Source: Bacteroidales bacterium
GTDB lineage: Bacteria; Bacteroidota; Bacteroidia; Bacteroidales; F082
Reading direction: 5' to 3'
Assembly (NCBI GenBank): GCA_016290215.1
Contig: JAEETH010000006.1
Location: 40,866 to 104,865, forward strand
Length of the DNA stretch: 64,000 nucleotides
Shown here: positions 1 through 64,000 of the stretch, piece after piece
Numbering within the stretch: the stretch's first letter is position 1
How the letters are laid out: each line of letters begins with the position of its first letter
The notes under the pieces: model-generated
What the model saw: the letters and a program-made list of their open reading frames with translations, nothing else
Told to the model about the DNA's origin: nothing
Databases searched by the model: none
Made by a program: the position numbers and the translations under genes

Positions 1-92
1 GGATGCTCAGGGTTGCAGCGCAGCTTTGCCGTGAAGCTGGTGTCGGTGTCGTCAATGGATTCTAATATGAAGAGGTTGTCCAAAAAGTGCAT
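1..92 (-). CDS. Partial 3-hydroxyacyl-ACP dehydratase (hot-dog), N-terminal 30 residues
   Basis: Reading leftward from the ATG at 92 the frame is open to the window edge. It begins MHFLDNLFILES and runs to LRCNPEH. This layout (short hydrophobic start, an 'I..I' strand, then a strand ending in NPEH) matches the start of small FabA/FabZ-like dehydratases found in flexirubin and aryl-polyene clusters, where the next residues are normally the F-GHFPG motif. That motif lies outside the window, so the assignment rests on the N-terminus and on context: the next genes on the same strand from 2,211 on are pigment genes. A TAnnTTTG box lies about 24 bases upstream. It would reduce double bonds into the polyene chain. 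It could instead be an unrelated small protein. Confidence 0.55.
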   Translation of the reverse strand, partial: MHFLDNLFILESIDDTDTSFTAKLRCNPEH

Positions 93-115
93 TTGTGTTT
101 TCGTTTATGAAGAGG

Positions 116-123
116 CAAAAATA
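116..123 (-). promoter_or_regulatory. -7 promoter box for the partial dehydratase gene
   Basis: Read on the minus strand the box is TATTTTTG, matching the Bacteroidota -7 consensus TAnnTTTG. It lies 24 bases before the ATG at 92 and after the stop of the AlbA_2 gene, so the left-hand pigment operon appears to have its own promoter. Confidence 0.5.
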
Positions 124-152
124 AAGATTTCATTTAGAGATTATATAATGAT

Positions 153-2099
153 TTATGCATCTGCATCTTTTTGTTTTGCCCGGTATTTTTGTCTTGGATG
201 ATTGGGAATGTTCTCATACATTTTTTCTATGACATCTGTCATTTGAGGTAAAATCTTATTTCTAAGATACTTCCTGTCTCGTCCAATAAAAGCGGAAATG
301 TCATCCAGTGTACGCCATTCAGCACAATATTCAACAATTATTTTTCTCAACATTTCCCTTGAAAAGTGTTTTTTTGAGGTTGCCACCTTTTGGTCAGAGG
401 TTGCCACCTTTTGGTCAGAGGTTGCCACCTTTTGGTCAGAGGTTGCCACCTTTTGGTCGGAGGTTGCCACCTTTTGGTCGGAGGTTGCCACCTTTTGGTC
501 GGAGGTTGCCACCTTTTGGTCGGAGGTTGCAACCTTTTGGTCGGAGGTTGCAACCTTTTGGTCAGAGGTTGCAACCTTTTCCATCGAATTCACATCCATA
601 CCATATACATGATATCTGGTTCCTCTTCCGCGTCCCGAAGATACCAACAACTGTTGAGAACACATCTTACTTAACATTTTTGTGATGTCTGCCCGATGCA
701 TATTTAACGCATACTGCAGACGTTCATTTGTAATTTCCTCTTCCGAGTATGCCAATGCCAAAGTTAAGAGTTGTTCGTGCGGAACCTGCTCCAATTGATC
801 TCCAAAGTGTTCAGATAACCCATTTTTAACTTCCTCATCCAACATTGATTCCATCGACATTGTTAGTACAACCTTGTTTGGTTTGCTTTTTTCTTCAATA
901 TATGGACGCTTCCAGTTCAATTCTTCCCACCCACGAATAATTTTGTCTGCACCACTACCCGCTTTTTCCGCAGACCCCAAGAATGTAAACATGGTTTGAA
1001 GATATTTGTTTCTGCATACACTTTCACCCCCTTTGTAATACTGTTTCAGTGAAATCAACATGATGCCTGGATTTGAGAAAACCATCTTATTGGGATATTT
1101 ATAGATGTTTAACGAGGCGTTTTCCGTGTAATCCGCATGAACCAATGCATTTGCCAACGCTTCTCTGACTGCCACATGAGCAGGTGTTTCGGTTTTTCTT
1201 TGATTACCTTCCAACATAAAAGGCTTTGGCAAGAAATTTTGAAGCACAGGCAACACCCGACTGTAAAACTGAAACAAATTTGACTCCCAGTTTCCATCAG
1301 GACAAATGCGATTTATCCACCTGTCTTGGGGATCTTGGATTTCTTGATAATCAGGAAAGAAATTAGGATTCTCATCCATAATGGCACTATAGGTTCCGAA
1401 CATCAAAAGTCCAGCATACGTCAAGCCATATTCTCCAGTTTTTCTGTCTTTTCTGAACACATTCAGTTTCTCCAAAAAAACGTCCTCCGACAATGCATTC
1501 CATACATGGTCTGGATTCCATTGTTCAAATCTGCGGCGATACTGTTTGATTGATTCTGGGTCTAAATCTTTCTTACCAAAATTCTTTAGAATTCTTCCAT
1601 CTATGGGACTTGACAGATTTGCATCGGCAAACATACTATTGATTTCCTCCCGAGAACAATGGTAATCACCATCAAGGTCACGCCTGAAGGTTCCTGTGTA
1701 AGGGTCAAGCCCGCAATAGACAGGCCTCAGACTCCTATCAACCCTTGGAATATAGAAAAACAAGAAATAAGCTCCGTTAAACTCAACCGCCTGTACATCA
1801 TCTTCTTGCAACAACGCAATATTAACAACTTGTTTGTTGTGTATTCCGTTGAAGAAATCTTTTTTATATTTCTTCACCTGTTCTTTTGTGAGTCCATCGA
1901 GAAAGAACTGATCGTCTTTCTCCTTAATGCCAAAAACAATAGCTCCACCATTTGTATTGGCAAACGATGAATAGGTCTCCCACATCGAATGCGGGAAACC
2001 GCCTTTTGCCGTCTTGAACTCCATATCACCAGACTCTTTATCTTGCAATAGCTGTTCTAACACTGGCTGTAAATCTTCATATTCGTAGATTCGTTTCAT
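153..2099 (-). CDS. AlbA_2 (Schlafen-type) DNA-binding / divergent ATPase transcriptional regulator-like protein with VATSDQK repeats
   Basis: 648 residues. The first 150 residues fit the AlbA_2 (divergent AAA-4) domain, with ESGDMEFK and FANTNGGAIVFGI as typical motifs. Residues around 310-420 fit the HATPase_c_4 domain (HVAVREALANALVHADY, GSADKI-like GSGADKIIRGW). A winged-helix region follows, then a stretch of ten VATS units (nine full VATSDQK heptads, encoded at 376-585), and a lysine-rich C-terminal helix-turn-helix-like end. The family is widespread and mostly uncharacterised; some members are regulators or sit in defence islands. The gene is visibly richer in A/T than the pigment genes on both sides and has its own promoter, which suggests it was inserted between two pigment operons. 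Function unknown. Confidence 0.85.
   Translation of the reverse strand: MKRIYEYEDLQPVLEQLLQDKESGDMEFKTAKGGFPHSMWETYSSFANTNGGAIVFGIKEKDDQFFLDGLTKEQVKKYKKDFFNGIHNKQVVNIALLQEDDVQAVEFNGAYFLFFYIPRVDRSLRPVYCGLDPYTGTFRRDLDGDYHCSREEINSMFADANLSSPIDGRILKNFGKKDLDPESIKQYRRRFEQWNPDHVWNALSEDVFLEKLNVFRKDRKTGEYGLTYAGLLMFGTYSAIMDENPNFFPDYQEIQDPQDRWINRICPDGNWESNLFQFYSRVLPVLQNFLPKPFMLEGNQRKTETPAHVAVREALANALVHADYTENASLNIYKYPNKMVFSNPGIMLISLKQYYKGGESVCRNKYLQTMFTFLGSAEKAGSGADKIIRGWEELNWKRPYIEEKSKPNKVVLTMSMESMLDEEVKNGLSEHFGDQLEQVPHEQLLTLALAYSEEEITNERLQYALNMHRADITKMLSKMCSQQLLVSSGRGRGTRYHVYGMDVNSMEKVATSDQKVATSDQKVATSDQKVATSDQKVATSDQKVATSDQKVATSDQKVATSDQKVATSDQKVATSKKHFSREMLRKIIVEYCAEWRTLDDISAFIGRDRKYLRNKILPQMTDVIEKMYENIPNHPRQKYRAKQKDADA
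376..585 (-). repeat. 21-bp coding tandem repeat (10 units) in the AlbA_2 gene
   Basis: Ten consecutive 21-bp units, nine encoding VATSDQK and the last VATSKKH. Units come in two codon forms (GTTGCAACC near the start of the array, GTGGCAACC later) and a further G/A variation, so they have diverged in blocks. The length is a multiple of three, so unit gain or loss would keep the frame. The array is open in several frames on both strands, which produces spurious overlapping ORFs. Confidence 0.97.
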
Positions 2100-2127
2100 A
2101 TCCCAAAACCATTCATTATTTTCGAGG

Positions 2128-2135
2128 CAAATTTA
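2128..2135 (-). promoter_or_regulatory. -7 promoter box for the AlbA_2 gene
   Basis: TAAATTTG on the minus strand, 29 bases before the start at 2,099, matching TAnnTTTG. It lies in the 111-base gap after the lolA-like gene, consistent with separate transcription of the AlbA_2 gene. Confidence 0.45.
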
Positions 2136-2210
2136 GTTTTTTTCTTGGAAAATCCAGCCCCAGCAAATTTGCCATCCTCAGGTCTCACTCAACCCAAGGG
2201 CCTTGCTTGT

Positions 2211-2840
2211 TTATTCCGCAAAGACCTCTTCCCCTATCGCCTCGTTCACCTTAATCTCTTCAAACCGAATCGAGGTAATCCCGCCGCCAGCTTCCACAAA
2301 CTCCACGCGGCTGATGCCGTTGGTCTTCTTGTCGAAACGAAACACCAGCTGGCTGAACATGCGTTTCATGTCGCGGCGCTTGGGGGTCATGTCGGCGCGC
2401 CAAAAGCCATTGTCGTCATATAGAACGATGTCGAAAACCGTAGTGTCGAAGAGCTTCTTGCCCGAAGCGCTGCCCATAATGAGGTTCACCATGCCTTGGT
2501 ACATGCGACCCGCATTGCCTTCCAAGACCTCAGCCTTGCCATCCGTCACCTTTACGAGGCGCTCACCGTTGACAACCAGTGCAAAAGCGTAAGGCGTAGT
2601 GTATTCCCAACGCATCCTGTCGGGCGCGGCGTAATACATCCTTCCTTCCGCTATCTGAGGCTCAGCCAACATCGACGAGGTCTTTTCCTGCACAAAACGG
2701 CATTGCATCGACTGCATCGAGGCGGCAGCCTTTGTTAGCGAAGCTATCACTTCATTACTTTGGCTTTCAGAAAGTTGCGTCTGCGCAGAAACTATCAAAC
2801 TAAACGCAACGAACACGATGGATAACAGCAGTTTTTTCAT
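2211..2840 (-). CDS. LolA-like outer-membrane lipoprotein carrier protein of the pigment cluster
   Basis: 209 residues with a signal peptide (MKKLLLSIVFVAFSLIVSAQ). The body fits the LolA/LolA-like fold: QCRFVQEK near residue 45, a GRMYYAAPDRMRWEYTTP strand pair, and late beta strands. LolA paralogues are regular members of aryl-polyene clusters, where they are thought to carry the pigment lipid across the periplasm. It is the last gene of the long leftward operon, one base after the stop-start junction with the DMT-type gene. A housekeeping LolA cannot be excluded from sequence alone, but the operon position argues for the cluster-specific copy. Confidence 0.85.
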   Translation of the reverse strand: MKKLLLSIVFVAFSLIVSAQTQLSESQSNEVIASLTKAAASMQSMQCRFVQEKTSSMLAEPQIAEGRMYYAAPDRMRWEYTTPYAFALVVNGERLVKVTDGKAEVLEGNAGRMYQGMVNLIMGSASGKKLFDTTVFDIVLYDDNGFWRADMTPKRRDMKRMFSQLVFRFDKKTNGISRVEFVEAGGGITSIRFEEIKVNEAIGEEVFAE

Positions 2841-2841
2841 C

Positions 2842-3201
2842 TCATTTCATGATTAGGAAACACCCCAACACTACAAGAACCAGGCCAATCCACCGCGAGA
2901 AAGGGATGCTCTCGCCGAAGACAAGCCAGGCGGCAATCATGCCGAACACAAACGAGAGGCTGGTTAGAGGATAAGCTTGACTAAACGGGAATTTTTTCAG
3001 GATATACAGCCATAGCACCGTGGCAAAACCGAAACTGATGCCGCAAGCCAGCAGCCACCAGTCGGTAAGCACGCTTTTGAAATAAGCCCACGTCCATTCA
3101 AACTTGCCAAGTTGCTGCATGGCCAATTTGAGCAGCACTTGTCCTCCACAAAGGAAAAAAGACTGTAAAGCTACCAAACCAATTATTCTCCACATAATCA
3201 A
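2842..3201 (-). CDS. Small DMT/EamA-type (ArnE/SMR-like) membrane protein
   Basis: 119 residues with four predicted membrane helices (about 5-23, 44-65, 75-95, 100-117). Motifs GGQVLLKLA and YPLTSLSFVFGMIAAWLVFGE are characteristic of the small multidrug resistance / ArnE-ArnF branch of the drug-metabolite superfamily, which includes lipid-sugar flippase subunits. Its start overlaps the stop of the ketosynthase fusion by four bases (ATGA type), so it is translationally coupled. A role in moving a lipid intermediate of the pigment across the inner membrane is inferred from position only. Such proteins act as dimers, and only one gene is seen here. Confidence 0.75.
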   Translation of the reverse strand: MIMWRIIGLVALQSFFLCGGQVLLKLAMQQLGKFEWTWAYFKSVLTDWWLLACGISFGFATVLWLYILKKFPFSQAYPLTSLSFVFGMIAAWLVFGESIPFSRWIGLVLVVLGCFLIMK

Positions 3202-5522
3202 GCCTCCAATAAGGTTAATGAAACATTCTTGCCGTCGGTGCGATTATACAACAGGATGCACTTGGGCTGTTTGTCGTTAACTTCCTTGGGATCCACGAAC
3301 AACGCAGCCGGCACGCGACCCGCTTTGAGGCATTGTGCCGCAACATACAAACCTATGCCTGACGAAGTGAAACTCTCGCCAAAGAGGTGTTTGTATTTCA
3401 GCAAAGGCTTGCCGCCGAAAAGAAGCTTGGTTTCTTTCAGGTAGGCCTCATCATTGCCGTGGTCGCCACTGATGCCTGTAAGGATGTAGTCCACGTCGGC
3501 AAGGGATTTGCCTGCGTTTTGAAGCATTCTCGCAAGGCTATCTTGCATGGTGTCTGTCGTGGGCTGGTGGAGCATTTGGAAGCCTGTGAGTTTACATAAA
3601 ATCTGAGGTCCATGAGCTTGTCGAAGGGCCGATTCATTCTGTAACGGCGTTTCGACAGGCTCAACGACCTGATGTAATGGCTTGTGCGAAATCACAATAG
3701 AAACAGCACTCTCACCACACATCTCATCGTCGTGACCCATCACACCGCCTTTTTTCAGGATATGATAGAAGGTCTCCGTCATCTCGTCGTGACCGCCCAC
3801 CAATGCGGTATTGATTTTGCCGAGCTTGAACTGCCACCAAGCGTCCTGCAAGGCACTATCGAACGAGATGCTCTTATGGGCGTAGGTGACGTTATAACCA
3901 TGATTCTTGGTCTGTATGGCCACCAACGAGCTGATGGTGTTGTGCGTCGACTGCATGAAATAGGTGGGTTTCAGCATCTGCTCGCCGTCGTTGGAGAGCG
4001 CATCCAAGAAAAACTCGGTGTTTTCGATGCAGCCATAGCCCGTACCGGTGATGATTGCGTCAACGGTGTCCAAACCTGCTTCTTTTAATGCCTCTTTCGA
4101 TGTAGCCAAGGCGCGTTTCAAAATCTTTCCCATGCGCCGCGCCTCAATGGGCGACACATATTCCTTGAAGCTCGGGTCGATGGAACGAGTGAAAGGAACA
4201 TCGTATTCTATGGGTTCCTGCATCCACGCCTCGGTCAAAGGCTGCTGGAGGGAGATTTGCTTGGCGGAGAGGATATAACAGGTTGCTGAGCCTGTCGAAG
4301 CACCGTCATTTTTAGTCGGCCCTTCGACAAGCTCAGGGACCTTAGAAATCAGCAGCGACGAGTCATTGCCGCCAAAGCCGAAGGCGTTGCACAAAACATG
4401 CTTCAGTTCTTTCTTGGTTGGCTGCGAAACAGGTAAGATGCCGTCTTCCATGGCCTGCGACCAGTTGAGGTTGACAGGCAGGAAGCCGTTTTGCAAGGCC
4501 AAGATACAGAAAACCGCCTCTATGGACCCCGAAGCACTCGTTGTATGCCCTGTGAATGGCTTGGTTGATGACACTGGCGGCACGTTTTCGCCAAAAAGGC
4601 GTATCATGGCTTGGCTTTCGCTGGCGTCGTTGTTGGGCGTGCCCGTGCCATGCGCGTTGATGTAATCGATGTCGGAAGGCTGCAAACCAGCAAGTTGCAA
4701 AGCCTCGCTCATCGCACGATAAGCCCCTTCGCCATCGGGCGACGAGGCGGTTTGATGGAAAGCGTCGCAAGCGTTGCCATAGCCCGAAAGCAGGGCTTGG
4801 GCAGTCACGCCGCGACGTTTTGCACTTTCTGCCGATTCCAAAACTATGTAAGCTGCACCTTCGCCAAGATTCAAGCCGTGACGTGTGGCGTCGAAAGGAC
4901 GACAAGGCTCGGTGTCGAGAATCATCAGCGAGTTGAAGCCATTGAGGTGGAACTTGGTGATGCACTCACTACCTCCCACTACTACGATGTCGGCTTCGCC
5001 ACAGCGTATCATATTGGCACCCAAGATGATGGCATTGGCCGCTGAAGAACAGGCGGTGGAAAGTGTTGTAGTAAAGGCGAACTTGCCAAAGTGGTTGGCG
5101 GTCATTTCGGAACAGCTGCCGCAGTCATGCACCTTTATATATTCTTTGTGGGCTTCGTTGTGGATGTAATCGAGATAGAACTGCTCGCTCATGTCCATGC
5201 CCCCCACAGTGGTGCCCGAGATGAAACCTACCTTGGATAGCATGTCTTTGGTCAGCTGTGCTTCTTCCAAAGCCTCACCCAATGCTAACATACCCATCAG
5301 CGCAGTGCGCGTGGTGACGGCATCTTGCGGGATACCCAAACGCTCACGCATCTCCGCATCGGTCAGCTTCACCTCGCCGACGGGAAACTCCTTGTGTTCC
5401 GTCTTGAGGTAACGCAGTTGCCCCACCCCCGACTTGCCGCTGAGTAAAGCCTCCAAGGTTTCCGCCTTGTTCAAGCCAATCGCCGAAACGACGCCCGTGC
5501 CTGTAATCAGAATCGGCTCCAT
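3198..5522 (-). CDS. Fused beta-ketoacyl-ACP synthase / catalytically empty ketosynthase (chain-length-factor-like)
   Basis: 774 residues holding two ketosynthase folds. The first (1-393) is complete: Cys158 in STACSS, His291 in NAHGTGT, His326 in TGHTTSASG. The second (about 416-774) keeps the fold (GTGYGCIENTEF, NTALVGG, SSGIGLYVAAQCL) but has lost all three catalytic residues: the Cys region reads YAHKSISF, the first His region TGISGDHG and the second FGESFTSS. This is the KS/CLF arrangement of aryl-polyene and type II polyketide systems, here in one chain. The linker (about 394-415: VPELVEGP...GASTGSAT) and a loop in the second domain (about 618-639: VVEPVET...RQAHGP) are encoded by a dispersed REP-like repeat. 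It would extend the polyene chain on the neighbouring ACP. Confidence 0.88.
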   Translation of the reverse strand: MEPILITGTGVVSAIGLNKAETLEALLSGKSGVGQLRYLKTEHKEFPVGEVKLTDAEMRERLGIPQDAVTTRTALMGMLALGEALEEAQLTKDMLSKVGFISGTTVGGMDMSEQFYLDYIHNEAHKEYIKVHDCGSCSEMTANHFGKFAFTTTLSTACSSAANAIILGANMIRCGEADIVVVGGSECITKFHLNGFNSLMILDTEPCRPFDATRHGLNLGEGAAYIVLESAESAKRRGVTAQALLSGYGNACDAFHQTASSPDGEGAYRAMSEALQLAGLQPSDIDYINAHGTGTPNNDASESQAMIRLFGENVPPVSSTKPFTGHTTSASGSIEAVFCILALQNGFLPVNLNWSQAMEDGILPVSQPTKKELKHVLCNAFGFGGNDSSLLISKVPELVEGPTKNDGASTGSATCYILSAKQISLQQPLTEAWMQEPIEYDVPFTRSIDPSFKEYVSPIEARRMGKILKRALATSKEALKEAGLDTVDAIITGTGYGCIENTEFFLDALSNDGEQMLKPTYFMQSTHNTISSLVAIQTKNHGYNVTYAHKSISFDSALQDAWWQFKLGKINTALVGGHDEMTETFYHILKKGGVMGHDDEMCGESAVSIVISHKPLHQVVEPVETPLQNESALRQAHGPQILCKLTGFQMLHQPTTDTMQDSLARMLQNAGKSLADVDYILTGISGDHGNDEAYLKETKLLFGGKPLLKYKHLFGESFTSSGIGLYVAAQCLKAGRVPAALFVDPKEVNDKQPKCILLYNRTDGKNVSLTLLEA
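3607..3670. repeat. REP-like dispersed element inside the second ketosynthase domain
   Basis: Two arms of the element face each other around an 18-base spacer: one arm contains GAGCTTGTCGAAGGGCC, the other TTTCGACAGGCTCAACGACC. It is read in frame and adds about 21 residues (VVEPVET ... LRQAHGP) to the host protein. The same element occurs at 4,281, 12,572, 37,311 and 60,088. Confidence 0.9.
4281..4341. repeat. REP-like dispersed element forming the ketosynthase fusion linker
   Basis: Inverted pair of arms (CTGAGCCTGTCGAAGCACC and GGCCCTTCGACAAGCTCAGG) separated by 13 bases. It is read in frame and codes for residues about 394-415, exactly between the two ketosynthase domains. Confidence 0.9.
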
Positions 5523-5527
5523 TGTTG

Positions 5528-5785
5528 TTATTTGGTGCGATTCTTTTGGATGTAATCGGCCATCACAGCCACCGACTTGAAGATTTCCTTGCCTTGTGAC
5601 GGGTCTTTCAGCTTGATGCCGTAATTCTTCTCCATCAGCACGATAAGTTCAAGGGCATCGATGGAGTCGAGGCCGAGGCCTTCGCCAAACAGCGAGGCGT
5701 TCTCGTCGATGTCTTCTGGGGTCATGTCTTCAAGGTTCAAGGCCTCGATGATTTGTTGTTTCAGGGTGTAGATTAATTCGTCCAT
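5528..5785 (-). CDS. Acyl carrier protein (pigment cluster)
   Basis: 85 residues, the usual ACP size, with the phosphopantetheine attachment serine in GLDSIDALELIVLME. Acidic, four-helix pattern. It sits five bases upstream of the KS fusion, suggesting that it carries the growing chain for that enzyme. A second ACP is encoded at 9,315, so the pathway probably uses one for starter loading and one for extension, or one for pigment and one for lipid transfer; the sequence does not decide which. Confidence 0.93.
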   Translation of the reverse strand: MDELIYTLKQQIIEALNLEDMTPEDIDENASLFGEGLGLDSIDALELIVLMEKNYGIKLKDPSQGKEIFKSVAVMADYIQKNRTK

Positions 5786-5792
5786 GATTCTG

Positions 5793-5866
5793 TATTTAAA
5801 GATTTAATATTCAAAGATTCAAAATTCAAAGATTCAAAGATTCAAAATTTAAGATTTTAAGATTAA
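5793..5866. repeat. Short A/T-rich tandem repeat (TTCAAAGATTCAAAA type)
   Basis: A run of related 7-15 base units based on TTCAAAGATT and TTCAAAATT fills the gap between two pigment genes and encodes the last residues of the upstream half-ketosynthase. Similar runs occur at about 32,083-32,118 and 48,998-49,038, always between leftward genes of one direction. Probably slippage-prone spacer DNA. Confidence 0.7.
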
Positions 5867-6403
5867 GAAAATATTGGCTTCAAAGTGGTTTTCGTCGGTA
5901 CAGTCGAGCCAGCCGCCGAGGACGCTTGTGGTCATCGGGTCGAGGAAGACGTTTTGCAATTCCCGTGCCATGATTTGCGGATTGTTTTCGGGCAAGACGA
6001 TGAACGAGGTCTCGCCAAAGTATTTGTTGCGGATGGCGATTTCGCCCGTCACGATGTTCGGCAAGGTGTAAACAAACGCCGCTGGACTGGGGAAAAAGTT
6101 CTCGGGGTCCTGTATAGTGGCCTGATAGGCCGTGTCGGCCTGCAACGACGCGCTGCGGTTGAAAAACACCACGGCACGGTCTTCGCGAGGAACAAAACGC
6201 TCGGCGCCTTCGGAATGCAACAGCAACTCGGAAGCCACAAAACCCAACTTGCTCAAGGTGTCCATCTTGAAGAATTTCGGGTAATCGCCGACATAGGCAC
6301 GATAAAGCTCGGTCAGCATGGCGGCACCATTTTTATTGTGGATCAGCACCTTACCATCGATGCTCACCTCATTAGGCGTGATATAAACCTCATGTTTCGT
6401 CAT
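5849..6403 (-). CDS. Half-size ketosynthase-like protein (Ketoacyl-synt_2-like)
   Basis: 184 residues. It resembles only the N-terminal half of a ketosynthase: YPKFFKMDTLSKLGFVASELLL, then VVFFNRSAS, then PSPAAFVYTLPNIVTGEIAIRNKYFGE, which parallels the segment just before the catalytic cysteine of real ketosynthases. Both the Cys motif and the two His motifs are absent. Small proteins of this kind recur in Bacteroidota aryl-polyene and flexirubin clusters. Its start overlaps the stop of the next ketosynthase gene (ATGA), so it is coupled to it and may form a complex with it. No catalytic role can be claimed. Confidence 0.7.
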   Translation of the reverse strand: MTKHEVYITPNEVSIDGKVLIHNKNGAAMLTELYRAYVGDYPKFFKMDTLSKLGFVASELLLHSEGAERFVPREDRAVVFFNRSASLQADTAYQATIQDPENFFPSPAAFVYTLPNIVTGEIAIRNKYFGETSFIVLPENNPQIMARELQNVFLDPMTTSVLGGWLDCTDENHFEANIFLILKS

Positions 6404-7542
6404 GCCTCACCTCCTTTCGCGAAAAGCAAAGCCGCATTGCAGCCGCCGAAGCCCGACAACAGCTTGATGAAAGCCCGCTTTTCAGTGGGTTGGTTTTGGT
6501 TGGAAAGCACCAAAGGATGCATGACACCTATGGTCTCGTAGCCTCTGGTAGCCAATATGTTATGGTCGTCAATGGCTTGCATCGAAAGGATAGACTCCAA
6601 GATGCCGGCGGCACCCATGGTGTGACCATAATAGCCTTTCAACCCGTTGACGGGAACACAGGAAAGTCCTGCCCTTTCGATGGCAAAGGACTCCATCTCG
6701 TCGTTGTATAACGTGGCGGTTCCATGCGCGTTGATGAAGGCAATCTTGTCGGGATTCGTATCTCCCAGAGCCACTTTCAAGGCCCTGTAGCTGCCTTCGC
6801 CCGTGCGCGACGGTCCGCTGATATGGTTGGCGTCGTTGCGGATGGCGCCACGACAAGCCACCCAATCATTTTCGTTGACTTCGTCTTTTCTGGTATAAAT
6901 GAGGGTCGCAGCAGCATCGCCAAGGTTGAGGCCTGTGCGATTGGCATCGAAAGGTTTGCAACAGTCAACTGACAACGCCTTGAACGACTGAAAACCTGAC
7001 ACGATAAAGGCCGACTGCACATCAGCACCCACCGTCACGACATAGTCGAAACGACCGCTTTCCAACTCGCGCATGGCTTGGATTTGGGCACATACTCCAG
7101 AAATGCAAGCATTAGAAACTACGATTGGAGTGTTGGGATTATGGAAATAGTCGGTCATTTGCTTGGCGGCATAACCCAAAAGGACGCGTTCCCGAGGGAA
7201 GCCTGTTTCGTTTTTGTCCAAGAGGAAGACGTTGCCTTTCGTGGTGGAAAGGATGAACAGCACACTGTCCGAAGTTGGGTCAATGTCGGTTTGTTCCAAA
7301 GCTTTGGCCGCCGAAAGGATGATCATTTTCTCGAAGAAGGTATATCGGTCGTCTATTTGCAGTTGAGCCGCCTTTTCATTCACCGCTTCGCGATTCATCA
7401 GCGAGGCTGTGAAAGGCTCGGGCAACTGCCACAATCCGTCGTGACGCTTCAGCTCAGAGCGCCCCGCTTTCACCGCCACATAGTTTTCAGCCGTGGTCAT
7501 ACCCAAGGGCGAAATGATATTGTCCGATACCCTGACAATCAT
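6400..7542 (-). CDS. Beta-ketoacyl-ACP synthase (pigment cluster)
   Basis: 380 residues from the ATG at 7,542, which overlaps the upstream stop codon as ATGA; two further upstream ATGs in frame lie inside the thioesterase gene and are less likely. Complete triad: Cys146 in VSNACISGVC, His in NAHGTATLYND, His in YGHTMGAAG. C-terminal GFGGCNAALLF. FabF-like in fold. In aryl-polyene systems additional ketosynthases either start the chain or supply the acyl group for lipid attachment. Lies between the thioesterase and the half-ketosynthase, both with 4-base overlaps, so it is tightly coupled. Confidence 0.9.
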   Translation of the reverse strand: MIVRVSDNIISPLGMTTAENYVAVKAGRSELKRHDGLWQLPEPFTASLMNREAVNEKAAQLQIDDRYTFFEKMIILSAAKALEQTDIDPTSDSVLFILSTTKGNVFLLDKNETGFPRERVLLGYAAKQMTDYFHNPNTPIVVSNACISGVCAQIQAMRELESGRFDYVVTVGADVQSAFIVSGFQSFKALSVDCCKPFDANRTGLNLGDAAATLIYTRKDEVNENDWVACRGAIRNDANHISGPSRTGEGSYRALKVALGDTNPDKIAFINAHGTATLYNDEMESFAIERAGLSCVPVNGLKGYYGHTMGAAGILESILSMQAIDDHNILATRGYETIGVMHPLVLSNQNQPTEKRAFIKLLSGFGGCNAALLFAKGGEA

Positions 7543-7976
7543 TGGTTTACCTCCCATCTTTGTTTCCATTCTTCGTAGAAATCAGGACTCGTCAAAACTA
7601 ATTGATGGCTTTTGGCATCCATGAAGACTTGCACTGAATGTCCTGTGGCCACCATTTCGCCTGTCTCGGTATCGCGAATTTCATAGTCAAACACTATTTT
7701 TGCCGCCTCGCACGGACAATAGGTGATGGTGATTTCAGGTTTCATCCCGTAAATCAGAGGCTTTTTGTATTTGAAAGTAAGCTCCACGATAGGTTCAAAA
7801 AAGCCCTTGCCATACATCATCAGATACTCCAAATCGTATTTTGCGCCAAAGGCCTCACGGGCATCCTCGAAATAGATGGCATAATGGCCATGCCACACCA
7901 CACCCATCGAGTCCACCTCACTGAAGCGAATCTCAAAAGGCTTGGTTACCGATAATATGTTGTTCTTTTCTGTCAT
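7539..7976 (-). CDS. 4-hydroxybenzoyl-CoA-type (hot-dog) acyl thioesterase
   Basis: 145 residues from MTEKNNILSV; an upstream in-frame ATG at 8,048 would overlap the dehydratase gene by 70 bases, so the start at 7,976, two bases after the dehydratase stop, is preferred. The motif EVDSMGVVWHGHYAIYFEDARE carries the conserved Asp and the 'GVV..G.Y..YFE.AR' signature of 4HBT thioesterases. Expected to hydrolyse an acyl-ACP or acyl-CoA. Thioesterases of this type are standard members of aryl-polyene clusters. Confidence 0.87.
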   Translation of the reverse strand: MTEKNNILSVTKPFEIRFSEVDSMGVVWHGHYAIYFEDAREAFGAKYDLEYLMMYGKGFFEPIVELTFKYKKPLIYGMKPEITITYCPCEAAKIVFDYEIRDTETGEMVATGHSVQVFMDAKSHQLVLTSPDFYEEWKQRWEVNQ

Positions 7977-7978
7977 TT

Positions 7979-8425
7979 TTAAGCTTGCATATCCATATCC
8001 ATCAATGCGATTTTCATGTTGGCTTGCGCTATCGTTTCGTCGCCACACCTGACAAAAGCCTTCACCATGGTGATTTGGAACATCTCCTCTATCACTTCTA
8101 TCGACGTGACGATTACCTCACCGACTTTTGGCGTGCGGAATACCTCATAGTTATTAACCGCCCCAATGACACCGATTTTTACCGCCACGTTGTTGCACAA
8201 GTTAATGTAACCCATACGGGCGGCACAGGTTTGGGCGATGTTTTCCATCAAACCCTCCGCCGAAAGCCTGCCATCGACGCAGAAGATATTGTCGGAGCGG
8301 ACTTCCAATTCGGTTACCGTAACCGTCATGTCAAATGAAAGCATTTTATCGATCATGACGAACGGCGGTCGTTGCGGAATTAGTTCCCTTAATGATATGT
8401 CCTCAAAGGCTCTCATTGCTGCCAA
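7979..8425 (-). CDS. FabZ-like hot-dog dehydratase with altered active-site motif
   Basis: 148 residues. IPQRPPFVMIDKM at about residue 17 corresponds to the LPHRYPFLLVD motif of FabZ, with the catalytic His replaced by Gln; AEGLMENIAQTCAARMGY is the long hot-dog helix with a conserved Glu. ApeI/ApeP-type dehydratases of aryl-polyene systems are close analogues. Loss of the His may mean an auxiliary, non-catalytic subunit working with the dehydratase at the left edge. The start is either 8,425 or 8,416 (MRAFED); both overlap the end of the acyltransferase gene. Confidence 0.8.
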   Translation of the reverse strand: MAAMRAFEDISLRELIPQRPPFVMIDKMLSFDMTVTVTELEVRSDNIFCVDGRLSAEGLMENIAQTCAARMGYINLCNNVAVKIGVIGAVNNYEVFRTPKVGEVIVTSIEVIEEMFQITMVKAFVRCGDETIAQANMKIALMDMDMQA

Positions 8426-9306
8426 AAGTCAAAATAGTTGAACCATTGTGTGGGATAACGGCGCACGATGTCTTCAAGCTGAGTGGCAAAACTTTGTGCG
8501 AGTTGCGTCATCTGGTCGCGTTTCTTGGCTTGACTGTCACATTCCACAGACTTAAGGAAAACACGATATTTCTTCATGCCGATCTTCATCACGAATACCG
8601 CCAACACAGGAACTTCTTTCTGCACCGCCATGGCAAAGCCACCTAAAGGAAATTTTGCCTTTGCACCAAAAAACTGACATTCAACGCTTTTCTGGGAACC
8701 AAAGATACGGTCGGCGGGCATGCTCACAATGTCACCATTGTCGATAGCGGCATTGAGTGCGAAAAGGTGCGACAAATCTTCCTTGACGGGCACCATCTGT
8801 ATATTGTTACGTCCCAACACTCGCTGACGGTTTTCCATCACTGTAGCCGTTTCGCCTGCATATACCAAAGCGTTCATTTTCTTTGTTTTAGGCTTCAACG
8901 AATACCCAACCATCTCGTAGCAACCCACATGACTGCTCAGCATCAAGAAGCCCTTTGGAAGGCTTTCCAAATGCTCCATCAGTTCCAAACCTTCGCACTC
9001 GAATTGGTATTTCTTGCCTGCAAACGCCCCGAAACGGTCCAAGATGACTTGCCCGAAGCGGAAATGGTTGAGATACACGTTCCCAAACGCCTTCAACGGG
9101 CCATAACCCATTCTTTTACGGAAAAAACAGTATATGGCCTGGTAGCCTTTCCTATTGAAAATCATATAGAAAGGTATCACCAAAGCCATCACGCCGTAAA
9201 GCAACCACAAAGGCAACACTCGAAACATGGCAATGAGTGAGCGTTGCATCCAAGGCTGTCCATCGGTTTTGCCCGACCATTCGTTATGTTGAAGGGTGTC
9301 GGCCAT
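8413..9306 (-). CDS. LpxL/HtrB-like lysophospholipid acyltransferase (pigment cluster)
   Basis: 297 residues. One N-terminal membrane segment (ALFRVLPLWLLYGVMALVIPFYMIF region), then SSHVGCYEMVGYS around residue 125 as the HxxxxD/E acyltransferase motif, and MPADRIFGSQ, which fits the second LpxL-type block. In aryl-polyene clusters the homologous enzymes attach acyl chains to the glycerolipid or lipid anchor of the pigment at the inner membrane. Lies between the second ACP (nine bases upstream) and the dehydratase (overlap), so it may use that ACP as donor. Confidence 0.87.
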   Translation of the reverse strand: MADTLQHNEWSGKTDGQPWMQRSLIAMFRVLPLWLLYGVMALVIPFYMIFNRKGYQAIYCFFRKRMGYGPLKAFGNVYLNHFRFGQVILDRFGAFAGKKYQFECEGLELMEHLESLPKGFLMLSSHVGCYEMVGYSLKPKTKKMNALVYAGETATVMENRQRVLGRNNIQMVPVKEDLSHLFALNAAIDNGDIVSMPADRIFGSQKSVECQFFGAKAKFPLGGFAMAVQKEVPVLAVFVMKIGMKKYRVFLKSVECDSQAKKRDQMTQLAQSFATQLEDIVRRYPTQWFNYFDFWQQ

Positions 9307-9314
9307 GCGCTATT

Positions 9315-9557
9315 CTAGGCAATCTTCTTTTCGATGTAGTCACAAAAGTCATTGAAGGTCTTCACCTTGGCCATGTCTTCTGTCTTGATTTTGAAGCCAA
9401 ATTTCTTCTCGACGATGACCACGATGTCGACAAAATCGAGGCTGTCGATGCCGATGTCTTCTTTCAGACGAGCTTCAGGTTTGATTTTCTCTTCGTCAAT
9501 CTCAAGGTCGTCAATCAAAAACTCCTTGACTTTTGCTTCTATTTCTTGTCTGTTCAT
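9315..9557 (-). CDS. Acyl carrier protein, second copy
   Basis: 80 residues with the phosphopantetheine serine in GIDSLDFVDIVV and a strongly acidic composition. It differs clearly from the ACP at 5,528 (longer acidic first loop, IEKKIA end). It sits directly upstream of the acyltransferase and downstream of the methyltransferase, so it is a candidate donor for the lipid acylation step or the carrier of the aryl starter. Confidence 0.92.
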   Translation of the reverse strand: MNRQEIEAKVKEFLIDDLEIDEEKIKPEARLKEDIGIDSLDFVDIVVIVEKKFGFKIKTEDMAKVKTFNDFCDYIEKKIA

Positions 9558-9646
9558 TTATGTTGATTGTTGAATTGTTTAATCGTTGAATTGTTGTTTT
9601 TTGACGTAGGACGAGGGACGTAGGACAACTGGTAACTGAACAATTG
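9558..9646. repeat. Spacer with short direct repeats between methyltransferase and ACP genes
   Basis: The 89-base gap contains GTTGAATTGTT twice, GACGTAGGAC/GACGTAGGACAA twice and AACTG motifs repeated near the methyltransferase stop. No hairpin with a T-tract or promoter box was recognised. It resembles the low-complexity spacers seen at 16,035-16,075 and 5,793. Confidence 0.5.
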
Positions 9647-10750
9647 TTAACTGCCAACTGTCTTGCAGACCATAATGCTATGTCCTTGGCCGAGGTTATC
9701 GTGAATCGTTTCCACCTGCAATCCAGCCTTTTCGACCAAACGAGTCATGTCGTCGCTGTGGTACATCTTACTGTTGCCGTTGGCCATTGCGGTGAAATAA
9801 AGGCTCGTCATTGTGAGGCAAAAGGCAGCTGTCTCGAAGCGTTGCCTATCCCACAAGGTTTCCATGATATACAGGCGGCTGTTACCATCCATGATTTTGG
9901 CGGCGCGACTGACGATGCTGACAATTTCATCCTCACCAAAGCAATCGAGGAACTGGCTCATCCAGATGACATCGTAATGTTTGTCCGTTGGGAAAGGCTT
10001 GGAGGCATCCAAGAGGTTCATGCCATAGCCGTCAATGCGGTCGGCACCCGGCTGACCAGCAGTGGCTTGACGCATCATCTCCAACTGTTGCGGCAGGTCA
10101 ACGATGGTTACTTGTACGTCTTTGTCATACCCTACGCACTGCAAGGCCCAACGGCCTGTGTTGCCACCCACATCGAGCAAGGTATTAGGCTTGTTGGCAA
10201 ACACGATTTCAAGCGCTTGCTGGAATGAGCTGTCGCTGTAGAAATGGTCGAAACCGAACCAACTTTTCTGCACTTGTGGCGGCAGTTGCGACAAGCCTTC
10301 ATATATCGTTGGCCAGGGGCCAAAATGCCCCAATCCCGCGGGACGACCTTCTTTCAGGCTTTCCTCCAAATGAAACCAGCCTTCATAGTTCACGTCGTGG
10401 TTGAACTCGGTGTTCACATCGGTGGCGCGGTCGGTAATGAAGCACCAACCCGTCTTGCTCAAAGTGTAACGGTCTGTTTCTGTGTCAATAAGCACCGTGC
10501 CGATGCACAAGCTTGCTTCGAGCATCACCTTGGCGGCATAACTGCTGATATTAGCTTCCTTGGCCACTTCGGCTTCGGTCATGCCGTTGTCGCTGTTGCG
10601 CAGCATCTCGAAAATGCCGAATTTTTTCATCAAGCGGCTCACTTGAAACACTATCGGTCCCCAGGCAATCCATTCCGCTTTGGCCTGCGCCTCACGGGCT
10701 GTTAAATGCTCTTTACTATAAGCCTCTTTTAATTTAGGTGTAAGATGCAT
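9647..10750 (-). CDS. SAM-dependent O-methyltransferase (plant-type, Methyltransf_2)
   Basis: 367 residues. N-terminal dimerisation/winged-helix region (1-150: FEMLRNSDNGMTEAEVAKEANISSYAAKVMLEASLCIG), then the SAM motif LLDVGGNTGRWALQ, acidic ribose-binding VTIVDLPQQLEMM, and post-motifs DVIWMSQFLDCF and YIMETLWD. Fits the small-molecule O-methyltransferase family. In this cluster the likely target is the phenolic ring of the aryl head group, giving a methoxy end as in some flexirubins and aryl polyenes. C- or carboxyl methylation cannot be excluded. Confidence 0.85.
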   Translation of the reverse strand: MHLTPKLKEAYSKEHLTAREAQAKAEWIAWGPIVFQVSRLMKKFGIFEMLRNSDNGMTEAEVAKEANISSYAAKVMLEASLCIGTVLIDTETDRYTLSKTGWCFITDRATDVNTEFNHDVNYEGWFHLEESLKEGRPAGLGHFGPWPTIYEGLSQLPPQVQKSWFGFDHFYSDSSFQQALEIVFANKPNTLLDVGGNTGRWALQCVGYDKDVQVTIVDLPQQLEMMRQATAGQPGADRIDGYGMNLLDASKPFPTDKHYDVIWMSQFLDCFGEDEIVSIVSRAAKIMDGNSRLYIMETLWDRQRFETAAFCLTMTSLYFTAMANGNSKMYHSDDMTRLVEKAGLQVETIHDNLGQGHSIMVCKTVGS

Positions 10751-10773
10751 GTTGATTATGGTTATTAATTCGT

Positions 10774-11298
10774 TTACTTCAGTTTGGCAATTGATTTACC
10801 CAGCTCTCCAAAAGTGTCATTGAAAGCAGCATCAGTCGTTGGAGCTGAACCTCCATCTATCTCATCGATGTCAACGACCAACAATGCTTCTCCACTCTTA
10901 ACGTCTGTAACGGTCAAGGTTCCCCAAACACGTATACAGGGACCGGGAATAAATCCCATGATATTGACAAATTCGTCTACCTTTGTCACCCTGACGGTTA
11001 TCTTGTATGTGGCCTCTTCTTCGGTATTAACGAATTGCAATTTTTTATTGCGTTCGCTGAACTCCTCTATGAAACCATTATACGAGATTGTTGTCTTTTC
11101 TTCCATATTATCGTATTTCTCGGTCAAAGGCATCTTGTCATCGAACGTGGCGCTTTCATCATAAATAACCTCCAGAAAAACCGTTCCTTCTGCATTCTTG
11201 AAGAATTTCTTGTCGCCGTTGACAACTTTTAAGGGGTTTGCTGCGAATGTAACTGTGGCAACCATAACTAGGAATGCTGTCATTAATAAACGTTTCAT
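10774..11298 (-). CDS. Secreted protein of unknown function in the pigment operon
   Basis: 174 residues with a clear signal peptide (MKRLLMTAFLVMVATVTFAA) and no lipobox cysteine. The remainder is predicted beta-rich with a motif ITVRVTKVDEF and a VWGTLTVTD strand, resembling small periplasmic DUF4136/DUF4410-like domains, but I cannot name a family. Spacing of 23-25 bases to both neighbours shows it belongs to the operon, so a periplasmic role in pigment handling is possible. Confidence 0.75.
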   Translation of the reverse strand: MKRLLMTAFLVMVATVTFAANPLKVVNGDKKFFKNAEGTVFLEVIYDESATFDDKMPLTEKYDNMEEKTTISYNGFIEEFSERNKKLQFVNTEEEATYKITVRVTKVDEFVNIMGFIPGPCIRVWGTLTVTDVKSGEALLVVDIDEIDGGSAPTTDAAFNDTFGELGKSIAKLK

Positions 11299-11323
11299 AG
11301 TGTTTGATTTTAATTGTTTGACA

Positions 11324-12565
11324 TTATATGGATTTTATCACTAAAGCAGAATTGGTTCCTCCAAATCCAAAGGAATTGGAAAGGATGGTTTTCAGCTCTT
11401 TAGAGGTCGTCGTGTTAACGATATTGAGACCTTCAGAGTATTCGTCAGGATGCTCAAAGTTGATGTTGGGGGCAATGAAACCGCCTTGCATCATAAGGAT
11501 GCAGTAAACAATCTCGCTCGCACCCGCCATCCAACACTCATGACCCGTCATCGACTTGGTAGACGAAATAGGTGTTTGTGTCGGGCCGAAAAGCCGCTTC
11601 AGCGCCAATGCCTCAAACATGTCGCCTTGTGGTGTAGAGGTGGCATGGGCATTGACATAGTCGATGTCTTCGGCCTTCACGCCAGCTTCATTCATGGCGC
11701 GGGTCATGGCACGATAGCAGCCGTCTTCGCTGGGTTGCGAGATGTGGCTTTCGCCATTCGAAGAGAAGCCGTAGCCGCACACTTCGGCCAAAATGGTGGC
11801 ACCGCGAGCCACGGCATGGTCGTAATCTTCAAGCACCAAGGCCGCTGCACCACCACTGGGTACAAGACCGTCGCGGTCACGGTCGAAGGGACGCGAAGCC
11901 TTTGTCGGCTCGTCAATGCGGGTCGAGAAGGCGCTAATGCCATCAAAGCTGCCCATTGAGAGATAATTGGTCTCTTGTGCACCGCCACAAAGCACCATGT
12001 CCTGTAAACCGTTACGAATCAGCAACGCACCCAAACCGATGGAATGTGAGCCGCTGGCGCAAGCCGCACTGATGGTCATGTTGATACCTTTTAGGTGGAA
12101 GATAGTGGAAAGATTCATCGTCACCGTCGAGTTCATCGACTGGAAAATGGCCGCAGAGCCAACAAGTGTGGTGTCTTTTTTCTCCAAAATGGTCTCATGC
12201 GAATCGATGACCGCTTTGGCTGATGAGTCGTTGCCAAACAACACACCTACTTCGTTTTCAAGCAGATAAGCATCATCGATACCCGCTTGTTTGAAGGCTT
12301 CCAAAGTGGCCATGTAGGCATATTCGCCCTCTTCTGCGAGATACATGCGAAGTTTGCGGTCGAGGATACCTTTTAGTTGAGGTCTTTCGACAATGCCCGT
12401 CAAAGGTGAGCGATAGCCGTATTCGGTGCGCTCAGGTTGGATGCCAATGCCCGAACGGCCTTCGCGCAACGATTGACTGACTTCTTCTTTATTTTTTCCG
12501 AGGCAAGACCAAATGCCTATGCCTGTGATGACGACTCTTCTATTGTTCATAATTTGCTTTTTCAA
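11324..12565 (-). CDS. Beta-ketoacyl-ACP synthase, FabF/FabB-like (pigment cluster)
   Basis: 413 residues (or 408 from the second ATG, MNNRRVVITG). Complete active site: Cys169 in SAACASGSHSIG, His in NAHATSTPQGD, His in TGHECWMAGAS, and C-terminal NSFGFGGTNSALV. It is the third intact ketosynthase of the cluster. The gap to the ketoreductase gene upstream holds one dispersed REP-like element. FabF-type ketosynthases in such clusters may load the starter or make the C-chain. Substrate not readable from sequence. Confidence 0.9.
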   Translation of the reverse strand: MKKQIMNNRRVVITGIGIWSCLGKNKEEVSQSLREGRSGIGIQPERTEYGYRSPLTGIVERPQLKGILDRKLRMYLAEEGEYAYMATLEAFKQAGIDDAYLLENEVGVLFGNDSSAKAVIDSHETILEKKDTTLVGSAAIFQSMNSTVTMNLSTIFHLKGINMTISAACASGSHSIGLGALLIRNGLQDMVLCGGAQETNYLSMGSFDGISAFSTRIDEPTKASRPFDRDRDGLVPSGGAAALVLEDYDHAVARGATILAEVCGYGFSSNGESHISQPSEDGCYRAMTRAMNEAGVKAEDIDYVNAHATSTPQGDMFEALALKRLFGPTQTPISSTKSMTGHECWMAGASEIVYCILMMQGGFIAPNINFEHPDEYSEGLNIVNTTTSKELKTILSNSFGFGGTNSALVIKSI

Positions 12566-12571
12566 GTCGGC

Positions 12572-12618
12572 GTTTCGACAGGCTCAACGACCTAGGTCCC
12601 TGAGCCCGTCGAAGGGCC
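12572..12618. repeat. REP-like dispersed element, intergenic copy
   Basis: Two arms in tandem (TTTCGACAGGCTCAACGACC and, from 12,595, GTCCCTGAGCCCGTCGAAGG) fill most of the 58-base gap between the ketoreductase and ketosynthase genes. This is the only intergenic copy seen; the others lie within coding sequences. Confidence 0.9.
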
Positions 12619-12623
12619 GGTTT

Positions 12624-13355
12624 TTATGTGTATAACCCTCCGTTGATGGAAATGACTTGTCCCGTAATGTATGCCGACTCATCGGATGCCAAAAAACTCG
12701 TCAAGGCGGCCACTTCCTCGGGTTTGCCGAAACGTCCTAATGGGATGAGTTTCTTCAACTCGGTTTCGTCGAGTTCCTTGGTCATGTCGGTGGCAATAAA
12801 TCCAGGTGCAATAGCGTTGACGGTCACCTTGCGGGCAGCCACTTCCTGCGCTAAAGCCTTGGTGGCACCAATGAGAGCTGCCTTGGCAGCGGAATAGTTG
12901 GTCTGACCAGGCAGGCCTTTCAGTCCAGACAGCGAAGCCATGTTGATGATACGTCCGTTGCGGTGCGTCATCATGTCCTTCAGCAGTCGGCGCGTGATGT
13001 AGAAAAAGCCGTTCAAAGTGGTGTCAAGCACATTGTTCCATTGCTCTTCCTGCATGAAAATCATCAAGTTATCCTGACGGATGCCCGCATTGTTGACCAA
13101 CACGGAGATGTAATCGTCAGGATGCGCCTGCGACCAAGTATCCAAAGCAGCTTCGATGGCTTGCGGGTCTGCAACATTGAAAGGCAACAGCTCGCCAGTG
13201 CCTCCAGCTTCTTGTATCTGCTTCAAAGTGTCTTCGGCAGCTTCTTTGTTGGATTGATAATTGATAATCACGGCAAAACCGTCGTTGGCCAAGCGCAAGG
13301 CGATGGCTTTTCCCAAGCCTCGTGAGGCACCAGTGATAAGGGCGTATTTTGTCAT
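12624..13355 (-). CDS. 3-oxoacyl-ACP reductase, FabG-like (pigment cluster)
   Basis: 243 residues of the classical short-chain dehydrogenase type: TGASRGLGKAIA (NADPH binding), NNAG, NMASLSG, and the catalytic YSAAK. C-terminal GQVISINGGLYT. It reduces the beta-keto group formed by the ketosynthases. The start overlaps the stop of the ammonia-lyase gene (ATGA), so it is the second gene of the operon. The genome will normally have another FabG for fatty acids; the position marks this as the pigment copy. Confidence 0.92.
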   Translation of the reverse strand: MTKYALITGASRGLGKAIALRLANDGFAVIINYQSNKEAAEDTLKQIQEAGGTGELLPFNVADPQAIEAALDTWSQAHPDDYISVLVNNAGIRQDNLMIFMQEEQWNNVLDTTLNGFFYITRRLLKDMMTHRNGRIINMASLSGLKGLPGQTNYSAAKAALIGATKALAQEVAARKVTVNAIAPGFIATDMTKELDETELKKLIPLGRFGKPEEVAALTSFLASDESAYITGQVISINGGLYT

Positions 13356-14890
13356 TTCAGTTTCAATGGATTGGTTTTCAGATAGTTTTCAACGGCAGCA
13401 ATTTCCTTGTAGAATGGCGTGTCTTCGATAAAGAGCGGTATGATTTCGCGCACCTTGTCGTAGACCCTGCGAGAAGTCGGGCAAAGTTTGTCGGCAATCT
13501 TCAGGCAGTCAGTGGCCTGCGCCAAAGCGATGTATTGGATAGCCATCACCTGGAAGCAGTTTTCGACCACTTGCTTGCAGAGCAAGGCACTATTGGTACC
13601 CATACTGACAATGTCCTGGTTGTCGTTGTTGTTCGGGATACTATGCACGTAGTTAGGCATAGCCAAAGTCTGACATTCGGCAGTCGTCGAAGTGGCCGTA
13701 AACTGGCAAGCCTGCATGCCGTAGTTCAGCCCTAATGTGCCAAGATTGAGGAATGGGGGCAGAATGCCGTTGATGCGGTCGTGGAACAGGTAGTTCAGCT
13801 GACGTTCGGCAGTCATGCAGAGACGCACAAGGGCGATTTTCACCTTGTCTTCCTCCAATGAAATATAGTCGCCGTGGAAGTTGCCACCATGGTAGACATA
13901 TTCCGTCTCTGGGTCGACGATAGGATTGTCACAGGCCGAATTTAGTTCATCTTCAAGGATTTGGCGCGTGTATTTCAACGTGTCGTAAATAGGACCTAAA
14001 ATCTGAGGTGTGCAACGCAATGAATAATAGGCTTGCACCTTGTGTTCAAACACCTTCACGTCGGAATGGCCATAGTCGTAGAGTTCATGGGCACGTTTCT
14101 TGAGGCATTGCGAGCCTTCAGAAAGTTGGCGCAAACGACGTGCAATCTCTTGCTGACCTTCGTGGCGGCGGCAGTTGTTTTCGCCTTCCGACATATAGTC
14201 GTCGAATGAAGAAGCGATTTCATTCATCCAAACCGCAGCTAAGGTGGCCCAATCGAGCAAAGTCTCGGCGTTGAACAGGTTGATGACACTGATACCTGTC
14301 ATCACGGAGGTGCCATTGGTGATGGAGAGACCCTCGCGGATGTGCATTTTCAGTGGTGTCAGACCTAATTGTTTCATCACCTCGCCGGCATTGCGCCATT
14401 CACCTTTATAGTGTACTTCGCCTTCACCGATAAGGCAGAGCGCGATATGTGCCAGCTGCACCAAGTCGCCACTGGCACCCACGCTACCATGCATGGGAAT
14501 GAAAGGATAAATCTCGTGGTTGATGAACTCCACAAGCAGTTTCACCACGTCGGAATGCACCCCTGAGCGGCATTGCAACACTGTGCCCAAGCGGGCAATC
14601 ATGGCCGACTTCACATAGATGTCGCCCAAAGGCTCGCCTGCACCCGTGGAATGGCTACGGATGATATTATATTGTAAATCAGTAAGATATTTGTCGTCAA
14701 CACGCCATTGTGCCATCGGACCAAAGCCCGTATTGATGCCATAGATGACTTTTTCGGCGGCAAACTTTTCCAAAAAACGGAAGCAAGCTTCCACGCGGGC
14801 TACCCAGGCGTCAGAAACTTGAATCTTTTCGTTTGAATACAAGACTTTCTCAACTTCTTCGAGTGTGATTCTGTCATTCAGTGTAATCAT
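13352..14890 (-). CDS. Tyrosine ammonia-lyase (MIO enzyme) making p-coumarate
   Basis: 512 residues from MITLNDRIT; upstream ATGs (14,962) precede the promoter box. MIO-forming Ala139-Ser140-Gly141 in GSVGASGDLVQLAH, catalytic Tyr50 in VIYGINTGFG, and selectivity region LQYNIIRSHSTGAGEPL. The last is nearly the same as in the Flavobacterium johnsoniae tyrosine ammonia-lyase as I remember it, and so are YHGGNFHGDYISLE and VHSIPNNNDNQDIVSMGTN. Histidine ammonia-lyases also have Ser-His there, so histidine as substrate is the main alternative, but no hut genes are near. First gene of the long operon; it supplies the aryl starter unit. No CoA or ACP ligase for the starter is present in the window. 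Confidence 0.87.
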   Translation of the reverse strand: MITLNDRITLEEVEKVLYSNEKIQVSDAWVARVEACFRFLEKFAAEKVIYGINTGFGPMAQWRVDDKYLTDLQYNIIRSHSTGAGEPLGDIYVKSAMIARLGTVLQCRSGVHSDVVKLLVEFINHEIYPFIPMHGSVGASGDLVQLAHIALCLIGEGEVHYKGEWRNAGEVMKQLGLTPLKMHIREGLSITNGTSVMTGISVINLFNAETLLDWATLAAVWMNEIASSFDDYMSEGENNCRRHEGQQEIARRLRQLSEGSQCLKKRAHELYDYGHSDVKVFEHKVQAYYSLRCTPQILGPIYDTLKYTRQILEDELNSACDNPIVDPETEYVYHGGNFHGDYISLEEDKVKIALVRLCMTAERQLNYLFHDRINGILPPFLNLGTLGLNYGMQACQFTATSTTAECQTLAMPNYVHSIPNNNDNQDIVSMGTNSALLCKQVVENCFQVMAIQYIALAQATDCLKIADKLCPTSRRVYDKVREIIPLFIEDTPFYKEIAAVENYLKTNPLKLK

Positions 14891-14918
14891 GCGATAATAA
14901 ACTATTATAAATAATGTG

Positions 14919-14926
14919 CAAAAATA
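14919..14926 (-). promoter_or_regulatory. -7 box of the pigment operon promoter
   Basis: TATTTTTG on the minus strand, 29 bases before the ammonia-lyase start at 14,890. It supports that start over the upstream ATG. The divergent promoter at 15,001 belongs to the next gene. Confidence 0.55.
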
Positions 14927-14979
14927 GAAAAAATACCGATGTGAAGTCCTTACTTTTTCCAAAGAACAGCACTTTTGGC

Positions 14980-15008
14980 TTGACCGATTGTTTTATTTCT
15001 TATCTTTG
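14980..15008 (+). promoter_or_regulatory. Promoter of the diacylglycerol kinase-like/pgk operon
   Basis: TTG at 14,980-14,982 and TATCTTTG at 15,001-15,008, spaced 18 bases, match the Bacteroidota -33/-7 pattern. The ATG at 15,032 follows 23 bases later. Confidence 0.6.
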
Positions 15009-15031
15009 ACCCCCGAAAAACACATGTTTTT

Positions 15032-16042
15032 ATGACCGATATTATCAATAAATGGTTGGTCGTCGTCAACCCAAAGGCTTCGGTGGGAAAGTCTGGAAAA
15101 GACTGGCCTATGATTAAGCAAATACTTATCAATGAGGGTATTGAATTTGATGATATGCTGACCGAATATCCCCGACACGCTATTGAAATTGTCCGCAACG
15201 CTATCGTCGAAAAAGGCTATCGCAAATTCATCGCGGTGGGTGGCGACGGCACCAATAACGAAGTAATCAATGGCATTTTCACCCAAGATGTGGTACCCAC
15301 AAACGAAATCACCATGGCCACCATGCCCATTGGAACGGGCAATGACTGGCGCCGCACCTTTAATATCCCCTTGGAATATGACGAAGTCGCCAAAATCATC
15401 AAAGCTGGCAACATTTATGTACACGACATCGGAAAATTGACCTACTACGATAACGGTGACTCAAAAATACGTTATTTTCTCAATGCCGCAGGCACGGGTT
15501 TGGACGAAATGGTGTGCAGTTCCACCAACCTCATGAAGCAACAAGGCAAAGGCGGTACCATTCGGTATCTCATTAGTTTGGTGAAGTGCATGTTGACATA
15601 CAAAATCACACATATTCAACTCACCATCGACGATGAATTAGTCTTTGACGATTTTATCCTCAATCTTTCCATCGGCAATGGCCGTTTCAATGGTGGAGGA
15701 ATGATGACGATGCCCAACGCCATTCCAAACGATGGATTGTTTGATGTTACGGTCATCAAAAAAGTATCCATCTTCAAGTTCGCTGCTAACGTGAAAAACC
15801 TCTACGACGGCACTTTCATCAATAAAATCAATGAGGTAAAGACCTTCCGAGGAAAAAAGATCCATATCGTCTCGATACCTCCTCACTCCTTGTTGGTGGA
15901 AACCGAAGGCGAAAACCTCAACAATTCACCATTCGATTTTGAGATGCTTTCCAAATCCATCAACATGGTCATCCCGAAGGAAACCGTCCAAAAACCCAAG
16001 CAAAAGAAGCATCGCTTCAAGAAGAAAAAGAACAACAATTAA
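15032..16042 (+). CDS. Diacylglycerol kinase family (lipid kinase, YegS/BmrU-like) protein
   Basis: 336 residues. VVNPKASVGKSGKDW at the start, then VGGDGTNNEVINGI (the GGDGT nucleotide-binding motif) and PIGTGNDWRRTF, the hallmark of the DAGK catalytic fold; LSIGNGRFNGGGMMTMPNA follows in the second domain. The C-terminus is lysine-rich (KPKQKKHRFKKKK). Family members phosphorylate diacylglycerol, sphingosine-like bases or related lipids. In Bacteroidota sphingolipid makers, sphingosine kinase-like activity is a possible alternative. Followed by pgk after 37 bases of low-complexity spacer. Confidence 0.85.
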   Translation: MTDIINKWLVVVNPKASVGKSGKDWPMIKQILINEGIEFDDMLTEYPRHAIEIVRNAIVEKGYRKFIAVGGDGTNNEVINGIFTQDVVPTNEITMATMPIGTGNDWRRTFNIPLEYDEVAKIIKAGNIYVHDIGKLTYYDNGDSKIRYFLNAAGTGLDEMVCSSTNLMKQQGKGGTIRYLISLVKCMLTYKITHIQLTIDDELVFDDFILNLSIGNGRFNGGGMMTMPNAIPNDGLFDVTVIKKVSIFKFAANVKNLYDGTFINKINEVKTFRGKKIHIVSIPPHSLLVETEGENLNNSPFDFEMLSKSINMVIPKETVQKPKQKKHRFKKKKNNN

Positions 16043-16079
16043 ACAATTCAACAATCAACAATTAAACATATAAAATGCT

Positions 16080-17330
16080 ATGGTAAACATCGATCAAATC
16101 AATTTTGAAAACAAGCGCGTGGTTATCCGCGTCGATTTCAACGTCCCGTTGGACGACAACTTTAACATCACCGACGACACCCGTATGCGTGCCGCTTTGC
16201 CTACTATCAATAAGGTATTGAATGACAAAGGTATGGTTGTGCTGATGTCGCACCTCGGTCGCCCGAAAAAGAACCCCGACCCGAAGTTCTCCATCAAGCC
16301 GATTATCAAGCACTTGGAAGAATTGTTGGGCCGTCCTGTGCAATTTGCCGACGACTGCATGAAAGCCGCCGACCAAGTGGCTGCCATGAAACCCGGTGAG
16401 GTCATTGTGCTCGAAAACCTGCGTTTCTATGCCGAGGAAGAAGGCAAGCCGCGTGGCATCGAGAAAGGCGAAGAAGGCTACGACGAAGCCAAGAAAGCCA
16501 TCAAAGCCTCGCAGAAAGAGTTCACCAAGACCCTCGCTGGCTATGGCGAATACTACATCAACGACGCCTTCGGCACCGCCCACCGCGCCCATGCTTCCAC
16601 TGCCTTGATTGCCGACTATTTCGACGCCGACCACAAGATGTTCGGTTACCTGATGGGCAAGGAAGTAGCCGCTGTCAACAAGGTGATGAACGAAATCCAA
16701 CATCCTTTCACCGCCATCATGGGTGGTTCGAAGGTCTCCACCAAGATTGAAATCATCGAAAACCTGCTCACAAAGGTCAACAACCTTATCCTCTGTGGCG
16801 GCATGACCTACACCTTCAAGAAAGCCCTCGGTGGCAAGATTGGCAACTCCATCTGCGAAGACGACAAACTTGACCTCGCCCTCGACATTTTGGCCAAAGC
16901 CAAGGAAAAAGGCGTCAATCTCGTTCTCGCCATCGACTGCGTGGTTGGTGACAAGTTCGGCAACGATGCCAACACCCAAGTCGTCGACCCGATGAACATC
17001 CCAGACGGTTGGGAAGGCATGGACATCGGCCCGAAGACCCGCGAACTCTTCGCCAACGTCATCAAAGGCTCTAAGACCATCCTTTGGAACGGTCCCTGCG
17101 GCGTGTTTGAATTCGACACATTTGCACAAGGCTCAAAGGCTATCGCTGAGGCCATTGCAGCAGCCACCAAAGATGGTGCCTTCTCGCTCATCGGCGGCGG
17201 TGACTCCGTGGCTTGCATTAACAAGTTTGGCCTAGCTGACCAAGTGAGCTATGTGTCCACTGGCGGCGGTGCCTTGCTCGAAGCCATCGAAGGCAAGGAA
17301 TTGCCTGGCATCGCAGCGATTAAGAAGTAA
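16080..17330 (+). CDS. pgk: Phosphoglycerate kinase
   Basis: 416 residues, the usual length. [27 protein letters not shown] at the N-terminus (substrate binding), SHLGRPK, a FADDC segment, [33 protein letters not shown] and the nucleotide-binding [13 protein letters not shown]. It catalyses the ATP-forming step of glycolysis between 1,3-bisphosphoglycerate and 3-phosphoglycerate. An ATG five bases upstream is in a different frame and closes at once, so 16,080 is the start. Codon use looks like that of a highly expressed gene (many GCC, ATC, AAG codons). A hairpin follows the stop. Confidence 0.97.
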
Positions 17331-17345
17331 TTTTTTATATCGCTT

Positions 17346-17396
17346 GTGACCATGACTATGACCGCTTTTACTAATGTTTAAGCGGTCATGGTCATA
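17346..17396 (+). terminator. Hairpin after pgk built from a GACCATGACTATGACCG repeat
   Basis: Arms around 17,349-17,367 and 17,380-17,396 (ATGACCGCT against AGCGGTCAT, with a further GAC/GTC extension) enclose a loop of about 13 bases. No long T-tract follows. The arm sequence is related to the palindrome at the end of ybeY (56,638-56,700), so this may be a dispersed element rather than a dedicated terminator. Confidence 0.55.
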
Positions 17397-17452
17397 TTAT
17401 TTTGGCATGTATTCGAAAAAGAGTGTATGCAAAAAGGTGGCTTTGGCTACCT

Positions 17453-17541
17453 TTTTTTACTTTCGAAAGTAAAAAATTATACTCCTTTTTATTTCTCAAA
17501 AGTAAAAAAATGCATTTATTTTTGTTTTTCTAAAGTAAAAA
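17453..17541. promoter_or_regulatory. Three operator-like repeats spaced 33 bp upstream of the AAA ATPase gene
   Basis: The first site is a perfect 24-bp palindrome (centre TACTTTCGAAAGTA, flanked by T and A runs, 17,453-17,476). Two further imperfect copies keep the half-site AAAGTAAAAA. The G of this half-site lies at 17,469, 17,502 and 17,535, exactly 33 bases apart, i.e. on the same face of the helix. The last site ends about 5-8 bases before the -7 box. This fits binding sites for a multimeric repressor or activator. Confidence 0.6.
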
Positions 17542-17545
17542 ATCG

Positions 17546-17553
17546 TAGTTTTG
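17546..17553 (+). promoter_or_regulatory. -7 box of the AAA ATPase gene
   Basis: TAGTTTTG, matching TAnnTTTG, 22 bases before the ATG at 17,575. It lies inside the upstream extension of the open frame, so the longer start at 17,551 is unlikely. Confidence 0.5.
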
Positions 17554-17574
17554 CAGCGAGAAAAACAGAAAACT

Positions 17575-18768
17575 ATGGATACTTTGTTCAAAACATACGG
17601 TCGTTTGTTAGCCGACACCGATTTGAGTTTCACTCGATACCTTTACGACAAAATCAACTGGGACAACCGATTGATTGTCATCAAGGGAGCAAAAGGCGTG
17701 GGTAAGACAACTTTGATGCTGCAACACATCAAACGCACTTTCACGAATGTCGAAAAAGCTTTATATGTTTCTTTGGATCATATTTGGTTTGCCAACCACA
17801 CCTTACTTGAATTAGCAGAATACCACTACACGCATGGCGGTACCCATCTTTTTTTGGACGAAGTCCATAAATACAAAAACTGGCAGCAGGAAATAAAGAA
17901 CATTTATGATTCCTATCCTCGTCTGTATATCGTGGTGACCGGCTCATCGATGCTGAAATTGGAAGAGTCGCTGACAGCTGACCTTTCGCGTCGCCATCGA
18001 GCCTACACGATGGAAGGCCTTTCTTTCAGAGAATACTTGAAGTTGGAGCAGGTGGCCGACCTTCCTGTGCTGTCTTTGGAAACCATACTAAACAACCATT
18101 TCACCGAGGCTTCGCAAATCACATCGAAAGTAAAAGTATTGCAACACTTTGAAAAATACATAGAATCAGGTTATTACCCATTCTATCGTGAAGAAGGCGA
18201 TGGTTTTCCCGACCGGCTTCAACAGGTAATAGACACGGTTGTCACCGTTGAAATCCCTGCAGTGAGCCATATTGAATATGATTCCGTTTATAAGGTCAAA
18301 CAACTTTTGGCTATATTGGCCGAACTAAAACCTTATACCTTAAATATATCATCACTTTGCACTACATTACAAGCCTCACGCAACAATGTATTGAAACTCC
18401 TTGATTTGATGGATAAGGCGGCTTTGGTAAGACGACTCTACGCCACTGAAAGCGGAATGAACATGTTGACAAAGCCAGAAAAAATACTTTTCTACAATAC
18501 CAACCTGATGTACTGCCTGACCCTTCAAGTCGATTCAGGAACCATGCGCGAAACCTATCTTGCTTCACAAGTTGGTGTCAATCATAAACTTTATATGCCT
18601 TGCAAAGGCGATTTGGTTGTAGATGGAAAATGGCTTTTTGAAGTGGGCGGAAAAGGAAAAGGATTCTCTCAAATCAAGGATATCAAAGACAGTTTTGTTG
18701 TAACCGACAATATGGAAATTGGCCATGGAAACAAGATTCCACTATGGCTTTTTGGTTTGTTGTATTGA
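17575..18768 (+). CDS. AAA-family ATPase with DUF4143 domain
   Basis: 397 residues from MDTLFKTYG. Walker A GAKGVGKTTLM at about residue 40, Walker B LFLDEVHKY around 92, sensor-like VVTGSS. The middle (about 200-290) holds a winged-helix-like region (SSLCTTLQASRNNVLKLLDLMDKAALVRRLY), and the end fits DUF4143 with a KGDLVVDGKWLFEVGGKGKG segment resembling a degenerate nuclease-like core. The family (AAA_14/DUF4143) is very common in Bacteroidales and archaea; its function is not established. Preceded by three operator-like repeats, so expression is probably tightly controlled. The A/T content is higher than in pgk, suggesting a mobile accessory gene. Confidence 0.88.
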   Translation: MDTLFKTYGRLLADTDLSFTRYLYDKINWDNRLIVIKGAKGVGKTTLMLQHIKRTFTNVEKALYVSLDHIWFANHTLLELAEYHYTHGGTHLFLDEVHKYKNWQQEIKNIYDSYPRLYIVVTGSSMLKLEESLTADLSRRHRAYTMEGLSFREYLKLEQVADLPVLSLETILNNHFTEASQITSKVKVLQHFEKYIESGYYPFYREEGDGFPDRLQQVIDTVVTVEIPAVSHIEYDSVYKVKQLLAILAELKPYTLNISSLCTTLQASRNNVLKLLDLMDKAALVRRLYATESGMNMLTKPEKILFYNTNLMYCLTLQVDSGTMRETYLASQVGVNHKLYMPCKGDLVVDGKWLFEVGGKGKGFSQIKDIKDSFVVTDNMEIGHGNKIPLWLFGLLY

Positions 18769-18785
18769 AGAAATGACTATTTTTG
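18756..18785 (+). promoter_or_regulatory. Promoter of the beta-helix T9SS protein gene
   Basis: TTTG at 18,756-18,759 and TATTTTTG at 18,778-18,785 with 18 bases between, matching the Bacteroidota pattern. The ATG at 18,811 follows 25 bases later. Confidence 0.6.
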
Positions 18786-18810
18786 CCAATAGTTTGAAAA
18801 TTTATCGAAA

Positions 18811-20262
18811 ATGAAAAAAGAAACCTTGATTTTAGCTTTTTTTCTTAGCCTTTGGTCAATGATGAATGCACAATGGGTGAGCCCTGGCAGCGGCACAACT
18901 TACACCATGAGTGAACTCGTCAATATTACTGATGGTGTGGTGACTTTTGAATCCAATAACTACTACATCCATTCCGACCTTACCTTTTCGCAAAACGATG
19001 TCTTAAAAATTGACAATGGTTTTACAAAGATCTTTGTTGAAGACGCACTTATAACTATCAAAGGCTCAATGATTTGTGAAAACGCAAACCGTGTCTCTGT
19101 TATGGGCGAACCTCACTTCAGCATGAGGTTTGAAAACGCTACGGGTTGCGAGGTTAAAAAGATGTATTTCAGCGATGGTAATGGCATCAAGGTGATTGAA
19201 TCCGATGTTGCATTTTCCGATACCAAATTCCTCTATTTTACCCGAGATTACGCCAATGCGGTCATTGATTTCATGAACTGTAACCCCATCATTGAGAATT
19301 GTATTTTCATGATGAACGAAAGTGCAGCCATCAGTTCGCCAGCCAATGGTCAAGGCTCACCGCAAATTTTGAACTGCATGTTCGATGCCAATGCCGATTC
19401 TAATGGTTTCAATAGCCCACAAATCAACCTTGGACCTGGCGGTGAAGACACTATCCGCATTGTAGGAAACGAAATCGACGACCGCTGGGCTTCGTGGCAT
19501 GTGGGTGGCATTTCAGTGGCCGACCTCATGGGCACAGGTTCCACAAAAGTACTGCTGAAAGATAATGTCATTTCCAATGGGCGTTATGGTTACAACCAAC
19601 AAGGCCTGACCCTTTCTTCTGTCATCGAGAGAAATCAATTCGTTGATAATCACTATGAGGACAACCCCATGAACGGCGGTAGCGGCATCAGCATCTACGG
19701 CATGAACGAAAACAATAAAGCCATCATCCGCAATAACACCATCACGGGCAACTTGTGGGGAATCACAGTCATTAATGCCGCTGATGTCAACCTTGGCACT
19801 GATGAAGAGTTTGGACTAAACTGGATACATGACAATGGCAACAATGGTGTCGTCTATGACCTTTACAACAATTCCACATACGATATTATGGCCTGTGGAA
19901 ATGATTGGGGAAGTATGGATCCAGAAGAAGTGGAAGATCACATTTATCACCAATACGACAATCCAAGTTTAGGTTTGGTTCATTATTATCCTCTTACCAT
20001 AATCGAATCTATAAACGAGTCAACTTCTTTATCCTTCGAAATTTCACCTAATCCGGTTTCTAATGGTGTTTTTAGTCTCGTTTTAGATGAAGGACAACCC
20101 TCCAAAATGGCGATTTACAACCTTAACGGACAACTTATCAAATCACAACAAATTGATAATAAAGAAAATACTATCAATATTGAATCTTTGGAAAGTGGAG
20201 TATATTTTGTTGAAGTGAAAAATGCTGGTGGAAAAACCGTGAAGAGAATTGTCGTCAGATAA
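18811..20262 (+). CDS. Secreted parallel beta-helix protein with type IX secretion sorting domain
   Basis: 483 residues. Signal peptide (MKKETLILAFFLSLWSMMNAQ). Residues about 60-390 show the repeated short strands of a right-handed beta-helix (RIVGNEIDD, VLLKDNVISNGRYG, AIIRNNTITGNLWG). The last 75 residues are a type A T9SS sorting domain: ISPNPVSNGVFSLVL, KMAIYNLNGQLIKSQQ, ESGVYFVEVKN, VKRIVVR. Exported across the outer membrane and probably anchored at the surface. Substrate unknown; no obvious polysaccharide-lyase residues were identified. It shows that the organism has a type IX secretion system. Confidence 0.88.
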   Translation: MKKETLILAFFLSLWSMMNAQWVSPGSGTTYTMSELVNITDGVVTFESNNYYIHSDLTFSQNDVLKIDNGFTKIFVEDALITIKGSMICENANRVSVMGEPHFSMRFENATGCEVKKMYFSDGNGIKVIESDVAFSDTKFLYFTRDYANAVIDFMNCNPIIENCIFMMNESAAISSPANGQGSPQILNCMFDANADSNGFNSPQINLGPGGEDTIRIVGNEIDDRWASWHVGGISVADLMGTGSTKVLLKDNVISNGRYGYNQQGLTLSSVIERNQFVDNHYEDNPMNGGSGISIYGMNENNKAIIRNNTITGNLWGITVINAADVNLGTDEEFGLNWIHDNGNNGVVYDLYNNSTYDIMACGNDWGSMDPEEVEDHIYHQYDNPSLGLVHYYPLTIIESINESTSLSFEISPNPVSNGVFSLVLDEGQPSKMAIYNLNGQLIKSQQIDNKENTINIESLESGVYFVEVKNAGGKTVKRIVVR

Positions 20263-20282
20263 ACCACAAAACCAAGCGAAAA

Positions 20283-20310
20283 AGAAAGGCAGCTTCGGCT
20301 GTCTTTTTTT
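20283..20310 (+). terminator. Intrinsic terminator after the beta-helix gene
   Basis: A hairpin with the stem GGCAGC/GCTGTC around a TTCG tetraloop, extended by A-T pairs and followed by a run of seven T. It is a classical rho-independent terminator and lies 18 bases before the promoter of the next gene. Confidence 0.85.
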
Positions 20311-20336
20311 GTTTTGAAAAACTTTTCCTATTTTTG
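20308..20336 (+). promoter_or_regulatory. Promoter of the CARF-nuclease gene
   Basis: TTTG at 20,308-20,311 and TATTTTTG at 20,329-20,336 with a 17-base spacer. The expected transcript start is only about 12 bases before the ATG at 20,355, a very short leader. It overlaps the tail of the preceding terminator. Confidence 0.55.
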
Positions 20337-20354
20337 TGCCAAATTATTTTCATT

Positions 20355-21515
20355 ATGTCAAAAACTATAGTCAACATCATAGACAAAAGCAACCCTTTGC
20401 CGGCATATCTGTTCACTAAGGAATACTACGAAGACGGTGATGAGCTGCTGTTTATTTCCGCTGAAGAAGAAGCCGATTGTATCCAACTTTTGACCCAACA
20501 GCTTGAGGTGGATGAAAACTTAGTGAAAAGCATTATCGTCAAGCGTTACGAAGACAAGTTTCTCTACGAACGTATTTGTAGAACCATCAAAGGCGAACTG
20601 ATTCCCAACAAGCAGTATTATCTCAACCTTGCTGGCGGCAACCGTTACATGACCTTGTCGGTGCAACACGTTTTCGAAGAGTTCAACACCTTGTTTTTCT
20701 ACACACAAACCCGTGAAAACCTGATTGTCAAGACCATCTTCGACCATAGCATCTATGACGACGATGACGAAGTGTTTCCCATCAAACATCGCATGACGCT
20801 GAAGGAATATTTTGGCCTTTATGGTCTCCAAAGCGATGTGGATGAGCCTCGCCAACAAGTGAAAGATACCGCTTTTTCACAGCATTTGTTTACCATGTTT
20901 TCGCAAAACCTCTTTGGTCAAGGCGATTATCAGGTGATGGAAACCTTGCGCGAGAAATATCGCAACTGGAAGTTCCTCATCATCTCGGAAGTGGAAAATC
21001 CGCATAAGGACTACATGACTCCAATTCCCAACTTAAGCAAGTTCTTGAATTACATTGGTTTTGTTCCCGAAAGACCTGGTTCTTTGCAAAGCAATGAAAT
21101 TGAATACCTTACAGGTGGATGGTTTGAGGAATATGTCTACGCTTTGATTAAAAATGTGCTGCAGCCCGACGACATCGCCATGGGTGTCCACATTTCGAAC
21201 GGCATTATCAAACACAACAACGAATTGGATGTGTGCTTTATGAAAGCCAACAAACTGTTCGTTATTGAATGCAAGACGGGCGTGACCAGCGAAAGCCTCT
21301 ACAATGAAATTGTATATAAGGTGTGCGCTTTGAAAGAAGTGTTGCTCGGCACCAGCAATTCCTACATCTTCTCGCTTAAGAAAGACCACAAGGGCAGTTG
21401 GAAGAAGACGGCGAAGTATATGGGCATCACCTTCTGCGACTGGCTCAACCTTACCAAGCCTAACATGTTGAAGGAAATCCTTAAGTCAATGGACAAAATT
21501 GCCAAGGAAAACTGA
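20355..21515 (+). CDS. CARF-domain PD-(D/E)XK nuclease, Card1/Can2-like (DUF1887)
   Basis: 386 residues from MSKTIVNIID; an earlier in-frame ATG lies inside the promoter. Residues 1-160 fit a CARF-type Rossmann domain, with NPLPAYL at 13-19 and the ligand loop NLAGGNRYMT at 91-100 (compare NLTGGTK in CARF proteins). Residues about 250-386 fit a restriction-type nuclease with all key residues: GGWFEEYVY (Glu258/259), ELDVCF (Asp292), FVIECKTG (Glu305, Lys307). Card1/Can2 enzymes are cyclic-oligoadenylate-activated nucleases of type III CRISPR systems. Here no cas gene or repeat array is near, so it is either an orphan effector working with a distant locus or part of another signalling defence. 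The next gene converges and overlaps by 30 bases. Confidence 0.85.
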   Translation: MSKTIVNIIDKSNPLPAYLFTKEYYEDGDELLFISAEEEADCIQLLTQQLEVDENLVKSIIVKRYEDKFLYERICRTIKGELIPNKQYYLNLAGGNRYMTLSVQHVFEEFNTLFFYTQTRENLIVKTIFDHSIYDDDDEVFPIKHRMTLKEYFGLYGLQSDVDEPRQQVKDTAFSQHLFTMFSQNLFGQGDYQVMETLREKYRNWKFLIISEVENPHKDYMTPIPNLSKFLNYIGFVPERPGSLQSNEIEYLTGGWFEEYVYALIKNVLQPDDIAMGVHISNGIIKHNNELDVCFMKANKLFVIECKTGVTSESLYNEIVYKVCALKEVLLGTSNSYIFSLKKDHKGSWKKTAKYMGITFCDWLNLTKPNMLKEILKSMDKIAKEN

Positions 21516-22391
21516 CGATGCTTCGGTAACTTCTATTCTCGATTTCAGACCAAAGAACAAAGGTCTGTTATCGTCAAAATGTCCGGCAGGGAAACCGAAA
21601 CAAAGGGGATAGTTATACTCTGCCACAGCCTCTGCTATAACCTGTTCTGCTGTCATACCAAAAGGATGCGAATTATCTTTGATTTGGGTCAAACCACCAA
21701 CGATAAGCCCTTTTAGATTTTCCAATTTTCCTGCGCGCTTCAATGCATGCATCATCCTGTCAATGTGATAGATATATTCATCCACATCTTCAATGAACAT
21801 TATTTTTCCATCCAATTCAGGAAAAGTGTTGGAACCCATCATGCCATATAAAACCGACAGATTGCCGCCTACTATTTCACCTTCCATTACATCATTTTTA
21901 TTCAAAGGATGAGAAGGAAACTCATATTGCAAAGGCTTACCCAAAAGTGCATCAAATAAAGCATGTTTTGCTTCTGGGGTTTTGTTTTCAAAATAAAAAG
22001 GCATGGCAGCATGCAAACTCGGCACACCCAAACGATTTAGTTTTCCATGAAACACCGTGCCGTCACTAAAGCCTATAATCCATTTCGGATGTTGTAAAAA
22101 TTGGGTGAAGTCCAATTTGTCGATGATGCGGATGCTACCATAACCGCCTCTCGCTATCCAAATCGCCTCAATATCTTCATCATCTAAATAATGCTGAAAC
22201 ACAGCAGCACGGAAGTTGTCATCGCCAGCAAAAATATAATGCTGGGCAAAGAGTCTCTCGTCATAAACAGGAACAAAACCTTTCTCTTTCAACCAGTTGA
22301 TGGCAAACTGCATTTCATCAGGCGTCACCATTCGAGCAGGAGCTGCAATGGCAATCTTTGAACCTGGTTTCAAAAAATCTATCTGCTTCAT
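21486..22391 (-). CDS. LD-carboxypeptidase (S66 family, LdcA-like)
   Basis: 301 residues, typical size. Nucleophile Ser109 in WIIGFSDGT, Glu in FIEDVDEYIYHIDRMMHAL and His in FPAGHFDDN form the S66 Ser-Glu-His triad. ARGGYG at 81 is a conserved family motif. The enzyme removes the terminal D-alanine of murein tetrapeptides in the cytoplasm during peptidoglycan recycling. Its start overlaps the stop of the repeat protein by four bases (ATGA), so the two are co-expressed. The end overlaps the convergent CARF-nuclease gene. Confidence 0.92.
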   Translation of the reverse strand: MKQIDFLKPGSKIAIAAPARMVTPDEMQFAINWLKEKGFVPVYDERLFAQHYIFAGDDNFRAAVFQHYLDDEDIEAIWIARGGYGSIRIIDKLDFTQFLQHPKWIIGFSDGTVFHGKLNRLGVPSLHAAMPFYFENKTPEAKHALFDALLGKPLQYEFPSHPLNKNDVMEGEIVGGNLSVLYGMMGSNTFPELDGKIMFIEDVDEYIYHIDRMMHALKRAGKLENLKGLIVGGLTQIKDNSHPFGMTAEQVIAEAVAEYNYPLCFGFPAGHFDDNRPLFFGLKSRIEVTEASSVFLGNFVH

Positions 22392-23902
22392 TCTCTGACA
22401 ATTTCATCTTCATCCAAGGCCTCACCATCATATTTCACTTCCTTGCCATGGTCGTAAGTGATGGTAAAATACAATTCACCTGTATCAAGATATTTTTTCC
22501 AGTCGCCATGCTTCACACCAGCAGCATAACTTTGAATCTCGCGCAACCTACCGTTCTCATAGTAGAAGGAATGTTCTCCATCAGGATAGCCCGCATTGAA
22601 ATTACCTCGGAAAGCCATTTTATCGTTATTGTAATACGACACCCACTCCCCTACTTGTTTGTCATTGCGGTACTCGCCTTGGGTACGCATGTCACCGATT
22701 TGCTCAGTCCATTTGCCGTTTTTCATGCCATCGAAATACGTACCCGTGACGATGGTGTTTCCTTTTGTGTCGTATTCAACGTATGGCCCATTTTCCATAC
22801 CTTTATAAAACTGTTCCTCAATCTGCTTTTGGCCGTTTTCATAATACCAAATCCAAATTCCATCTGGCTGACCATCAGTATAATTACCTACTTCTTGCAC
22901 TTTACCGTTTTGATAATAAAACTTCCATTCTCCAGAACGTTGTCCTTCGACGAAGATACCTTCTGCACGCAAACTATTGTCGGGATAAAACTCCTTAAAA
23001 TAGCCACGTCGTTTTCCGTCGGTATCCACAATGCCTTGACCCGTCAAAACACCTTTTTGATAAGTTTGTGAACTCACCACATTGCCTTTTTCATCAAACT
23101 CACGCCAAACGCCTTCTTTTTTTCCGTCACGGAAAGAAGCCTCACGCTTTATCTTACCATCCGAATAATATTCATACTGCATAACGAGCGGTTTCATTTC
23201 ACTCTCTAAAACTTGCTCTACATCGTTCACATATTTTGTAATCTTCTTCAAATTACCTTTTTCATCATATTCTTTGTAAAAACTATCACGCAATCCGTGA
23301 CGATAATAACACTCAGTATGGACGCTCCAATCGTCGAAGAATGTTTTCCAATAACCATGTTTCTTACCATCGCGATCGTAACGATTCAAAGCTTCGCGAG
23401 ACATCACGAAACCTTTACGGTATGTGACGATTTCGCGTAATAAACCAGTGGTATCAAAAACAGGTGAGATGCCTTCTTCCAACCCGTTGACAAAGTTCAT
23501 CGTCTGAAGTAAACGTCCTTTTTTATCCACCCTTTTTCCTTCGCCTTGTCTTACATCGTTGACAAAAGGTTCCATCACTATTTCAGTTTCACTATAAGTG
23601 AAACGCGGTCCATTTTTCAAATCCTTCTTGTAGTTGACCACTAAACTTGTGTCGCCATTTTCCTTCAAAAACACCCAAGTGCTGTCCAAAAGAAACTCTG
23701 TACGCTTGCCGATGGACTTCAACTGACCGCTTTCGTAATAGGTTTTCCAAAGTCCGTCAGGACGACCATCACGCAAGATTCCCTCGCTTGAAATTTGACC
23801 ATTTGGATAGGTAAAAGTCTGATATTCAGACTGCGAAAATAATCTCGTACTGAATATCAACACTATGAAAACCAAAGATATAACGCTAAAAAACCGCTTC
23901 AT
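22388..23902 (-). CDS. Secreted YwqK/MORN_2 repeat protein
   Basis: 504 residues from MKRFFSVISLVF; the upstream ATG at 23,935 overlaps the promoter. Signal peptide, then about 15-20 repeats of 20-24 residues of the form 'YYENGQ...G.Y.DG...G.W..Y' (for example YESGQLKSIG, YYENGQKQIEEQFYKGMENG, FYYENGRLREIQSYAAGVKHG), i.e. MORN_2/YwqK-type. Such proteins are often annotated as toxin-antitoxin YwqK antitoxins, but in Bacteroidota they are mostly exported and of unknown role. Coupled to an LD-carboxypeptidase, so an envelope role is possible. Confidence 0.85.
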   Translation of the reverse strand: MKRFFSVISLVFIVLIFSTRLFSQSEYQTFTYPNGQISSEGILRDGRPDGLWKTYYESGQLKSIGKRTEFLLDSTWVFLKENGDTSLVVNYKKDLKNGPRFTYSETEIVMEPFVNDVRQGEGKRVDKKGRLLQTMNFVNGLEEGISPVFDTTGLLREIVTYRKGFVMSREALNRYDRDGKKHGYWKTFFDDWSVHTECYYRHGLRDSFYKEYDEKGNLKKITKYVNDVEQVLESEMKPLVMQYEYYSDGKIKREASFRDGKKEGVWREFDEKGNVVSSQTYQKGVLTGQGIVDTDGKRRGYFKEFYPDNSLRAEGIFVEGQRSGEWKFYYQNGKVQEVGNYTDGQPDGIWIWYYENGQKQIEEQFYKGMENGPYVEYDTKGNTIVTGTYFDGMKNGKWTEQIGDMRTQGEYRNDKQVGEWVSYYNNDKMAFRGNFNAGYPDGEHSFYYENGRLREIQSYAAGVKHGDWKKYLDTGELYFTITYDHGKEVKYDGEALDEDEIVRE

Positions 23903-23922
23903 TTTCGTTTTTAAATTCGGGT

Positions 23923-23930
23923 CAAAATTA
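23923..23930 (-). promoter_or_regulatory. -7 box of the YwqK-type/LD-carboxypeptidase operon
   Basis: TAATTTTG on the minus strand, 20 bases before the ATG at 23,902. It supports the shorter start. Confidence 0.5.
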
Positions 23931-24491
23931 GACATTTTAATTGGATTAGAGATACCCGATTTTCAATTTGCGGAAAAACGTCGCCAAGTTATCAACACAT
24001 CATTTATCAATATTTCATTTTTATGTTTTTTAAAGATTAATTTTTAGAAAAATGATACGGATGATATTATGCTTGTGAATTGGTTGAAAACTTTTCAATA
24101 AAATTCTTGCATTAATGATTTCCAATTTGAGGGAGTGTTTTTTGATATGAATAAGGAATTATTTTTCAGGCTAATTTATACCTTTTTATTTATTCGATGA
24201 AAAATGAAAAATTGGATAAAATAAGGTTCGATTTTTTGAAATAATGTTCATTTTCGACTCTTATTTTAGTTGATAGATGTTGATTAAAAATGGTCTGGTT
24301 ATTATGCACCTCAATCAAAAAGTTATCAACAAATAATCTGTTGATAACTTACAATTTGTTGATTATTAGGTTCTTGATTTAAAAACATTGAATTGATATC
24401 ATTGGGTAAGTTATTCAGAAATAGTGGGTTCTAAAGATTCCGAACAACGAAAATGCGTAATTTTGCGACATCTTTTATCAACAACGAAAAA
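23931..24491. other. A/T-rich gap with four DnaA-box-like TTATCAACA sites
   Basis: No convincing coding frame in about 560 bases. The nonamer TTATCAACA occurs at 23,989-23,997, 24,323-24,331 and 24,475-24,483, and reversed at 24,339-24,347; TTATCAATA lies at 24,004. It differs by one base from the DnaA box TTATCCACA. The middle pair forms a perfect 11-bp inverted repeat (AGTTATCAACA / TGTTGATAACT) around 7 bases at 24,321-24,349. A rpiB promoter box (TAATTTTG, 24,458-24,465) is at the right end. Gene direction does not switch here as expected at an origin, so it may be a DnaA-binding or other regulatory region. Confidence 0.5.
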
Positions 24492-24935
24492 ATGGAACGC
24501 ATCATACCCATAGCAAGTGATCATGGAGGCTTCGAAATGAAGCAATTTTTGATTGACAAATTGACTGAAGCTGGCTATACAGTCGATGATTTTGGCACCT
24601 ATAGCAATGAAAGTGTCGACTATCCCGACTTCATTCATCCTTTGGCTTCGGCCATCGCTGCTGGCACTTATCCTTTGGGAATTATCCTTTGCGGTAGTGG
24701 CAATGGTGCCCAGATGACGGCCAACCATCATCATAATGTACGCGCAGCGTTGTGTTGGAATGTTGAATTAGCCAAATTGGCACGTCAGCATAACGATGCC
24801 AACATTCTTGCCCTGCCAGGTCGTTTCATTCCCAATGAATTAGCTTGGGAGATGGTGCAAGCGTTTCTGAACACCGATTTTGAAGGTGGCCGTCATGTGA
24901 GAAGAGTGGAAAAGATAGAATCTTATGACTTATGA
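24492..24935 (+). CDS. rpiB: Ribose-5-phosphate isomerase B
   Basis: 147 residues from MERIIPIASDHGG; the frame upstream of this ATG covers the promoter. IASDHGGFEMK at the start, DFGTYSNESVDYPDF, the catalytic Cys in IILCGSGNGAQMTANHH and the DANILALPGRFI end are all characteristic of RpiB/LacA. It interconverts ribose 5-phosphate and ribulose 5-phosphate in the pentose phosphate pathway. It overlaps the start of lutB by four bases. Allose-6-phosphate isomerase activity of the same fold is an alternative. Confidence 0.93.
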   Translation: MERIIPIASDHGGFEMKQFLIDKLTEAGYTVDDFGTYSNESVDYPDFIHPLASAIAAGTYPLGIILCGSGNGAQMTANHHHNVRAALCWNVELAKLARQHNDANILALPGRFIPNELAWEMVQAFLNTDFEGGRHVRRVEKIESYDL

Positions 24936-26299
24936 TGATGAACGAACCTAAAACGATATTCAAACAAGGCTGCGAAGTGGCTTTCGATGAGGAACACTGG
25001 CAGAAAATCAACTATAGTACGGGTTGTTTAGAACAGAATTTTGCCAAAGGCAAGGTAAATTATCGCAATCTCGACCTTGAAAAACAGCGTGCCTACACCT
25101 TGCGCAACAAGTCGATGTTGGGCTTGGAAAAGCTATTGGTTGACTTTGAAACGCATTTCACTGAAAATGGTGGCAAAGTATTGTGGGCACGCAATGCCGA
25201 CGACGCCTTGACGATGATCATTGACATTATCTGCAAGGAAAAAGCCAACGCCATCACTCGTTCCAATTCCACCATCCTTGATGAAATAGAGTTGAAAGGT
25301 TTTCTTGAACGGAAAAACATTCGCGTGGTGGAGACTGAAATTGGCCGTTTCGTGTTGCACATGGCCAAGCAAAAGTCGTATCACCCGCTTTCACCTTCGA
25401 TACATCTTTCCAAGGAAGAAAATAACGCCATCCTAACCGAGAACTTCAAGTTGAAACCTGACAGTTCGATAAAGCAGATGGTTAATTTTGTGCGTCATGA
25501 GGTGGCAGTTGAAAGCCAGGATGTCCCGATTTGCATTACTGGAGCCAACTTCTTACTTTCTGATGTTGGTGGTGTGGTTCTTACTGAAAACGAAGGAAAT
25601 ATATTAAAATACACGTCGATGGCGAAAGTTCACATTGTGGTGGCTGGCATCGACAAGATGATTCCCAATATCGACGATCTTAGTGTGATGTTACCCTTGC
25701 TTTCGCTACATTCCAACGGACAAAGCATGGCTTCGTGCAACACTATCACTTTTGGTCCGGCAAAGCAAGGCAATGGTCCTGAACAAATGTATGTAATCTT
25801 GCTCGACAACAACCGTTCAGAATTGCTTTCACACGAAGATCAGCGTAAGGTGATGTCATGTATCCATTGTGGGGCTTGCGTGAGCGTTTGTCCGATATAT
25901 AAAAACATCGGTGGTTATTCATACGGGACTAAATATATCGGTCCAGTGGGCACGGTAATGACGCCACTAATTGAGGGTTTGGAAGACTATAGTTACCTTA
26001 ATTCCGCTTGCTCGCTTTGTGGAAAGTGTGTGGAGATTTGTCCCGTGAAAATCCCGTTAGATGACCTCATCATTGAAAACCGGCATCTTGCCATGACTGA
26101 AAAAAAGGGTAACGCCAAATTTGACACTATGCTGAAAACAATGATTTGGCATTGCAAGTCACGCAAAAAGATGGATAGTCCGTTGTTTTTGAAAAAGTTG
26201 GAGTTGAAACGCTTGTTAGGACCATTGTGGGGTGAAAGACCCATGCCTGAGTTTGCTTCCAAGTCGTTTAGCCAACAATGGCGTGAGCGATATCTTTAA
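24932..26299 (+). CDS. lutB: LutB/LldF-type iron-sulfur oxidoreductase
   Basis: 455 residues. The N-terminal half is the LUD domain (ARNADDALTMI, ITRSNSTILDEIELKGFL, DVPICITGANFLLSDVGGVVLTENEGN). The C-terminal half has two 4Fe-4S motifs, CIHCGACVSVCP (around 310) and CSLCGKCVEICP (around 362). In Bacillus, LutABC oxidises L-lactate; LutB carries the clusters. LutA and LutC partners are not adjacent here, and the gene is coupled to rpiB by an ATGA overlap, so the partners may be encoded elsewhere. It ends six bases from the convergent PKD gene. Confidence 0.88.
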   Translation: MMMNEPKTIFKQGCEVAFDEEHWQKINYSTGCLEQNFAKGKVNYRNLDLEKQRAYTLRNKSMLGLEKLLVDFETHFTENGGKVLWARNADDALTMIIDIICKEKANAITRSNSTILDEIELKGFLERKNIRVVETEIGRFVLHMAKQKSYHPLSPSIHLSKEENNAILTENFKLKPDSSIKQMVNFVRHEVAVESQDVPICITGANFLLSDVGGVVLTENEGNILKYTSMAKVHIVVAGIDKMIPNIDDLSVMLPLLSLHSNGQSMASCNTITFGPAKQGNGPEQMYVILLDNNRSELLSHEDQRKVMSCIHCGACVSVCPIYKNIGGYSYGTKYIGPVGTVMTPLIEGLEDYSYLNSACSLCGKCVEICPVKIPLDDLIIENRHLAMTEKKGNAKFDTMLKTMIWHCKSRKKMDSPLFLKKLELKRLLGPLWGERPMPEFASKSFSQQWRERYL

Positions 26300-26304
26300 A
26301 AATT

Positions 26305-28629
26305 TCAGAATTTGATCACAGATCTAACATAATACTTGTCAGTTTTATTCTTGTCAACGCTTATCACCAAACCATCTCTTATCTTAACAGTCATGGCTTG
26401 GTATTTGTTATTATTTTTAAACTCTGTTGAAGACCAAAGATAAATATTACCCTCGTTTACATTTGCATTTCCTGGGTCTTGCATAGGAGTTCCTCCTACT
26501 AGATTTAAACTCGTATTTACGTTCATCAGTTCACCGAAAAGCAAATTGAGCTGGCCTGCCGCAGGTAGATACCATCCATTGTCGAAATCAACAGCCCATG
26601 CTGCTGGATAAGTTGCAGCTGTAGTGCCTGTTCTAAGAATTTCTGTATTGCCTGATCCATCGAAATCCGTGATGGCATTACGCCAATGGGTGTAATTCTG
26701 TAACTGTTGTACATCATTAGTACTACTACTCCATTTCATGGGCCCCTCTTGAGTAAGCGAAACCGCATAACCATGTAAGTGTGAATCGTCGACATAAAAA
26801 ACGATGCCTTTAGCTGTCTTACCGCAAGGCCAATGATAAGGTTTCACAATGATGCCGTCGGTGCAAAGAATATCGCCCACAGCAACATAATAAACACTAT
26901 CAACATTAGCGTGTAGCATCACAGTATCTCCTTGACAAATTTCATCATCTGGATTAGCCACAATCTGTACACCAAAATTAATGACGGTTAAGTGGAGTGT
27001 TGCTGTCGATTGACAACCTTCTGTTTGGATGGTTATAGGATAGTCTCCTTCTTGGAAATAAGAGTTACCATTAAAGGTATATGATTCGCCTTCGCATATC
27101 GTCACGTAATAATCCTCTGCACTTGGACTGATGACGATGACATTTTGTATAGCTTCACCGGAGCAATGGCCGTCAGGATCGCTTACATGAAGTGTAACTA
27201 CATAGGTACCAGCTTCGGCGTATGTATGGCTTGTCGTAGGTACAGAACCTGTTGTTGTTGTTCCGTCACCAAAATCCCATTCATAATTAGCAATACTGTA
27301 CCCTGGAGGATTGGTTGTTGAACTGCTGGCATCGAATTGGGTGGCATTACCTACACATGCAGTGGTTGCTGTGAAGTTAGCGACGGGTTTGGGATAAATT
27401 ACTACCCATGTAGTGTCGCAAGCAGATCCATGACCCTCTTTAGAGATTGTGCAGATGTAGGGACCTGCCATATCCATCGTACAGTTTTGAATGGTGGGAT
27501 TTTGATAGTTTGTATGTTGTATTGGATTATAGAGTCCATTCGGACGTGTCCAATTATATGAAGCTCCCGCTATGCCCATGGCAGTCAAATGAATAGTTTC
27601 GCCTACGCAGTATGGGCCGTCATTGTTAACGATTGGAGGAAGAATGCTACAGTCAGTAGTGCCACTACCCCCCGCTTCTCCTTCTGGTTTATTGAAAGAG
27701 ATGTAACAAGGCTGTCTGGAGAAGTTTGTAATCATCAGAAGGTAATACTCACCCGTTTGAGGTACATGGTAGTTCACCGTGCCATGACCTGCATTGTGTT
27801 GATGTTGATTTGCTGGATAGCCCAAATAAGCATTCTCAAGATAGGAAGTTGAATAGTTACAATCGATAATCTTGTTGGTAGTCAAGTGGGAGCAGGCATA
27901 ACCTGAATTCATTTGTTCTTCAGTGTAGGGTCCCCACAAACAAAAATCAATATCTCTAAGGATATTTGGATATTCAGGGTCATGGCCTTCCATGTGAATA
28001 ATGAACGGACCAGGTTCACCAATCCTTAAGTAATACCAAGAAGGATTGTAGGAAGCTCCAATGCAACCATCTTGAATAGGATTTGGTTCTAAGTCATCAG
28101 CCGTTTGAGTAGTACTGGCCGATTCAAATTCATAGAAATCCGAAGTGCAAAAGGGTTCAGCATCGATGCAATGTTCGTTGTCACCGCTTCTTGACCTCCT
28201 GAGCATAATATCCATCATTATGGATGAAAAAAGTCGAGGGTCTACCTGTGATTTCCACATTGTTGCCAAATCTGTGATTTCTTGCTTCGACAACAATTGG
28301 AAGTCGGTATAGATGTTATTATAAAAATCCTCGAAAGTGTCAAAAAAGTCTTCTCTCGACAAGTCGTCGTTTGAACTGAGACTAAGGATGCCATTTTCGT
28401 CTTCGGGTATCAACACAAACCTATCATCTAAGGTAAGATTATACAAAAGACACGCCCTAAAATCGACATTCTCAATCACAAAAAAGTTCAATTCGACACC
28501 ATCATTGGCATATTGCCTGTAGGGTGTTTGTGCCGTTATGCTCTTCATGCCCAAACTTAGCAACAGTATGAATAAAACGGAGCGCAGCACACTTTTTTGT
28601 CGTATCATTATGTTATTATCTTTTTTCAA
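26305..28629 (-). CDS. Secreted PKD/Ig-like domain protein with DUF1566-type C-terminus
   Basis: 774 residues (767 if started at MIRQKSVLRS, 28,608). Signal peptide ending SITAQ. A cysteine-containing N-terminal region (to about 320) with repeated acidic segments; an Ig-like region around 340-410; a clear PKD domain near 420-500 (ANYEWDFGDGTTTTGSVPTTSHTYAEAGTYVVTLHVSD); a second adhesion-type repeat; and a C-terminal Lcl/DUF1566-like region (AWAVDFDNGWYLPAAGQLNLL, YLWSSTEF, YYVRSVIKF). No T9SS sorting tail is visible. Probably a surface or secreted adhesin; ligand unknown. Confidence 0.82.
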   Translation of the reverse strand: MKKDNNIMIRQKSVLRSVLFILLLSLGMKSITAQTPYRQYANDGVELNFFVIENVDFRACLLYNLTLDDRFVLIPEDENGILSLSSNDDLSREDFFDTFEDFYNNIYTDFQLLSKQEITDLATMWKSQVDPRLFSSIMMDIMLRRSRSGDNEHCIDAEPFCTSDFYEFESASTTQTADDLEPNPIQDGCIGASYNPSWYYLRIGEPGPFIIHMEGHDPEYPNILRDIDFCLWGPYTEEQMNSGYACSHLTTNKIIDCNYSTSYLENAYLGYPANQHQHNAGHGTVNYHVPQTGEYYLLMITNFSRQPCYISFNKPEGEAGGSGTTDCSILPPIVNNDGPYCVGETIHLTAMGIAGASYNWTRPNGLYNPIQHTNYQNPTIQNCTMDMAGPYICTISKEGHGSACDTTWVVIYPKPVANFTATTACVGNATQFDASSSTTNPPGYSIANYEWDFGDGTTTTGSVPTTSHTYAEAGTYVVTLHVSDPDGHCSGEAIQNVIVISPSAEDYYVTICEGESYTFNGNSYFQEGDYPITIQTEGCQSTATLHLTVINFGVQIVANPDDEICQGDTVMLHANVDSVYYVAVGDILCTDGIIVKPYHWPCGKTAKGIVFYVDDSHLHGYAVSLTQEGPMKWSSSTNDVQQLQNYTHWRNAITDFDGSGNTEILRTGTTAATYPAAWAVDFDNGWYLPAAGQLNLLFGELMNVNTSLNLVGGTPMQDPGNANVNEGNIYLWSSTEFKNNNKYQAMTVKIRDGLVISVDKNKTDKYYVRSVIKF

Positions 28630-28648
28630 GACACCTATATTTTGCCCG

Positions 28649-28656
28649 CAAAGATA
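28649..28656 (-). promoter_or_regulatory. -7 box of the PKD-domain gene
   Basis: TATCTTTG on the minus strand, 20 bases before the ATG at 28,629 and directly behind the terminator of the EF-G2-like gene. Confidence 0.55.
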
Positions 28657-28690
28657 AAAAAAAACCCCGCCACAAATACATGTAGCGGGG
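28656..28690 (-). terminator. Intrinsic terminator of the EF-G2-like gene
   Basis: Read leftward: stem CCCCGC (28,685-28,690 side) with GCGGGG after a 14-base loop, followed by nine T. It lies 32 bases after the stop codon at 28,722. Confidence 0.85.
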
Positions 28691-28721
28691 AAAAATGCAA
28701 TACTTATGAAAAAATACTCTT

Positions 28722-30857
28722 TTATTCTTCTTCTTTCTGGCTTTCTTCGTACTCTTTCAGCAGACGGTTCTGGACGTCGGTAGGCACTTGCTGGTATTCA
28801 GCATACTTCATGGTGAAGGTACCACGTCCTGAGGTCAGTGAGCTGAGTGAAGTAGAATAGCGGTCCATTTCTGCCAACGGCACCTTGGCGTGGATGGTCT
28901 GGTAGTTGTGGTCACTATCCATACCCATCACGATGGCGCGGCGGCCTTGCAGGTCGGTCATCACGGCACCCATGAGGTCGGCGGGCATACGCACGTCTAA
29001 GTCATAGATGGGTTCCATGATCTTCGGGCCAGCGTTCTTAAAGGCGGCGCTGAAGGCCATACGACCGGCGATCTTAAAGGCCATTTCATTGGAGTCGACC
29101 GGGTGCATCTTACCATCGTAGATGTAGACGATGATGTCGCGGGCGTAAGAACCCGTCAGCGGGCCTTGCTCCAAGCGCTCGTTGACACCCTTCAGGATGG
29201 CGGGCATGAAGCGAGCGTCGATGGCACCACCAACCACGCAGTTGGCGAAGATGAGCTTACCGCCCCAAGGCAGTTCGTACTCTTGCTTGTCGCGCACCTG
29301 CAATTCGCTCGGGTCGGTGTAACCCTCGAAGTAAGGAGCCAGTTGCATGTGGACTTCACCGAATTGACCGCTACCACCGGATTGTTTCTTGTGACGGTAG
29401 CTTGCGCTTGCGCTCTTGGTGATGGTCTCACGATACGGGATCTTCGGCGAAGCCGTCTCGATGGCGATCTTATAGACATTGTCGAAGTACCACTTCAGGG
29501 TGTTGAAGTGATATTCGCCCTGGCATTGCAGAATGTTCTGGCGTAATTCACGCGACATACCAGCGATGACGGTCGGGTCGGTCTTGTGGATGTCGTTGAG
29601 GATGCTGCCGAGCTTTTCATCTTCTTGTGAGTTGACGGCCTTGACTGCAATCGAGAAGATCGGGGTTGGGAACGGAATTTCGGGGAAGATAGCATCACCA
29701 GCCTTGGCGTCGACCAACGAATCACCGATGCGGCCGTCCTTCAGCTTGATGGTGCAGATGATGTCGCCAGCGTTGACTTTCTCGACTTCCTCACGGTTCT
29801 TGCCGCGGAAGACGAGCAGCTGTGACAGACGCTCCTTGTTGCCCGTGCGCGGGTTGATGAGGTCTTGGCTCTTCACCACGGTACCACCGTAGACGCGCAT
29901 CCAAGCCACATCACCGAGGTTCTGCTCAGTGGTCACCTTGAAGATGAACAAAGCGGTCGGGTCGTCGTTGCTGTTGTGGAACTCTTGACCGTTGTTGGCT
30001 TTCACAGCCGGCATGTCGGCAGGCGACGGGCAGGCGTTGATAAGGAAATCCATCAGACGGGTGACACCCACGCCACGTTTGGCAGCACCGCAAATCACGG
30101 GGAACATCTCGCGGTTGACGATACCCAAGTGGATACCGCGTTCCATGTCCTCTTCGCTCAGGGTCATCTCTTCGAAGAACTTCTCCATCAGGGCTTCTTC
30201 ACCTTCGGCGGCGTGCTCGATGAGGTTGTTGTGTAGTTCTTCGGCCTTGGCCATCTCAGCGGCGGGGATGTCCTGGATTTCAGGAGCGCCATTGCCGTTC
30301 TTGAAGACTAACATCTTCATCATAATCAAGTCGATGACGGCGTTGAAGTCCTCACCGGCGTTGACGGGATATTGAATAGGCGTGACTTTGTCGCCGAAAT
30401 ATTCTTTCAGTTCGCGGATCGTGTTATCGAAGTTGGCGTTGCTGTGGTCGAGTTGGTTCATGAAGAACACAACAGGCTTGTTGGTGTTGGCAGCGTGACG
30501 CCAGGCGTTCTCAGTGGTGGCTTCAACACCCGATTGGGCGTTGACGGTGCAGACGGCCATGTCGGCAGCGTAGAGGCAGCTGACGATGTCGCCCGAGAAG
30601 TCGCTAAAGCCAGGGGTGTCCAAGATGTTGATCTTCTTGTCGTTGTAGATGGTGTACATCATGGAAGCGTTCACAGAGATTTGACGCTCCATTTCGATAG
30701 GACGGTAGTCGGAAACGGTGTTCTTCTCGTCGGTGCTACCTTTTCTGTTGATGAGCTTGCCTTCGAAAAGCATGTTTTCGGCAAGCGTGGTCTTACCCGA
30801 CTTTGCTGCGCCGATGAGGGCAACATTGCGGATGTCTTTTGTCTGGAATTCCTTCAT
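28722..30857 (-). CDS. EF-G paralogue, EF-G2-like, lacking the catalytic switch-II histidine
   Basis: 711 residues with all EF-G domains. P-loop GAAKSGKTT at 16-24; switch II reads DTPGFSDF with Phe84 where translational EF-G has His (DTPGHVDF); G4 reads NQLD (134-137) instead of NKMD; switch I (ERQISV) departs from ERGITI. The C-terminal domains are ordinary (RHKKQSGGSGQFGEVHMQL, GVNERLEQGPLTGSYARD, AEMDRYSTSLSSLTSGRGTF). Bacteroides EF-G2, which moves ribosomes without GTP hydrolysis and is made on carbon limitation, is the best known match in kind; this is inference from residues. Own promoter and terminator, so monocistronic. Confidence 0.87.
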   Translation of the reverse strand: MKEFQTKDIRNVALIGAAKSGKTTLAENMLFEGKLINRKGSTDEKNTVSDYRPIEMERQISVNASMMYTIYNDKKINILDTPGFSDFSGDIVSCLYAADMAVCTVNAQSGVEATTENAWRHAANTNKPVVFFMNQLDHSNANFDNTIRELKEYFGDKVTPIQYPVNAGEDFNAVIDLIMMKMLVFKNGNGAPEIQDIPAAEMAKAEELHNNLIEHAAEGEEALMEKFFEEMTLSEEDMERGIHLGIVNREMFPVICGAAKRGVGVTRLMDFLINACPSPADMPAVKANNGQEFHNSNDDPTALFIFKVTTEQNLGDVAWMRVYGGTVVKSQDLINPRTGNKERLSQLLVFRGKNREEVEKVNAGDIICTIKLKDGRIGDSLVDAKAGDAIFPEIPFPTPIFSIAVKAVNSQEDEKLGSILNDIHKTDPTVIAGMSRELRQNILQCQGEYHFNTLKWYFDNVYKIAIETASPKIPYRETITKSASASYRHKKQSGGSGQFGEVHMQLAPYFEGYTDPSELQVRDKQEYELPWGGKLIFANCVVGGAIDARFMPAILKGVNERLEQGPLTGSYARDIIVYIYDGKMHPVDSNEMAFKIAGRMAFSAAFKNAGPKIMEPIYDLDVRMPADLMGAVMTDLQGRRAIVMGMDSDHNYQTIHAKVPLAEMDRYSTSLSSLTSGRGTFTMKYAEYQQVPTDVQNRLLKEYEESQKEEE

Positions 30858-30918
30858 TTTTTATCTAACTAGCTAATTATTAAATATTTACTTTTCGCGA
30901 AAAACACTATAGTGGGCG

Positions 30919-30926
30919 CAAAGGTA
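30919..30926 (-). promoter_or_regulatory. -7 box of the EF-G2-like gene
   Basis: TACCTTTG on the minus strand, giving a leader of about 50 bases before the ATG at 30,857. TACCTTTG and TATCTTTG are frequent in this window. Confidence 0.5.
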
Positions 30927-31024
30927 TAAAAAATAACGTTACCTTTTGCAATAAAGCATAAATTTAATGCTGAATGTTGAATGTTGGATGCGGAATCGGG
31001 TCGAAATGCGACGTCGTTTCGCGT

Positions 31025-31117
31025 TATTCCGCATTCCTAATTCCGCATTCCTAATTCCACATTCCTAATTCCACATTCCTAATTCCACATTCCTAATTCC
31101 GCATTCCTAATTCCGCA
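31025..31117. repeat. 14-bp tandem repeat, about six units (ATTCCTAATTCCGC)
   Basis: Units ATTCCTAATTCCGC and ATTCCTAATTCCAC follow each other; the last two units encode the C-terminus of the PfkB kinase (ELGMRN). The same element, in a slightly different form, is inserted within manC at 34,581-34,624. Confidence 0.9.
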
Positions 31118-32079
31118 ATTAAAGCATGTGTTTTCTCCCAGTGCGCTTCATCCATCTTAGGTCCGACGACCTCGATAACATTGGATGCCATAATGGTGCC
31201 CATTTGTCCGCATTTCTGGAGGTTTTCGCCTTTCACGAGACCAGCCAAGAATCCAGCAGCCCACATGTCGCCAGCCCCAGTTGTGTCTATGACTTTAGCT
31301 TCCATAGGTGCTATGGTTGCTAATTCTTCTCCACGTTTGACGTATGCACCTTTGGGTCCCACTTTCACCACGGCGATTTCGCAGCGTAAGGCGATGAAAT
31401 CCAAGGCTTGCAGCGGTTCCATACCCGTAAGGGCTTGGGCCTCCTTCTCGTTGGCGAAAACGTAATCCACGTACTTTTCGATAAGTTGCAGGAAATAGTC
31501 ACGGCTTTCTTCCACCACATTGTAACTGGCAAGGTCGATGGCGATTTTGAGTCCAGCTGCCTTGGCAGTTTCCATGGCTTTGTTAAGCATAGGCGGGTTG
31601 GCGACGAGGTAACCTTCCACATAAAAAATGTCCCAACCATCAAAGAGTTTAGGCGTGATGTCCTCGGGACGCATTTCTGCTGCGGCACCAAGGCAAGTGG
31701 CGAAGGTGCGCTCACCATCGGGCGTGACGATAGCTTGCACACGGCCCGAAGGCGTGTCGGAAGTTAGCAGTTGGGGTTTTACGTTAGTGTCGACCATTTC
31801 CTTTTCGAAGAAACGCCCTACTTCATCCTTGCCAATCTTGCTAAGGAAACCGCTTTCGACGCCGAGTTTGGCCAAGCCACTCGCGGTGTTGGCCGCCGAG
31901 CCACCAGCAGCCATTTTGCTGCCGTAAGGCTTTAGGCTTTCGCCGATTTGCACCGAAGTGGCGGCATCCACGTAAGTCATACTGCCTTTCGGGAGGTTGA
32001 GTTCGTTGAGGATTGTTTCGTTTGGGATTTGGGTCAGAATGTCGACCAATGCGCTTCCGATGCTGAGTATTTTCTTCAT
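31093..32079 (-). CDS. PfkB-family carbohydrate/nucleoside kinase (adenosine kinase-like)
   Basis: 328 residues. GGSAANTASGLAKLG near residue 60 (first PfkB signature), FLSKIGKDEVGRFF, PSGRVQAIVTPDGERTF and DTTGAGDMWAAGFLAG near 275 with the catalytic Asp. Similar Bacteroidota proteins are annotated as adenosine kinase or ribokinase-like; the substrate cannot be settled from sequence. Its last residues are encoded by a tandem-repeat array, so the stop codon position may vary between strains. A -7 box lies at 32,121-32,128. Confidence 0.87.
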   Translation of the reverse strand: MKKILSIGSALVDILTQIPNETILNELNLPKGSMTYVDAATSVQIGESLKPYGSKMAAGGSAANTASGLAKLGVESGFLSKIGKDEVGRFFEKEMVDTNVKPQLLTSDTPSGRVQAIVTPDGERTFATCLGAAAEMRPEDITPKLFDGWDIFYVEGYLVANPPMLNKAMETAKAAGLKIAIDLASYNVVEESRDYFLQLIEKYVDYVFANEKEAQALTGMEPLQALDFIALRCEIAVVKVGPKGAYVKRGEELATIAPMEAKVIDTTGAGDMWAAGFLAGLVKGENLQKCGQMGTIMASNVIEVVGPKMDEAHWEKTHALIAELGMRN

Positions 32080-32120
32080 GATAGATTCAAAGATTTAAAA
32101 TTCAAGGTTTAAAATTCGTG

Positions 32121-32128
32121 CAAAGGTA
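32121..32128 (-). promoter_or_regulatory. -7 box of the PfkB-type kinase gene
   Basis: TACCTTTG on the minus strand, 41 bases before the start. The gap contains TTCAAAGATTTAAAATTC-type low-complexity repeats. Confidence 0.45.
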
Positions 32129-32231
32129 AGAAAAAATAGATTTCCCTAATAAATCCTGTTTAATCAACAAATTGTATTAAACTGAATATCAAATAAATAT
32201 ATATTTGTTGAAAAAAAATATCGGAAAAACA

Positions 32232-32261
32232 TTGCCAGTATTGAAAAAAGCCGTATTTTTG
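32232..32261 (+). promoter_or_regulatory. Promoter of tRNA-Asn
   Basis: TTG at 32,232-32,234 and TATTTTTG at 32,254-32,261 with 19 bases between. The mature tRNA starts 35 bases downstream. Confidence 0.6.
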
Positions 32262-32295
32262 CAGCCGCAAAACGAAAGTTATGTGACGTTGTGCA

Positions 32296-32369
32296 GCCTC
32301 CTTAGCTCAGTTGGTCAGAGCATCTGACTGTTAATCAGGGGGTCTCAGGTTCAAGTCCTGAAGGGGGCG
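32296..32369 (+). tRNA. tRNA-Asn (anticodon GTT)
   Basis: 74 bases folding as a cloverleaf. Acceptor GCCTCCT/AGGGGGC (one T-G pair), D arm TTAGCTCAGTTGGTCAGAGC, anticodon stem CTGA/TCAG with loop CTGTTAA (anticodon GTT), T arm with GTTCAAGTC. CCA is not encoded. Confidence 0.96.
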
Positions 32370-32414
32370 CATTTTTATGTTTCATGTTATTAATTTTTTG
32401 GCCTCGTAGATTCT

Positions 32415-32437
32415 CCCCGTTTCTACGGGGTTTTTTT
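32415..32437 (+). terminator. Intrinsic terminator after tRNA-Asn
   Basis: Stem CCCCGT/ACGGGG with a TTCT loop followed by seven T on the plus strand. Confidence 0.85.
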
Positions 32438-32451
32438 ATTAGGAGATTTGC

Positions 32452-33252
32452 TTATTTCTCCCTCCGTTGCATGGCCTCCATGTTGAGAACGGCCTTAGGT
32501 TTCAAAGGAATGATTTTTCTGAATGGGTACAACACTTTGACAGCCAACTTCATCCACCATTGATAATACACTGCAAGTTGGCAATAAGCTTTTCGGAAAT
32601 CGAAGTTTTCGATAAGAAATTCTTGAATGTTGGAATGTTCCGTGATAGTTCGGGCACTGTCGCTCACGTAATTGAAATGTTGGTCTTCAAGATAGTATTG
32701 GTTCAGATGTTGATAAAGTCCATAATATGGATAGTAGCCACCTTTCTTGTATTTTGATACGATGCCAGTCACCTCGTATTCACAGCAGCGATTCCATACG
32801 CGTACCGTGCAAAAGCCAACCAATAGTTGTGTTTCCTTTTCAAAAATGCCCCAATAGTCGAAATGTCTTTCTTGGCAATGATTAAGGTAGTGTTTGAATA
32901 CTTCTTGGTTCATGGTTTTGTCGTGAACAGCATAGTCGGCGTATGTTTCCGCAAGGATGGGATATGCCTTTTCTTGCATCATCTTGAACGAAATCAGCTG
33001 GTAGTCAAAATATTGCTGAGCATGTCTTACTTTGTTCCTCACCCTTGATGATAGTCCTTCCATGCCTTCAAATTGGTCTTTGATGACATACCAAAAACAA
33101 GTTTCACCTTGACAATCAAAATCGTATGTATTTCTTACCATCAAGCCGCCTTGCTTGAGCAGAGCTTTCCATTCTTGTTCTTGTAGTTGGTGCTCTTCGT
33201 GCGGTGCGCCGTCGAAACGCCATGCCTGACGATATAGGAAATAATCGGTCAT
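32452..33252 (-). CDS. GNAT/FemAB-like acyltransferase of unknown substrate
   Basis: 266 residues. The pattern 'SRVRNKVRHAQQYFDYQLI ... YPILAETYADYAV' and 'DYWGIFEKETQLLVGFCTVRVW..CCEYEVTGIVSKYKKGGYYPYYGLYQHLNQYYL' resembles the GNAT-like FemAB/peptidoglycan-bridge or sugar N-acyltransferase fold. I do not recognise a specific family. It is coupled to the GT2 gene by a one-base TAATG overlap and follows manC, so a surface glycan modification such as amino-sugar acylation is plausible. Confidence 0.65.
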   Translation of the reverse strand: MTDYFLYRQAWRFDGAPHEEHQLQEQEWKALLKQGGLMVRNTYDFDCQGETCFWYVIKDQFEGMEGLSSRVRNKVRHAQQYFDYQLISFKMMQEKAYPILAETYADYAVHDKTMNQEVFKHYLNHCQERHFDYWGIFEKETQLLVGFCTVRVWNRCCEYEVTGIVSKYKKGGYYPYYGLYQHLNQYYLEDQHFNYVSDSARTITEHSNIQEFLIENFDFRKAYCQLAVYYQWWMKLAVKVLYPFRKIIPLKPKAVLNMEAMQRREK

Positions 33253-34016
33253 CAGAGGCGTTTTTTGATAGCGTTGAAAGCGTAGCTGCTGAAATACTTC
33301 ACAGCTTTGAAAAACGGTATGTATTCATGACGGCGATACACCGTCCATAAATCATACGAGGCTTTGAACTTGTTGGAACTTGCCGACTTTCTTCTGATTC
33401 TATAGGAAACCAAAGGTTCGTCAATGGCTTGGGCCAAATGACCATTCTTTAAGATATCAAGCCAAGTGGCAGTGTCTTCGCTGGTGCGAAAATTTGGGAC
33501 GACAATTTCACCAACCAAGCCTTTGTCAACCATCACTGTCGAGCAGCCAATGATGGTATTTTGCAGATAGGCGTCATAGTCCAAATTGCCAGCGGTCTTG
33601 ACGATTTTGTTTAAGGGTTGTCCGTCTTCATCAATACAATCATAGGCTGAATAGGAAAAACCTGCTCTTTTTTCAGCCATGAATAACAACTGGATTTCCA
33701 GTTTTTTCGGGTGCCAGATGTCGTCGGCATCAAGAAAAGCCAAATACTGGCCTTGTGCCATTTTTAGGCATTGGTTTCTTGAGTCGGCTATGCCGGAATG
33801 TTTTGGTTTGACCGTACAATGGATTCTATGATCTTGTTGGCAATATTTTTCAATAATAGCAACAGTTCCATCTGTCGAAGCGTCGTCAACAATGAGCAGT
33901 TCCCAATAAGGATACGTCTGCTGTTGCACCGATTCAATGGAATCTGCGATGTATTTTTCCATGTTGTAACATGGCATGATTACAGAAACAAGCGGTTGGT
34001 TTTCCACAGGTAACAC
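33252..34016 (-). CDS. Family 2 glycosyltransferase
   Basis: 254 residues. The GT-A core is clear: VSVIMPCYNMEKYIADSIESVQQQTYPYWELLIVDDASTDGT, FLDADDIWHPKKLE (the DXD metal site) and EDTATWLDIL as the catalytic acid region. The C-terminal YRIRRKSASSNKF is typical of WaaV/WcaA-like transferases. The nucleotide sugar cannot be told from sequence. It is three bases downstream of manC and coupled to the GNAT/FemAB-like gene, suggesting a four-gene surface glycan operon. Confidence 0.9.
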   Translation of the reverse strand: MLPVENQPLVSVIMPCYNMEKYIADSIESVQQQTYPYWELLIVDDASTDGTVAIIEKYCQQDHRIHCTVKPKHSGIADSRNQCLKMAQGQYLAFLDADDIWHPKKLEIQLLFMAEKRAGFSYSAYDCIDEDGQPLNKIVKTAGNLDYDAYLQNTIIGCSTVMVDKGLVGEIVVPNFRTSEDTATWLDILKNGHLAQAIDEPLVSYRIRRKSASSNKFKASYDLWTVYRRHEYIPFFKAVKYFSSYAFNAIKKRL

Positions 34017-34018
34017 GT

Positions 34019-35113
34019 TTATTTTAATCCTTCAATCCAAACTTTAATCTGCTGCTCGTCGTGGAGTCGGCAAACGAGGAGCGAATGGTCGCGGTAAGCT
34101 ACCAAGTAGTCTTCCAAGCCTTCCACAATGGCTTCGTTGCCTTCCTCTATATTAATAATGGTGTTTTTGTTATCCACCGAAACCACTTTGCCGCGCAAGG
34201 CATTACCGCAGTCGTCTTTTTTGGCGTGGGTGAACAGTGAACCCCATGTGCCGATGTCGCTCCAGCCAAAGTCGGCGGGGATGGTATAGGCATTGGGTGA
34301 CTTTTCCATCACGCCATAATCGATGCTGATGTTGGGGCAGTCCACAAAATGGTCGTTGATAAAGTCTTGTTCTTCAGGTGTGCCGAAATTGTATAATCCT
34401 TTTTCGAACACGTCCACCATTTCAGGCAAATATAGTTTGAAGGCCTGCATGATGCCTTCCAATGTCCAAAGGAATATGCCACTATTCCAGAAAAAGTTGC
34501 CCTCGGCAACAAACTTCACAGCAGTTTCATAATCTGGCTTCTCCTTAAACATTTCCACTTTCACTACTTCGGGAAATGCTGAATTAGTTCCACATTCTGC
34601 ATTCTGCATTCCGCATTCCGCATTTATTTTAGGCACTTGGATGTAACCGTAACCCGTCTCGGGTCTACTGGGCTTGATGCCAATAGTCATCAGAGCGTTT
34701 TGGTTTTTTGCCAAAAAATCGAATCCCAAACGGATGATGCGTTGGAACTCCACTTCGTTGGTCACCAAATGGTCGGCAGGTGTGACGACGATGTTGGCAT
34801 CGGAGCTACGGCTTTGAATGTGGTAGGCCGCGTAGGCGATGCAGGGTGCAGTGTTACGTCGTGCTGGCTCGCAAAGCACTTGGTCGGGATGGAGCATGGG
34901 CAGATGTTCCAGGACGAGTTGTTTGTAGGCTTTGTTGGTCACCACGAGGAAATTCTCATCGGGGATAACAGGACTAAAACGCTCGTATGTGCTGCGAATG
35001 AAACTCTTTCCCGTGCCAAGGATGTCGAGAAATTGTTTGGGGTAGTTGTCTTTGCTGAGCGGCCAAAAGCGGCTACCAATGCCGCCCGCCATAATGATGC
35101 AGTAGTTGTTCAT
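34019..35113 (-). CDS. manC: Mannose-1-phosphate guanylyltransferase
   Basis: 364 residues. MAGGIGSRFWPLSKDNYPKQFLDIL is the nucleotidyl-transferase motif, followed by VVTPADHLV, GYGYIQVPK and FVEKPD-like FKEKPD, and WNSGIFLWTL. Makes GDP-mannose, the precursor of GDP-fucose and mannose-containing glycans. It lacks the isomerase domain of bifunctional forms. Residues about 163-178 (INAECGMQNAECGTNS) are encoded by an inserted 14-bp-type repeat and are absent from the normal family pattern; they lie in a loop between GYGYIQVPK and the VEMFKEKPD strand. Confidence 0.92.
   Translation of the reverse strand: MNNYCIIMAGGIGSRFWPLSKDNYPKQFLDILGTGKSFIRSTYERFSPVIPDENFLVVTNKAYKQLVLEHLPMLHPDQVLCEPARRNTAPCIAYAAYHIQSRSSDANIVVTPADHLVTNEVEFQRIIRLGFDFLAKNQNALMTIGIKPSRPETGYGYIQVPKINAECGMQNAECGTNSAFPEVVKVEMFKEKPDYETAVKFVAEGNFFWNSGIFLWTLEGIMQAFKLYLPEMVDVFEKGLYNFGTPEEQDFINDHFVDCPNISIDYGVMEKSPNAYTIPADFGWSDIGTWGSLFTHAKKDDCGNALRGKVVSVDNKNTIINIEEGNEAIVEGLEDYLVAYRDHSLLVCRLHDEQQIKVWIEGLK
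34581..34624. repeat. 14-bp-type repeat inserted in the manC coding sequence
   Basis: Repeated units of CATTCTGCATTCCGCATT kind, related to the 31,025-31,117 array. They are read in frame and give AECG/QNAECG repeats in the protein. Confidence 0.85.
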
Positions 35114-35122
35114 GTTCGTTGA

Positions 35123-35857
35123 TTAAAATAGAACTGCTTTACCTATTTCGCTCAGATAAGGCAACAAGTCTGTTTTAGAGATTTTACATAAGGGCATACC
35201 CGCCGCGTAGGGAGCGATTTCAAAGGGGGCATAGCAAAACACCACGCTGTCAGTCTCAATCCAGGGTTGGTTGGTCGGCAGCTGGAACGGCTCGTCGGGC
35301 TCAAACAAGTATTCCTCTTCTTCGGTGTTGTATTTCGAGAAATATTGCTTTCGGATATTTTCGGAAACGATGTCAACCAATTGTTCGGGATTTTCAAACA
35401 TATCGTACCCTACCATGCTTCCGTCAATCTTGCTGAAGGAAACACCATAGTACCAAGGCGAAGGGTGTGCACCGCCGGTGTAGGTATAACCTTCTGCGAT
35501 ATAGGTGACATAAAGGTCGTTTTGTTCCGATAGGGTGTAATTGCCTTCAAATTGGGAATGGGGTTCCTCGCCTTCTACGGCAAAAAAGCGGTCTTTTTCT
35601 TCTTGGAAGAAAGTCTTGTAATCCTTCGTTTCGTCTGAAAGCATCCAATGCATGATGTTGTCGTGCAGTTTGTTGTTTTTGGTGATAGGCAAGTCAACAT
35701 TCATGGTGTAGTAAGAATAATCGTCGCCAAATTCGCTTTCAACGTAGATGCTATCGCTGAGGGTATAGGTCTCCACTTCAACCTCGTTGGGGTTGGTACG
35801 GTTGCAGCCCACAACAATCATGAGGAGCAACGTTATGAGTATGAAAAGCTTTTTCAT
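35123..35857 (-). CDS. DUF3298/DUF4163 lipoprotein (RsiV-like)
   Basis: 244 residues with a lipoprotein signal peptide (MKKLFILITLLLMIVVGCNR). The DUF4163 part (YYTMNVDLPITKNNKLHDNIMHWM) and DUF3298 part (GGAHPSPWYYGVSFSKIDGSMV, ...DLLPYLSEIG) are in the usual order. Related domains occur in RsiV, an anti-sigma factor that binds lysozyme, but most stand-alone lipoproteins of this type have no known role. First gene of the operon ending with the GNAT/FemAB-like gene; the promoter box TATCTTTG lies at 35,885-35,892. Confidence 0.85.
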   Translation of the reverse strand: MKKLFILITLLLMIVVGCNRTNPNEVEVETYTLSDSIYVESEFGDDYSYYTMNVDLPITKNNKLHDNIMHWMLSDETKDYKTFFQEEKDRFFAVEGEEPHSQFEGNYTLSEQNDLYVTYIAEGYTYTGGAHPSPWYYGVSFSKIDGSMVGYDMFENPEQLVDIVSENIRKQYFSKYNTEEEEYLFEPDEPFQLPTNQPWIETDSVVFCYAPFEIAPYAAGMPLCKISKTDLLPYLSEIGKAVLF

Positions 35858-35884
35858 GGGATATGATTTAAGGGTTCAATGTCG

Positions 35885-35892
35885 CAAAGATA
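35885..35892 (-). promoter_or_regulatory. -7 box of the DUF3298-manC-GT2 operon
   Basis: TATCTTTG on the minus strand, 28 bases before the start at 35,857, behind the FAD/Fe-S dehydrogenase gene. Confidence 0.55.
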
Positions 35893-35924
35893 ATGCTTTT
35901 TAATAAAACGGCAAAGTTTATTGA

Positions 35925-38900
35925 TTATTTCATCCATCGGTATAGTATTTCAATGGGATGGACGGCATGAACGCCTGTGCCGTCGAGGATTTGCTGGCGG
36001 CATGAAGTACCTGGGGCCGAGACGATGCATGGCGTGACATTATCAGTGTTGGCTACGGCTTTACGGACGGTGGGAAACAGCACCATTTCGCCGATGGCCA
36101 ACGAAGTTCTGTAATGTTCTTTTTCGTAGCCGAACGAACCAGCCATGCCACAACAACCGCTTGGAATGACATGCACTTTGGCTCCGGTGAGCAGTTTGAA
36201 GGCTTGTACTGTCTTCTCCGTTCCCACCAAAGCTTTTTGGTGGCAATGACCATGGAGCCAAATCTCTAAGGCATCCGTCTTGAAGTCGTTGGAGGTGATG
36301 TGACCAGCGGCGACTTCTCGCACGATAAACTCATCAAACAGCAAGGCGTTGCGGCCTAATTCCTTGGCTTGTTGCCGCAGTTCAGCAGGCACCAAGTCGG
36401 GATATTCGTCACGGAAACTGAGGATGCATGAGGGTTCTATGCCGACCAATGATGTTTGTTCCGAAATTTTGTCTTTCAGCAAGTTGACATTCTTCAAAGC
36501 AAACTTTTTGGCTAATTTCAAGTTGCCTTTTGAAATAGCGGCGCGACCGCTTTCCACGTGTTTCGGGATTTCCACTTCGTAACCCAGATGCAGCAACAAT
36601 TTGGCAAAAGTGAGGCCGATTTCCGCTTCTTGGAAGTTGGTGAACTCATCTGCAAAGAGGTAAACCTTGCCCTTGGTGGCTTTTTCTTTGTGTTTGCGAC
36701 ATGCTCGCTGCACGGCTTTTCGCATGGTCACACGACTCAAGGTTGGGATGTCTCTTTCCGTCGAGAATTTGATGATGTTCTTGATGATATTGGACGAGAA
36801 TTTCCACGATGCAAATAAGTTGTAAATCGGCCAAACGAGATGCCCCAATTGCTCTACCGTTGCCATGCGCGACACAGCGAAAGATCGCAACGGCATCCCG
36901 TCGACATCATATTTTTGCTGTAGTATTTCGGAGCGCAGGCGGGTCATGTCGACATTGGAAGGACACTCGCTGCGGCAGCCTTTGCAGGCTAAACAGCTGT
37001 CCAAAACTTCGGCCAGTTCCTTGGATTTCAGAAGGTTTTTGTCTTTATTGAGGGCTTGAGTAAATGCTTCACTCTCCCACCCTCTTGTGAGGATTTCGCG
37101 AAGCACATTGGCGCGGGCGCGTGTGGCTTTGGTCTCGTCGCCACTCACCTTGAATGCGGGACATAGTGTGCCACCAATCAGGTTCGACTTTCGGCAGTCG
37201 CCGGCGCCGTTGCATTGCTCGATGCTGCACATCAAGGCATGGAGTTGGTTTTTGGCTCCAGTTGCGCCTTCCACCTTACATTCGTCAAATGCGGCTTTCC
37301 AGTTGTAATAGGTCCCTGAGCCTGTCGAAGGGCCGTCTTTTTCACATAATTCCCTTTCAATAGCATATTGCTGCCCCACCTCAAAGCGCAGCATGCTGTC
37401 CATGGGCAACGTGTCCACAATCTTATGCAGGTTATAGACTTGCAATGGGTCCCAACATTTCTTGAGCTCTTGCATCATAGCATAGACTTCATCGCCATAC
37501 ATCAATTGGATGAATTCGCCACGCAAACGTCCGTCGCCATGCTCGCCGCTGAGCGAACCTTTGTATTTCTTGACTAACAAGGCGGTTTGATAGGCCACTT
37601 CGCGGAATTTGCGCTTGCCTTCCGCTTCCTTGATGTTGATGATGGGGCGCAGATGTAGTTCTCCCGTGCTGATATGGGCATGATAGACGCAACTCAAGCC
37701 AAGGTTTTCTAACATTTGGGCAAAGTCGGCCATATAATCAGGCAACTTTTCAGGAGCCACCGCCGTGTCTTCGATAACGCCAATCGGTTTGGCATCGCCT
37801 TTCATGCCAGTGAGCAGACCCAATCCCGCTTTGCGCAGACTCCAAACCTTGCTGATTTCTGAGCCGTAAACTCTTGAACAGGAGTAAACTAAGTGTTTCT
37901 CGTTTTCGCTTAAGGCTTTTTCAAGTTGGTCGGCTATGGCATCGATTTCAGCCCTTGTCTTGCCACGCAGTTCGATGATGAGGATGGCAGCAGGGTCGCC
38001 TTGCACGAAGAATCGGTTTTTCTGCTGTTCGACATTCTGTTTGCTGAGTTCCAAGATATTACGATCCATCAACTCAATGGCTGAGGGATGGAATTGTAAG
38101 GCGACCAAATTCCCCAAAAAACTTTTTTGCAGCGTGTCGCAATGGGCGCAAACCACCATTTTTTCCTTAGGCGGCAAAAGGTCAAGGTCGACTTTGATTT
38201 CGGTGATAAAAGCCAAGGTACCTTCGCTTCCTGCAAGCACTTTGCAAAGGTTAATGGTACGATCTTTAAGTGGTTTGGCCGTATTATGCAGGTCTTCGAT
38301 GACTTCGTCGATGGCATAGCCGCAAGAGCGACGGCGCAGGCTCTTGTCGGGATAGTTTTCCTCGATGCGTTGGACTGTTTTTTCGTCTAAAGCCCAATTA
38401 ATAAGCTGTGAGTAAATGTTTTGGATTAAAGGAGCTTGTTGACCACGACCGCTTATAGATTCCATTTCCTGCCCCATTTCCTTACGCACGGAATGACATA
38501 AGCGGTCGTTCTCCCAAAAACGCGAACCAAACCGCGCTTCCAGTTCACGGATGCTGTATTCCTTAAACACTTCGATGCTGCCGTCACAAAGTACGCCTCT
38601 CGCTTCTAACACATGATGTCGGGTGCTGCCGTAAATTAAGGAATGCGAGCCACAAGAGTTGTTGCCAAACATACCTCCGATGCAACAGCGGTTACTGGTA
38701 GAAGTCTCTGGGCTGAAGAATAGACCGTACGGCTCCAAAGCAATATTTAGTTCATCAAGAACAACACCAGGTTGCACCCTTGCCCAGTGTTCTTCAGGGT
38801 TGATTTCCAGTATTTTCTTGAAGTGTTTGCTGATATCAACGACAATGCCACTTCCCACCACTTGGCCCGCGATGGAAGTACCGCCTGCTCTTGGGATGAG

Positions 38901-39050
38901 ATGGGTTTTGCGCTCACGAGCTGTTTCGATCAGGTAGACAATATCTTGTTCGTTTTCGGGGAAGGCCACGCCTTGAGGTACCTCACGATAAGCCGAAGCA
39001 TCGGTGGCGTAAGCGATGCGATGGAGCGGGTCGGTATGAATGGTGTACAT
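35925..39050 (-). CDS. Fused FAD-binding / iron-sulfur D-lactate (2-hydroxyacid) dehydrogenase
   Basis: 1,041 residues. N-terminal GlcD-like half: FAD_binding_4 (PRAGGTSIAGQVVGSGIVVDISKH), then the FAD-linked C-terminal domain (HAHISTGELHLRPIIN, SGEHGDGRLRGEF). The C-terminal half is GlpC-like, with CSIEQCNGAGDC...GTLCPAF and CLACKGCRSECPSNVDM clusters and the CCG-type block HGHCHQKAL...PSGCCGMAGSFGYEKEHY. Dld II/GlcD-GlcF fusions of this size oxidise D-lactate or glycolate and pass electrons to quinone. Residues 573-580 (GPSTGSGT) are the product of an inserted REP-like element. Confidence 0.9.
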   Translation of the reverse strand: MYTIHTDPLHRIAYATDASAYREVPQGVAFPENEQDIVYLIETARERKTHLIPRAGGTSIAGQVVGSGIVVDISKHFKKILEINPEEHWARVQPGVVLDELNIALEPYGLFFSPETSTSNRCCIGGMFGNNSCGSHSLIYGSTRHHVLEARGVLCDGSIEVFKEYSIRELEARFGSRFWENDRLCHSVRKEMGQEMESISGRGQQAPLIQNIYSQLINWALDEKTVQRIEENYPDKSLRRRSCGYAIDEVIEDLHNTAKPLKDRTINLCKVLAGSEGTLAFITEIKVDLDLLPPKEKMVVCAHCDTLQKSFLGNLVALQFHPSAIELMDRNILELSKQNVEQQKNRFFVQGDPAAILIIELRGKTRAEIDAIADQLEKALSENEKHLVYSCSRVYGSEISKVWSLRKAGLGLLTGMKGDAKPIGVIEDTAVAPEKLPDYMADFAQMLENLGLSCVYHAHISTGELHLRPIINIKEAEGKRKFREVAYQTALLVKKYKGSLSGEHGDGRLRGEFIQLMYGDEVYAMMQELKKCWDPLQVYNLHKIVDTLPMDSMLRFEVGQQYAIERELCEKDGPSTGSGTYYNWKAAFDECKVEGATGAKNQLHALMCSIEQCNGAGDCRKSNLIGGTLCPAFKVSGDETKATRARANVLREILTRGWESEAFTQALNKDKNLLKSKELAEVLDSCLACKGCRSECPSNVDMTRLRSEILQQKYDVDGMPLRSFAVSRMATVEQLGHLVWPIYNLFASWKFSSNIIKNIIKFSTERDIPTLSRVTMRKAVQRACRKHKEKATKGKVYLFADEFTNFQEAEIGLTFAKLLLHLGYEVEIPKHVESGRAAISKGNLKLAKKFALKNVNLLKDKISEQTSLVGIEPSCILSFRDEYPDLVPAELRQQAKELGRNALLFDEFIVREVAAGHITSNDFKTDALEIWLHGHCHQKALVGTEKTVQAFKLLTGAKVHVIPSGCCGMAGSFGYEKEHYRTSLAIGEMVLFPTVRKAVANTDNVTPCIVSAPGTSCRQQILDGTGVHAVHPIEILYRWMK
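37311..37334. repeat. REP-like element inside the FAD/Fe-S dehydrogenase gene
   Basis: 24-base single-arm copy (from GGTCCCTGAG to TCGAAGGGCC), read on the coding strand as GPSTGSGT. It falls between the FAD half and the iron-sulfur half. Confidence 0.92.
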
Positions 39051-39056
39051 CTTGGT

Positions 39057-40970
39057 TTATTTGTCCAACTGACTGAACACGCTATTGTTGCTCTTAAACT
39101 CGGGCACGATGACTTTCATCTGAGCCACAATCTTCATCGGGTCGCAGGTTTCGAGTTCGTCGTGTAGTTTGGCAATCATGCTGTCCACTTCAGCGGCCTC
39201 GTATTTGCGCACAATGGCGTGCATGATTTTCTCGTTGTCGGTCTTGATGGTGTTTTCTTCGTTGGCCAAGACCTCTTCGTAGAGTTTTTCGCCTGGACGG
39301 AGACCAGTTTCGATGATTTCGATTTCGGGATGGTGTGCCAATTTACGCATCTTCTCGGCTAAGTCCCAAATCTTAACCTTTTCACCCATGTCGAAAACAA
39401 AAATATCGCCTCCTTCGCCGATGGAACCTGCCTCCAAGACAAGGCTACAGGCTTCGGGAATGGTCATGAAGAAACGGGTGATGCGATGGTCGGTGACAGT
39501 GATGGGGCCGCCTTGTTCGATTTGTTTGCGGAACAATGGAACCACCGAACCATTCGAGCCCAACACATTGCCAAAACGCGTGGTGATGAACTTGGTTTTT
39601 CCAGCACGGCTTTGTGTGTAAATCTCCGCGATGCGCTTGGTGGCACCCATCACATTGGTTGGGTTGACGGCCTTATCAGTCGAAATCATGACGAATTTCT
39701 CCACGCCATACTCAACGGAAAGGTCGGCTATGAGCTTGGTGCCAAACACGTTGACAAACACAGCTTCGTAAGCGTTTTCCTCCATGAAAGGTACGTGTTT
39801 ATAAGCAGCGGCATGGAACACCACTTGTGGATGGTATGCTTCGAACACTTTCCTCATGCGAACAGGGTCTTTCACATTGGTGATGACGAAAGCCATCTTA
39901 TCACGCATATCCTTAAAAACAGGAGTGTTATTCATCTCAAACTGAAAGTCGTACATGGGCGATTCAGCTTGGTCGAGCATGATGAGTTTGGATGGATTGT
40001 AGTGCATCACCTGACGGCAAATCTCGCTACCGATTGAGCCTGCTGCACCTGTGACGAGCACTACTTTATTGTTGATTTCGCGGATGACATTGCTCTTGCC
40101 CAAAATAATGGGTTTGCGGCCCAAGAGGTCTTCAATCTTGATGTCTTGGATTTGGTTGCTGGCAAATTTGCCGTCCACCCACTTGTCGAACGAGGGAATC
40201 GACTTCACGATGAGGTTAAGTGCCAAGCCCTTCTCAATGATTTCCTTGTTGCGTTCTTCGCTGAGGCTGGGGATGGCCACAATCAACACATCAATGTCAA
40301 ATTTCTTGATAAATTCGGGCGTTAAGGCCACTTTGGGTGAGTATACTTTGACGGTATTGATTTGAGACCCGACACGTTTGGGGTCGTCATCAACGAAGGC
40401 TCTGACCTTAAACTTCGATTTCGTATCCTGACTCAAGGTACGCAGTAACATCGTGCCACCATCACCAGCACCATAGATAAGCGTATTCATTTTGTCAGGG
40501 GTATTTTTGTAGACCTCATTGTACAATCGTCTGATGGTGAAGCGCATGAGAATCATTATCACCATCGTAATGAGGTAATGGTAAATCATCGTCACATAGC
40601 GAGGGAAAAGCTCTGTTGCCAAAGGTTTCGAAATGTGGTAGATGATAAGTTTACCGATGACTAGGAAAGACAATGTAAGCGTACAGGCTATAAAAATCTT
40701 ACGGATGTCATTGAATCCTGAATAGCGCAACATTCCATCGTAAGTGCGACTGACAAGAAATGCAATTAAGTAGGCGATAGGCACAATCCAAATGCGACTC
40801 CAATCAAATCCAGATGCTGTAATGTCGCGGAAATAGAGCATAAGAATGGCGATGAGGTAGGATGTGATAACGATAATCATATCTACCGCCAAGATCCAAA
40901 CACGGGGCAACGTGTTGTTTTTATGTTTGCCAAATATAAAATTGCAAAACTGAGTAATAAGTTTGCGCAT
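39057..40970 (-). CDS. NDP-sugar 4,6-dehydratase, PglF/WbpM/CapD type
   Basis: 637 residues from MRKLITQFC; the upstream ATG at 41,003 precedes the promoter box. Four membrane helices in the first 150 residues, a first Rossmann-like domain (LIYGAGDGGTMLLRTL), then the catalytic SDR domain with VTGAAGSIGSEICRQV, MISTDKAVNPTNVMGATKR and TRFGNVLGSNGSVVPLF. The last fits UDP-N-acetylglucosamine 4,6-dehydratase, an entry enzyme for N-acetylfucosamine, bacillosamine and similar sugars. Fits with the neighbouring glycan genes. Confidence 0.92.
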   Translation of the reverse strand: MRKLITQFCNFIFGKHKNNTLPRVWILAVDMIIVITSYLIAILMLYFRDITASGFDWSRIWIVPIAYLIAFLVSRTYDGMLRYSGFNDIRKIFIACTLTLSFLVIGKLIIYHISKPLATELFPRYVTMIYHYLITMVIMILMRFTIRRLYNEVYKNTPDKMNTLIYGAGDGGTMLLRTLSQDTKSKFKVRAFVDDDPKRVGSQINTVKVYSPKVALTPEFIKKFDIDVLIVAIPSLSEERNKEIIEKGLALNLIVKSIPSFDKWVDGKFASNQIQDIKIEDLLGRKPIILGKSNVIREINNKVVLVTGAAGSIGSEICRQVMHYNPSKLIMLDQAESPMYDFQFEMNNTPVFKDMRDKMAFVITNVKDPVRMRKVFEAYHPQVVFHAAAYKHVPFMEENAYEAVFVNVFGTKLIADLSVEYGVEKFVMISTDKAVNPTNVMGATKRIAEIYTQSRAGKTKFITTRFGNVLGSNGSVVPLFRKQIEQGGPITVTDHRITRFFMTIPEACSLVLEAGSIGEGGDIFVFDMGEKVKIWDLAEKMRKLAHHPEIEIIETGLRPGEKLYEEVLANEENTIKTDNEKIMHAIVRKYEAAEVDSMIAKLHDELETCDPMKIVAQMKVIVPEFKSNNSVFSQLDK

Positions 40971-40992
40971 AATAATCCATTTTATTAAGCCG

Positions 40993-41000
40993 CAAAGATA
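40993..41000 (-). promoter_or_regulatory. -7 box of the PglF-type dehydratase gene
   Basis: TATCTTTG on the minus strand, 22 bases before the ATG at 40,970. It decides the start, since an upstream ATG would lie before the transcript start. Confidence 0.55.
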
Positions 41001-41019
41001 CACTTATTTTTATATCCTT

Positions 41020-41343
41020 TTAAAAAATTTTTTCCATAAGGTGCCATTTTCCTGTTGAAGGGAGATTGGGGTCGGCACCTTGGCATTGTGCCACATAGGC
41101 TTCCCACTCTGCTTGTCGTGGCAAAGTGGCCAATTTGGCCATGTCTTTTTCCCAATCAAAGTCATCCACCGTTTCGCAAATCATAAATACATGATTTTCA
41201 AAACGATAAATTTGCATATCAAGGATACCGACAGCACGTTGGCCTTCAATTACTTCGGGCCAAACATGGGCATGAAGTTCACAATATTTTTCGATGAGTT
41301 CAGGGTCGTTGACGAGTTCCAAGGTTTGGCAGTAGCGTTTCAT
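41020..41343 (-). CDS. RhaM-type sugar mutarotase (L-fucose/L-rhamnose)
   Basis: 107 residues, the usual size for this dimeric alpha/beta-barrel family (RhaM, PF05336). Conserved residues: YCELHAHVWPEV, MQIYRFENHVFMICE, WEKDMAKL and WHLMEKIF. It interconverts the anomers of a deoxy sugar. Its place next to FucP suggests fucose rather than rhamnose, which is an inference. Confidence 0.85.
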   Translation of the reverse strand: MKRYCQTLELVNDPELIEKYCELHAHVWPEVIEGQRAVGILDMQIYRFENHVFMICETVDDFDWEKDMAKLATLPRQAEWEAYVAQCQGADPNLPSTGKWHLMEKIF

Positions 41344-41359
41344 ATTGAAGTATTTTTTT

Positions 41360-41452
41360 CACGCAGAACTCGCAGAATTGTGGGAAACCTGCCAGACGAT
41401 TGGTTTACGTCGCTTTGCGCTTCTGCGATTTCTGCGATTTCTGCGTGAGATT
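41360..41452. repeat. Inverted TTCTGCG repeat between mutarotase and FucP genes
   Basis: TCACGCAGAACTCGCAGAA at the left faces a direct triplet TTCTGCGATTTCTGCGATTT followed by CTGCGTGA at the right. Dispersed-repeat appearance; could fold into a long hairpin behind fucP. Confidence 0.7.
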
Positions 41453-42749
41453 ATTTGTCGTGTTTTGTAATGAAATTTCCATAGAGTACGATGACAACGA
41501 AGCAAACCAACGGCAACACAAAGCTCAAGTTGACCGATGCGATACCGAAAAGTCCGTTGCCGTCGATAATGCGGGCTTGCAAAGGGGGTAGCACCGAACC
41601 GCCCAAGATGGCCATAATCAATCCTGCGGCACCGATTTTGGCATCCTCGCCTGTGTCAGTCAAGGCAATGCCGTAGATGGTCGGGAACATCAGGCTCATG
41701 CAGGCCGAAACCGCCACTAAGCAATACATTCCTGCCCTTCCCTCAAGGAAAATGACCCCCAAGACCAATATAGCTCCAGCTATACCCAAATAGGTCAACA
41801 ACTTGGAGGGATGGATATATTTCAGTAGGAAAGTGCAAATGAATCGGCTTACACAAAAGATAGCCATGGCCACGATGTTGTAGCGTTGCGAGAGCACCTC
41901 GGCGGCTTGCTCCGTCATGCCTTCGTTCATGAACACACGCGTGCCGTATTGGATGATGAAAGTCCAACACATGATTTGTACGCCAACGTAGAAAAACTGT
42001 GCTACCACACCGAATCGGTAAGGTTTGTTCTGCCAAAGGCGTTTCACCGTGGGACCCAACTTTTGGTCGACGCTTTCTTTGGCTTTAGGTTGGGTCTTCA
42101 CCAATAACAAGATGATGACAAAGAAAACTACGAGGACGGCTCCGATGATGACGTAAGGCCGACTCAAAACAGCGAGGTCGGCACTTTTCACAGCCTCAAA
42201 TTGGTCTTCTGTCAACAATGCGCGGTCTTCGGTACTCAATGGGTTGAGCTTGGCTTGGATGAACTTCATGGCCACAAACATACCTGCTAACGAGCCGATA
42301 GGATTGAAGGCTTGGGCGAGGTTGAGTCGACGCGTGGCGGTGTCTTTTTCACCCATCGAAAGGATGTAGGGATTGGCTGTGGTCTCAAGGAAAGATAGAC
42401 CGCAGGTGAGCACAAAATAGGCGATCAGGAAAGGGTAATAGTTTCCTGTGGCTTTGGCGGGAATGAACATCAAGGCACCGAGAGCGTATAGTCCAAGGCC
42501 CATAAGTAGACCAGCTTTATAGGAGTGTTTGCGAACAAACAATGCGGCAGGTAAGGCCATGCAAAAATAGCCGCCATAAAAGGCTAACTGCACCAAGGCG
42601 CCATCGGTGACGTTCATGCGGAAGATTTTGGAGAAGGCCTTCACCATGGGGTTGGTGATGTCGTTGGCAAAGCCCCACAAGGCAAAGCAACATGTCACTA
42701 ACACGAAGGCCAAGAGGTATTTCTTTTCTACTACTTTGTTCATTTTCAA
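41451..42749 (-). CDS. fucP: L-fucose:proton symporter (MFS)
   Basis: 432 residues with twelve predicted membrane helices. FALWGFANDITNPMVKAFSKIFRM, LVQLAFYGGYFCMALPAALFVRKHSYKAGLL and PIGSLAGMFVA match the FucP family (sugar-proton symporters for L-fucose and related 6-deoxy sugars). Located between the mutarotase and the nucleotidyltransferase-kinase fusion on the same strand. Family members for other sugars (for example glucose/galactose) exist, so fucose is inferred from similarity and neighbours. Confidence 0.87.
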   Translation of the reverse strand: MKMNKVVEKKYLLAFVLVTCCFALWGFANDITNPMVKAFSKIFRMNVTDGALVQLAFYGGYFCMALPAALFVRKHSYKAGLLMGLGLYALGALMFIPAKATGNYYPFLIAYFVLTCGLSFLETTANPYILSMGEKDTATRRLNLAQAFNPIGSLAGMFVAMKFIQAKLNPLSTEDRALLTEDQFEAVKSADLAVLSRPYVIIGAVLVVFFVIILLLVKTQPKAKESVDQKLGPTVKRLWQNKPYRFGVVAQFFYVGVQIMCWTFIIQYGTRVFMNEGMTEQAAEVLSQRYNIVAMAIFCVSRFICTFLLKYIHPSKLLTYLGIAGAILVLGVIFLEGRAGMYCLVAVSACMSLMFPTIYGIALTDTGEDAKIGAAGLIMAILGGSVLPPLQARIIDGNGLFGIASVNLSFVLPLVCFVVIVLYGNFITKHDK

Positions 42750-42773
42750 GTGTTTTTTGTTTATTCAGTTTTT

Positions 42774-42937
42774 TATCAAGAATTAGAGAATTTCAGAATT
42801 ATCCATTTTGGGTTGTAGTTTTGAATTTTTTGGAATTTGAGATGAAAAACGTATGTTTTTCTTTCCAGCATTCTCGGCATCGCAGATGCAAAATTTCCAT
42901 AGACTATCCATTTTCTCTAATTCTCAAATTCTTGATA
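42774..42937. repeat. 164-bp stretch bounded by a 19-bp inverted repeat (possible MITE)
   Basis: TATCAAGAATTAGAGAATT at 42,774-42,792 and its inverse with one mismatch at 42,919-42,937. The interior is A/T-rich with no coding frame of interest. No target duplication was recognised. It could also be a hairpin after the upstream fusion gene. Confidence 0.55.
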
Positions 42938-42942
42938 GATAA

Positions 42943-44112
42943 TTATTTTCTTCTAATAACTAACTCAATAGCTTCTGGATGTTCTTTAACAAACAATTGA
43001 GTATCCTTGACCACACAGGCGAGATAACCGCCGCCACCAGCGCCAGGCATCTTCCATGCCAAGACATCATCCAAAGCGGAATATTTGTCGATATAGCCTT
43101 GCACCGAGCCTTGAATCATGGCAGGAAACATGGCGGTTTGGGCGTTGAATGAAGCTTTATATGCAGCTGCAAAAGCGTTCAAATCCTTGTTCATGATGGC
43201 ATTCCAGCAATCATCGGCGGCTTGAGTCAAAGCTTTTACTTTTGGTTCGGTGATGTCTTTGCCTTCTATAACCGAACACCCTGGACGACGCGGCTCCATA
43301 GGAATCATGATGAGATGATTTTCGAGCCAACTCAAGATGCTTTCGTCTTGGCAAGTTTCAATCTTGATAGGCCAATACAGCTTGTCGTAATAATGTCTCA
43401 CCAAGCCCGGCATGCAGATGCCGATGCTGTCTTGAGCCCCGCTGATGATGCCATCGCTGCGTTCTGGGTCATTTTCGAAGCAGAAAACGAGTTTGGCGAG
43501 GGTTTCAGGGTCCATGTCGGGCAAACGCATAGGCCAAATCTTCTTAATCATGTTGCGAGTCGAGGTAGAGAGACCACAACGTTCACGCACCTCGAAAGTT
43601 GGCTCCAAGGAAATGGTGATAGCCCACCCAGGGGCAAAACATGAGACATACGGCTGATCAATCCATGTGCCAGCCAAGTCCAAACGAGTAGGTATTTGGC
43701 AAAGGTCGTGTTTCAAGGCAGTCGATGAACGCGCTTCCAAGCCTTCGGAAGGCGTGCGTTGCAGCACCACGTATTCGATGCCACGTTCCTCACAAAACTG
43801 CCTTTTCTCTTCCGACGAGCCGTCTTCGTTGACCACAAAGACATCAGGTTTAAGCCTATCCACTGTACCAATAAAATCCATCACGCCATCGCCGTCGTTG
43901 ATGAAGGCGTCTTTTACGTAGCGGATAGCTTTCACCATGAAAAGACGTTCCTTTTCGGGGTACAGCGTCTTGTGGTTTTTGTAGTGCAAGATGGTCTCGT
44001 CGGAGCCGATACCGACATAGAGGTCGCCAAACTGCGCCGCCTGCCTGAAAAATTCGACATGGCCGCTGTGCAACAGGTCATAACAGCCCGAGACAAAAAC
44101 TTTTTTGGTCAT
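42943..44112 (-). CDS. Nucleotidyltransferase-GHMP sugar kinase fusion
   Basis: 389 residues. Residues 1-130 are a cytidylyltransferase-like nucleotidyltransferase (VFVSGCYDLLHSGHVEFFRQAAQFGDLYVGIGSD; HSGH at 15-18). Residues 140-389 are a GHMP kinase: IPTRLDLAGTWIDQP (substrate loop), CGLSTSTRNMI (variant of the GLGTSS phosphate loop), ISGAQDSIGICMPGL (like the fucokinase GGGWQDQ..G loop) and KMPGAGGGGYLACVV (motif 3). Fkp has a fucokinase after a guanylyltransferase, but its first domain is of another type. HldE makes ADP-heptose with a PfkB kinase. This combination could turn a free 6-deoxyhexose or heptose into an NDP-sugar. Context with FucP points to fucose; not proven. Confidence 0.75.
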   Translation of the reverse strand: MTKKVFVSGCYDLLHSGHVEFFRQAAQFGDLYVGIGSDETILHYKNHKTLYPEKERLFMVKAIRYVKDAFINDGDGVMDFIGTVDRLKPDVFVVNEDGSSEEKRQFCEERGIEYVVLQRTPSEGLEARSSTALKHDLCQIPTRLDLAGTWIDQPYVSCFAPGWAITISLEPTFEVRERCGLSTSTRNMIKKIWPMRLPDMDPETLAKLVFCFENDPERSDGIISGAQDSIGICMPGLVRHYYDKLYWPIKIETCQDESILSWLENHLIMIPMEPRRPGCSVIEGKDITEPKVKALTQAADDCWNAIMNKDLNAFAAAYKASFNAQTAMFPAMIQGSVQGYIDKYSALDDVLAWKMPGAGGGGYLACVVKDTQLFVKEHPEAIELVIRRK

Positions 44113-44129
44113 GAGTCTTATTTTGGGCG

Positions 44130-44137
44130 CAAAGATA
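44130..44137 (-). promoter_or_regulatory. -7 box of the fucose-type operon
   Basis: TATCTTTG on the minus strand, 17 bases before the ATG at 44,112. It probably drives the kinase fusion, FucP and mutarotase genes. Confidence 0.55.
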
Positions 44138-44231
44138 ATGTTTTTTTGTTGGGTAGGCTTTAGGAAAGCATTTCATTCCTGTTTAGGTTTGTGGGATGGC
44201 TGGAATCTATGCTTTCCGTATGTATGTTGCT

Positions 44232-44302
44232 GATTCCCTGATCTCCAATAGATTCCACCTGCCCACCACCTCTGTCGGAATGACATTGGAGGTCAGGGAA
44301 TC
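44232..44302. repeat. 18-bp inverted repeat after the SprT-like gene
   Basis: GATTCCCTGATCTCCAAT (44,232-44,249) and its inverse with one mismatch (44,285-44,302) enclose a segment containing GTCGGAATGACA, a motif of many dispersed Bacteroidota repeats. The right arm includes the stop codon of the SprT-like gene. May act as terminator or be a dispersed element. Confidence 0.65.
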
Positions 44303-44919
44303 TATATCATTTCGGCTTCGGCCAAGGCTGCCACAAAATACCAGCGACCGTTGCTCTCGCAAAAGCATTTATAGCGGGTGCGTTGCTTTTCGCCTTTTTG
44401 GAAGACGAGGCCGTTTTTCAGCGCGAACCTAGCGCCATTAGGTAGGCTTTCCACCGTGGTGACTGCGACAGTGTTTTTGTCATATTGCCGTAAAACGCGT
44501 TGCAGGTTTTGGTCGGCGGTGCTGCTGGCCTTGATGTGTTTCAGATGTGTTTCCAAAGCGGCAAGGATGTCTTTGGGAAAGATGGTTTCGGTCATGAAAG
44601 GCTGCAATAAAGCAGCAAATTGTTTTTGCCATTCCGTTCCATGGGGTTGCACACTTCGAGAGCCATATTGTTGATAGACATCGTAATGCGCCACTTCATG
44701 GAGGTAGGTAATAAGCATCTGATAGGGATTCAAATCCAAGTTTAGGGTGATGGTGCAGATGCCGTTTCGGGTGCGTGGCGGACGGAAGTCGCCCAACTTG
44801 GAGCTGCGAGGTCGCTTGAAATGCAGCTTGAAGCGACGTTGTGTGAAGATTTCTCCTACTTTTTCTACCGAAGTTTCGGGAAAATAGCGTTTCAGCAGTG
44901 CGAGTTCTTCAGCCTTCAT
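44302..44919 (-). CDS. SprT-like zinc metalloprotease-type protein
   Basis: 205 residues. The zinc motif HEVAHYDVYQQYG at about residue 71 (HExxH), a third ligand in the downstream HGTEW segment, and ITLNLDLNPYQMLI upstream fit the SprT/Spartan fold. Spartan cuts DNA-protein crosslinks; bacterial SprT-like proteins are mostly unstudied. The start overlaps the stop of the small lipoprotein gene. Confidence 0.85.
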   Translation of the reverse strand: MKAEELALLKRYFPETSVEKVGEIFTQRRFKLHFKRPRSSKLGDFRPPRTRNGICTITLNLDLNPYQMLITYLHEVAHYDVYQQYGSRSVQPHGTEWQKQFAALLQPFMTETIFPKDILAALETHLKHIKASSTADQNLQRVLRQYDKNTVAVTTVESLPNGARFALKNGLVFQKGEKQRTRYKCFCESNGRWYFVAALAEAEMI

Positions 44920-45088
44920 CTTGAGTCAAGAGTTCGAGTTCGAGGGTTTCCTGCGGCACATAGCTCCATTTGGTACAAGTATTGCAATGGCGCGGGGTGC
45001 GACGACGACCAGGCACATCTTTGGTCTTGCAAGAGGAAGCCATAAGGATTAACCCCAAAAGTAATAATATCAATAGTTTGCTTTTCAT
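44909..45088 (-). CDS. Small lipoprotein of unknown function
   Basis: 59 residues from MKSKLLILLLLGLILMASSCKTK, a strong lipobox (LMASSC). The mature part is short and basic with a C-N-T-C pair (RHCNTCTKWSYVPQ). The start overlaps the end of the EnvC-like gene (45,085), and the end overlaps the SprT-like gene, so all three are coupled. Confidence 0.7.
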   Translation of the reverse strand: MKSKLLILLLLGLILMASSCKTKDVPGRRRTPRHCNTCTKWSYVPQETLELELLTQDEG

Positions 45089-46356
45089 TTCGATAACCAA
45101 TTAGCCGGGTTTTGCCGGTTTTGTTCTTTCAACAGTTCAAAGTGCAATTCAGTTTTCCCCTCGGTCTTGTTGGTGTGGACGGTGCCGAGGTTTTGCTTGG
45201 TTTTCACCTTGTCGCCGCGTTTCACCGTGACGTTTTCGAGGTTGGAATAAACGGTAAAATATTCGCCATGACGAAGGATAACTACGGTGTTGGCACCTGT
45301 CAGTTTGGTGACGCTGGACACTTCGCCGTCGAAAACGGCACGAGCTTGGGCGTTTTCCGTTGTGGCGATGTCGATGCCGTTGTTGGTGACGGTGACTTTG
45401 TCTGACACCACAGATGTATGTTTTCCGTATGACGATGAAATCACGCCACGTTCCACAGGCCAGGGAAGTTTGCCCTTGTTGTTGACGAAGTTGGCCGAAA
45501 GCGTTTTCTCCGCTGGTGTCAGTGCCATGCCTTTCTCTTTCGGTGTCGGCGCAGTGGTCTTGCCTTTGTTTTTCGCTGCCTCTTCCCTACGCTTTCTTTC
45601 CGCTTCTTCGTTGGCTTTTCTGATTTCTTCGGCGATAATGTCGTCGATGGCTTTTTGAAGCTTTTTGGCTTGCTGTTGCTTGTTTTTGATATCCTGTTGG
45701 ATGCTACCTTCCTTCTTCTTGAGTTTAGCCACCTGACCGTTCAGTTGTTCTTTCTCCTTTTTCAAGGCGTCTTGTTGCGCTTTCTCGTCTTTTAGGAGGG
45801 CGGTCTGTTCCTCACGGGCTTGTTGGCTGGCTTCCACTGCGCTGCTGATTTGTCGCTCGGTGCTAACGATTTGTTCCATTTTCTTCTTTCTCGCATCGGT
45901 AAACTCGCGGATATAGCGCAAACGACTGAAGGCTTGGTTGAAATCCTTGGAGGCGAAGATGAAGCTCAAACGGTCATAATGGCTCCGGTTTTTGTTGGCA
46001 AAGACAATCATCTTGGCATATTCTTTTTGTAGCTTGCTGAGGTCGGAATTAAGGGCTTTGATGTTGCTTTGTCCGGCATTGATTTCCTCGTCGAGAACGG
46101 CGATTTGATCATTATAGGCGGTAATCAGTTTTTCGCGCTGCTTGATTTTTTTGTCCAAGATGTTGACTTCGTTGAGGGTCATTTCCTTGTCCTTGGTGGT
46201 CTTTTTGAGCAACTGGTTGGCGGTCGAAATCTCCTTCTGCAATGAGGTGATTTCGCTCTGCAACTGTTTCTTCGACTTACCTTTCGTTTTTTGTCCGTAA
46301 CTCGGTGAAACGAGAGTCAACAGCAACACAATCCATATAATATTCAGTATTTTCAA
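45085..46356 (-). CDS. EnvC-like murein hydrolase activator with degenerate LytM domain
   Basis: 423 residues. Signal peptide (MKILNIIWIVLLLTLVSPSYG), a long coiled coil (about 25-245, rich in K, E and Q) and a C-terminal M23/LytM domain (about 300-423). The zinc ligands of active M23 enzymes are replaced: NNGIDIA instead of HxGxDxx, TVYSNL instead of the H-containing motif, and ELHFELL with one His left. Such degenerate LytM proteins activate amidases at the division septum with FtsEX. Ends with a four-base overlap to the small lipoprotein gene. Confidence 0.88.
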   Translation of the reverse strand: MKILNIIWIVLLLTLVSPSYGQKTKGKSKKQLQSEITSLQKEISTANQLLKKTTKDKEMTLNEVNILDKKIKQREKLITAYNDQIAVLDEEINAGQSNIKALNSDLSKLQKEYAKMIVFANKNRSHYDRLSFIFASKDFNQAFSRLRYIREFTDARKKKMEQIVSTERQISSAVEASQQAREEQTALLKDEKAQQDALKKEKEQLNGQVAKLKKKEGSIQQDIKNKQQQAKKLQKAIDDIIAEEIRKANEEAERKRREEAAKNKGKTTAPTPKEKGMALTPAEKTLSANFVNNKGKLPWPVERGVISSSYGKHTSVVSDKVTVTNNGIDIATTENAQARAVFDGEVSSVTKLTGANTVVILRHGEYFTVYSNLENVTVKRGDKVKTKQNLGTVHTNKTEGKTELHFELLKEQNRQNPANWLSK

Positions 46357-46359
46357 GCC

Positions 46360-46908
46360 TTATTGTTTTTTCAAGTGGATTCGTTCCATTTTATCCGTAA
46401 TCTTCAATGGAAAGTTCGTCTTTTCGTTCAATTTGATGTTGTTATACTTGATTTTGGCTGCCCATTCGCCCATTACATAAGTTCTTAACTTAACCGTCTG
46501 GTTTTCAACGGGCGGAATGCTCTCATTATTGTTCAAAAGCATCGTTTGTACCCAAGCCAAACTAAGTGGGATTCCAAGTTGCGCTGAAACCGAATCCAAA
46601 GGTTCCGCCAAATAGGTCTTTTCCATACGGTTGATGAACCAAACCGAGTCGTTGCTGACTTTGGCGCGCAACACTTCCACGCCCATGGTGGCGGTCACAG
46701 TGAGCCAAATGAGGCTGTCTTTGCGCATCCTTATTTGTCCCGCCAAGTTGTCGAACGCCATGCCATTGCCTTCGGCTTGGATGTCAAGGTTGGAGGTCAT
46801 CCACTCGAAGGTTTGCGATTGCGGTGGTGCAACGGTTTTCTTGCGCGAAGCACATGATGTTGCCACCATCACCATCGTTAGTAATGCTATGGTCATTCGG
46901 CTTTTCAC
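46360..46908 (-). CDS. DUF4292 lipoprotein, short form
   Basis: 182 residues with a lipobox (MVMVATSCASR). LAGQIRMRKDSLIWLTVTATMGVEVLRAKVSNDSVWFINRMEKTYL is the DUF4292 signature, a LolA/LolB-like beta fold. The family is usually nearer 240-260 residues, so this copy is shortened at the C-terminus. Adjacent to EnvC (three bases) and the TPR protein, a common Bacteroidota order. Confidence 0.85.
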   Translation of the reverse strand: MKSRMTIALLTMVMVATSCASRKKTVAPPQSQTFEWMTSNLDIQAEGNGMAFDNLAGQIRMRKDSLIWLTVTATMGVEVLRAKVSNDSVWFINRMEKTYLAEPLDSVSAQLGIPLSLAWVQTMLLNNNESIPPVENQTVKLRTYVMGEWAAKIKYNNIKLNEKTNFPLKITDKMERIHLKKQ

Positions 46909-46938
46909 GCGGAGTGTTTCTTCAAATATCGTTCCAAA

Positions 46939-48552
46939 TCAGTTCTTTCCGAGTTTCTGCAAGATGGCATTGTAGTGTTCTTGATAGGTGGCATCAGGTT
47001 CCTTGAGTAGCTGCAAAGCTCTCTTCATGTGCTTTTCGGCTTCCTTGTAGTTGCCTTTTTTGTAGAGCACCCAGGCGTGAGTATCCAAATAGGTTGGGTT
47101 GTCGGGTTCTGCGGTAATGGCTTTCGTCGACATCTCCAAGGCCTTGTCCAAGTCTTGGCCTTTTACGGCGAGGAAATAGGCGTAATTGTTGAGCACCAAC
47201 ACATTATCAGGGTCGTTGCGCAGGGTGCGCTCGTAGGCATCAAAAGCTTTTTCCTCTTCGCCTTGCTCGTGATACAGGTCGCCCAAAAAAGCGTCGAAGT
47301 TGGCTGTTTGGGTCTTGTCGGTGGTGTATCTCCTACCCTTTTCCAAATATGGAATGGCGTTTTCATTGTCTTTCAAAACTGCACTGGCCACACCCGCGTA
47401 CCAATAGAACACGGGCTGCATGGGGTAGTATTTCAAGGCAGCCACGGCATGGTCGCGCACGGCCTCGTTTTCGTTGAGTCGCGACTCGCTGATGACGAGG
47501 TTTTGCCATCCATAGAAGTCAGTGCTATCAATAGACAACACCTTCTGATACAGTTCTTTCGACTTTATTGAATTTTCCTCGATGAGGTAGTACGAACCTA
47601 GAATGAGGTAACCGAGTTTGTTGTCGGGATGGGTCTCAATGAAGGCTTGGCCACATTGTCGCGCCTGTTCGTTGGCATTGGCTGCACTTTGGTATTTGTT
47701 CATCCAATAGTCGTAGGTGTTGGCTTTGGTGGTGAGGTCGAGGTTTTTGTTGCGGATGGCACCTAAAAGCTCGTTGAAGGCCTTATCGTTTTCGCCGTTC
47801 ATCTCGTAGAGTTCGAGCAGTGAGATGTTGATATAAGGATGTTCTGGGTTGACTTCCTTCATCCTTTCGTAGGTCTTTATCGCCTCTTTGGTTTTACCGT
47901 TTTCGGCGTAAAGTTGTGCCAACATGCTGTAGTAACGGAGGTTTTCGGGGCTTTGCTCAATCAGTTTCTCGAGTTCCGAAATCACTTTTTTATTGTTGCC
48001 CTGACGTTTGTAGACATTGAGGCGTTGCTCGGTGATGAATTCGTTTTCCCCAATTTGTTGCTCGAGCAAATCCATTTTTTCCAACGCCTTGCCATAGTTT
48101 TCCGTCATCAAATAGGCTTCGATGAGTTCGCTGAGCATTTCTGGGTCATCGGGGTATTTTTTGGTCAGGCTTTCGTATAGTTTGATGAAGTCGTCGTATA
48201 GCTCCAAGTTTTGGTAAAACAACCCTAAACGGATTTGATACCATTTGTTTTCAGGGTCGAGTTGGGCCGCTTTTTGGATCATATTGAAGGCTTCCTCAAT
48301 GCGACCCACATTGGAGTATTGCTCACTCAGTTCAAACATCGAGGCATGATCGTTGGGTCCGTAGCGCAGTGCTTGCTCGAAGTTGCGGATGGCCCCTTCG
48401 GTGTCCTCGCGGTATTTGCATTGCAAGCCGTCAGAGAAATAAGTGGCGTTCTTTTTCTTGTCGGGCAAGTCTTGGAATAATGAGCCTAAATCTTGGGCTG
48501 CAACTCCTGTTGCAATTATGCATAAAACCAATATAAATAGTGACTTTTTCAT
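46939..48552 (-). CDS. Secreted tetratricopeptide-repeat protein
   Basis: 537 residues with a signal peptide (MKKSLFILVLCIIATGVAAQ) and about a dozen TPR units (for example AIRNFEQALRYGPNDHASMFELSEQYSNVGRIEEAFNMIQKAAQLDPE and AFDAYERTLRNDPDNVLVLNNYAYFLAVKGQDLDKALEMSTKAITAEPDNPTYLDTHAWVLYKKGNYKEAEKHMKRAL regions). Likely a periplasmic or outer-membrane scaffold. The same order TPR-DUF4292-EnvC behind dut is conserved in Bacteroidales, so it may serve the envelope. Confidence 0.87.
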   Translation of the reverse strand: MKKSLFILVLCIIATGVAAQDLGSLFQDLPDKKKNATYFSDGLQCKYREDTEGAIRNFEQALRYGPNDHASMFELSEQYSNVGRIEEAFNMIQKAAQLDPENKWYQIRLGLFYQNLELYDDFIKLYESLTKKYPDDPEMLSELIEAYLMTENYGKALEKMDLLEQQIGENEFITEQRLNVYKRQGNNKKVISELEKLIEQSPENLRYYSMLAQLYAENGKTKEAIKTYERMKEVNPEHPYINISLLELYEMNGENDKAFNELLGAIRNKNLDLTTKANTYDYWMNKYQSAANANEQARQCGQAFIETHPDNKLGYLILGSYYLIEENSIKSKELYQKVLSIDSTDFYGWQNLVISESRLNENEAVRDHAVAALKYYPMQPVFYWYAGVASAVLKDNENAIPYLEKGRRYTTDKTQTANFDAFLGDLYHEQGEEEKAFDAYERTLRNDPDNVLVLNNYAYFLAVKGQDLDKALEMSTKAITAEPDNPTYLDTHAWVLYKKGNYKEAEKHMKRALQLLKEPDATYQEHYNAILQKLGKN

Positions 48553-48558
48553 TGATTA

Positions 48559-48996
48559 TCAGTTTTTTCCAGTATGACCAAAACCACCTGCGCCACGTTC
48601 GGTTTCCGACAAGACCTCCACTTGCTCGACTTCAGCCTGTTCGCAACGGGCAATGACTAACTGCGCAATGCGGTCACCGCTATTGATGACAAAGGGCTTA
48701 TCTGACAGGTTGATGAGGATGACGCACACTTGTCCGCGATAGTCGGCATCGATGGTGCCAGGACTGTTGAGCACGGTGATGCCACTCTTGATGGCTAAAC
48801 CGCTGCGGGGACGCACTTGTCCTTCGTAGCCTTCGGGGATTTCCATGTAGAGTCCCGTTGGCACTAAGGCGCGTTGCATGGGTTCAAGGGTGATAGGGCT
48901 TTCGGGCAGGTAGGCGCGCAGGTCCATGCCGGCTGAGTTTTTGGTCTCGTAGGCGGGCAGAGGGTTATTTGAGGTGTTAACGATGTTGAGTTTCAT
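48559..48996 (-). CDS. dut: dUTP diphosphatase
   Basis: 145 residues. All five dUTPase motifs: [44 protein letters not shown] and [12 protein letters not shown]. Homotrimeric enzyme hydrolysing dUTP to dUMP, keeping uracil out of DNA. The gene stops seven bases before the TPR gene, so the two are co-transcribed. Confidence 0.97.
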
Positions 48997-48997
48997 A

Positions 48998-49038
48998 TTT
49001 GAGATTCAAGATTTAAAGATTCAAGATTTAAGATTTGG
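48998..49038. repeat. Short A/T-rich repeat between dut and flippase genes
   Basis: ATTCAAGATTTAAAGATTC-type units follow each other. Similar to 5,793-5,866 and 32,083-32,118; part of it encodes the end of the flippase. Confidence 0.65.
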
Positions 49039-50539
49039 AGATTTTCCTTTTGGCGAAAGAGACGATACCTTTCACCAAGTCTTTCTCCATCCAGCAAATG
49101 AAAGCGACGAAGACCAACAAAAGGACTGTGTTCACGACCAAGGTTAAAGCCGTGTTTTCGATATGGATGTATTTCTGGGCATAATACAAAGCTATGGCTA
49201 TGGCGAAGTATAAGAAGGCGGTTTTCAAATTGTAGGGTATGGGTGCCTTCTTTTGTCCGACTAAATACGACAGGACCATGCAAACGCCGTAGCCAGCAAA
49301 TCCGCCCCAGGCGCATGCCCAATAGCCATATTTTGGCACGAAGATGAAGTTGATGGCGAGTAGCACTGCACAACCAATGCCAGAAAAGATGGCGCCCCAC
49401 CAGGTTTCATCGATGAGTTTGTACCAAAACGACAGATTGAAATAGATGCCCATGAAGATTTCGGCCATCATCACGATGGGTACCACGCCTAACCCCACAC
49501 GGTATTCAGGCCCGATGATGTATTGCAGGACGGGCATATACATCACCACAGCGAGGAATGCCAACAATGTGAAGATGATAAAATATTTCATCACCTTGGC
49601 TTGCAGTACCTTGTCGTTTTTATCGCGGTGACCGCTGAAGACGAAAGGTTCGTAGGCATAGCGGAAGGCTTGGGTAATCATGGCCATAATCATCGCGATT
49701 TTCACGCAGGCGCCATAGATGCCTAATTGTCGGTCGCCTTCCTCCCCGGGGACGATGAAACGATAACAAATCTTGTCGGCCACTTGGTTCAAGATGCCGG
49801 CCAAGCCCAATAACAGCAACGGCCAAGTGTATTTCAGCATTTGTTTTAGCATGTCGCGGTCGATGCCGAAGCGTAACTTCTTGATTTCAGGGATGAAGCC
49901 GAAAGTTATCAAGCTGGTGCAGATGAGGTTGATGATAAAGATATATCCGACTTGGTAGCTGTTTTCGTACCAGCCCATCAAAGCGGGATGGCTTTCTTTC
50001 AATCCGGGGGCGAGGAAGAAAATGAACAAGTTCATCCCGATGCTCATGAAGATGAACAACAGTTTCAGTGCGGCAAACTTAATGGCACGGTTTTCATAAC
50101 GCAGGCGGGCAAACAAGATGGCTTGGAAGGCATCCAAGGCCACGATGATGGCCATAATTTCGACAAACTCGGGATGGTTAGTGTAATCCAAGGCGTTAGC
50201 GATGGGTTTCAAGAAAACACTTACAAGGATTACAAATAGTAAAGCAACAAACCCCACCGCCAAACCAGAGGTGGAAAAAGCTTTGCTGGGATTGATGCCC
50301 TCTTTGTTGGCGAAGCGGAAAAAGGTGGTTTCCATGCCGAAGGTCAGGAGAACCAAGAGCAAGGCTGTGTAGGCATATAGGTTGGTGACAATGCCGTATG
50401 CTGCCGGACCACCAGCTTCAGCACAAATCTTAAAGGTATAGACAGGCACCAGCATATAGTTCAAGAACCTGCCGATGATGCTACTTAAGCCATAAATGGC
50501 GGTTTGCTTCGCAAGTGAGCCTAGTCTGTTGTCTGCCAT
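49028..50539 (-). CDS. Polysaccharide/oligosaccharide flippase (MATE/Wzx-like)
   Basis: 503 residues from MADNRLGSLAKQTAIYG; an earlier ATG (50,629) lies upstream of the promoter box. About 12-14 membrane helices with the usual family motifs: LAKQTAIYGLSSIIGRFLNYMLVPVYT at the start, FRYAYEPFVF, KVMKYFIIFTLLAFLAVVMYMP and YGYWACAWGGFAGYGVCMVLSY. Moves lipid-linked glycans across the inner membrane. The nearest glycan genes are 9-14 kb away, so no specific substrate is assigned. Co-directional with dut. Confidence 0.88.
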   Translation of the reverse strand: MADNRLGSLAKQTAIYGLSSIIGRFLNYMLVPVYTFKICAEAGGPAAYGIVTNLYAYTALLLVLLTFGMETTFFRFANKEGINPSKAFSTSGLAVGFVALLFVILVSVFLKPIANALDYTNHPEFVEIMAIIVALDAFQAILFARLRYENRAIKFAALKLLFIFMSIGMNLFIFFLAPGLKESHPALMGWYENSYQVGYIFIINLICTSLITFGFIPEIKKLRFGIDRDMLKQMLKYTWPLLLLGLAGILNQVADKICYRFIVPGEEGDRQLGIYGACVKIAMIMAMITQAFRYAYEPFVFSGHRDKNDKVLQAKVMKYFIIFTLLAFLAVVMYMPVLQYIIGPEYRVGLGVVPIVMMAEIFMGIYFNLSFWYKLIDETWWGAIFSGIGCAVLLAINFIFVPKYGYWACAWGGFAGYGVCMVLSYLVGQKKAPIPYNLKTAFLYFAIAIALYYAQKYIHIENTALTLVVNTVLLLVFVAFICWMEKDLVKGIVSFAKRKISKS

Positions 50540-50563
50540 AAGTAGATGTTTATTTCCGAAACG

Positions 50564-50571
50564 CAAAAATA
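50564..50571 (-). promoter_or_regulatory. -7 box of the flippase-dut-TPR-EnvC operon
   Basis: TATTTTTG on the minus strand, 24 bases before the ATG at 50,539. It supports the shorter start. Confidence 0.55.
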
Positions 50572-50632
50572 GGTGTTTTTGTTGTATTAATCCACAATGA
50601 AGGTCGGGCAAATTGTTTTTTGTGGACAACCA

Positions 50633-53632
50633 TTACAATTGTTTGGGCAGTTCAATTTGGAATTCCGTGCCCACGTTTTCCTCGCTCTCAAAGGATATTG
50701 TGCCGCCAGCGGCCTGAACGATGTTGTATGTCAGCGAAAGGCCGACGCCTGAACCTCCCGATTTGGTGGTGAAGTTAGGCAGGAAGATGCGTCCTTTATC
50801 CTCATCCTTAATGCCTTTTCCATTGTCTTTCACGCTGATAATGAAAGATGTTTCTATCATCTTCAGTGTGACATTAATAAGGCCGTCAGGTTTTGAACCG
50901 ATGGCTTGCACCGCGTTCTTGATGATGTTGCCCACAGCACTGTTCAGATTGGTCTTGTCGCCGTTGTAGGTGTAGTCCTTTGTCTTGTCGAAGTCGTAGT
51001 GGAAGGTGATGTTTTCAGTATTATCGTACAGGTTTACGACATTACCTACCAATTCTGACAAATCCAACGGCTGCGGATTGTTTTCGGGTAGTTTAGCGTA
51101 GGTTGAGAACGAAGAAGCGATGTCCGACAGGGCGTCAATCTGTTCGATGAGCGTGTTGGTGGTACGTTGGATTTGCTCTGGAGTGGCTTTTCCATTGTCG
51201 ATATTCCGTTGCAGCAATTGCACGCTGAGACGCATCGGTGTGAGCGAATTTTTAATCTCGTGTGCCACTTGCCGTGCCACGCCTCGCCAGGCACTTTCCG
51301 TAACCGTGCGTTTCAGTTCTGCGGTACTCTTTTCTAATTCTACGATAAGTTGGTTGTATTGCTTGACCAAAGCCCCGATTTCGTCATCACTATTCCATTC
51401 GATGGGCTCGTTCTTTTGGTCTATTTTGATGCCGCCCAACTTGTTTTGGATTAACGTCAACGGCTCGGTCAGTCGCTTGCTGAGGATTAGGATGAAAATC
51501 AATGCGATGCCTAATAAGATTAAGATAATATTGATATAGGTCAACACAAAATCAAGGATTTCCTTTTGTAGGTCTGTGGCACTTGAGAAATAAGGTGTGT
51601 TGAGGAAGGCCAACGTATTCCCGTTTTCGTCAGAAATGGGAATGTAAGACGATTCGTATTTGCCTTTGCCGAGGTGTTCTTCATGGGTAAAGAATAGTGC
51701 CTTGTTGCGGTACATTTGTTGGTATGCCTCGGCGTTCATCAACGGTGCAAGCAGGTTCAGGTCATAGATTTCCTGGCGTGTGGTGGATATCAATTGTCCG
51801 TTGAGATGGTATAGGTTTAAATCGGTGAAGAAGGTGTTGGCATAGTGTTGCAGAATCTCCGTCCACTGCTCTCTCGATGCGGTTCTCATCATCGTTGGGA
51901 AATCGAGGTCGTTGCGCATTTCCAAAGATATGGTTCGGGTGGTCTCAAACTGTGATGCTTTGGTTTTTTGGTTATATAGCGTCTGCATGTAGAAAACCGA
52001 TACTGGACCTACGGCAAGAAATGAGATGCCGAGGGTATAGAAAATCACGGTTTGAAGTCGTCTGCGTAGACTTCTCTCTCTCCATTTGTGGTGTTCTTTT
52101 GGTCGTAACAGCCAAACAATCAGAATGAAAGGTATGGACAATCCAAGGAAGAATACGGCAAAAGGTGCGGTTTTTTCCGACAACGTTTTTGTTGGGGTGC
52201 TGATGATGAGAGCGTCTTGTTCACCTTTGTATGTGGCAAAATGCTTGAATTTTTTGCTATAACTAAATTCCTGGTCCTTCACTTTGAGACTGTTCAGGAA
52301 GTTGGGATACACATATCGGCCGTATTTATAAACGAGTAGGTTGTCGCGATAGTTGGCAACGGAATAGTCGTAGGGTTTGTTATTGTTTGATTCTTGCAAG
52401 AGCTGAGGGAAGCCAAAACCTTCTGGGGCTATGGGCTTGTAAAACTCAAAGTATAGTTTTTTTTGCTGCAATGAGTCTTTGGATCGAATTGTAATTCTAC
52501 CTAAATAATTGGGATCCAATGTGTAATAGTCCATGAAATACAGTTCATCCCCTACCCTTTTCTGTTTGTTGTTGGCAATTCTTTCCAAGAAATAGGTATC
52601 GCAATTGGTGACATACCCTTCGGGTTGGATGTTGATTTCCTCTCCTGGGGCACAAAGGGTTAGTGTGGTATGGTAGGTCTGCATGGTCTCGTCGAAGAGC
52701 AGTTCCTTCGAGTAACCAAGTATCACGTCGGCAAGCACATTGCTTTCGGCAAAAAGCATTTCCCTGACAATGGTGTCGGATTTTAGTTGTAAGGCAAAAT
52801 TTGCATAACTGTCTTCGAACGATTCGTCTCGTTTTTCTAACAGATTTTCAGCCTGTTGCTTCATCTGCTCGTTTTCCCGACCTTCTGTAATTCTGTAGTA
52901 AATGTATGTTCCAATGGCAGAAATAACCAAAATGGATGCTATCCCAATAATCACAATTCGCGACCTGTTTCTGGCCTTTTCTGGTACTCCCTTACGTTTT
53001 CCGACAACTAACACCAAACCTATGGTGAGCATCAGCACTAATGGAAGTGGCCATAAATAGCGATAGGGCTCGTTAAGTTTTGGCTTTCCCTCGATGTGGT
53101 AATTGGCTATGACTTTTCCATCACTATTGGTAAGGGCTGCGCCTTCTTCGTCTTCTGAAATTCGTATCTTGGCATCAAAAATGCTGGGAAATGATTGTAT
53201 GCGGTTGATGAAATATTGGTTTTCGATTTGGTAGGTTGTGCTGACCAATTTGTAGACATAATACGTCATGGAACCGCTTTTATACGATTTCACAAAGTAA
53301 TTTCCCGAAAGCAATGGGCAAATGGTATCGTTCCCCAATTCGACCTTTCGTTTCATCAGTTTTGGGTTGACGGTGTTGTCGTTCCAAAACACTAAAGTGT
53401 CGTGCATAAATACGGCTAAACCAATGTGGTTTTTTTCCAGTTCCTCATGATTTAATCCTTTGTCGATTATGGAACGCATTTCCTTGTCCATCTTCGACAC
53501 GGATCGCTGAAAGTGTCGCTGAACCGTTTTTTCGTTCAAGGAGAGATAAAAGAACAACGCCAAGGCCAAGCCTAATGCTATGCTGAGCCAACATAAAATC
53601 TTCCCGGTTTTTATGCTCCTTTTATCTTCCAT
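50633..53632 (-). CDS. Orphan membrane sensor histidine kinase, NtrY-like
   Basis: 999 residues. Six predicted membrane helices (about 12-28, 195-210, 225-243, 485-505, 525-548, 690-715) enclosing large extracytoplasmic loops, a HAMP-like linker, HisKA with RQVAHEIKNSLTPMRLSV near 780 (phosphorylated His), N box NLNSAVGNIIKNAVQAIG, and G boxes DNGKGIKDEDKG and GGSGVGLSLTYNIV. No response regulator is adjacent, so it acts with a distant partner. NtrY/KinB-like proteins in Bacteroidota sense envelope or nutrient cues; ligand unknown. Confidence 0.9.
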   Translation of the reverse strand: MEDKRSIKTGKILCWLSIALGLALALFFYLSLNEKTVQRHFQRSVSKMDKEMRSIIDKGLNHEELEKNHIGLAVFMHDTLVFWNDNTVNPKLMKRKVELGNDTICPLLSGNYFVKSYKSGSMTYYVYKLVSTTYQIENQYFINRIQSFPSIFDAKIRISEDEEGAALTNSDGKVIANYHIEGKPKLNEPYRYLWPLPLVLMLTIGLVLVVGKRKGVPEKARNRSRIVIIGIASILVISAIGTYIYYRITEGRENEQMKQQAENLLEKRDESFEDSYANFALQLKSDTIVREMLFAESNVLADVILGYSKELLFDETMQTYHTTLTLCAPGEEINIQPEGYVTNCDTYFLERIANNKQKRVGDELYFMDYYTLDPNYLGRITIRSKDSLQQKKLYFEFYKPIAPEGFGFPQLLQESNNNKPYDYSVANYRDNLLVYKYGRYVYPNFLNSLKVKDQEFSYSKKFKHFATYKGEQDALIISTPTKTLSEKTAPFAVFFLGLSIPFILIVWLLRPKEHHKWRERSLRRRLQTVIFYTLGISFLAVGPVSVFYMQTLYNQKTKASQFETTRTISLEMRNDLDFPTMMRTASREQWTEILQHYANTFFTDLNLYHLNGQLISTTRQEIYDLNLLAPLMNAEAYQQMYRNKALFFTHEEHLGKGKYESSYIPISDENGNTLAFLNTPYFSSATDLQKEILDFVLTYINIILILLGIALIFILILSKRLTEPLTLIQNKLGGIKIDQKNEPIEWNSDDEIGALVKQYNQLIVELEKSTAELKRTVTESAWRGVARQVAHEIKNSLTPMRLSVQLLQRNIDNGKATPEQIQRTTNTLIEQIDALSDIASSFSTYAKLPENNPQPLDLSELVGNVVNLYDNTENITFHYDFDKTKDYTYNGDKTNLNSAVGNIIKNAVQAIGSKPDGLINVTLKMIETSFIISVKDNGKGIKDEDKGRIFLPNFTTKSGGSGVGLSLTYNIVQAAGGTISFESEENVGTEFQIELPKQL

Positions 53633-53783
53633 GGCTTCTTTTTCTACAAAACTTCAGTTTTTTGTTGATATTGTGGTAGTTATAAAATCTTCTTTCTAAT
53701 GACTTTTCTTTTTGTTTTTGACCTACATTTCAACTTTGCGTAAAAACGTCTTAAATCGGCCAAAAACGGGTGATTTTTCAATT

Positions 53784-54662
53784 TTACAAATTCCTCTCGA
53801 AAACATACACCATGCTTGACCATTCTCCTGAGCACCTTGCCTTGCAATTCGACAATAAGCCTCTGAATGCCCCTTTTACTAAAGGAAACTTGTGATGTTT
53901 GTATTGTTCGCTCATAAAAGATATATAGTAGGCATCCCAAATCAGTTTTTCTGTCTTTTTTAGCTCTAATTCTTTGGTTTTGAATATTTTAGTTATTGTT
54001 TGCTTGCTAAAGTGGTTCAAATGGCGCGGCACATCGTATGCTGCCCACAATTCTTTGTAAAATTGGCCATCGTAGGACTTGTAATTGGGCACTGCGATGA
54101 CAATTCTTCCGTTGGGTTTGATGAGTCGCCTTAATTGTTCGATTTGCCATTTTAAATCATCCACATGTTCAAGTACATGCCACATGGTAATTACATCGAA
54201 TGATTCGTCAGGAATTTCTTCCAGTACTTCGCTATTGATGATATTTGCTTTTATCCTTTTGCGTGCAATCGCTTTGGCATCGTCTGAAGGTTCAACGCCC
54301 AAACATTTCCATCCTTGTTGTTCTGCTACATGTATGAAATCTCCCACTCCGCAACCTATATCCAAAAGTTTACCAACTTGTAATCCTTTTGTGGCAATTT
54401 TGAGTTTATGTTTTAGGTTTACTTTTTTTACTGCTTCATATAGTTTTGGAATAAAGCCTTTCTTGTTTTCCTGGTGACTGTAGTATTCATCAGATTTGTA
54501 GTAGGCCCCGATTTTTTCCTTGCTTGGTCTGGGCATCGTATATTGTAATCCGCAGCTTAGACATTCGCATATATGAAAGTCTTCTTTGGTTAGAAATTCA
54601 TCTTTTAACCAGAGATTGATTTGCGCTTTTTCTGATCCGCACCAAGGACAAATATTGTTCAT
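53784..54662 (-). CDS. Class I SAM-dependent methyltransferase with zinc-ribbon start
   Basis: 292 residues. N-terminal CPWCGSEKAQ...CECLSCGLQYTMPRP is a zinc-finger-like motif common to Methyltransf_23 proteins involved in glycan or polar-lipid pathways. The SAM site is LLDIGCGVGDFIHVAEQQGWKCLGVEPSDDA, and VITMWHVLEHVDDLKWQIEQLRRLIKPNGRIVIAVPN is the post-motif. Target unknown. Its promoter region overlaps the parS-like site at 54,672. Confidence 0.85.
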   Translation of the reverse strand: MNNICPWCGSEKAQINLWLKDEFLTKEDFHICECLSCGLQYTMPRPSKEKIGAYYKSDEYYSHQENKKGFIPKLYEAVKKVNLKHKLKIATKGLQVGKLLDIGCGVGDFIHVAEQQGWKCLGVEPSDDAKAIARKRIKANIINSEVLEEIPDESFDVITMWHVLEHVDDLKWQIEQLRRLIKPNGRIVIAVPNYKSYDGQFYKELWAAYDVPRHLNHFSKQTITKIFKTKELELKKTEKLIWDAYYISFMSEQYKHHKFPLVKGAFRGLLSNCKARCSGEWSSMVYVFERNL

Positions 54663-54671
54663 CTTTTATAG

Positions 54672-54687
54672 TGTTTCATGTGAAACA
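54672..54687. promoter_or_regulatory. parS-like ParB binding site (right end of the methyltransferase gene upstream region)
   Basis: TGTTTCATGTGAAACA differs from the widely conserved parS TGTTTCACGTGAAACA at one position. It lies in the 31-base gap between mnmG and the methyltransferase gene. A second near-copy lies at 56,577, on the other side of mnmG. Confidence 0.8.
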
Positions 54688-54693
54688 ATTCAA

Positions 54694-56565
54694 TTATCTA
54701 CCTAAAAAAATCGCAAGCACATTGATGTCTGCAGGTGAAATGCCGCTTATTCTTGAGGCTTGCCCTAAGGTCTCAGGTTGGTACCGATTTAGTTTTTCCC
54801 GCGATTCGTAGGACAGCGATTGGATGCTGTGAAAGTCGAAGTCTTTTGGAAGTTTCACGTTTTCCAATCGTCTTAGCTTGTCGGCAAGTTCGTCTTCCTT
54901 TTGGATATAACTGTCATACTTGATTTGTATTTCAGCCTCTTCAAGGCATTCCCTAATGAATCTATCTTGGCTCTTGTATTGTTCCAACGATGGTAATACT
55001 TCAATCATCTCCGACAGGTTGATTTGCGGACGTAACAAAAGGTACGACATTTTCATCTTTTGTTCGATTTTTGTGCTTTCCTTTTGCTCCAATAGACCGT
55101 TGATTTGGTCGGGATAAACATAATTTTCGTTGAGGAAGTTTTTGATTTCCGCAACATGTTTCTTCTTTTCCAAGAGTTTTTGGTAGCGGTCCTTTTTTGC
55201 TAGACCCATCGAATATGACATTTCTGTTAGTCTTGCATCTGCATTGTCTTGCCTCAACAAAATCCTGTGTTCCGCCCTGCTGGTGAACATTCGATAGGGT
55301 TCGTCCACGCCTTTTGTGATGAGGTCGTCAATGAGGACTCCGATATAGGCTTCGTATCTTGATAGAACCAAAGGTTTGTCGTTTCTTAATGCCAGATTTG
55401 CATTGATGCCTGACATCATACCTTGACATGCTGCTTCCTCGTAGCCGGTTGTGCCATTGATTTGTCCTGCGAAATATAAGCCATGTATTCGCCTTGTCTC
55501 TAAAGAATGATGCAACTGCTCTGGCGGGAAATAGTCGTATTCTATGGCATAGCCTGGGCGATAAATCTTGGCGTTTTCGAAACCTTCGATTTGTCTCAAA
55601 GCCTCGTATTGGATGTAGTCGGGAAGAGAGGAGCTGAAGCCGTTCAGGTAATATTCTTCCGTCGTCCAGCCTTCGGGTTCAACAAAAAGTTGGTGGCTGT
55701 CCTTGCCCGAAAACCGCTCTATTTTGTCTTCAATGCTCGGGCAATATCTCGGTCCCACACCTTGGATTCGACCATTGAACATGGGCGAATATTTGAAACC
55801 TTTTCGAAGCGTTTCGTGAACTTTTAATGAGGTATGTGCAATCCAACAACTCCTCTGTTTTGTGATTTTGAATGGCTCTGTATAGGAAAATCCTACCACT
55901 TCATCATCGCCTTTTTGCTCGACGAGTCTGCTGAAATCGATGGTTCGACCGTCGATTCTGACTGGGGTTCCGGTCTTCAGTCGTTTGACTTCAAAGCCCA
56001 ATTCTTTCAATTGCTCTGAAATTCCATGGCTGGCCACCTCTCCCATTCTGCCTCCTGAGAAATGCTGTTCACCGATATGTATCAAACCGTTTAGGAAAGT
56101 GCCGTTGGTGAGGATGACAGCTTTGCTTTCAATCTCACCTCCCATTAAGGTCTTGACGCCCTTGATTTGGTCGCCGTTCACGAGTAGTCCAACCACGGTG
56201 TCTTGCCAGAAGTCGACATTGGGTGTTTTTTCTAACATGCTGCGCCATTCGGCAGAGAACATCATCTTGTCGCTTTGGCACCTTGGGCTCCACATGGCGG
56301 GTCCTTTCGACTTGTTGAGCATCCTGAATTGTATCATGGTGCGGTCGCTGACGATGCCAGAATAACCTCCCATGGCATCGATTTCGCGGACGATTTGTCC
56401 CTTGGCAATACCGCCCATGGCAGGGTTGCACGACATGGAGGCCATCAGCCGCAAGTCCATGGTGATGAGTAAGACCTTGCTATCCATGTTGGCTGCGGCA
56501 GCAGCCGCTTCACATCCGGCATGACCGGCACCTACAACGATAATATCATACGGTTCAAAATACAT
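54694..56565 (-). CDS. mnmG: tRNA uridine-5-carboxymethylaminomethyl synthase, FAD subunit
   Basis: 623 residues, the usual length. IVVGAGHAGCEAAAAAANMDSKVLLIT (FAD binding), MSCNPAMGGIAKGQIVREIDAMGGYSG, GRMGEVASHGISEQLKELGFEVKRLKTGTPVR, RYCPSIEDKIERF, GLYFAGQINGTTGYEEAACQGMMSGINANL. With MnmE it modifies the wobble uridine of several tRNAs. The gene was called gidA and sits near oriC/parAB in many bacteria; here it is flanked on both sides by parS-like sites. Confidence 0.96.
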   Translation of the reverse strand: MYFEPYDIIVVGAGHAGCEAAAAAANMDSKVLLITMDLRLMASMSCNPAMGGIAKGQIVREIDAMGGYSGIVSDRTMIQFRMLNKSKGPAMWSPRCQSDKMMFSAEWRSMLEKTPNVDFWQDTVVGLLVNGDQIKGVKTLMGGEIESKAVILTNGTFLNGLIHIGEQHFSGGRMGEVASHGISEQLKELGFEVKRLKTGTPVRIDGRTIDFSRLVEQKGDDEVVGFSYTEPFKITKQRSCWIAHTSLKVHETLRKGFKYSPMFNGRIQGVGPRYCPSIEDKIERFSGKDSHQLFVEPEGWTTEEYYLNGFSSSLPDYIQYEALRQIEGFENAKIYRPGYAIEYDYFPPEQLHHSLETRRIHGLYFAGQINGTTGYEEAACQGMMSGINANLALRNDKPLVLSRYEAYIGVLIDDLITKGVDEPYRMFTSRAEHRILLRQDNADARLTEMSYSMGLAKKDRYQKLLEKKKHVAEIKNFLNENYVYPDQINGLLEQKESTKIEQKMKMSYLLLRPQINLSEMIEVLPSLEQYKSQDRFIRECLEEAEIQIKYDSYIQKEDELADKLRRLENVKLPKDFDFHSIQSLSYESREKLNRYQPETLGQASRISGISPADINVLAIFLGR

Positions 56566-56576
56566 TCTTTTTTCAG

Positions 56577-56592
56577 TGTTTCACGGGAAACA
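56577..56592. promoter_or_regulatory. parS-like ParB binding site upstream of mnmG
   Basis: TGTTTCACGGGAAACA differs from TGTTTCACGTGAAACA at one position. It lies 12 bases upstream of the mnmG start and 1.9 kb from the other site. Confidence 0.8.
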
Positions 56593-56633
56593 ATTTATTA
56601 AACACATTGAATATCAATCAAGTAACGATTTTA

Positions 56634-57119
56634 CTATGACCATTGACTATGACCATGACCGTTTTCTCCATAAGGGCGGTCATAGTCATGGTCATCGGTC
56701 ATAGCCTTATATAATAACAAAGCTTTTTCTTCTTGATCACGCATTTCTTTTTCGTCTTCTTCGGTATGGTCATCGAAGCCGATGAGATGCAACACGCCGT
56801 GGATGATGACCCGATGCAACTCGCTCTCATAGCTACGCCCAAAGGTCTCTGCATTTTCTTTGATTCGGTCGGTGCTGATGCAAAATTCACTCGAAAGAAC
56901 CGTCTCACAATCGGTCAAAGGAAAGGTGACAATGTCAGTGTAAAAGTCGTGACCGAGGCGCTCTCTATTGATCTCCAAGAGTTTCTCATCGCTACAAAAA
57001 TAGTAGTACAGCTCCCCTATCGTTTTGCCGTAACGATGTGCCACTTCCTCAATCCAAGCCTTGATACGTTGCGGTTCGATAGGTGGCATTTCCACATCCA
57101 ATGTGCTGAATCTAATCAT
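56634..57119 (-). CDS. ybeY: Endoribonuclease YbeY (rRNA maturation factor)
   Basis: 161 residues. The zinc motif HRVIIHGVLHLIGFDDHTEED matches the YbeY HGxxHLxGxDH signature. It is needed for 16S rRNA 3' end maturation and ribosome quality control. The last 21 residues (YDRPYGENGHGHSQWS region) are encoded by a palindromic repeat and are unlike the family, so the natural C-terminus may end about residue 140. Starts two bases after the DUF4175 stop. Confidence 0.92.
   Translation of the reverse strand: MIRFSTLDVEMPPIEPQRIKAWIEEVAHRYGKTIGELYYYFCSDEKLLEINRERLGHDFYTDIVTFPLTDCETVLSSEFCISTDRIKENAETFGRSYESELHRVIIHGVLHLIGFDDHTEEDEKEMRDQEEKALLLYKAMTDDHDYDRPYGENGHGHSQWS
56638..56700. repeat. Palindromic element at the end of ybeY
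   Basis: Left arm GACTATGACCATGACCG (to 56,661) and right arm CGGTCATAGTCATGGTC (from 56,677) with a 15-base loop. Related in sequence to the hairpin after pgk (17,346-17,396). It is read as the C-terminus of YbeY. Confidence 0.8.
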
Positions 57120-57120
57120 C

Positions 57121-60100
57121 CTAATGCGTGTTTTTCTTTAGGTAATACTCGTTAATCTTCTCTTTATAATAGGGAGCGTATTCAATCGGATTGGTGCGCA
57201 AGAACTCTTGGTTTTTCTTGAGCGTTTGCTCATACAAGTACTCGTCAATCTTGCGGTCGAATTGTGAGCCTTTGTACTCGTTTGACTTGCGTTTTTCTTC
57301 TTGATCTCGTTTTTGTTGGGCTTTTTCCGACTCCAACATCCTGGATTCAATCCTTTGGCTGCGCTCAATCATCTGACGGTTGATTTTCTTGTTCACTAAC
57401 TCCTCTTCCAGCTTCTCCATGTCCTTCATTATCTCGTTCAAACCGTCATCGCCAAGTTGCCCGTTTTCCTTCATTTCATTGAGCATTTGTTGCATGCCTT
57501 GGCGTAGCATCTCTTGTTCAGCAGCCATGCGGGCAAACTGTTCACTCATGGAATTGGGCATTTGTTGCCCCGACTTTTCCATTTGTTGCTGCAATTGCTT
57601 AAGTTGCTGGCTCAGCTGCTGTTGCATTTGCTGCATACTCTTCATGTTTTGGCTGCTTTGACCAGCATTCTGTTTGCAACTTTGCTTAGGCATTCCCATG
57701 CCCATGGATGCCATGCTGTTTTCCATATCCTCCAATGATTCGGCCAACATCAGCGCCAAATTGTTCATCGACATCATGGCGGTTTGTTGGTGGCGCGTGG
57801 CTTGCGACAGCTTCAGGTCGTTGAGTTGCTTCATTGCATTTTCTGTCTGATTTTCAATGGTATGTAACTCTTCGAAAATGAAGTTTTGTATCATAGGTTG
57901 GCGCATGGCCAAGTTGCGCAACGAGTCGCGAACCATGATGAAGTTGTCGGCCACTTCTTTTTGTTCGATAATTTTCTGCACCAACGAAGGGTCGTCGCTG
58001 CGCATGGTTCCGATTTCGTTCATCAAGGCTTCTTGTTCATGTGAGGCGTGCACTACGTTTTCGAGCAAAATGCGTGTCAAATGGGCATCTTCCGCCATCT
58101 GTTCCATGCCGCCCATCTGCATCATCATCATCATTTGGTCGGCCATTTTCTGCATCTTCTGACCTGCATTTTGCTTTTGCTGCGACGATTGCTGTTGTTC
58201 GCCGTTTTGCTCGTTTTGCATGGCATTGTCGAGGTCTTGGTTGATGCTTTCTTCCATTTCCTCGTCCTTTTCCATGTCGAAAGGCTCTTGCAGGTCTTTG
58301 TTTTTCTCCAAGAGTTGGTCGAGTTCGTCCATCATCTTTTCGAATTCCTCCTTGGCTTCCTCCGCCGATTTTTGGTCACTCTCCTCCCCTGCTTCTTTGT
58401 TCTGATTGTCAGAATTTTGATTATCAGACTCTTGCTTCTGTAATTCCTCGCCAAGTTTGTCCAATTTATTGGCCAAATCAGTAAGGTCTTTTTCCATCTT
58501 CAGCTGTTCCAAGAGCGCCAGATTACGGTCAAGCAAATCTTGCAATGACTGGTTGTTTTTCTTGATGTCCTGCATCATCTGTTGCATTTGCTCACGTGGC
58601 ATTTCTTCCAATAGCTTGTCGATTTGCTCCATGAGTTTCTGCAATTCTTCGGGAATCACCTCTTCAAAGAGTTTGTTGATTTGTTCCTGTTTCTTAAGTA
58701 GATCTTCATTGCCCAAATCATGCTCTTTCATGAAGTCCGACAGCTTGTCCTGCTCTTCCTGCAACTTGTTCCATTCCTCTTGAATCTGTTGCTGCCTTTC
58801 CAGCAGGTCTTTCATCTTTTCCTTGTCGGACCAATCCAAATCCTTCTTTTGGATGAGGTCTTGCAGCATCTTCTCGATTTCATCTTGCAGTTTGTCGGCC
58901 TCTTGTGACTTCTCTTGAAGCCTTTCCATAATGTCTTCCGACTGTTCGTCAGCGATGCTGTCCAAAGCGGCCTCCGAAGGCTTGTAGTAAGTGAACATTT
59001 CTGAGCGTTTCGACTTGGGACCATGGAAGCCGTCGTTGTCCCACACTTCGAAATAGACTTCCATGTTTTGTCCGGGCATGATGCCGAGGCTGTCCATGTT
59101 GAAACTATAAAAGAAAGAGGTGCGTGTTTGTTTCAAATCCAAGGGCACCGCTTTGACGATTTTTTTTTCTACGGGTTCCTTTACGATGCAGTTGAAGGTC
59201 AACTTGCTAAAACCGTAGTCGTCGGTGACAAGGCCCGAAAAATAGACATCGGTGGAAAGTTGCTCATCGAACGACTCCATGCGGATGTCGGGATAGGCAT
59301 CGGGCAACACGTCGACGGAGAAGGGTAGGGGGTCGATGGTTTGGTTCCAGGCGTTCTGTACCTGCACTTCGAATTTGGTGGACTGTGCTGCCACGAATTG
59401 GTATTCAAAGACATCGTCTTTTGCCGTCAGGTCGATGTTCAATGTGTCACGGCTGACGGTCATCTGTTCCGTGTCGCGGGTGCTGAAACTGAAAGTGAGG
59501 TTGGTACCTTGCGGGACGATGAGACGCGTTTTGGCCTCCATGGTCTCGTTGGTACGGTGGATATAGGACGGATAGCATAACTCGCAGCGGTAGGAGAGTA
59601 GGGTAGGGTTGGGGTGCACCGTGATGTGCAGGGGGCGGCTGATGTAGTCGCCGCCGGTCACGTTAAAGGTCAAGTCGTTAAAGAGATTTTTGAAGGTGTA
59701 GCTGAAGTCGTTAGCCGAGCTTTTGGTCATCAGTTGTTGCCCAAGCTCGCTCTTCACGTAGAAGGCATCGGGGATACGGTCGCCAGTGACATGGATGTTG
59801 AACTTCACCTCTTGGCCTTGCGTGGTCTCGATGTTGTCCTGTTCGATTTCCACCTGATAGGGGAGGGGCTTCTCGAAATGCTGCTCATAATTGACGATGC
59901 GCTGCGTGGGCTGCACGGCAAACGAAGGCAGAAAAACCATCAAAGCTATTAATAATAGGAGCGTTCCAAAGAAGATTCCTAAATACTTTAAGTTGCCTCG
60001 CAAATCGACGGCATCGGAGAAGCGGATGGGAGAGAGGCGGGCGCTACGTTGCTCGATGGTAGCAGCCAATAAAGCATTATCATCTAAGGTCCCTGAGCCT

Positions 60101-60480
60101 GTCGAAGGGCCGACTTTCGAAGCCTCCATCTGGTTGCTCAACTGTATCGTATTCAGCAGCTTATCCTTGATTTCAGGGAAGAACTTGCCAATGAGTACCG
60201 AGGCCTGTTCCACCGACATCTTTTTTCGGAAGCGGATGAGGTTGACCAGTGGGATGAGGAAATGATATACCAAAACAAAACCGCTACCCGCGAGCAAAAA
60301 CAGGAATAACACAAAGCGACCTTTGGGCGGAAACCAAGAGAAATACTCCAGTCCGTTGATGAGCAGATAGAAGACAATCCACAGTACGGCACCCACCAAC
60401 ACGCCTTGTATCAAGCGGTTAAGGTAGTACTTCCGCGTGAAGCCTTCGATTTTCTCTATCAATTTGTTGGGTGCAGACAT
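57121..60480 (-). CDS. DUF4175 domain membrane protein
   Basis: 1,119 residues from MSAPNKLIEK; an upstream ATG (60,546) overlaps the tRNA gene. Three membrane helices (about 30-50, 55-80, 160-180), a beta-rich extracytoplasmic part (200-490) and a long Q/E/K/M-rich coiled coil (550-1,060). Residues 124-131 (GPSTGSGT) are an in-frame REP-like insertion. DUF4175 proteins are large conserved envelope proteins in Bacteroidota and alphaproteobacteria with unknown function. The coiled coil suggests a scaffolding role. It is followed at two bases by ybeY. Confidence 0.88.
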   Translation of the reverse strand: MSAPNKLIEKIEGFTRKYYLNRLIQGVLVGAVLWIVFYLLINGLEYFSWFPPKGRFVLFLFLLAGSGFVLVYHFLIPLVNLIRFRKKMSVEQASVLIGKFFPEIKDKLLNTIQLSNQMEASKVGPSTGSGTLDDNALLAATIEQRSARLSPIRFSDAVDLRGNLKYLGIFFGTLLLLIALMVFLPSFAVQPTQRIVNYEQHFEKPLPYQVEIEQDNIETTQGQEVKFNIHVTGDRIPDAFYVKSELGQQLMTKSSANDFSYTFKNLFNDLTFNVTGGDYISRPLHITVHPNPTLLSYRCELCYPSYIHRTNETMEAKTRLIVPQGTNLTFSFSTRDTEQMTVSRDTLNIDLTAKDDVFEYQFVAAQSTKFEVQVQNAWNQTIDPLPFSVDVLPDAYPDIRMESFDEQLSTDVYFSGLVTDDYGFSKLTFNCIVKEPVEKKIVKAVPLDLKQTRTSFFYSFNMDSLGIMPGQNMEVYFEVWDNDGFHGPKSKRSEMFTYYKPSEAALDSIADEQSEDIMERLQEKSQEADKLQDEIEKMLQDLIQKKDLDWSDKEKMKDLLERQQQIQEEWNKLQEEQDKLSDFMKEHDLGNEDLLKKQEQINKLFEEVIPEELQKLMEQIDKLLEEMPREQMQQMMQDIKKNNQSLQDLLDRNLALLEQLKMEKDLTDLANKLDKLGEELQKQESDNQNSDNQNKEAGEESDQKSAEEAKEEFEKMMDELDQLLEKNKDLQEPFDMEKDEEMEESINQDLDNAMQNEQNGEQQQSSQQKQNAGQKMQKMADQMMMMMQMGGMEQMAEDAHLTRILLENVVHASHEQEALMNEIGTMRSDDPSLVQKIIEQKEVADNFIMVRDSLRNLAMRQPMIQNFIFEELHTIENQTENAMKQLNDLKLSQATRHQQTAMMSMNNLALMLAESLEDMENSMASMGMGMPKQSCKQNAGQSSQNMKSMQQMQQQLSQQLKQLQQQMEKSGQQMPNSMSEQFARMAAEQEMLRQGMQQMLNEMKENGQLGDDGLNEIMKDMEKLEEELVNKKINRQMIERSQRIESRMLESEKAQQKRDQEEKRKSNEYKGSQFDRKIDEYLYEQTLKKNQEFLRTNPIEYAPYYKEKINEYYLKKNTH
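60088..60111. repeat. REP-like element inside the DUF4175 gene
   Basis: 24-base single-arm copy (from GGTCCCTGAG to TCGAAGGGCC) read on the coding strand as GPSTGSGT. Confidence 0.92.
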
Positions 60481-60492
60481 AGCAGGCGCAAA

Positions 60493-60535
60493 GGTACAAA
60501 AAAAATGAGAACTATCGGTTCTCATTTTTTGTACC
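60493..60535 (-). terminator. Intrinsic terminator of tRNA-Thr
   Basis: Read leftward: GGTAC...AAAAATGAGAAC, a five-base loop, and the complementary GTTCTCATTTTT followed by further T, an almost perfect 18-bp stem with a T-tract. It lies directly behind the tRNA. Confidence 0.88.
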
Positions 60536-60538
60536 ATG

Positions 60539-60611
<73 letters not shown>

Positions 60612-60811
60612 GTCTTTTGCGGCTGCAAAAATACAATTATTTTCGAAACCGAGCACAAAAAATGAAAAATAATGATTCTTAAGACACGAATTACCACGAA
60701 TGTACCACAAATCATCAGAAATTATTAATGAAAAATTCGTGGATAATTCAATGATAATTCATGTTGAAAAACAGATACTTGACTTTTTTCTCATCAAAAA
60801 CACAACAAAAT

Positions 60812-60854
60812 AACTAAAAAATTAGTTGTATATTCAAAATAATCTATATATTTG
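60812..60854 (+). promoter_or_regulatory. Promoter and probable BlaI operator of the blaI/blaR1-like pair
   Basis: Inverted repeat AACTAA-AAAA-TTAGTT at 60,812-60,827, overlapping the -33 TTG (60,826-60,828); TATATTTG at 60,847-60,854 is the -7 box (18-base spacer). Operator placement over the -33 box fits a BlaI/MecI-type repressor regulating its own operon. An unusually clear GGAGG Shine-Dalgarno lies at 60,876-60,880, six bases before the ATG. Confidence 0.6.
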
Positions 60855-60885
60855 CAGCGTTAAACCTTTAGAAACGGAGGATAAA

Positions 60886-61302
60886 ATGGCCAGAAAGAAA
60901 GAAAATATTGAAGATAACTCCATCAGGATGAAGGAGTTGACCAAAGCCGAAGAGCAAGTGATGCAGGTCATCTGGAACATAGGGCAAGGTTTCGCCAATG
61001 AGATTATGGCGGCATTCCCTGAGCCAAAGCCGGCCTACAACACCGTGCTTTCCATCATCAAGATTTTGGAAAACAAAGGCTTCGTGAAGCACGAGACCTT
61101 CTGTCGCGCGCACCGCTATAGTCCCGCCATCAGCAAGGATGAGTATTCCCATCGCTATCTTGGCAGCGTGGTGGAGCGTTATTTCAACAATTCGTATCTC
61201 GACCTTGTGTCAGCCTTCGCCAAGAAGGAGAACTTCAGCGTCGAGGAACTGGAGGAAATGAGAAAAGCCATTGACGAGGCCATCGCCACAGAAAGGAGAT
61301 AA
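60886..61302 (+). CDS. blaI: BlaI/MecI/CopY-type transcriptional repressor
   Basis: 138 residues from MARKKENIEDN; the in-frame ATG at 60,826 lies inside the promoter. Winged-helix with the family pattern MKELTKAEEQVMQVIW, NEIMAAFPEPKPAYNTVLSIIKILENKGFV (recognition helix) and RAHRYSPAISKDEYSHRYLGSVVERYFNNS. The repressor is cleaved or released when the partner BlaR1 protease is activated. It sits four bases before the sensor gene and binds presumably to the inverted repeat upstream. Confidence 0.9.
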   Translation: MARKKENIEDNSIRMKELTKAEEQVMQVIWNIGQGFANEIMAAFPEPKPAYNTVLSIIKILENKGFVKHETFCRAHRYSPAISKDEYSHRYLGSVVERYFNNSYLDLVSAFAKKENFSVEELEEMRKAIDEAIATERR

Positions 61303-61305
61303 GCC

Positions 61306-63666
61306 ATGAACGCACAAGAATTAATCATCGGTCACGTGCTGCCCATCGCAGCTACCGTCGCGGTGCTTTGGTTGGTGTATCGCCTGTTGTTCCGCAACAG
61401 CAACCGACTGAAATTCAACCGCTTATTCCTGTTGACGAGCATGTTATTGGCCTTGGCCATGCCATTGCTCGGTCTGCTTTCAGGTATGGAAGTGCCGCAG
61501 ATGGCGACTTTGAAACAAAACATGTTCAACGGCATGATGTTGAGCGAAGTCATCGTCACGCCCGACGGTCAGCCTATGTTGCCCGAAGTGACGGTGACCA
61601 CCAATACCACGCCTTCGCGTTTCAGCCTGTGGCAAGTCATTGTCGGCATTTATCTAATAGGTGTCGGTGTGATGACACTCCTTTTTCTCTTTAAGTTGGG
61701 GAAACTCGTGCTGCTCATCATCCGTTCGCCGAAGCGCAAGATGAGCAGCTGCACGGCAGTGTTTACGGGGCGTGAACAAGGCTCGTTCTCCTTTTTCCGT
61801 TATGCCTTTTTCCCCAACGAAAATGTGGACCCCGACATCATGCGGCACGAGATGAGCCACATCGCCCACCACCATTCGTGGGACATCCTCTTTGCCGAGG
61901 TGATGATGATCCTGCAATGGTTTAATCCCTTCATCTACTTATACAAGAAGGAGTTGCAGAGCCTTCACGAATACCAAGCCGACCGCGATGTGGTGGCCAC
62001 CGGCGTTGATAAAAAGAACTACATGATGCTGATCCTGCAGCAGTGCACGGCTGTCGACTTCAGCGGAATGAGCAATAACTTCAGTTTAATCCTTACCAAA
62101 AAACGAATCAAGATGATTACAAGAAACGAAAAGGCCAAGGGCCTCTGGTGGAGGCTCTTGGCCACGGTGCCGGTGCTGGCTATCCTGATGATTGCCAACA
62201 CGAAAGTGACGGCACAGGAACAACAACCCGAGAAAAAACAGATTAATGTCGAAATCGGGCAATTCGAAATTTTTGACGACAATGGCTTCCCGATGGATTT
62301 GACGGATACCATCATCTATAACGAAGACGGTTCATACGTCCATTTTAAGACTACCGAAGCCCCCGACCCGATGACAGGCGAGATGCGCAGCAAAATCACC
62401 GCCACTTCCTGTAATGCCGATGGAACGCCCAACGAAAACATCAAATTCACTATCAACGCGATAGAGAAACACGGTGATACGACGATGTACACCGTCGAGC
62501 CGTTCACTCTCGATGCTGACAATTTCAGACTCAGCATCCAAACCACGGAAGACAATCCTGTTCAGATTATAAGGAATAACAACGACAGCATCTATCAAAT
62601 CGTTGACGAAATGCCTCAATATCCAGGTGGAGAGAAAGCCATGATGGAATACGTCGCCAAAAATGTCAAATATCCTCAGGAGGCAAAAAACAAGGAAATC
62701 CAAGGTAGGGTGTTTGTGAGTTTCGTTATCGAGAAAGACGGCAGTGTCAATGAGGTGAAAGTGCTTCGTAGCATCGGCGGCGGCTGTGATGAAGAGGCGG
62801 TCCGTGTGATCAAAGGCATGCCGAAATGGAAGCCTGGAAAACAAGACGGCAAACCAGTCCGCGTGAGTTACATGATGCCCATCAACTTTAAGTTATCGGA
62901 TGGGCAACCCTCAAAAGGACTTGACAACACGAAATATGAAGGCTCGTCCAAAGGTACAAAAGACGGTACAACCTATACCTTGAATATGACAATGGAGTTT
63001 GAATCCAAAAATTCTGGCTACTTCGTCATGACTTTGACTGGGCAGAAAAATGGGAGCACAATTACAATGTTTGAAGATGTAGGCTTGCCATTCAAATATA
63101 CATTTGATGGTAAATCATCGGGAGCCATTGAGCCTCATAATCCTGACGGGAGTCCCATGAATCCAGAGCCGCCCTATATTTTCTCCATCAACAATGATGG
63201 GACTATCAAGATAGATTTCTATGATTTCAGAGAAGAATTTGGTATTAAGGAGATGGTTTTCAAGAAGGTAGATGCAAATAAGCCAGTTGAGACAAAAAAG
63301 CAAAGCAGTAAAGCCAAAGACGAGAAAGTGGAAATGAAACCCGATAAAAACGGTGTCTATCAAATCGTTGAAGAAATGCCTCAATACCCTGGTGGTGAAC
63401 AAGCTATGATGGATTTTGTGTCCAAAAATGTAGTTTATCCTAAAGAAGCTCAGGAAAAGGGAATCTCAGGCCGTGTGTTTGTGAGTTTCATTGTCGAGAA
63501 AGACGGAAGCGTTAATGAAGTGAGTGTGATGCGTGGCATTGGCGGTGGCTGCGACGATGAAGCCGTCCGTGTCATCAAAGCCATGCCGAAATGGAAACCC
63601 GGCAAGATGAAAGGAAAACCTGTTCGGGTGAGTTACATGATGCCGATTACTTTCAAATTGCAATAA
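61306..63666 (+). CDS. BlaR1-like M56 metalloprotease with two TonB-type C-terminal domains
   Basis: 786 residues. The M56 part has membrane helices at about 8-28, 38-60, 108-135 and 286-302 and the zinc motif HEMSH at 181-185 with a later Glu (HEYQAD). Two TonB_C-type domains follow at about 425-530 and 685-786, each with GEKAMMEYVAKNVKYP- or GEQAMMDFVSKNVVYP-like starts, VSFVIEKDGSVNEV and the YMMPI.FKL end; they are about 70% identical. Instead of a penicillin-binding sensor, it ends in these duplicated TonB-like domains, so a beta-lactam role is not implied. Common in Bacteroidota; signal unknown. Confidence 0.9.
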   Translation: MNAQELIIGHVLPIAATVAVLWLVYRLLFRNSNRLKFNRLFLLTSMLLALAMPLLGLLSGMEVPQMATLKQNMFNGMMLSEVIVTPDGQPMLPEVTVTTNTTPSRFSLWQVIVGIYLIGVGVMTLLFLFKLGKLVLLIIRSPKRKMSSCTAVFTGREQGSFSFFRYAFFPNENVDPDIMRHEMSHIAHHHSWDILFAEVMMILQWFNPFIYLYKKELQSLHEYQADRDVVATGVDKKNYMMLILQQCTAVDFSGMSNNFSLILTKKRIKMITRNEKAKGLWWRLLATVPVLAILMIANTKVTAQEQQPEKKQINVEIGQFEIFDDNGFPMDLTDTIIYNEDGSYVHFKTTEAPDPMTGEMRSKITATSCNADGTPNENIKFTINAIEKHGDTTMYTVEPFTLDADNFRLSIQTTEDNPVQIIRNNNDSIYQIVDEMPQYPGGEKAMMEYVAKNVKYPQEAKNKEIQGRVFVSFVIEKDGSVNEVKVLRSIGGGCDEEAVRVIKGMPKWKPGKQDGKPVRVSYMMPINFKLSDGQPSKGLDNTKYEGSSKGTKDGTTYTLNMTMEFESKNSGYFVMTLTGQKNGSTITMFEDVGLPFKYTFDGKSSGAIEPHNPDGSPMNPEPPYIFSINNDGTIKIDFYDFREEFGIKEMVFKKVDANKPVETKKQSSKAKDEKVEMKPDKNGVYQIVEEMPQYPGGEQAMMDFVSKNVVYPKEAQEKGISGRVFVSFIVEKDGSVNEVSVMRGIGGGCDDEAVRVIKAMPKWKPGKMKGKPVRVSYMMPITFKLQ

Positions 63667-63702
63667 ACAATTGTCGGTCTTGTAGGGCTGTCGTATCACG
63701 GC

Positions 63703-63777
63703 TGTAGGGCTGTCATATAATGGTAGCCGCATAACGGGGAAAACCCTATGCGGCTGCCACGGTGTGACAACCCTACA
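63703..63777. repeat. Nested inverted repeat after the BlaR1-like gene
   Basis: Outer arms TGTAGGG (63,703-63,709) / CCCTACA (63,771-63,777) and inner arms AGCCGCATA (63,725-63,733) / TATGCGGCT (63,747-63,755). The outer arm motif TGTAGGGCTGTC also occurs at 63,681. No T-tract follows, so its role as terminator is uncertain; it looks like a dispersed palindrome. Confidence 0.7.
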
Positions 63778-63785
63778 AAGCGAAA

Positions 63786-63834
63786 TGCACTATGAGAGTG
63801 CAAAAAAGTATAAAAAATGCACTATTTGAGTGCA
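63786..63834. promoter_or_regulatory. Two operator-like palindromes spaced 32 bp
   Basis: TGCACT-ATGAG-AGTGCA (63,786-63,802) and TGCACT-ATTTG-AGTGCA (63,818-63,834), start to start 32 bases. A TATCTTTG -7 box lies at 63,952-63,959. The layout resembles the three 33-bp-spaced sites at 17,453, suggesting regulatory sites of a gene to the right of the window. The rest of 63,840-64,000 shows no convincing gene. Confidence 0.5.
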
Positions 63835-64000
63835 AATTTACTCCAAAATCAACTGTTCCCACTTGATTTTCGGGGTAATGTTGCCAAAAATGGTTGGTGA
63901 CGGAGGTCAAAAAACGACAAAATATGATAGGCAGAGATAAGTCTAAAAGAGTATCTTTGCAGTGCGAGCTGAAACGGAGGAAGGCTCTGCTGGGGAGCAA

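Follow-up and report, generated by a model that had tools for sequence, protein, structure and literature searches.

PfaC, a protein with ketosynthase (KS) and chain-length factor (CLF) in a single chain, is part of the larger megasynthase of polyunsaturated fatty acid synthases, and proteins of its type carry dehydratase domains in the same chain. ApeO and ApeC of aryl polyene clusters, in contrast, are two chains, and their CLF is described as a single thiolase fold with roughly half the length of the KS (PMC8358021, from the available part of that paper). Short palindromic repeats of the REP type also occur in frame inside genes, where linkers or loops have been proposed as the places that tolerate them (PMC3733652), and the same has been proposed for the palindromic elements that lie in frame inside Rickettsia genes (PMC10969869); both accounts follow the portions of these papers that are available.

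We analysed a 64,000-nucleotide stretch of Bacteroidales DNA (the window) in which KS and CLF are not two chains: the initial annotation had placed both in one, and a single ORF with Pfam matches in its two halves agrees (Table 1). The first half is FabF-like, with ketoacyl-synt (PF00109) at residues 1-234 and Ketoacyl-synt_C (PF02801) at 243-353. The second half holds a weaker KS-like match (PF13723, residues 454-600) and resembles KS domains weakly, its best PDB E-value being 2.8e-9. Among 25 of the 41 NCBIfam matches, those listed, the protein falls below the cut-off of every model (best 340.5 versus 407 bits). We place the gene in a flexirubin-type aryl polyene cluster, because FlxA and FlxJ nearby exceed their curated cut-offs, and we infer that it encodes both subunits of the KS-CLF condensing enzyme of that pathway.

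Table 1. Features around the KS-CLF gene of the window, and in-frame repeat copies in other named genes of the same genome.
Feature	Position in window	Strand	Basis	Locus
Single-chain KS-CLF gene, 774 aa	3198..5522	-	One ORF, ATG start	
KS half (aa 1-393) with complete triad Cys158-His291-His326	4344..5522	-	Pfam and PDB alignments	
Linker, aa 394-415, made by two inverted arms of a REP-like composite (family A)	4278..4343	-		
CLF-like half, aa 416-774, Ser/Gly/Glu at triad positions	3198..4277	-		
Second in-frame composite of the linker's repeat, CLF loop aa 619-639	3606..3668	-		
Acyl carrier protein, directly upstream of KS-CLF in the operon	5528..5785	-	PF00550	
FlxJ-family methyltransferase, flexirubin-type cluster	9647..10750	-	NF053543, 603.6 bits, cut-off 560	
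FlxA tyrosine ammonia-lyase, flexirubin-type cluster	13352..14962	-	NF053541, 838.9 bits, cut-off 700	
In-frame repeat, topoisomerase III				L199
In-frame repeat, HemW				L222
In-frame repeat, polyprenyl synthetase				L192
In-frame repeat, PMT-type glycosyltransferase				L201
In-frame repeat, chain joining a MurL-like domain to MurD				L195

The catalytic triad lies in the first half at the residues originally assigned, and these are invariant in all 34 KS rows of our alignment. The second half has lost all three, as had also been noted: its counterparts are Ser551 and Gly683, taken from the PDB alignment, and Glu716, which was set by eye by matching FGES to TGHT. Relatives mostly have Gly, Gly or Ser, and Glu at these CLF positions, and in a few cases other residues. 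The alignment comprises 45 of 58 rows (the window's protein plus 57); the rows left out are the fused row of L064 and both halves of L051, L056, L059, L060, L061 and L072.

AlphaFold2 modelled the whole chain with a pTM of 0.89 and a mean pLDDT of 82.8. Values below 50 are found in four stretches, two in the KS (107-111 and 197-216), one in the linker (399-411) and one in a loop of the CLF (618-637). The top Foldseek match in the PDB is the single-chain KS-CLF of PfaC (6riw), with a TM-score of 0.78 by query and 0.66 by target and an rmsd of 6.8.

The linker DNA, KVPELVEGPTKNDGASTGSATC, consists of two inverted arms of one palindrome, whose ends agree with those of the linker to within a few bases, bearing out the claim that a REP-like element makes the linker. 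Its RNA fold has a free energy of -42.4 kcal/mol (z -8.7), and its 66 nt encode 22 residues that, judging from the model, form a flexible linker. The linker DNA is open in two of the three forward frames, which would help an in-frame, stop-free insert to survive. We also considered whether AAATGACGG within the linker is a relic of an ancestral ATGA overlap, and dropped the idea because copies elsewhere in the genome (L206, L214) carry the same loop, which therefore belongs to the repeat.

The same repeat, family A, is dispersed through the window's genome. Its 17-base core has 24 exact copies, some of them single arms and some inverted pairs, as in BIME-type REPs; allowing one degenerate base gives 88 copies, and a looser 14-mer arm has 147 matches, against none for the reversed control. 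In the window, the arm patterns of four repeat families have four further matches outside the KS-CLF gene. REP elements are mobilised by REP-associated Y1 transposases (RAYTs), and the genome encodes two Y1 transposases (PF01797) that are candidates for this role. A second in-frame copy, in the CLF half, had been overlooked in the initial annotation. Inserts in this loop are present in 9 of the 23 fused rows of the alignment and in none of the 11 rows from separate genes. Inspection of 33 loci of this genome with family A or B copies gave five named genes that carry an in-frame repeat (Table 1), which supports the idea that such inserts are tolerated in flexible places.

We compared the junction with those of relatives. 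A CLF match at E 1e-10 was found in 42 of 99 genomes of the window's genus (its own included) and in 109 of 393 genomes drawn from the order. Together with named GTDB contigs and fetched stretches, these gave 114 loci, 106 of them with a KS-CLF pair, and 77 unique junctions. KS and CLF share one reading frame in 39 of the 77; one more, L051, has a fused junction with a later frame break, and was labelled fused by hand, its junction being equal to that of L033 and its frame breaking further on in the CLF. The window's clade comprises 42 loci, 28 fused (L051 included) and 14 separate. The fused frame recurs in many genomes, and we dropped an assembly artefact as an explanation.

The 14 separate loci have KS and CLF in the same order and are uniform: in every one, exactly 32 nt lie between the same anchor codons, and the stop codon of the KS overlaps with an in-frame ATG of the CLF. 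Strict patterns found repeats in none of these 14 junctions, nor did we see any by eye. The close relatives are thus not all fused with a similar linker, the outcome that would have spoken against a role for the repeat. Among the fused loci, strict arm patterns find repeats in the linkers of 22 of 28, and a looser rule that admits degenerate copies (L034, L039, L040, L043) in 26 of 28. Linkers range from 15 to 53 residues (27 of the 28 measured; L051 omitted). When the junctions are aligned, fused alleles conserve the KS and CLF codons to within a few codons of the junction. In between, other DNA, for the most part that of repeats, takes the place of the last KS codons, the stop, the start and the first CLF codons.

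The fused linkers do not represent a single old insert. Some contain family A, which occurs in either of two arrangements; others contain family B (CATTGCGGGCTTGACCCGCAATC), family C (in arrays of the GACTGCGGGACT type) or C together with B. By the patterns used, which like the classes themselves were devised after the linkers had been inspected, family A is present in 57, B in 43 and C in 40 of the 99 genomes of the genus. A search with the linker of L043 gave 12 further matches, spread over 8 places, in the genome of that locus, whereas six relatives gave none. At L045, in a distant and separately fused clade, 34 nt of the linker belong to a different repeat, which matches 22 other sites of that genome.

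Some fusions lack a recognised repeat in the linker, namely L042 and L156 in the window's clade, and L013/L171, L180, L046-L050, L052, L064 and L067. A loose pattern had labelled L046 as family A, probably by chance, and that locus lies outside the counted clade. At L069, conversely, the junction holds a repetitive insert and the genes are unfused. Nor does the repeat load of a genome by itself set the fused or separate state, an idea we dropped: the genome of L063 is rich in family A arms (28 exact, 44 loose) yet has separate KS and CLF genes, whereas six fused relatives (G005, G011, G026, G467, G471 and G473) have only 1-6 loose A arms per genome, the linker counted.

Within the 28 fused loci, matches to the arm patterns of four repeat families numbered 48 per 2,314 bp in the linker, 14 per 5,460 bp in the CLF loop, 0 per 56,346 bp in the remaining gene and 3 per 221,512 bp in the flanks; because these loci share ancestry and the linkers had been seen before the patterns were devised, the densities are no test of independent events. 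The repeats persist at two places where model confidence is low and where the chain is probably flexible.

We hypothesize, and consider it fairly likely, that insertion of repeats over the stop/start junction fused KS and CLF, and did so recurrently, using different repeat families. The ancestral state would have been two genes overlapping at this junction, with a coupled supply of the two partners. A dispersed REP-like palindrome would then have replaced some 20-30 nt across the junction, so that the KS stop and the CLF start were lost and the two frames became one. Palindromes landing there without read-through would cut off translation of the CLF, and such alleles would be lost; in-frame, stop-free inserts could survive as one chain whose domains still pack as KS-CLF, because, we propose, the two partners act as a 1:1 dimer and a tether at its ends is tolerated. 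In this way the same gene pair would have been fused repeatedly, in the clade and elsewhere in the order, by different repeat families, and the fused linkers would afterwards take up further repeats and recombine between species.

Trees indicate that the fused state was acquired several times. The KS-CLF protein tree was built without the linker and without the second insert. An order tree holds 73 rows, L017, L018, L020 and L064 of the 77 being left out for short CLF coverage, and a clade tree holds 46 of these 73, the 42 of the window's clade and 4 outgroup rows. On the KS-CLF tree, the fused or separate state needs five changes within the clade, and a single fused clade was rejected (AU test, p-AU 4.2e-5). 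If the separate state cannot be regained, the best tree calls for six fusions in the clade and the 200 bootstrap trees for 6-9, and the quick 73-row order tree has ten maximal fused groups, seven in the window's clade and three outside. That fusion is irreversible is an argument rather than a result: the 14 separate junctions have one 32-nt form, which would scarcely arise anew, though recombination with a separate allele could restore it. Six flanking genes, of which one was found in just 30 of the 46 loci, gave a tree that needs six changes in the clade; it nests the separate loci L012/L154, L055/L056 and L053 among fused ones, with L053 deeper than in the KS-CLF tree. Well supported branches provide three independent contrasts, and a sign test on these is not significant (p 0.25).

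The number of changes on a tree would exceed the number of fusions if fusions were few and fused alleles had spread by homologous recombination between co-resident species, exchanging linkers as well. Several pairs of loci have linkers closer than their KS and CLF DNA, as expected from such transfers: 98.0% identity against 85.7 and 86.7% for L149/L145, 88.7 against 82.5 and 76.6% for L044/L141, 81.9 against 72.8 and 68.4% for L150/L035, and 93.9 against 80.6 and 80.6% for L001/L031. L038/L041 show the reverse (72.9% in the linker, 86.3 and 86.0% in KS and CLF). L036, with family A, also groups on both trees with L139 and L145, which have C plus B. Linkers this close suggest either their transfer or the insertion of similar master copies, which would have the same effect; fused linkers probably do move by recombination as well. 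Transfer from a few fusions fits less well with the presence of three or more repeat families that differ in sequence, A among them in two arrangements, with a repeat in L043 confined to its own genome among the seven searched, with the three fused groups outside the clade, and with the flank-gene tree, which also nests separate lineages among fused ones. We think it unlikely that few fusions and many transfers explain the pattern. Since transfer or like master copies may have contributed, the counts of six and ten are best read as acquisitions of the fused state, perhaps not all of them separate insertions.

Repeats might instead have arrived after fusion. Indels would have fused the overlapping genes, and the linker would then have become a permissive site where dispersed repeats settle and turn over. 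The fusions without recognised repeats at L042/L156, L013/L171 and L180 suit this order, as does the CLF loop, which was never a gene junction and has gathered 14 arm matches; some linkers moreover look nested or replaced, with B inside C in L139/L145/L149. We nonetheless consider it quite unlikely as the general route, given that repeats are recognised in 22 or, by the looser rule, 26 of the 28 fused loci, that they cover the very site of the lost stop and start, and that the repeat-free L042/L156 form a tip clade on both trees and are not basal to the fused loci. The repeat-free fusions, L063, the repeat-poor fused relatives, the small number of contrasts and L069 indicate that repeats may sometimes enter an existing linker. 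The initial annotation had suggested that insertion of the element across the stop/start junction created or stabilised the fusion; the comparison with relatives supports this suggestion and extends it to recurrent fusion involving different repeats, insertion being the probable cause. Finally, an old and stable fusion with the repeat as a chance passenger is very improbable: many species do retain an intact fusion, but separate-gene relatives nested among the fused loci contradict such a history, and the arm density of linkers is far above that of flanks.

Recurrent fusion by repeat insertion raises the wider possibility that palindromic repeats are a general gene-fusing agent in REP-rich Bacteroidales, where they would turn overlapping junctions between partner genes of an operon into linkers, independently and with different families at one junction and also at further gene pairs, a tentative reading to which we give somewhat less than even weight. 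The MurL-MurD chain in the window's genome, which bears the same repeats, is a possible second gene pair of this kind.

Gene fusions are usually seen long afterwards, when the origin of the linker is untraceable. Here, separate and fused states alternate among close relatives and the repeat is still legible, so that how a gene fusion arose can be put to a direct test. We conclude that, in this group of gut bacteria, short palindromic repeats have apparently fused two adjacent pigment-pathway genes on more than one occasion and provided the flexible linker in each case, while the genes remain apart in close relatives. With such a history, short palindromic repeats would have helped to build proteins in the course of evolution, and the fused relatives would offer KS-CLF enzymes whose linkers vary naturally. 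Palindromic repeats in genes and single-chain KS-CLF proteins were already known; we found no report in the open-licence literature, including that on fused KS-CLF, of recurrent fusion of one gene pair by repeats, which appears to be new.

The initial annotation had described KS and CLF as two separate proteins in aryl-polyene and type II systems. This agrees with ApeO-ApeC, as far as the available part of its description goes, but is not general, single-chain KS-CLF being known from PfaC and other Bacteroidales lineages being likewise fused. The window's protein resembles PfaC in having KS and CLF in one chain, with a structural match across both halves and a predicted pseudo-dimer packing. 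It differs in that identity in this match is 16%, that no dehydratase domain was matched in its 774 residues (Pfam, E 0.001), and that it has close relatives with separate genes. With ApeO-ApeC (PDB 6QSP, of which 6qsp_A was matched) it shares the pairing of KS and CLF within a cluster of the aryl polyene type, whereas its CLF half, at 359 residues against 393 for the KS, is unlike the shorter ApeC of the available description. The Rickettsia palindromic elements and the window's repeat are alike in being inserted in frame in coding genes. The available portions of the papers on intragenic REPs and on the Rickettsia elements (PMC3733652, PMC10969869) describe insertion within one gene and do not mention fusion of neighbouring genes. 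Family A resembles REP and BIME elements as a dispersed short palindrome that folds into a predicted hairpin and occurs as single arms and as inverted pairs, and differs from them in not being purely extragenic, since it lies in frame in the KS-CLF gene, and copies of family A or B lie in frame in five other named genes among the 33 loci inspected.

The loop of the chain-length-factor domain is a second hotspot of inserts in the fused ketosynthase-chain-length-factor (KS-CLF) protein. In the 45-row alignment of KS and CLF proteins, 9 of 23 fused rows carry an insert in this loop, whereas none of the 11 separate-gene rows does. The inserts differ in sequence between relatives (VEPVET.., RHCEERSN..), with the same loop occupied.

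Family A, the palindromic repeat that encodes the KS-CLF linker, is also found in frame elsewhere in the window's genome. In the chain at locus L195, a MurL-like domain (residues 1-190) and MurD (residues 291-739) share one reading frame; in-frame family A and other repeats lie between the two and again near the MurD C-terminus. After KS-CLF, this chain is another possible case of a fusion associated with repeats, although the site of the repeats may be the MurL tail rather than the junction. The same repeats lie in frame at five further loci (see table). Two Y1-type transposases encoded in this genome (L225 and L226) might mobilise the dispersed repeats.

Features with inserts or repeats
Feature	Location	Strand	Remark
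CLF loop	residues 606-656 of the window KS-CLF protein		second hotspot of inserts
MurL-MurD chain	L195:1858-4101	-	window's genome; 748-aa open frame, truncated by the end of the stretch
Polyprenyl synthetase	L192		window's genome; in-frame repeats as in L195 chain
Topoisomerase III	L199		as L192
PMT-type glycosyltransferase	L201		as L192
130-aa ORF	L214		as L192
HemW	L222		as L192
Schlafen/AlbA_2 and RecG C-terminal-like protein	window 153-2099	-	

Within the window, a further family A pair (12574-12613) occupies the short gap upstream of a FabB-like KS gene (11324-12565). Separately, in the Schlafen/AlbA_2-RecG-like protein the heptapeptide KVATSDQ is repeated nine times in tandem from residue 508 on.

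Three loci, each with two handles (L057 is G376, L059 is G220 and L061 is G309), belong to genomes of neither the genus nor the family of the window, yet fall within the gene tree of the window clade, where loci L060 and L072 adjoin them. This placement suggests transfer of the cluster.
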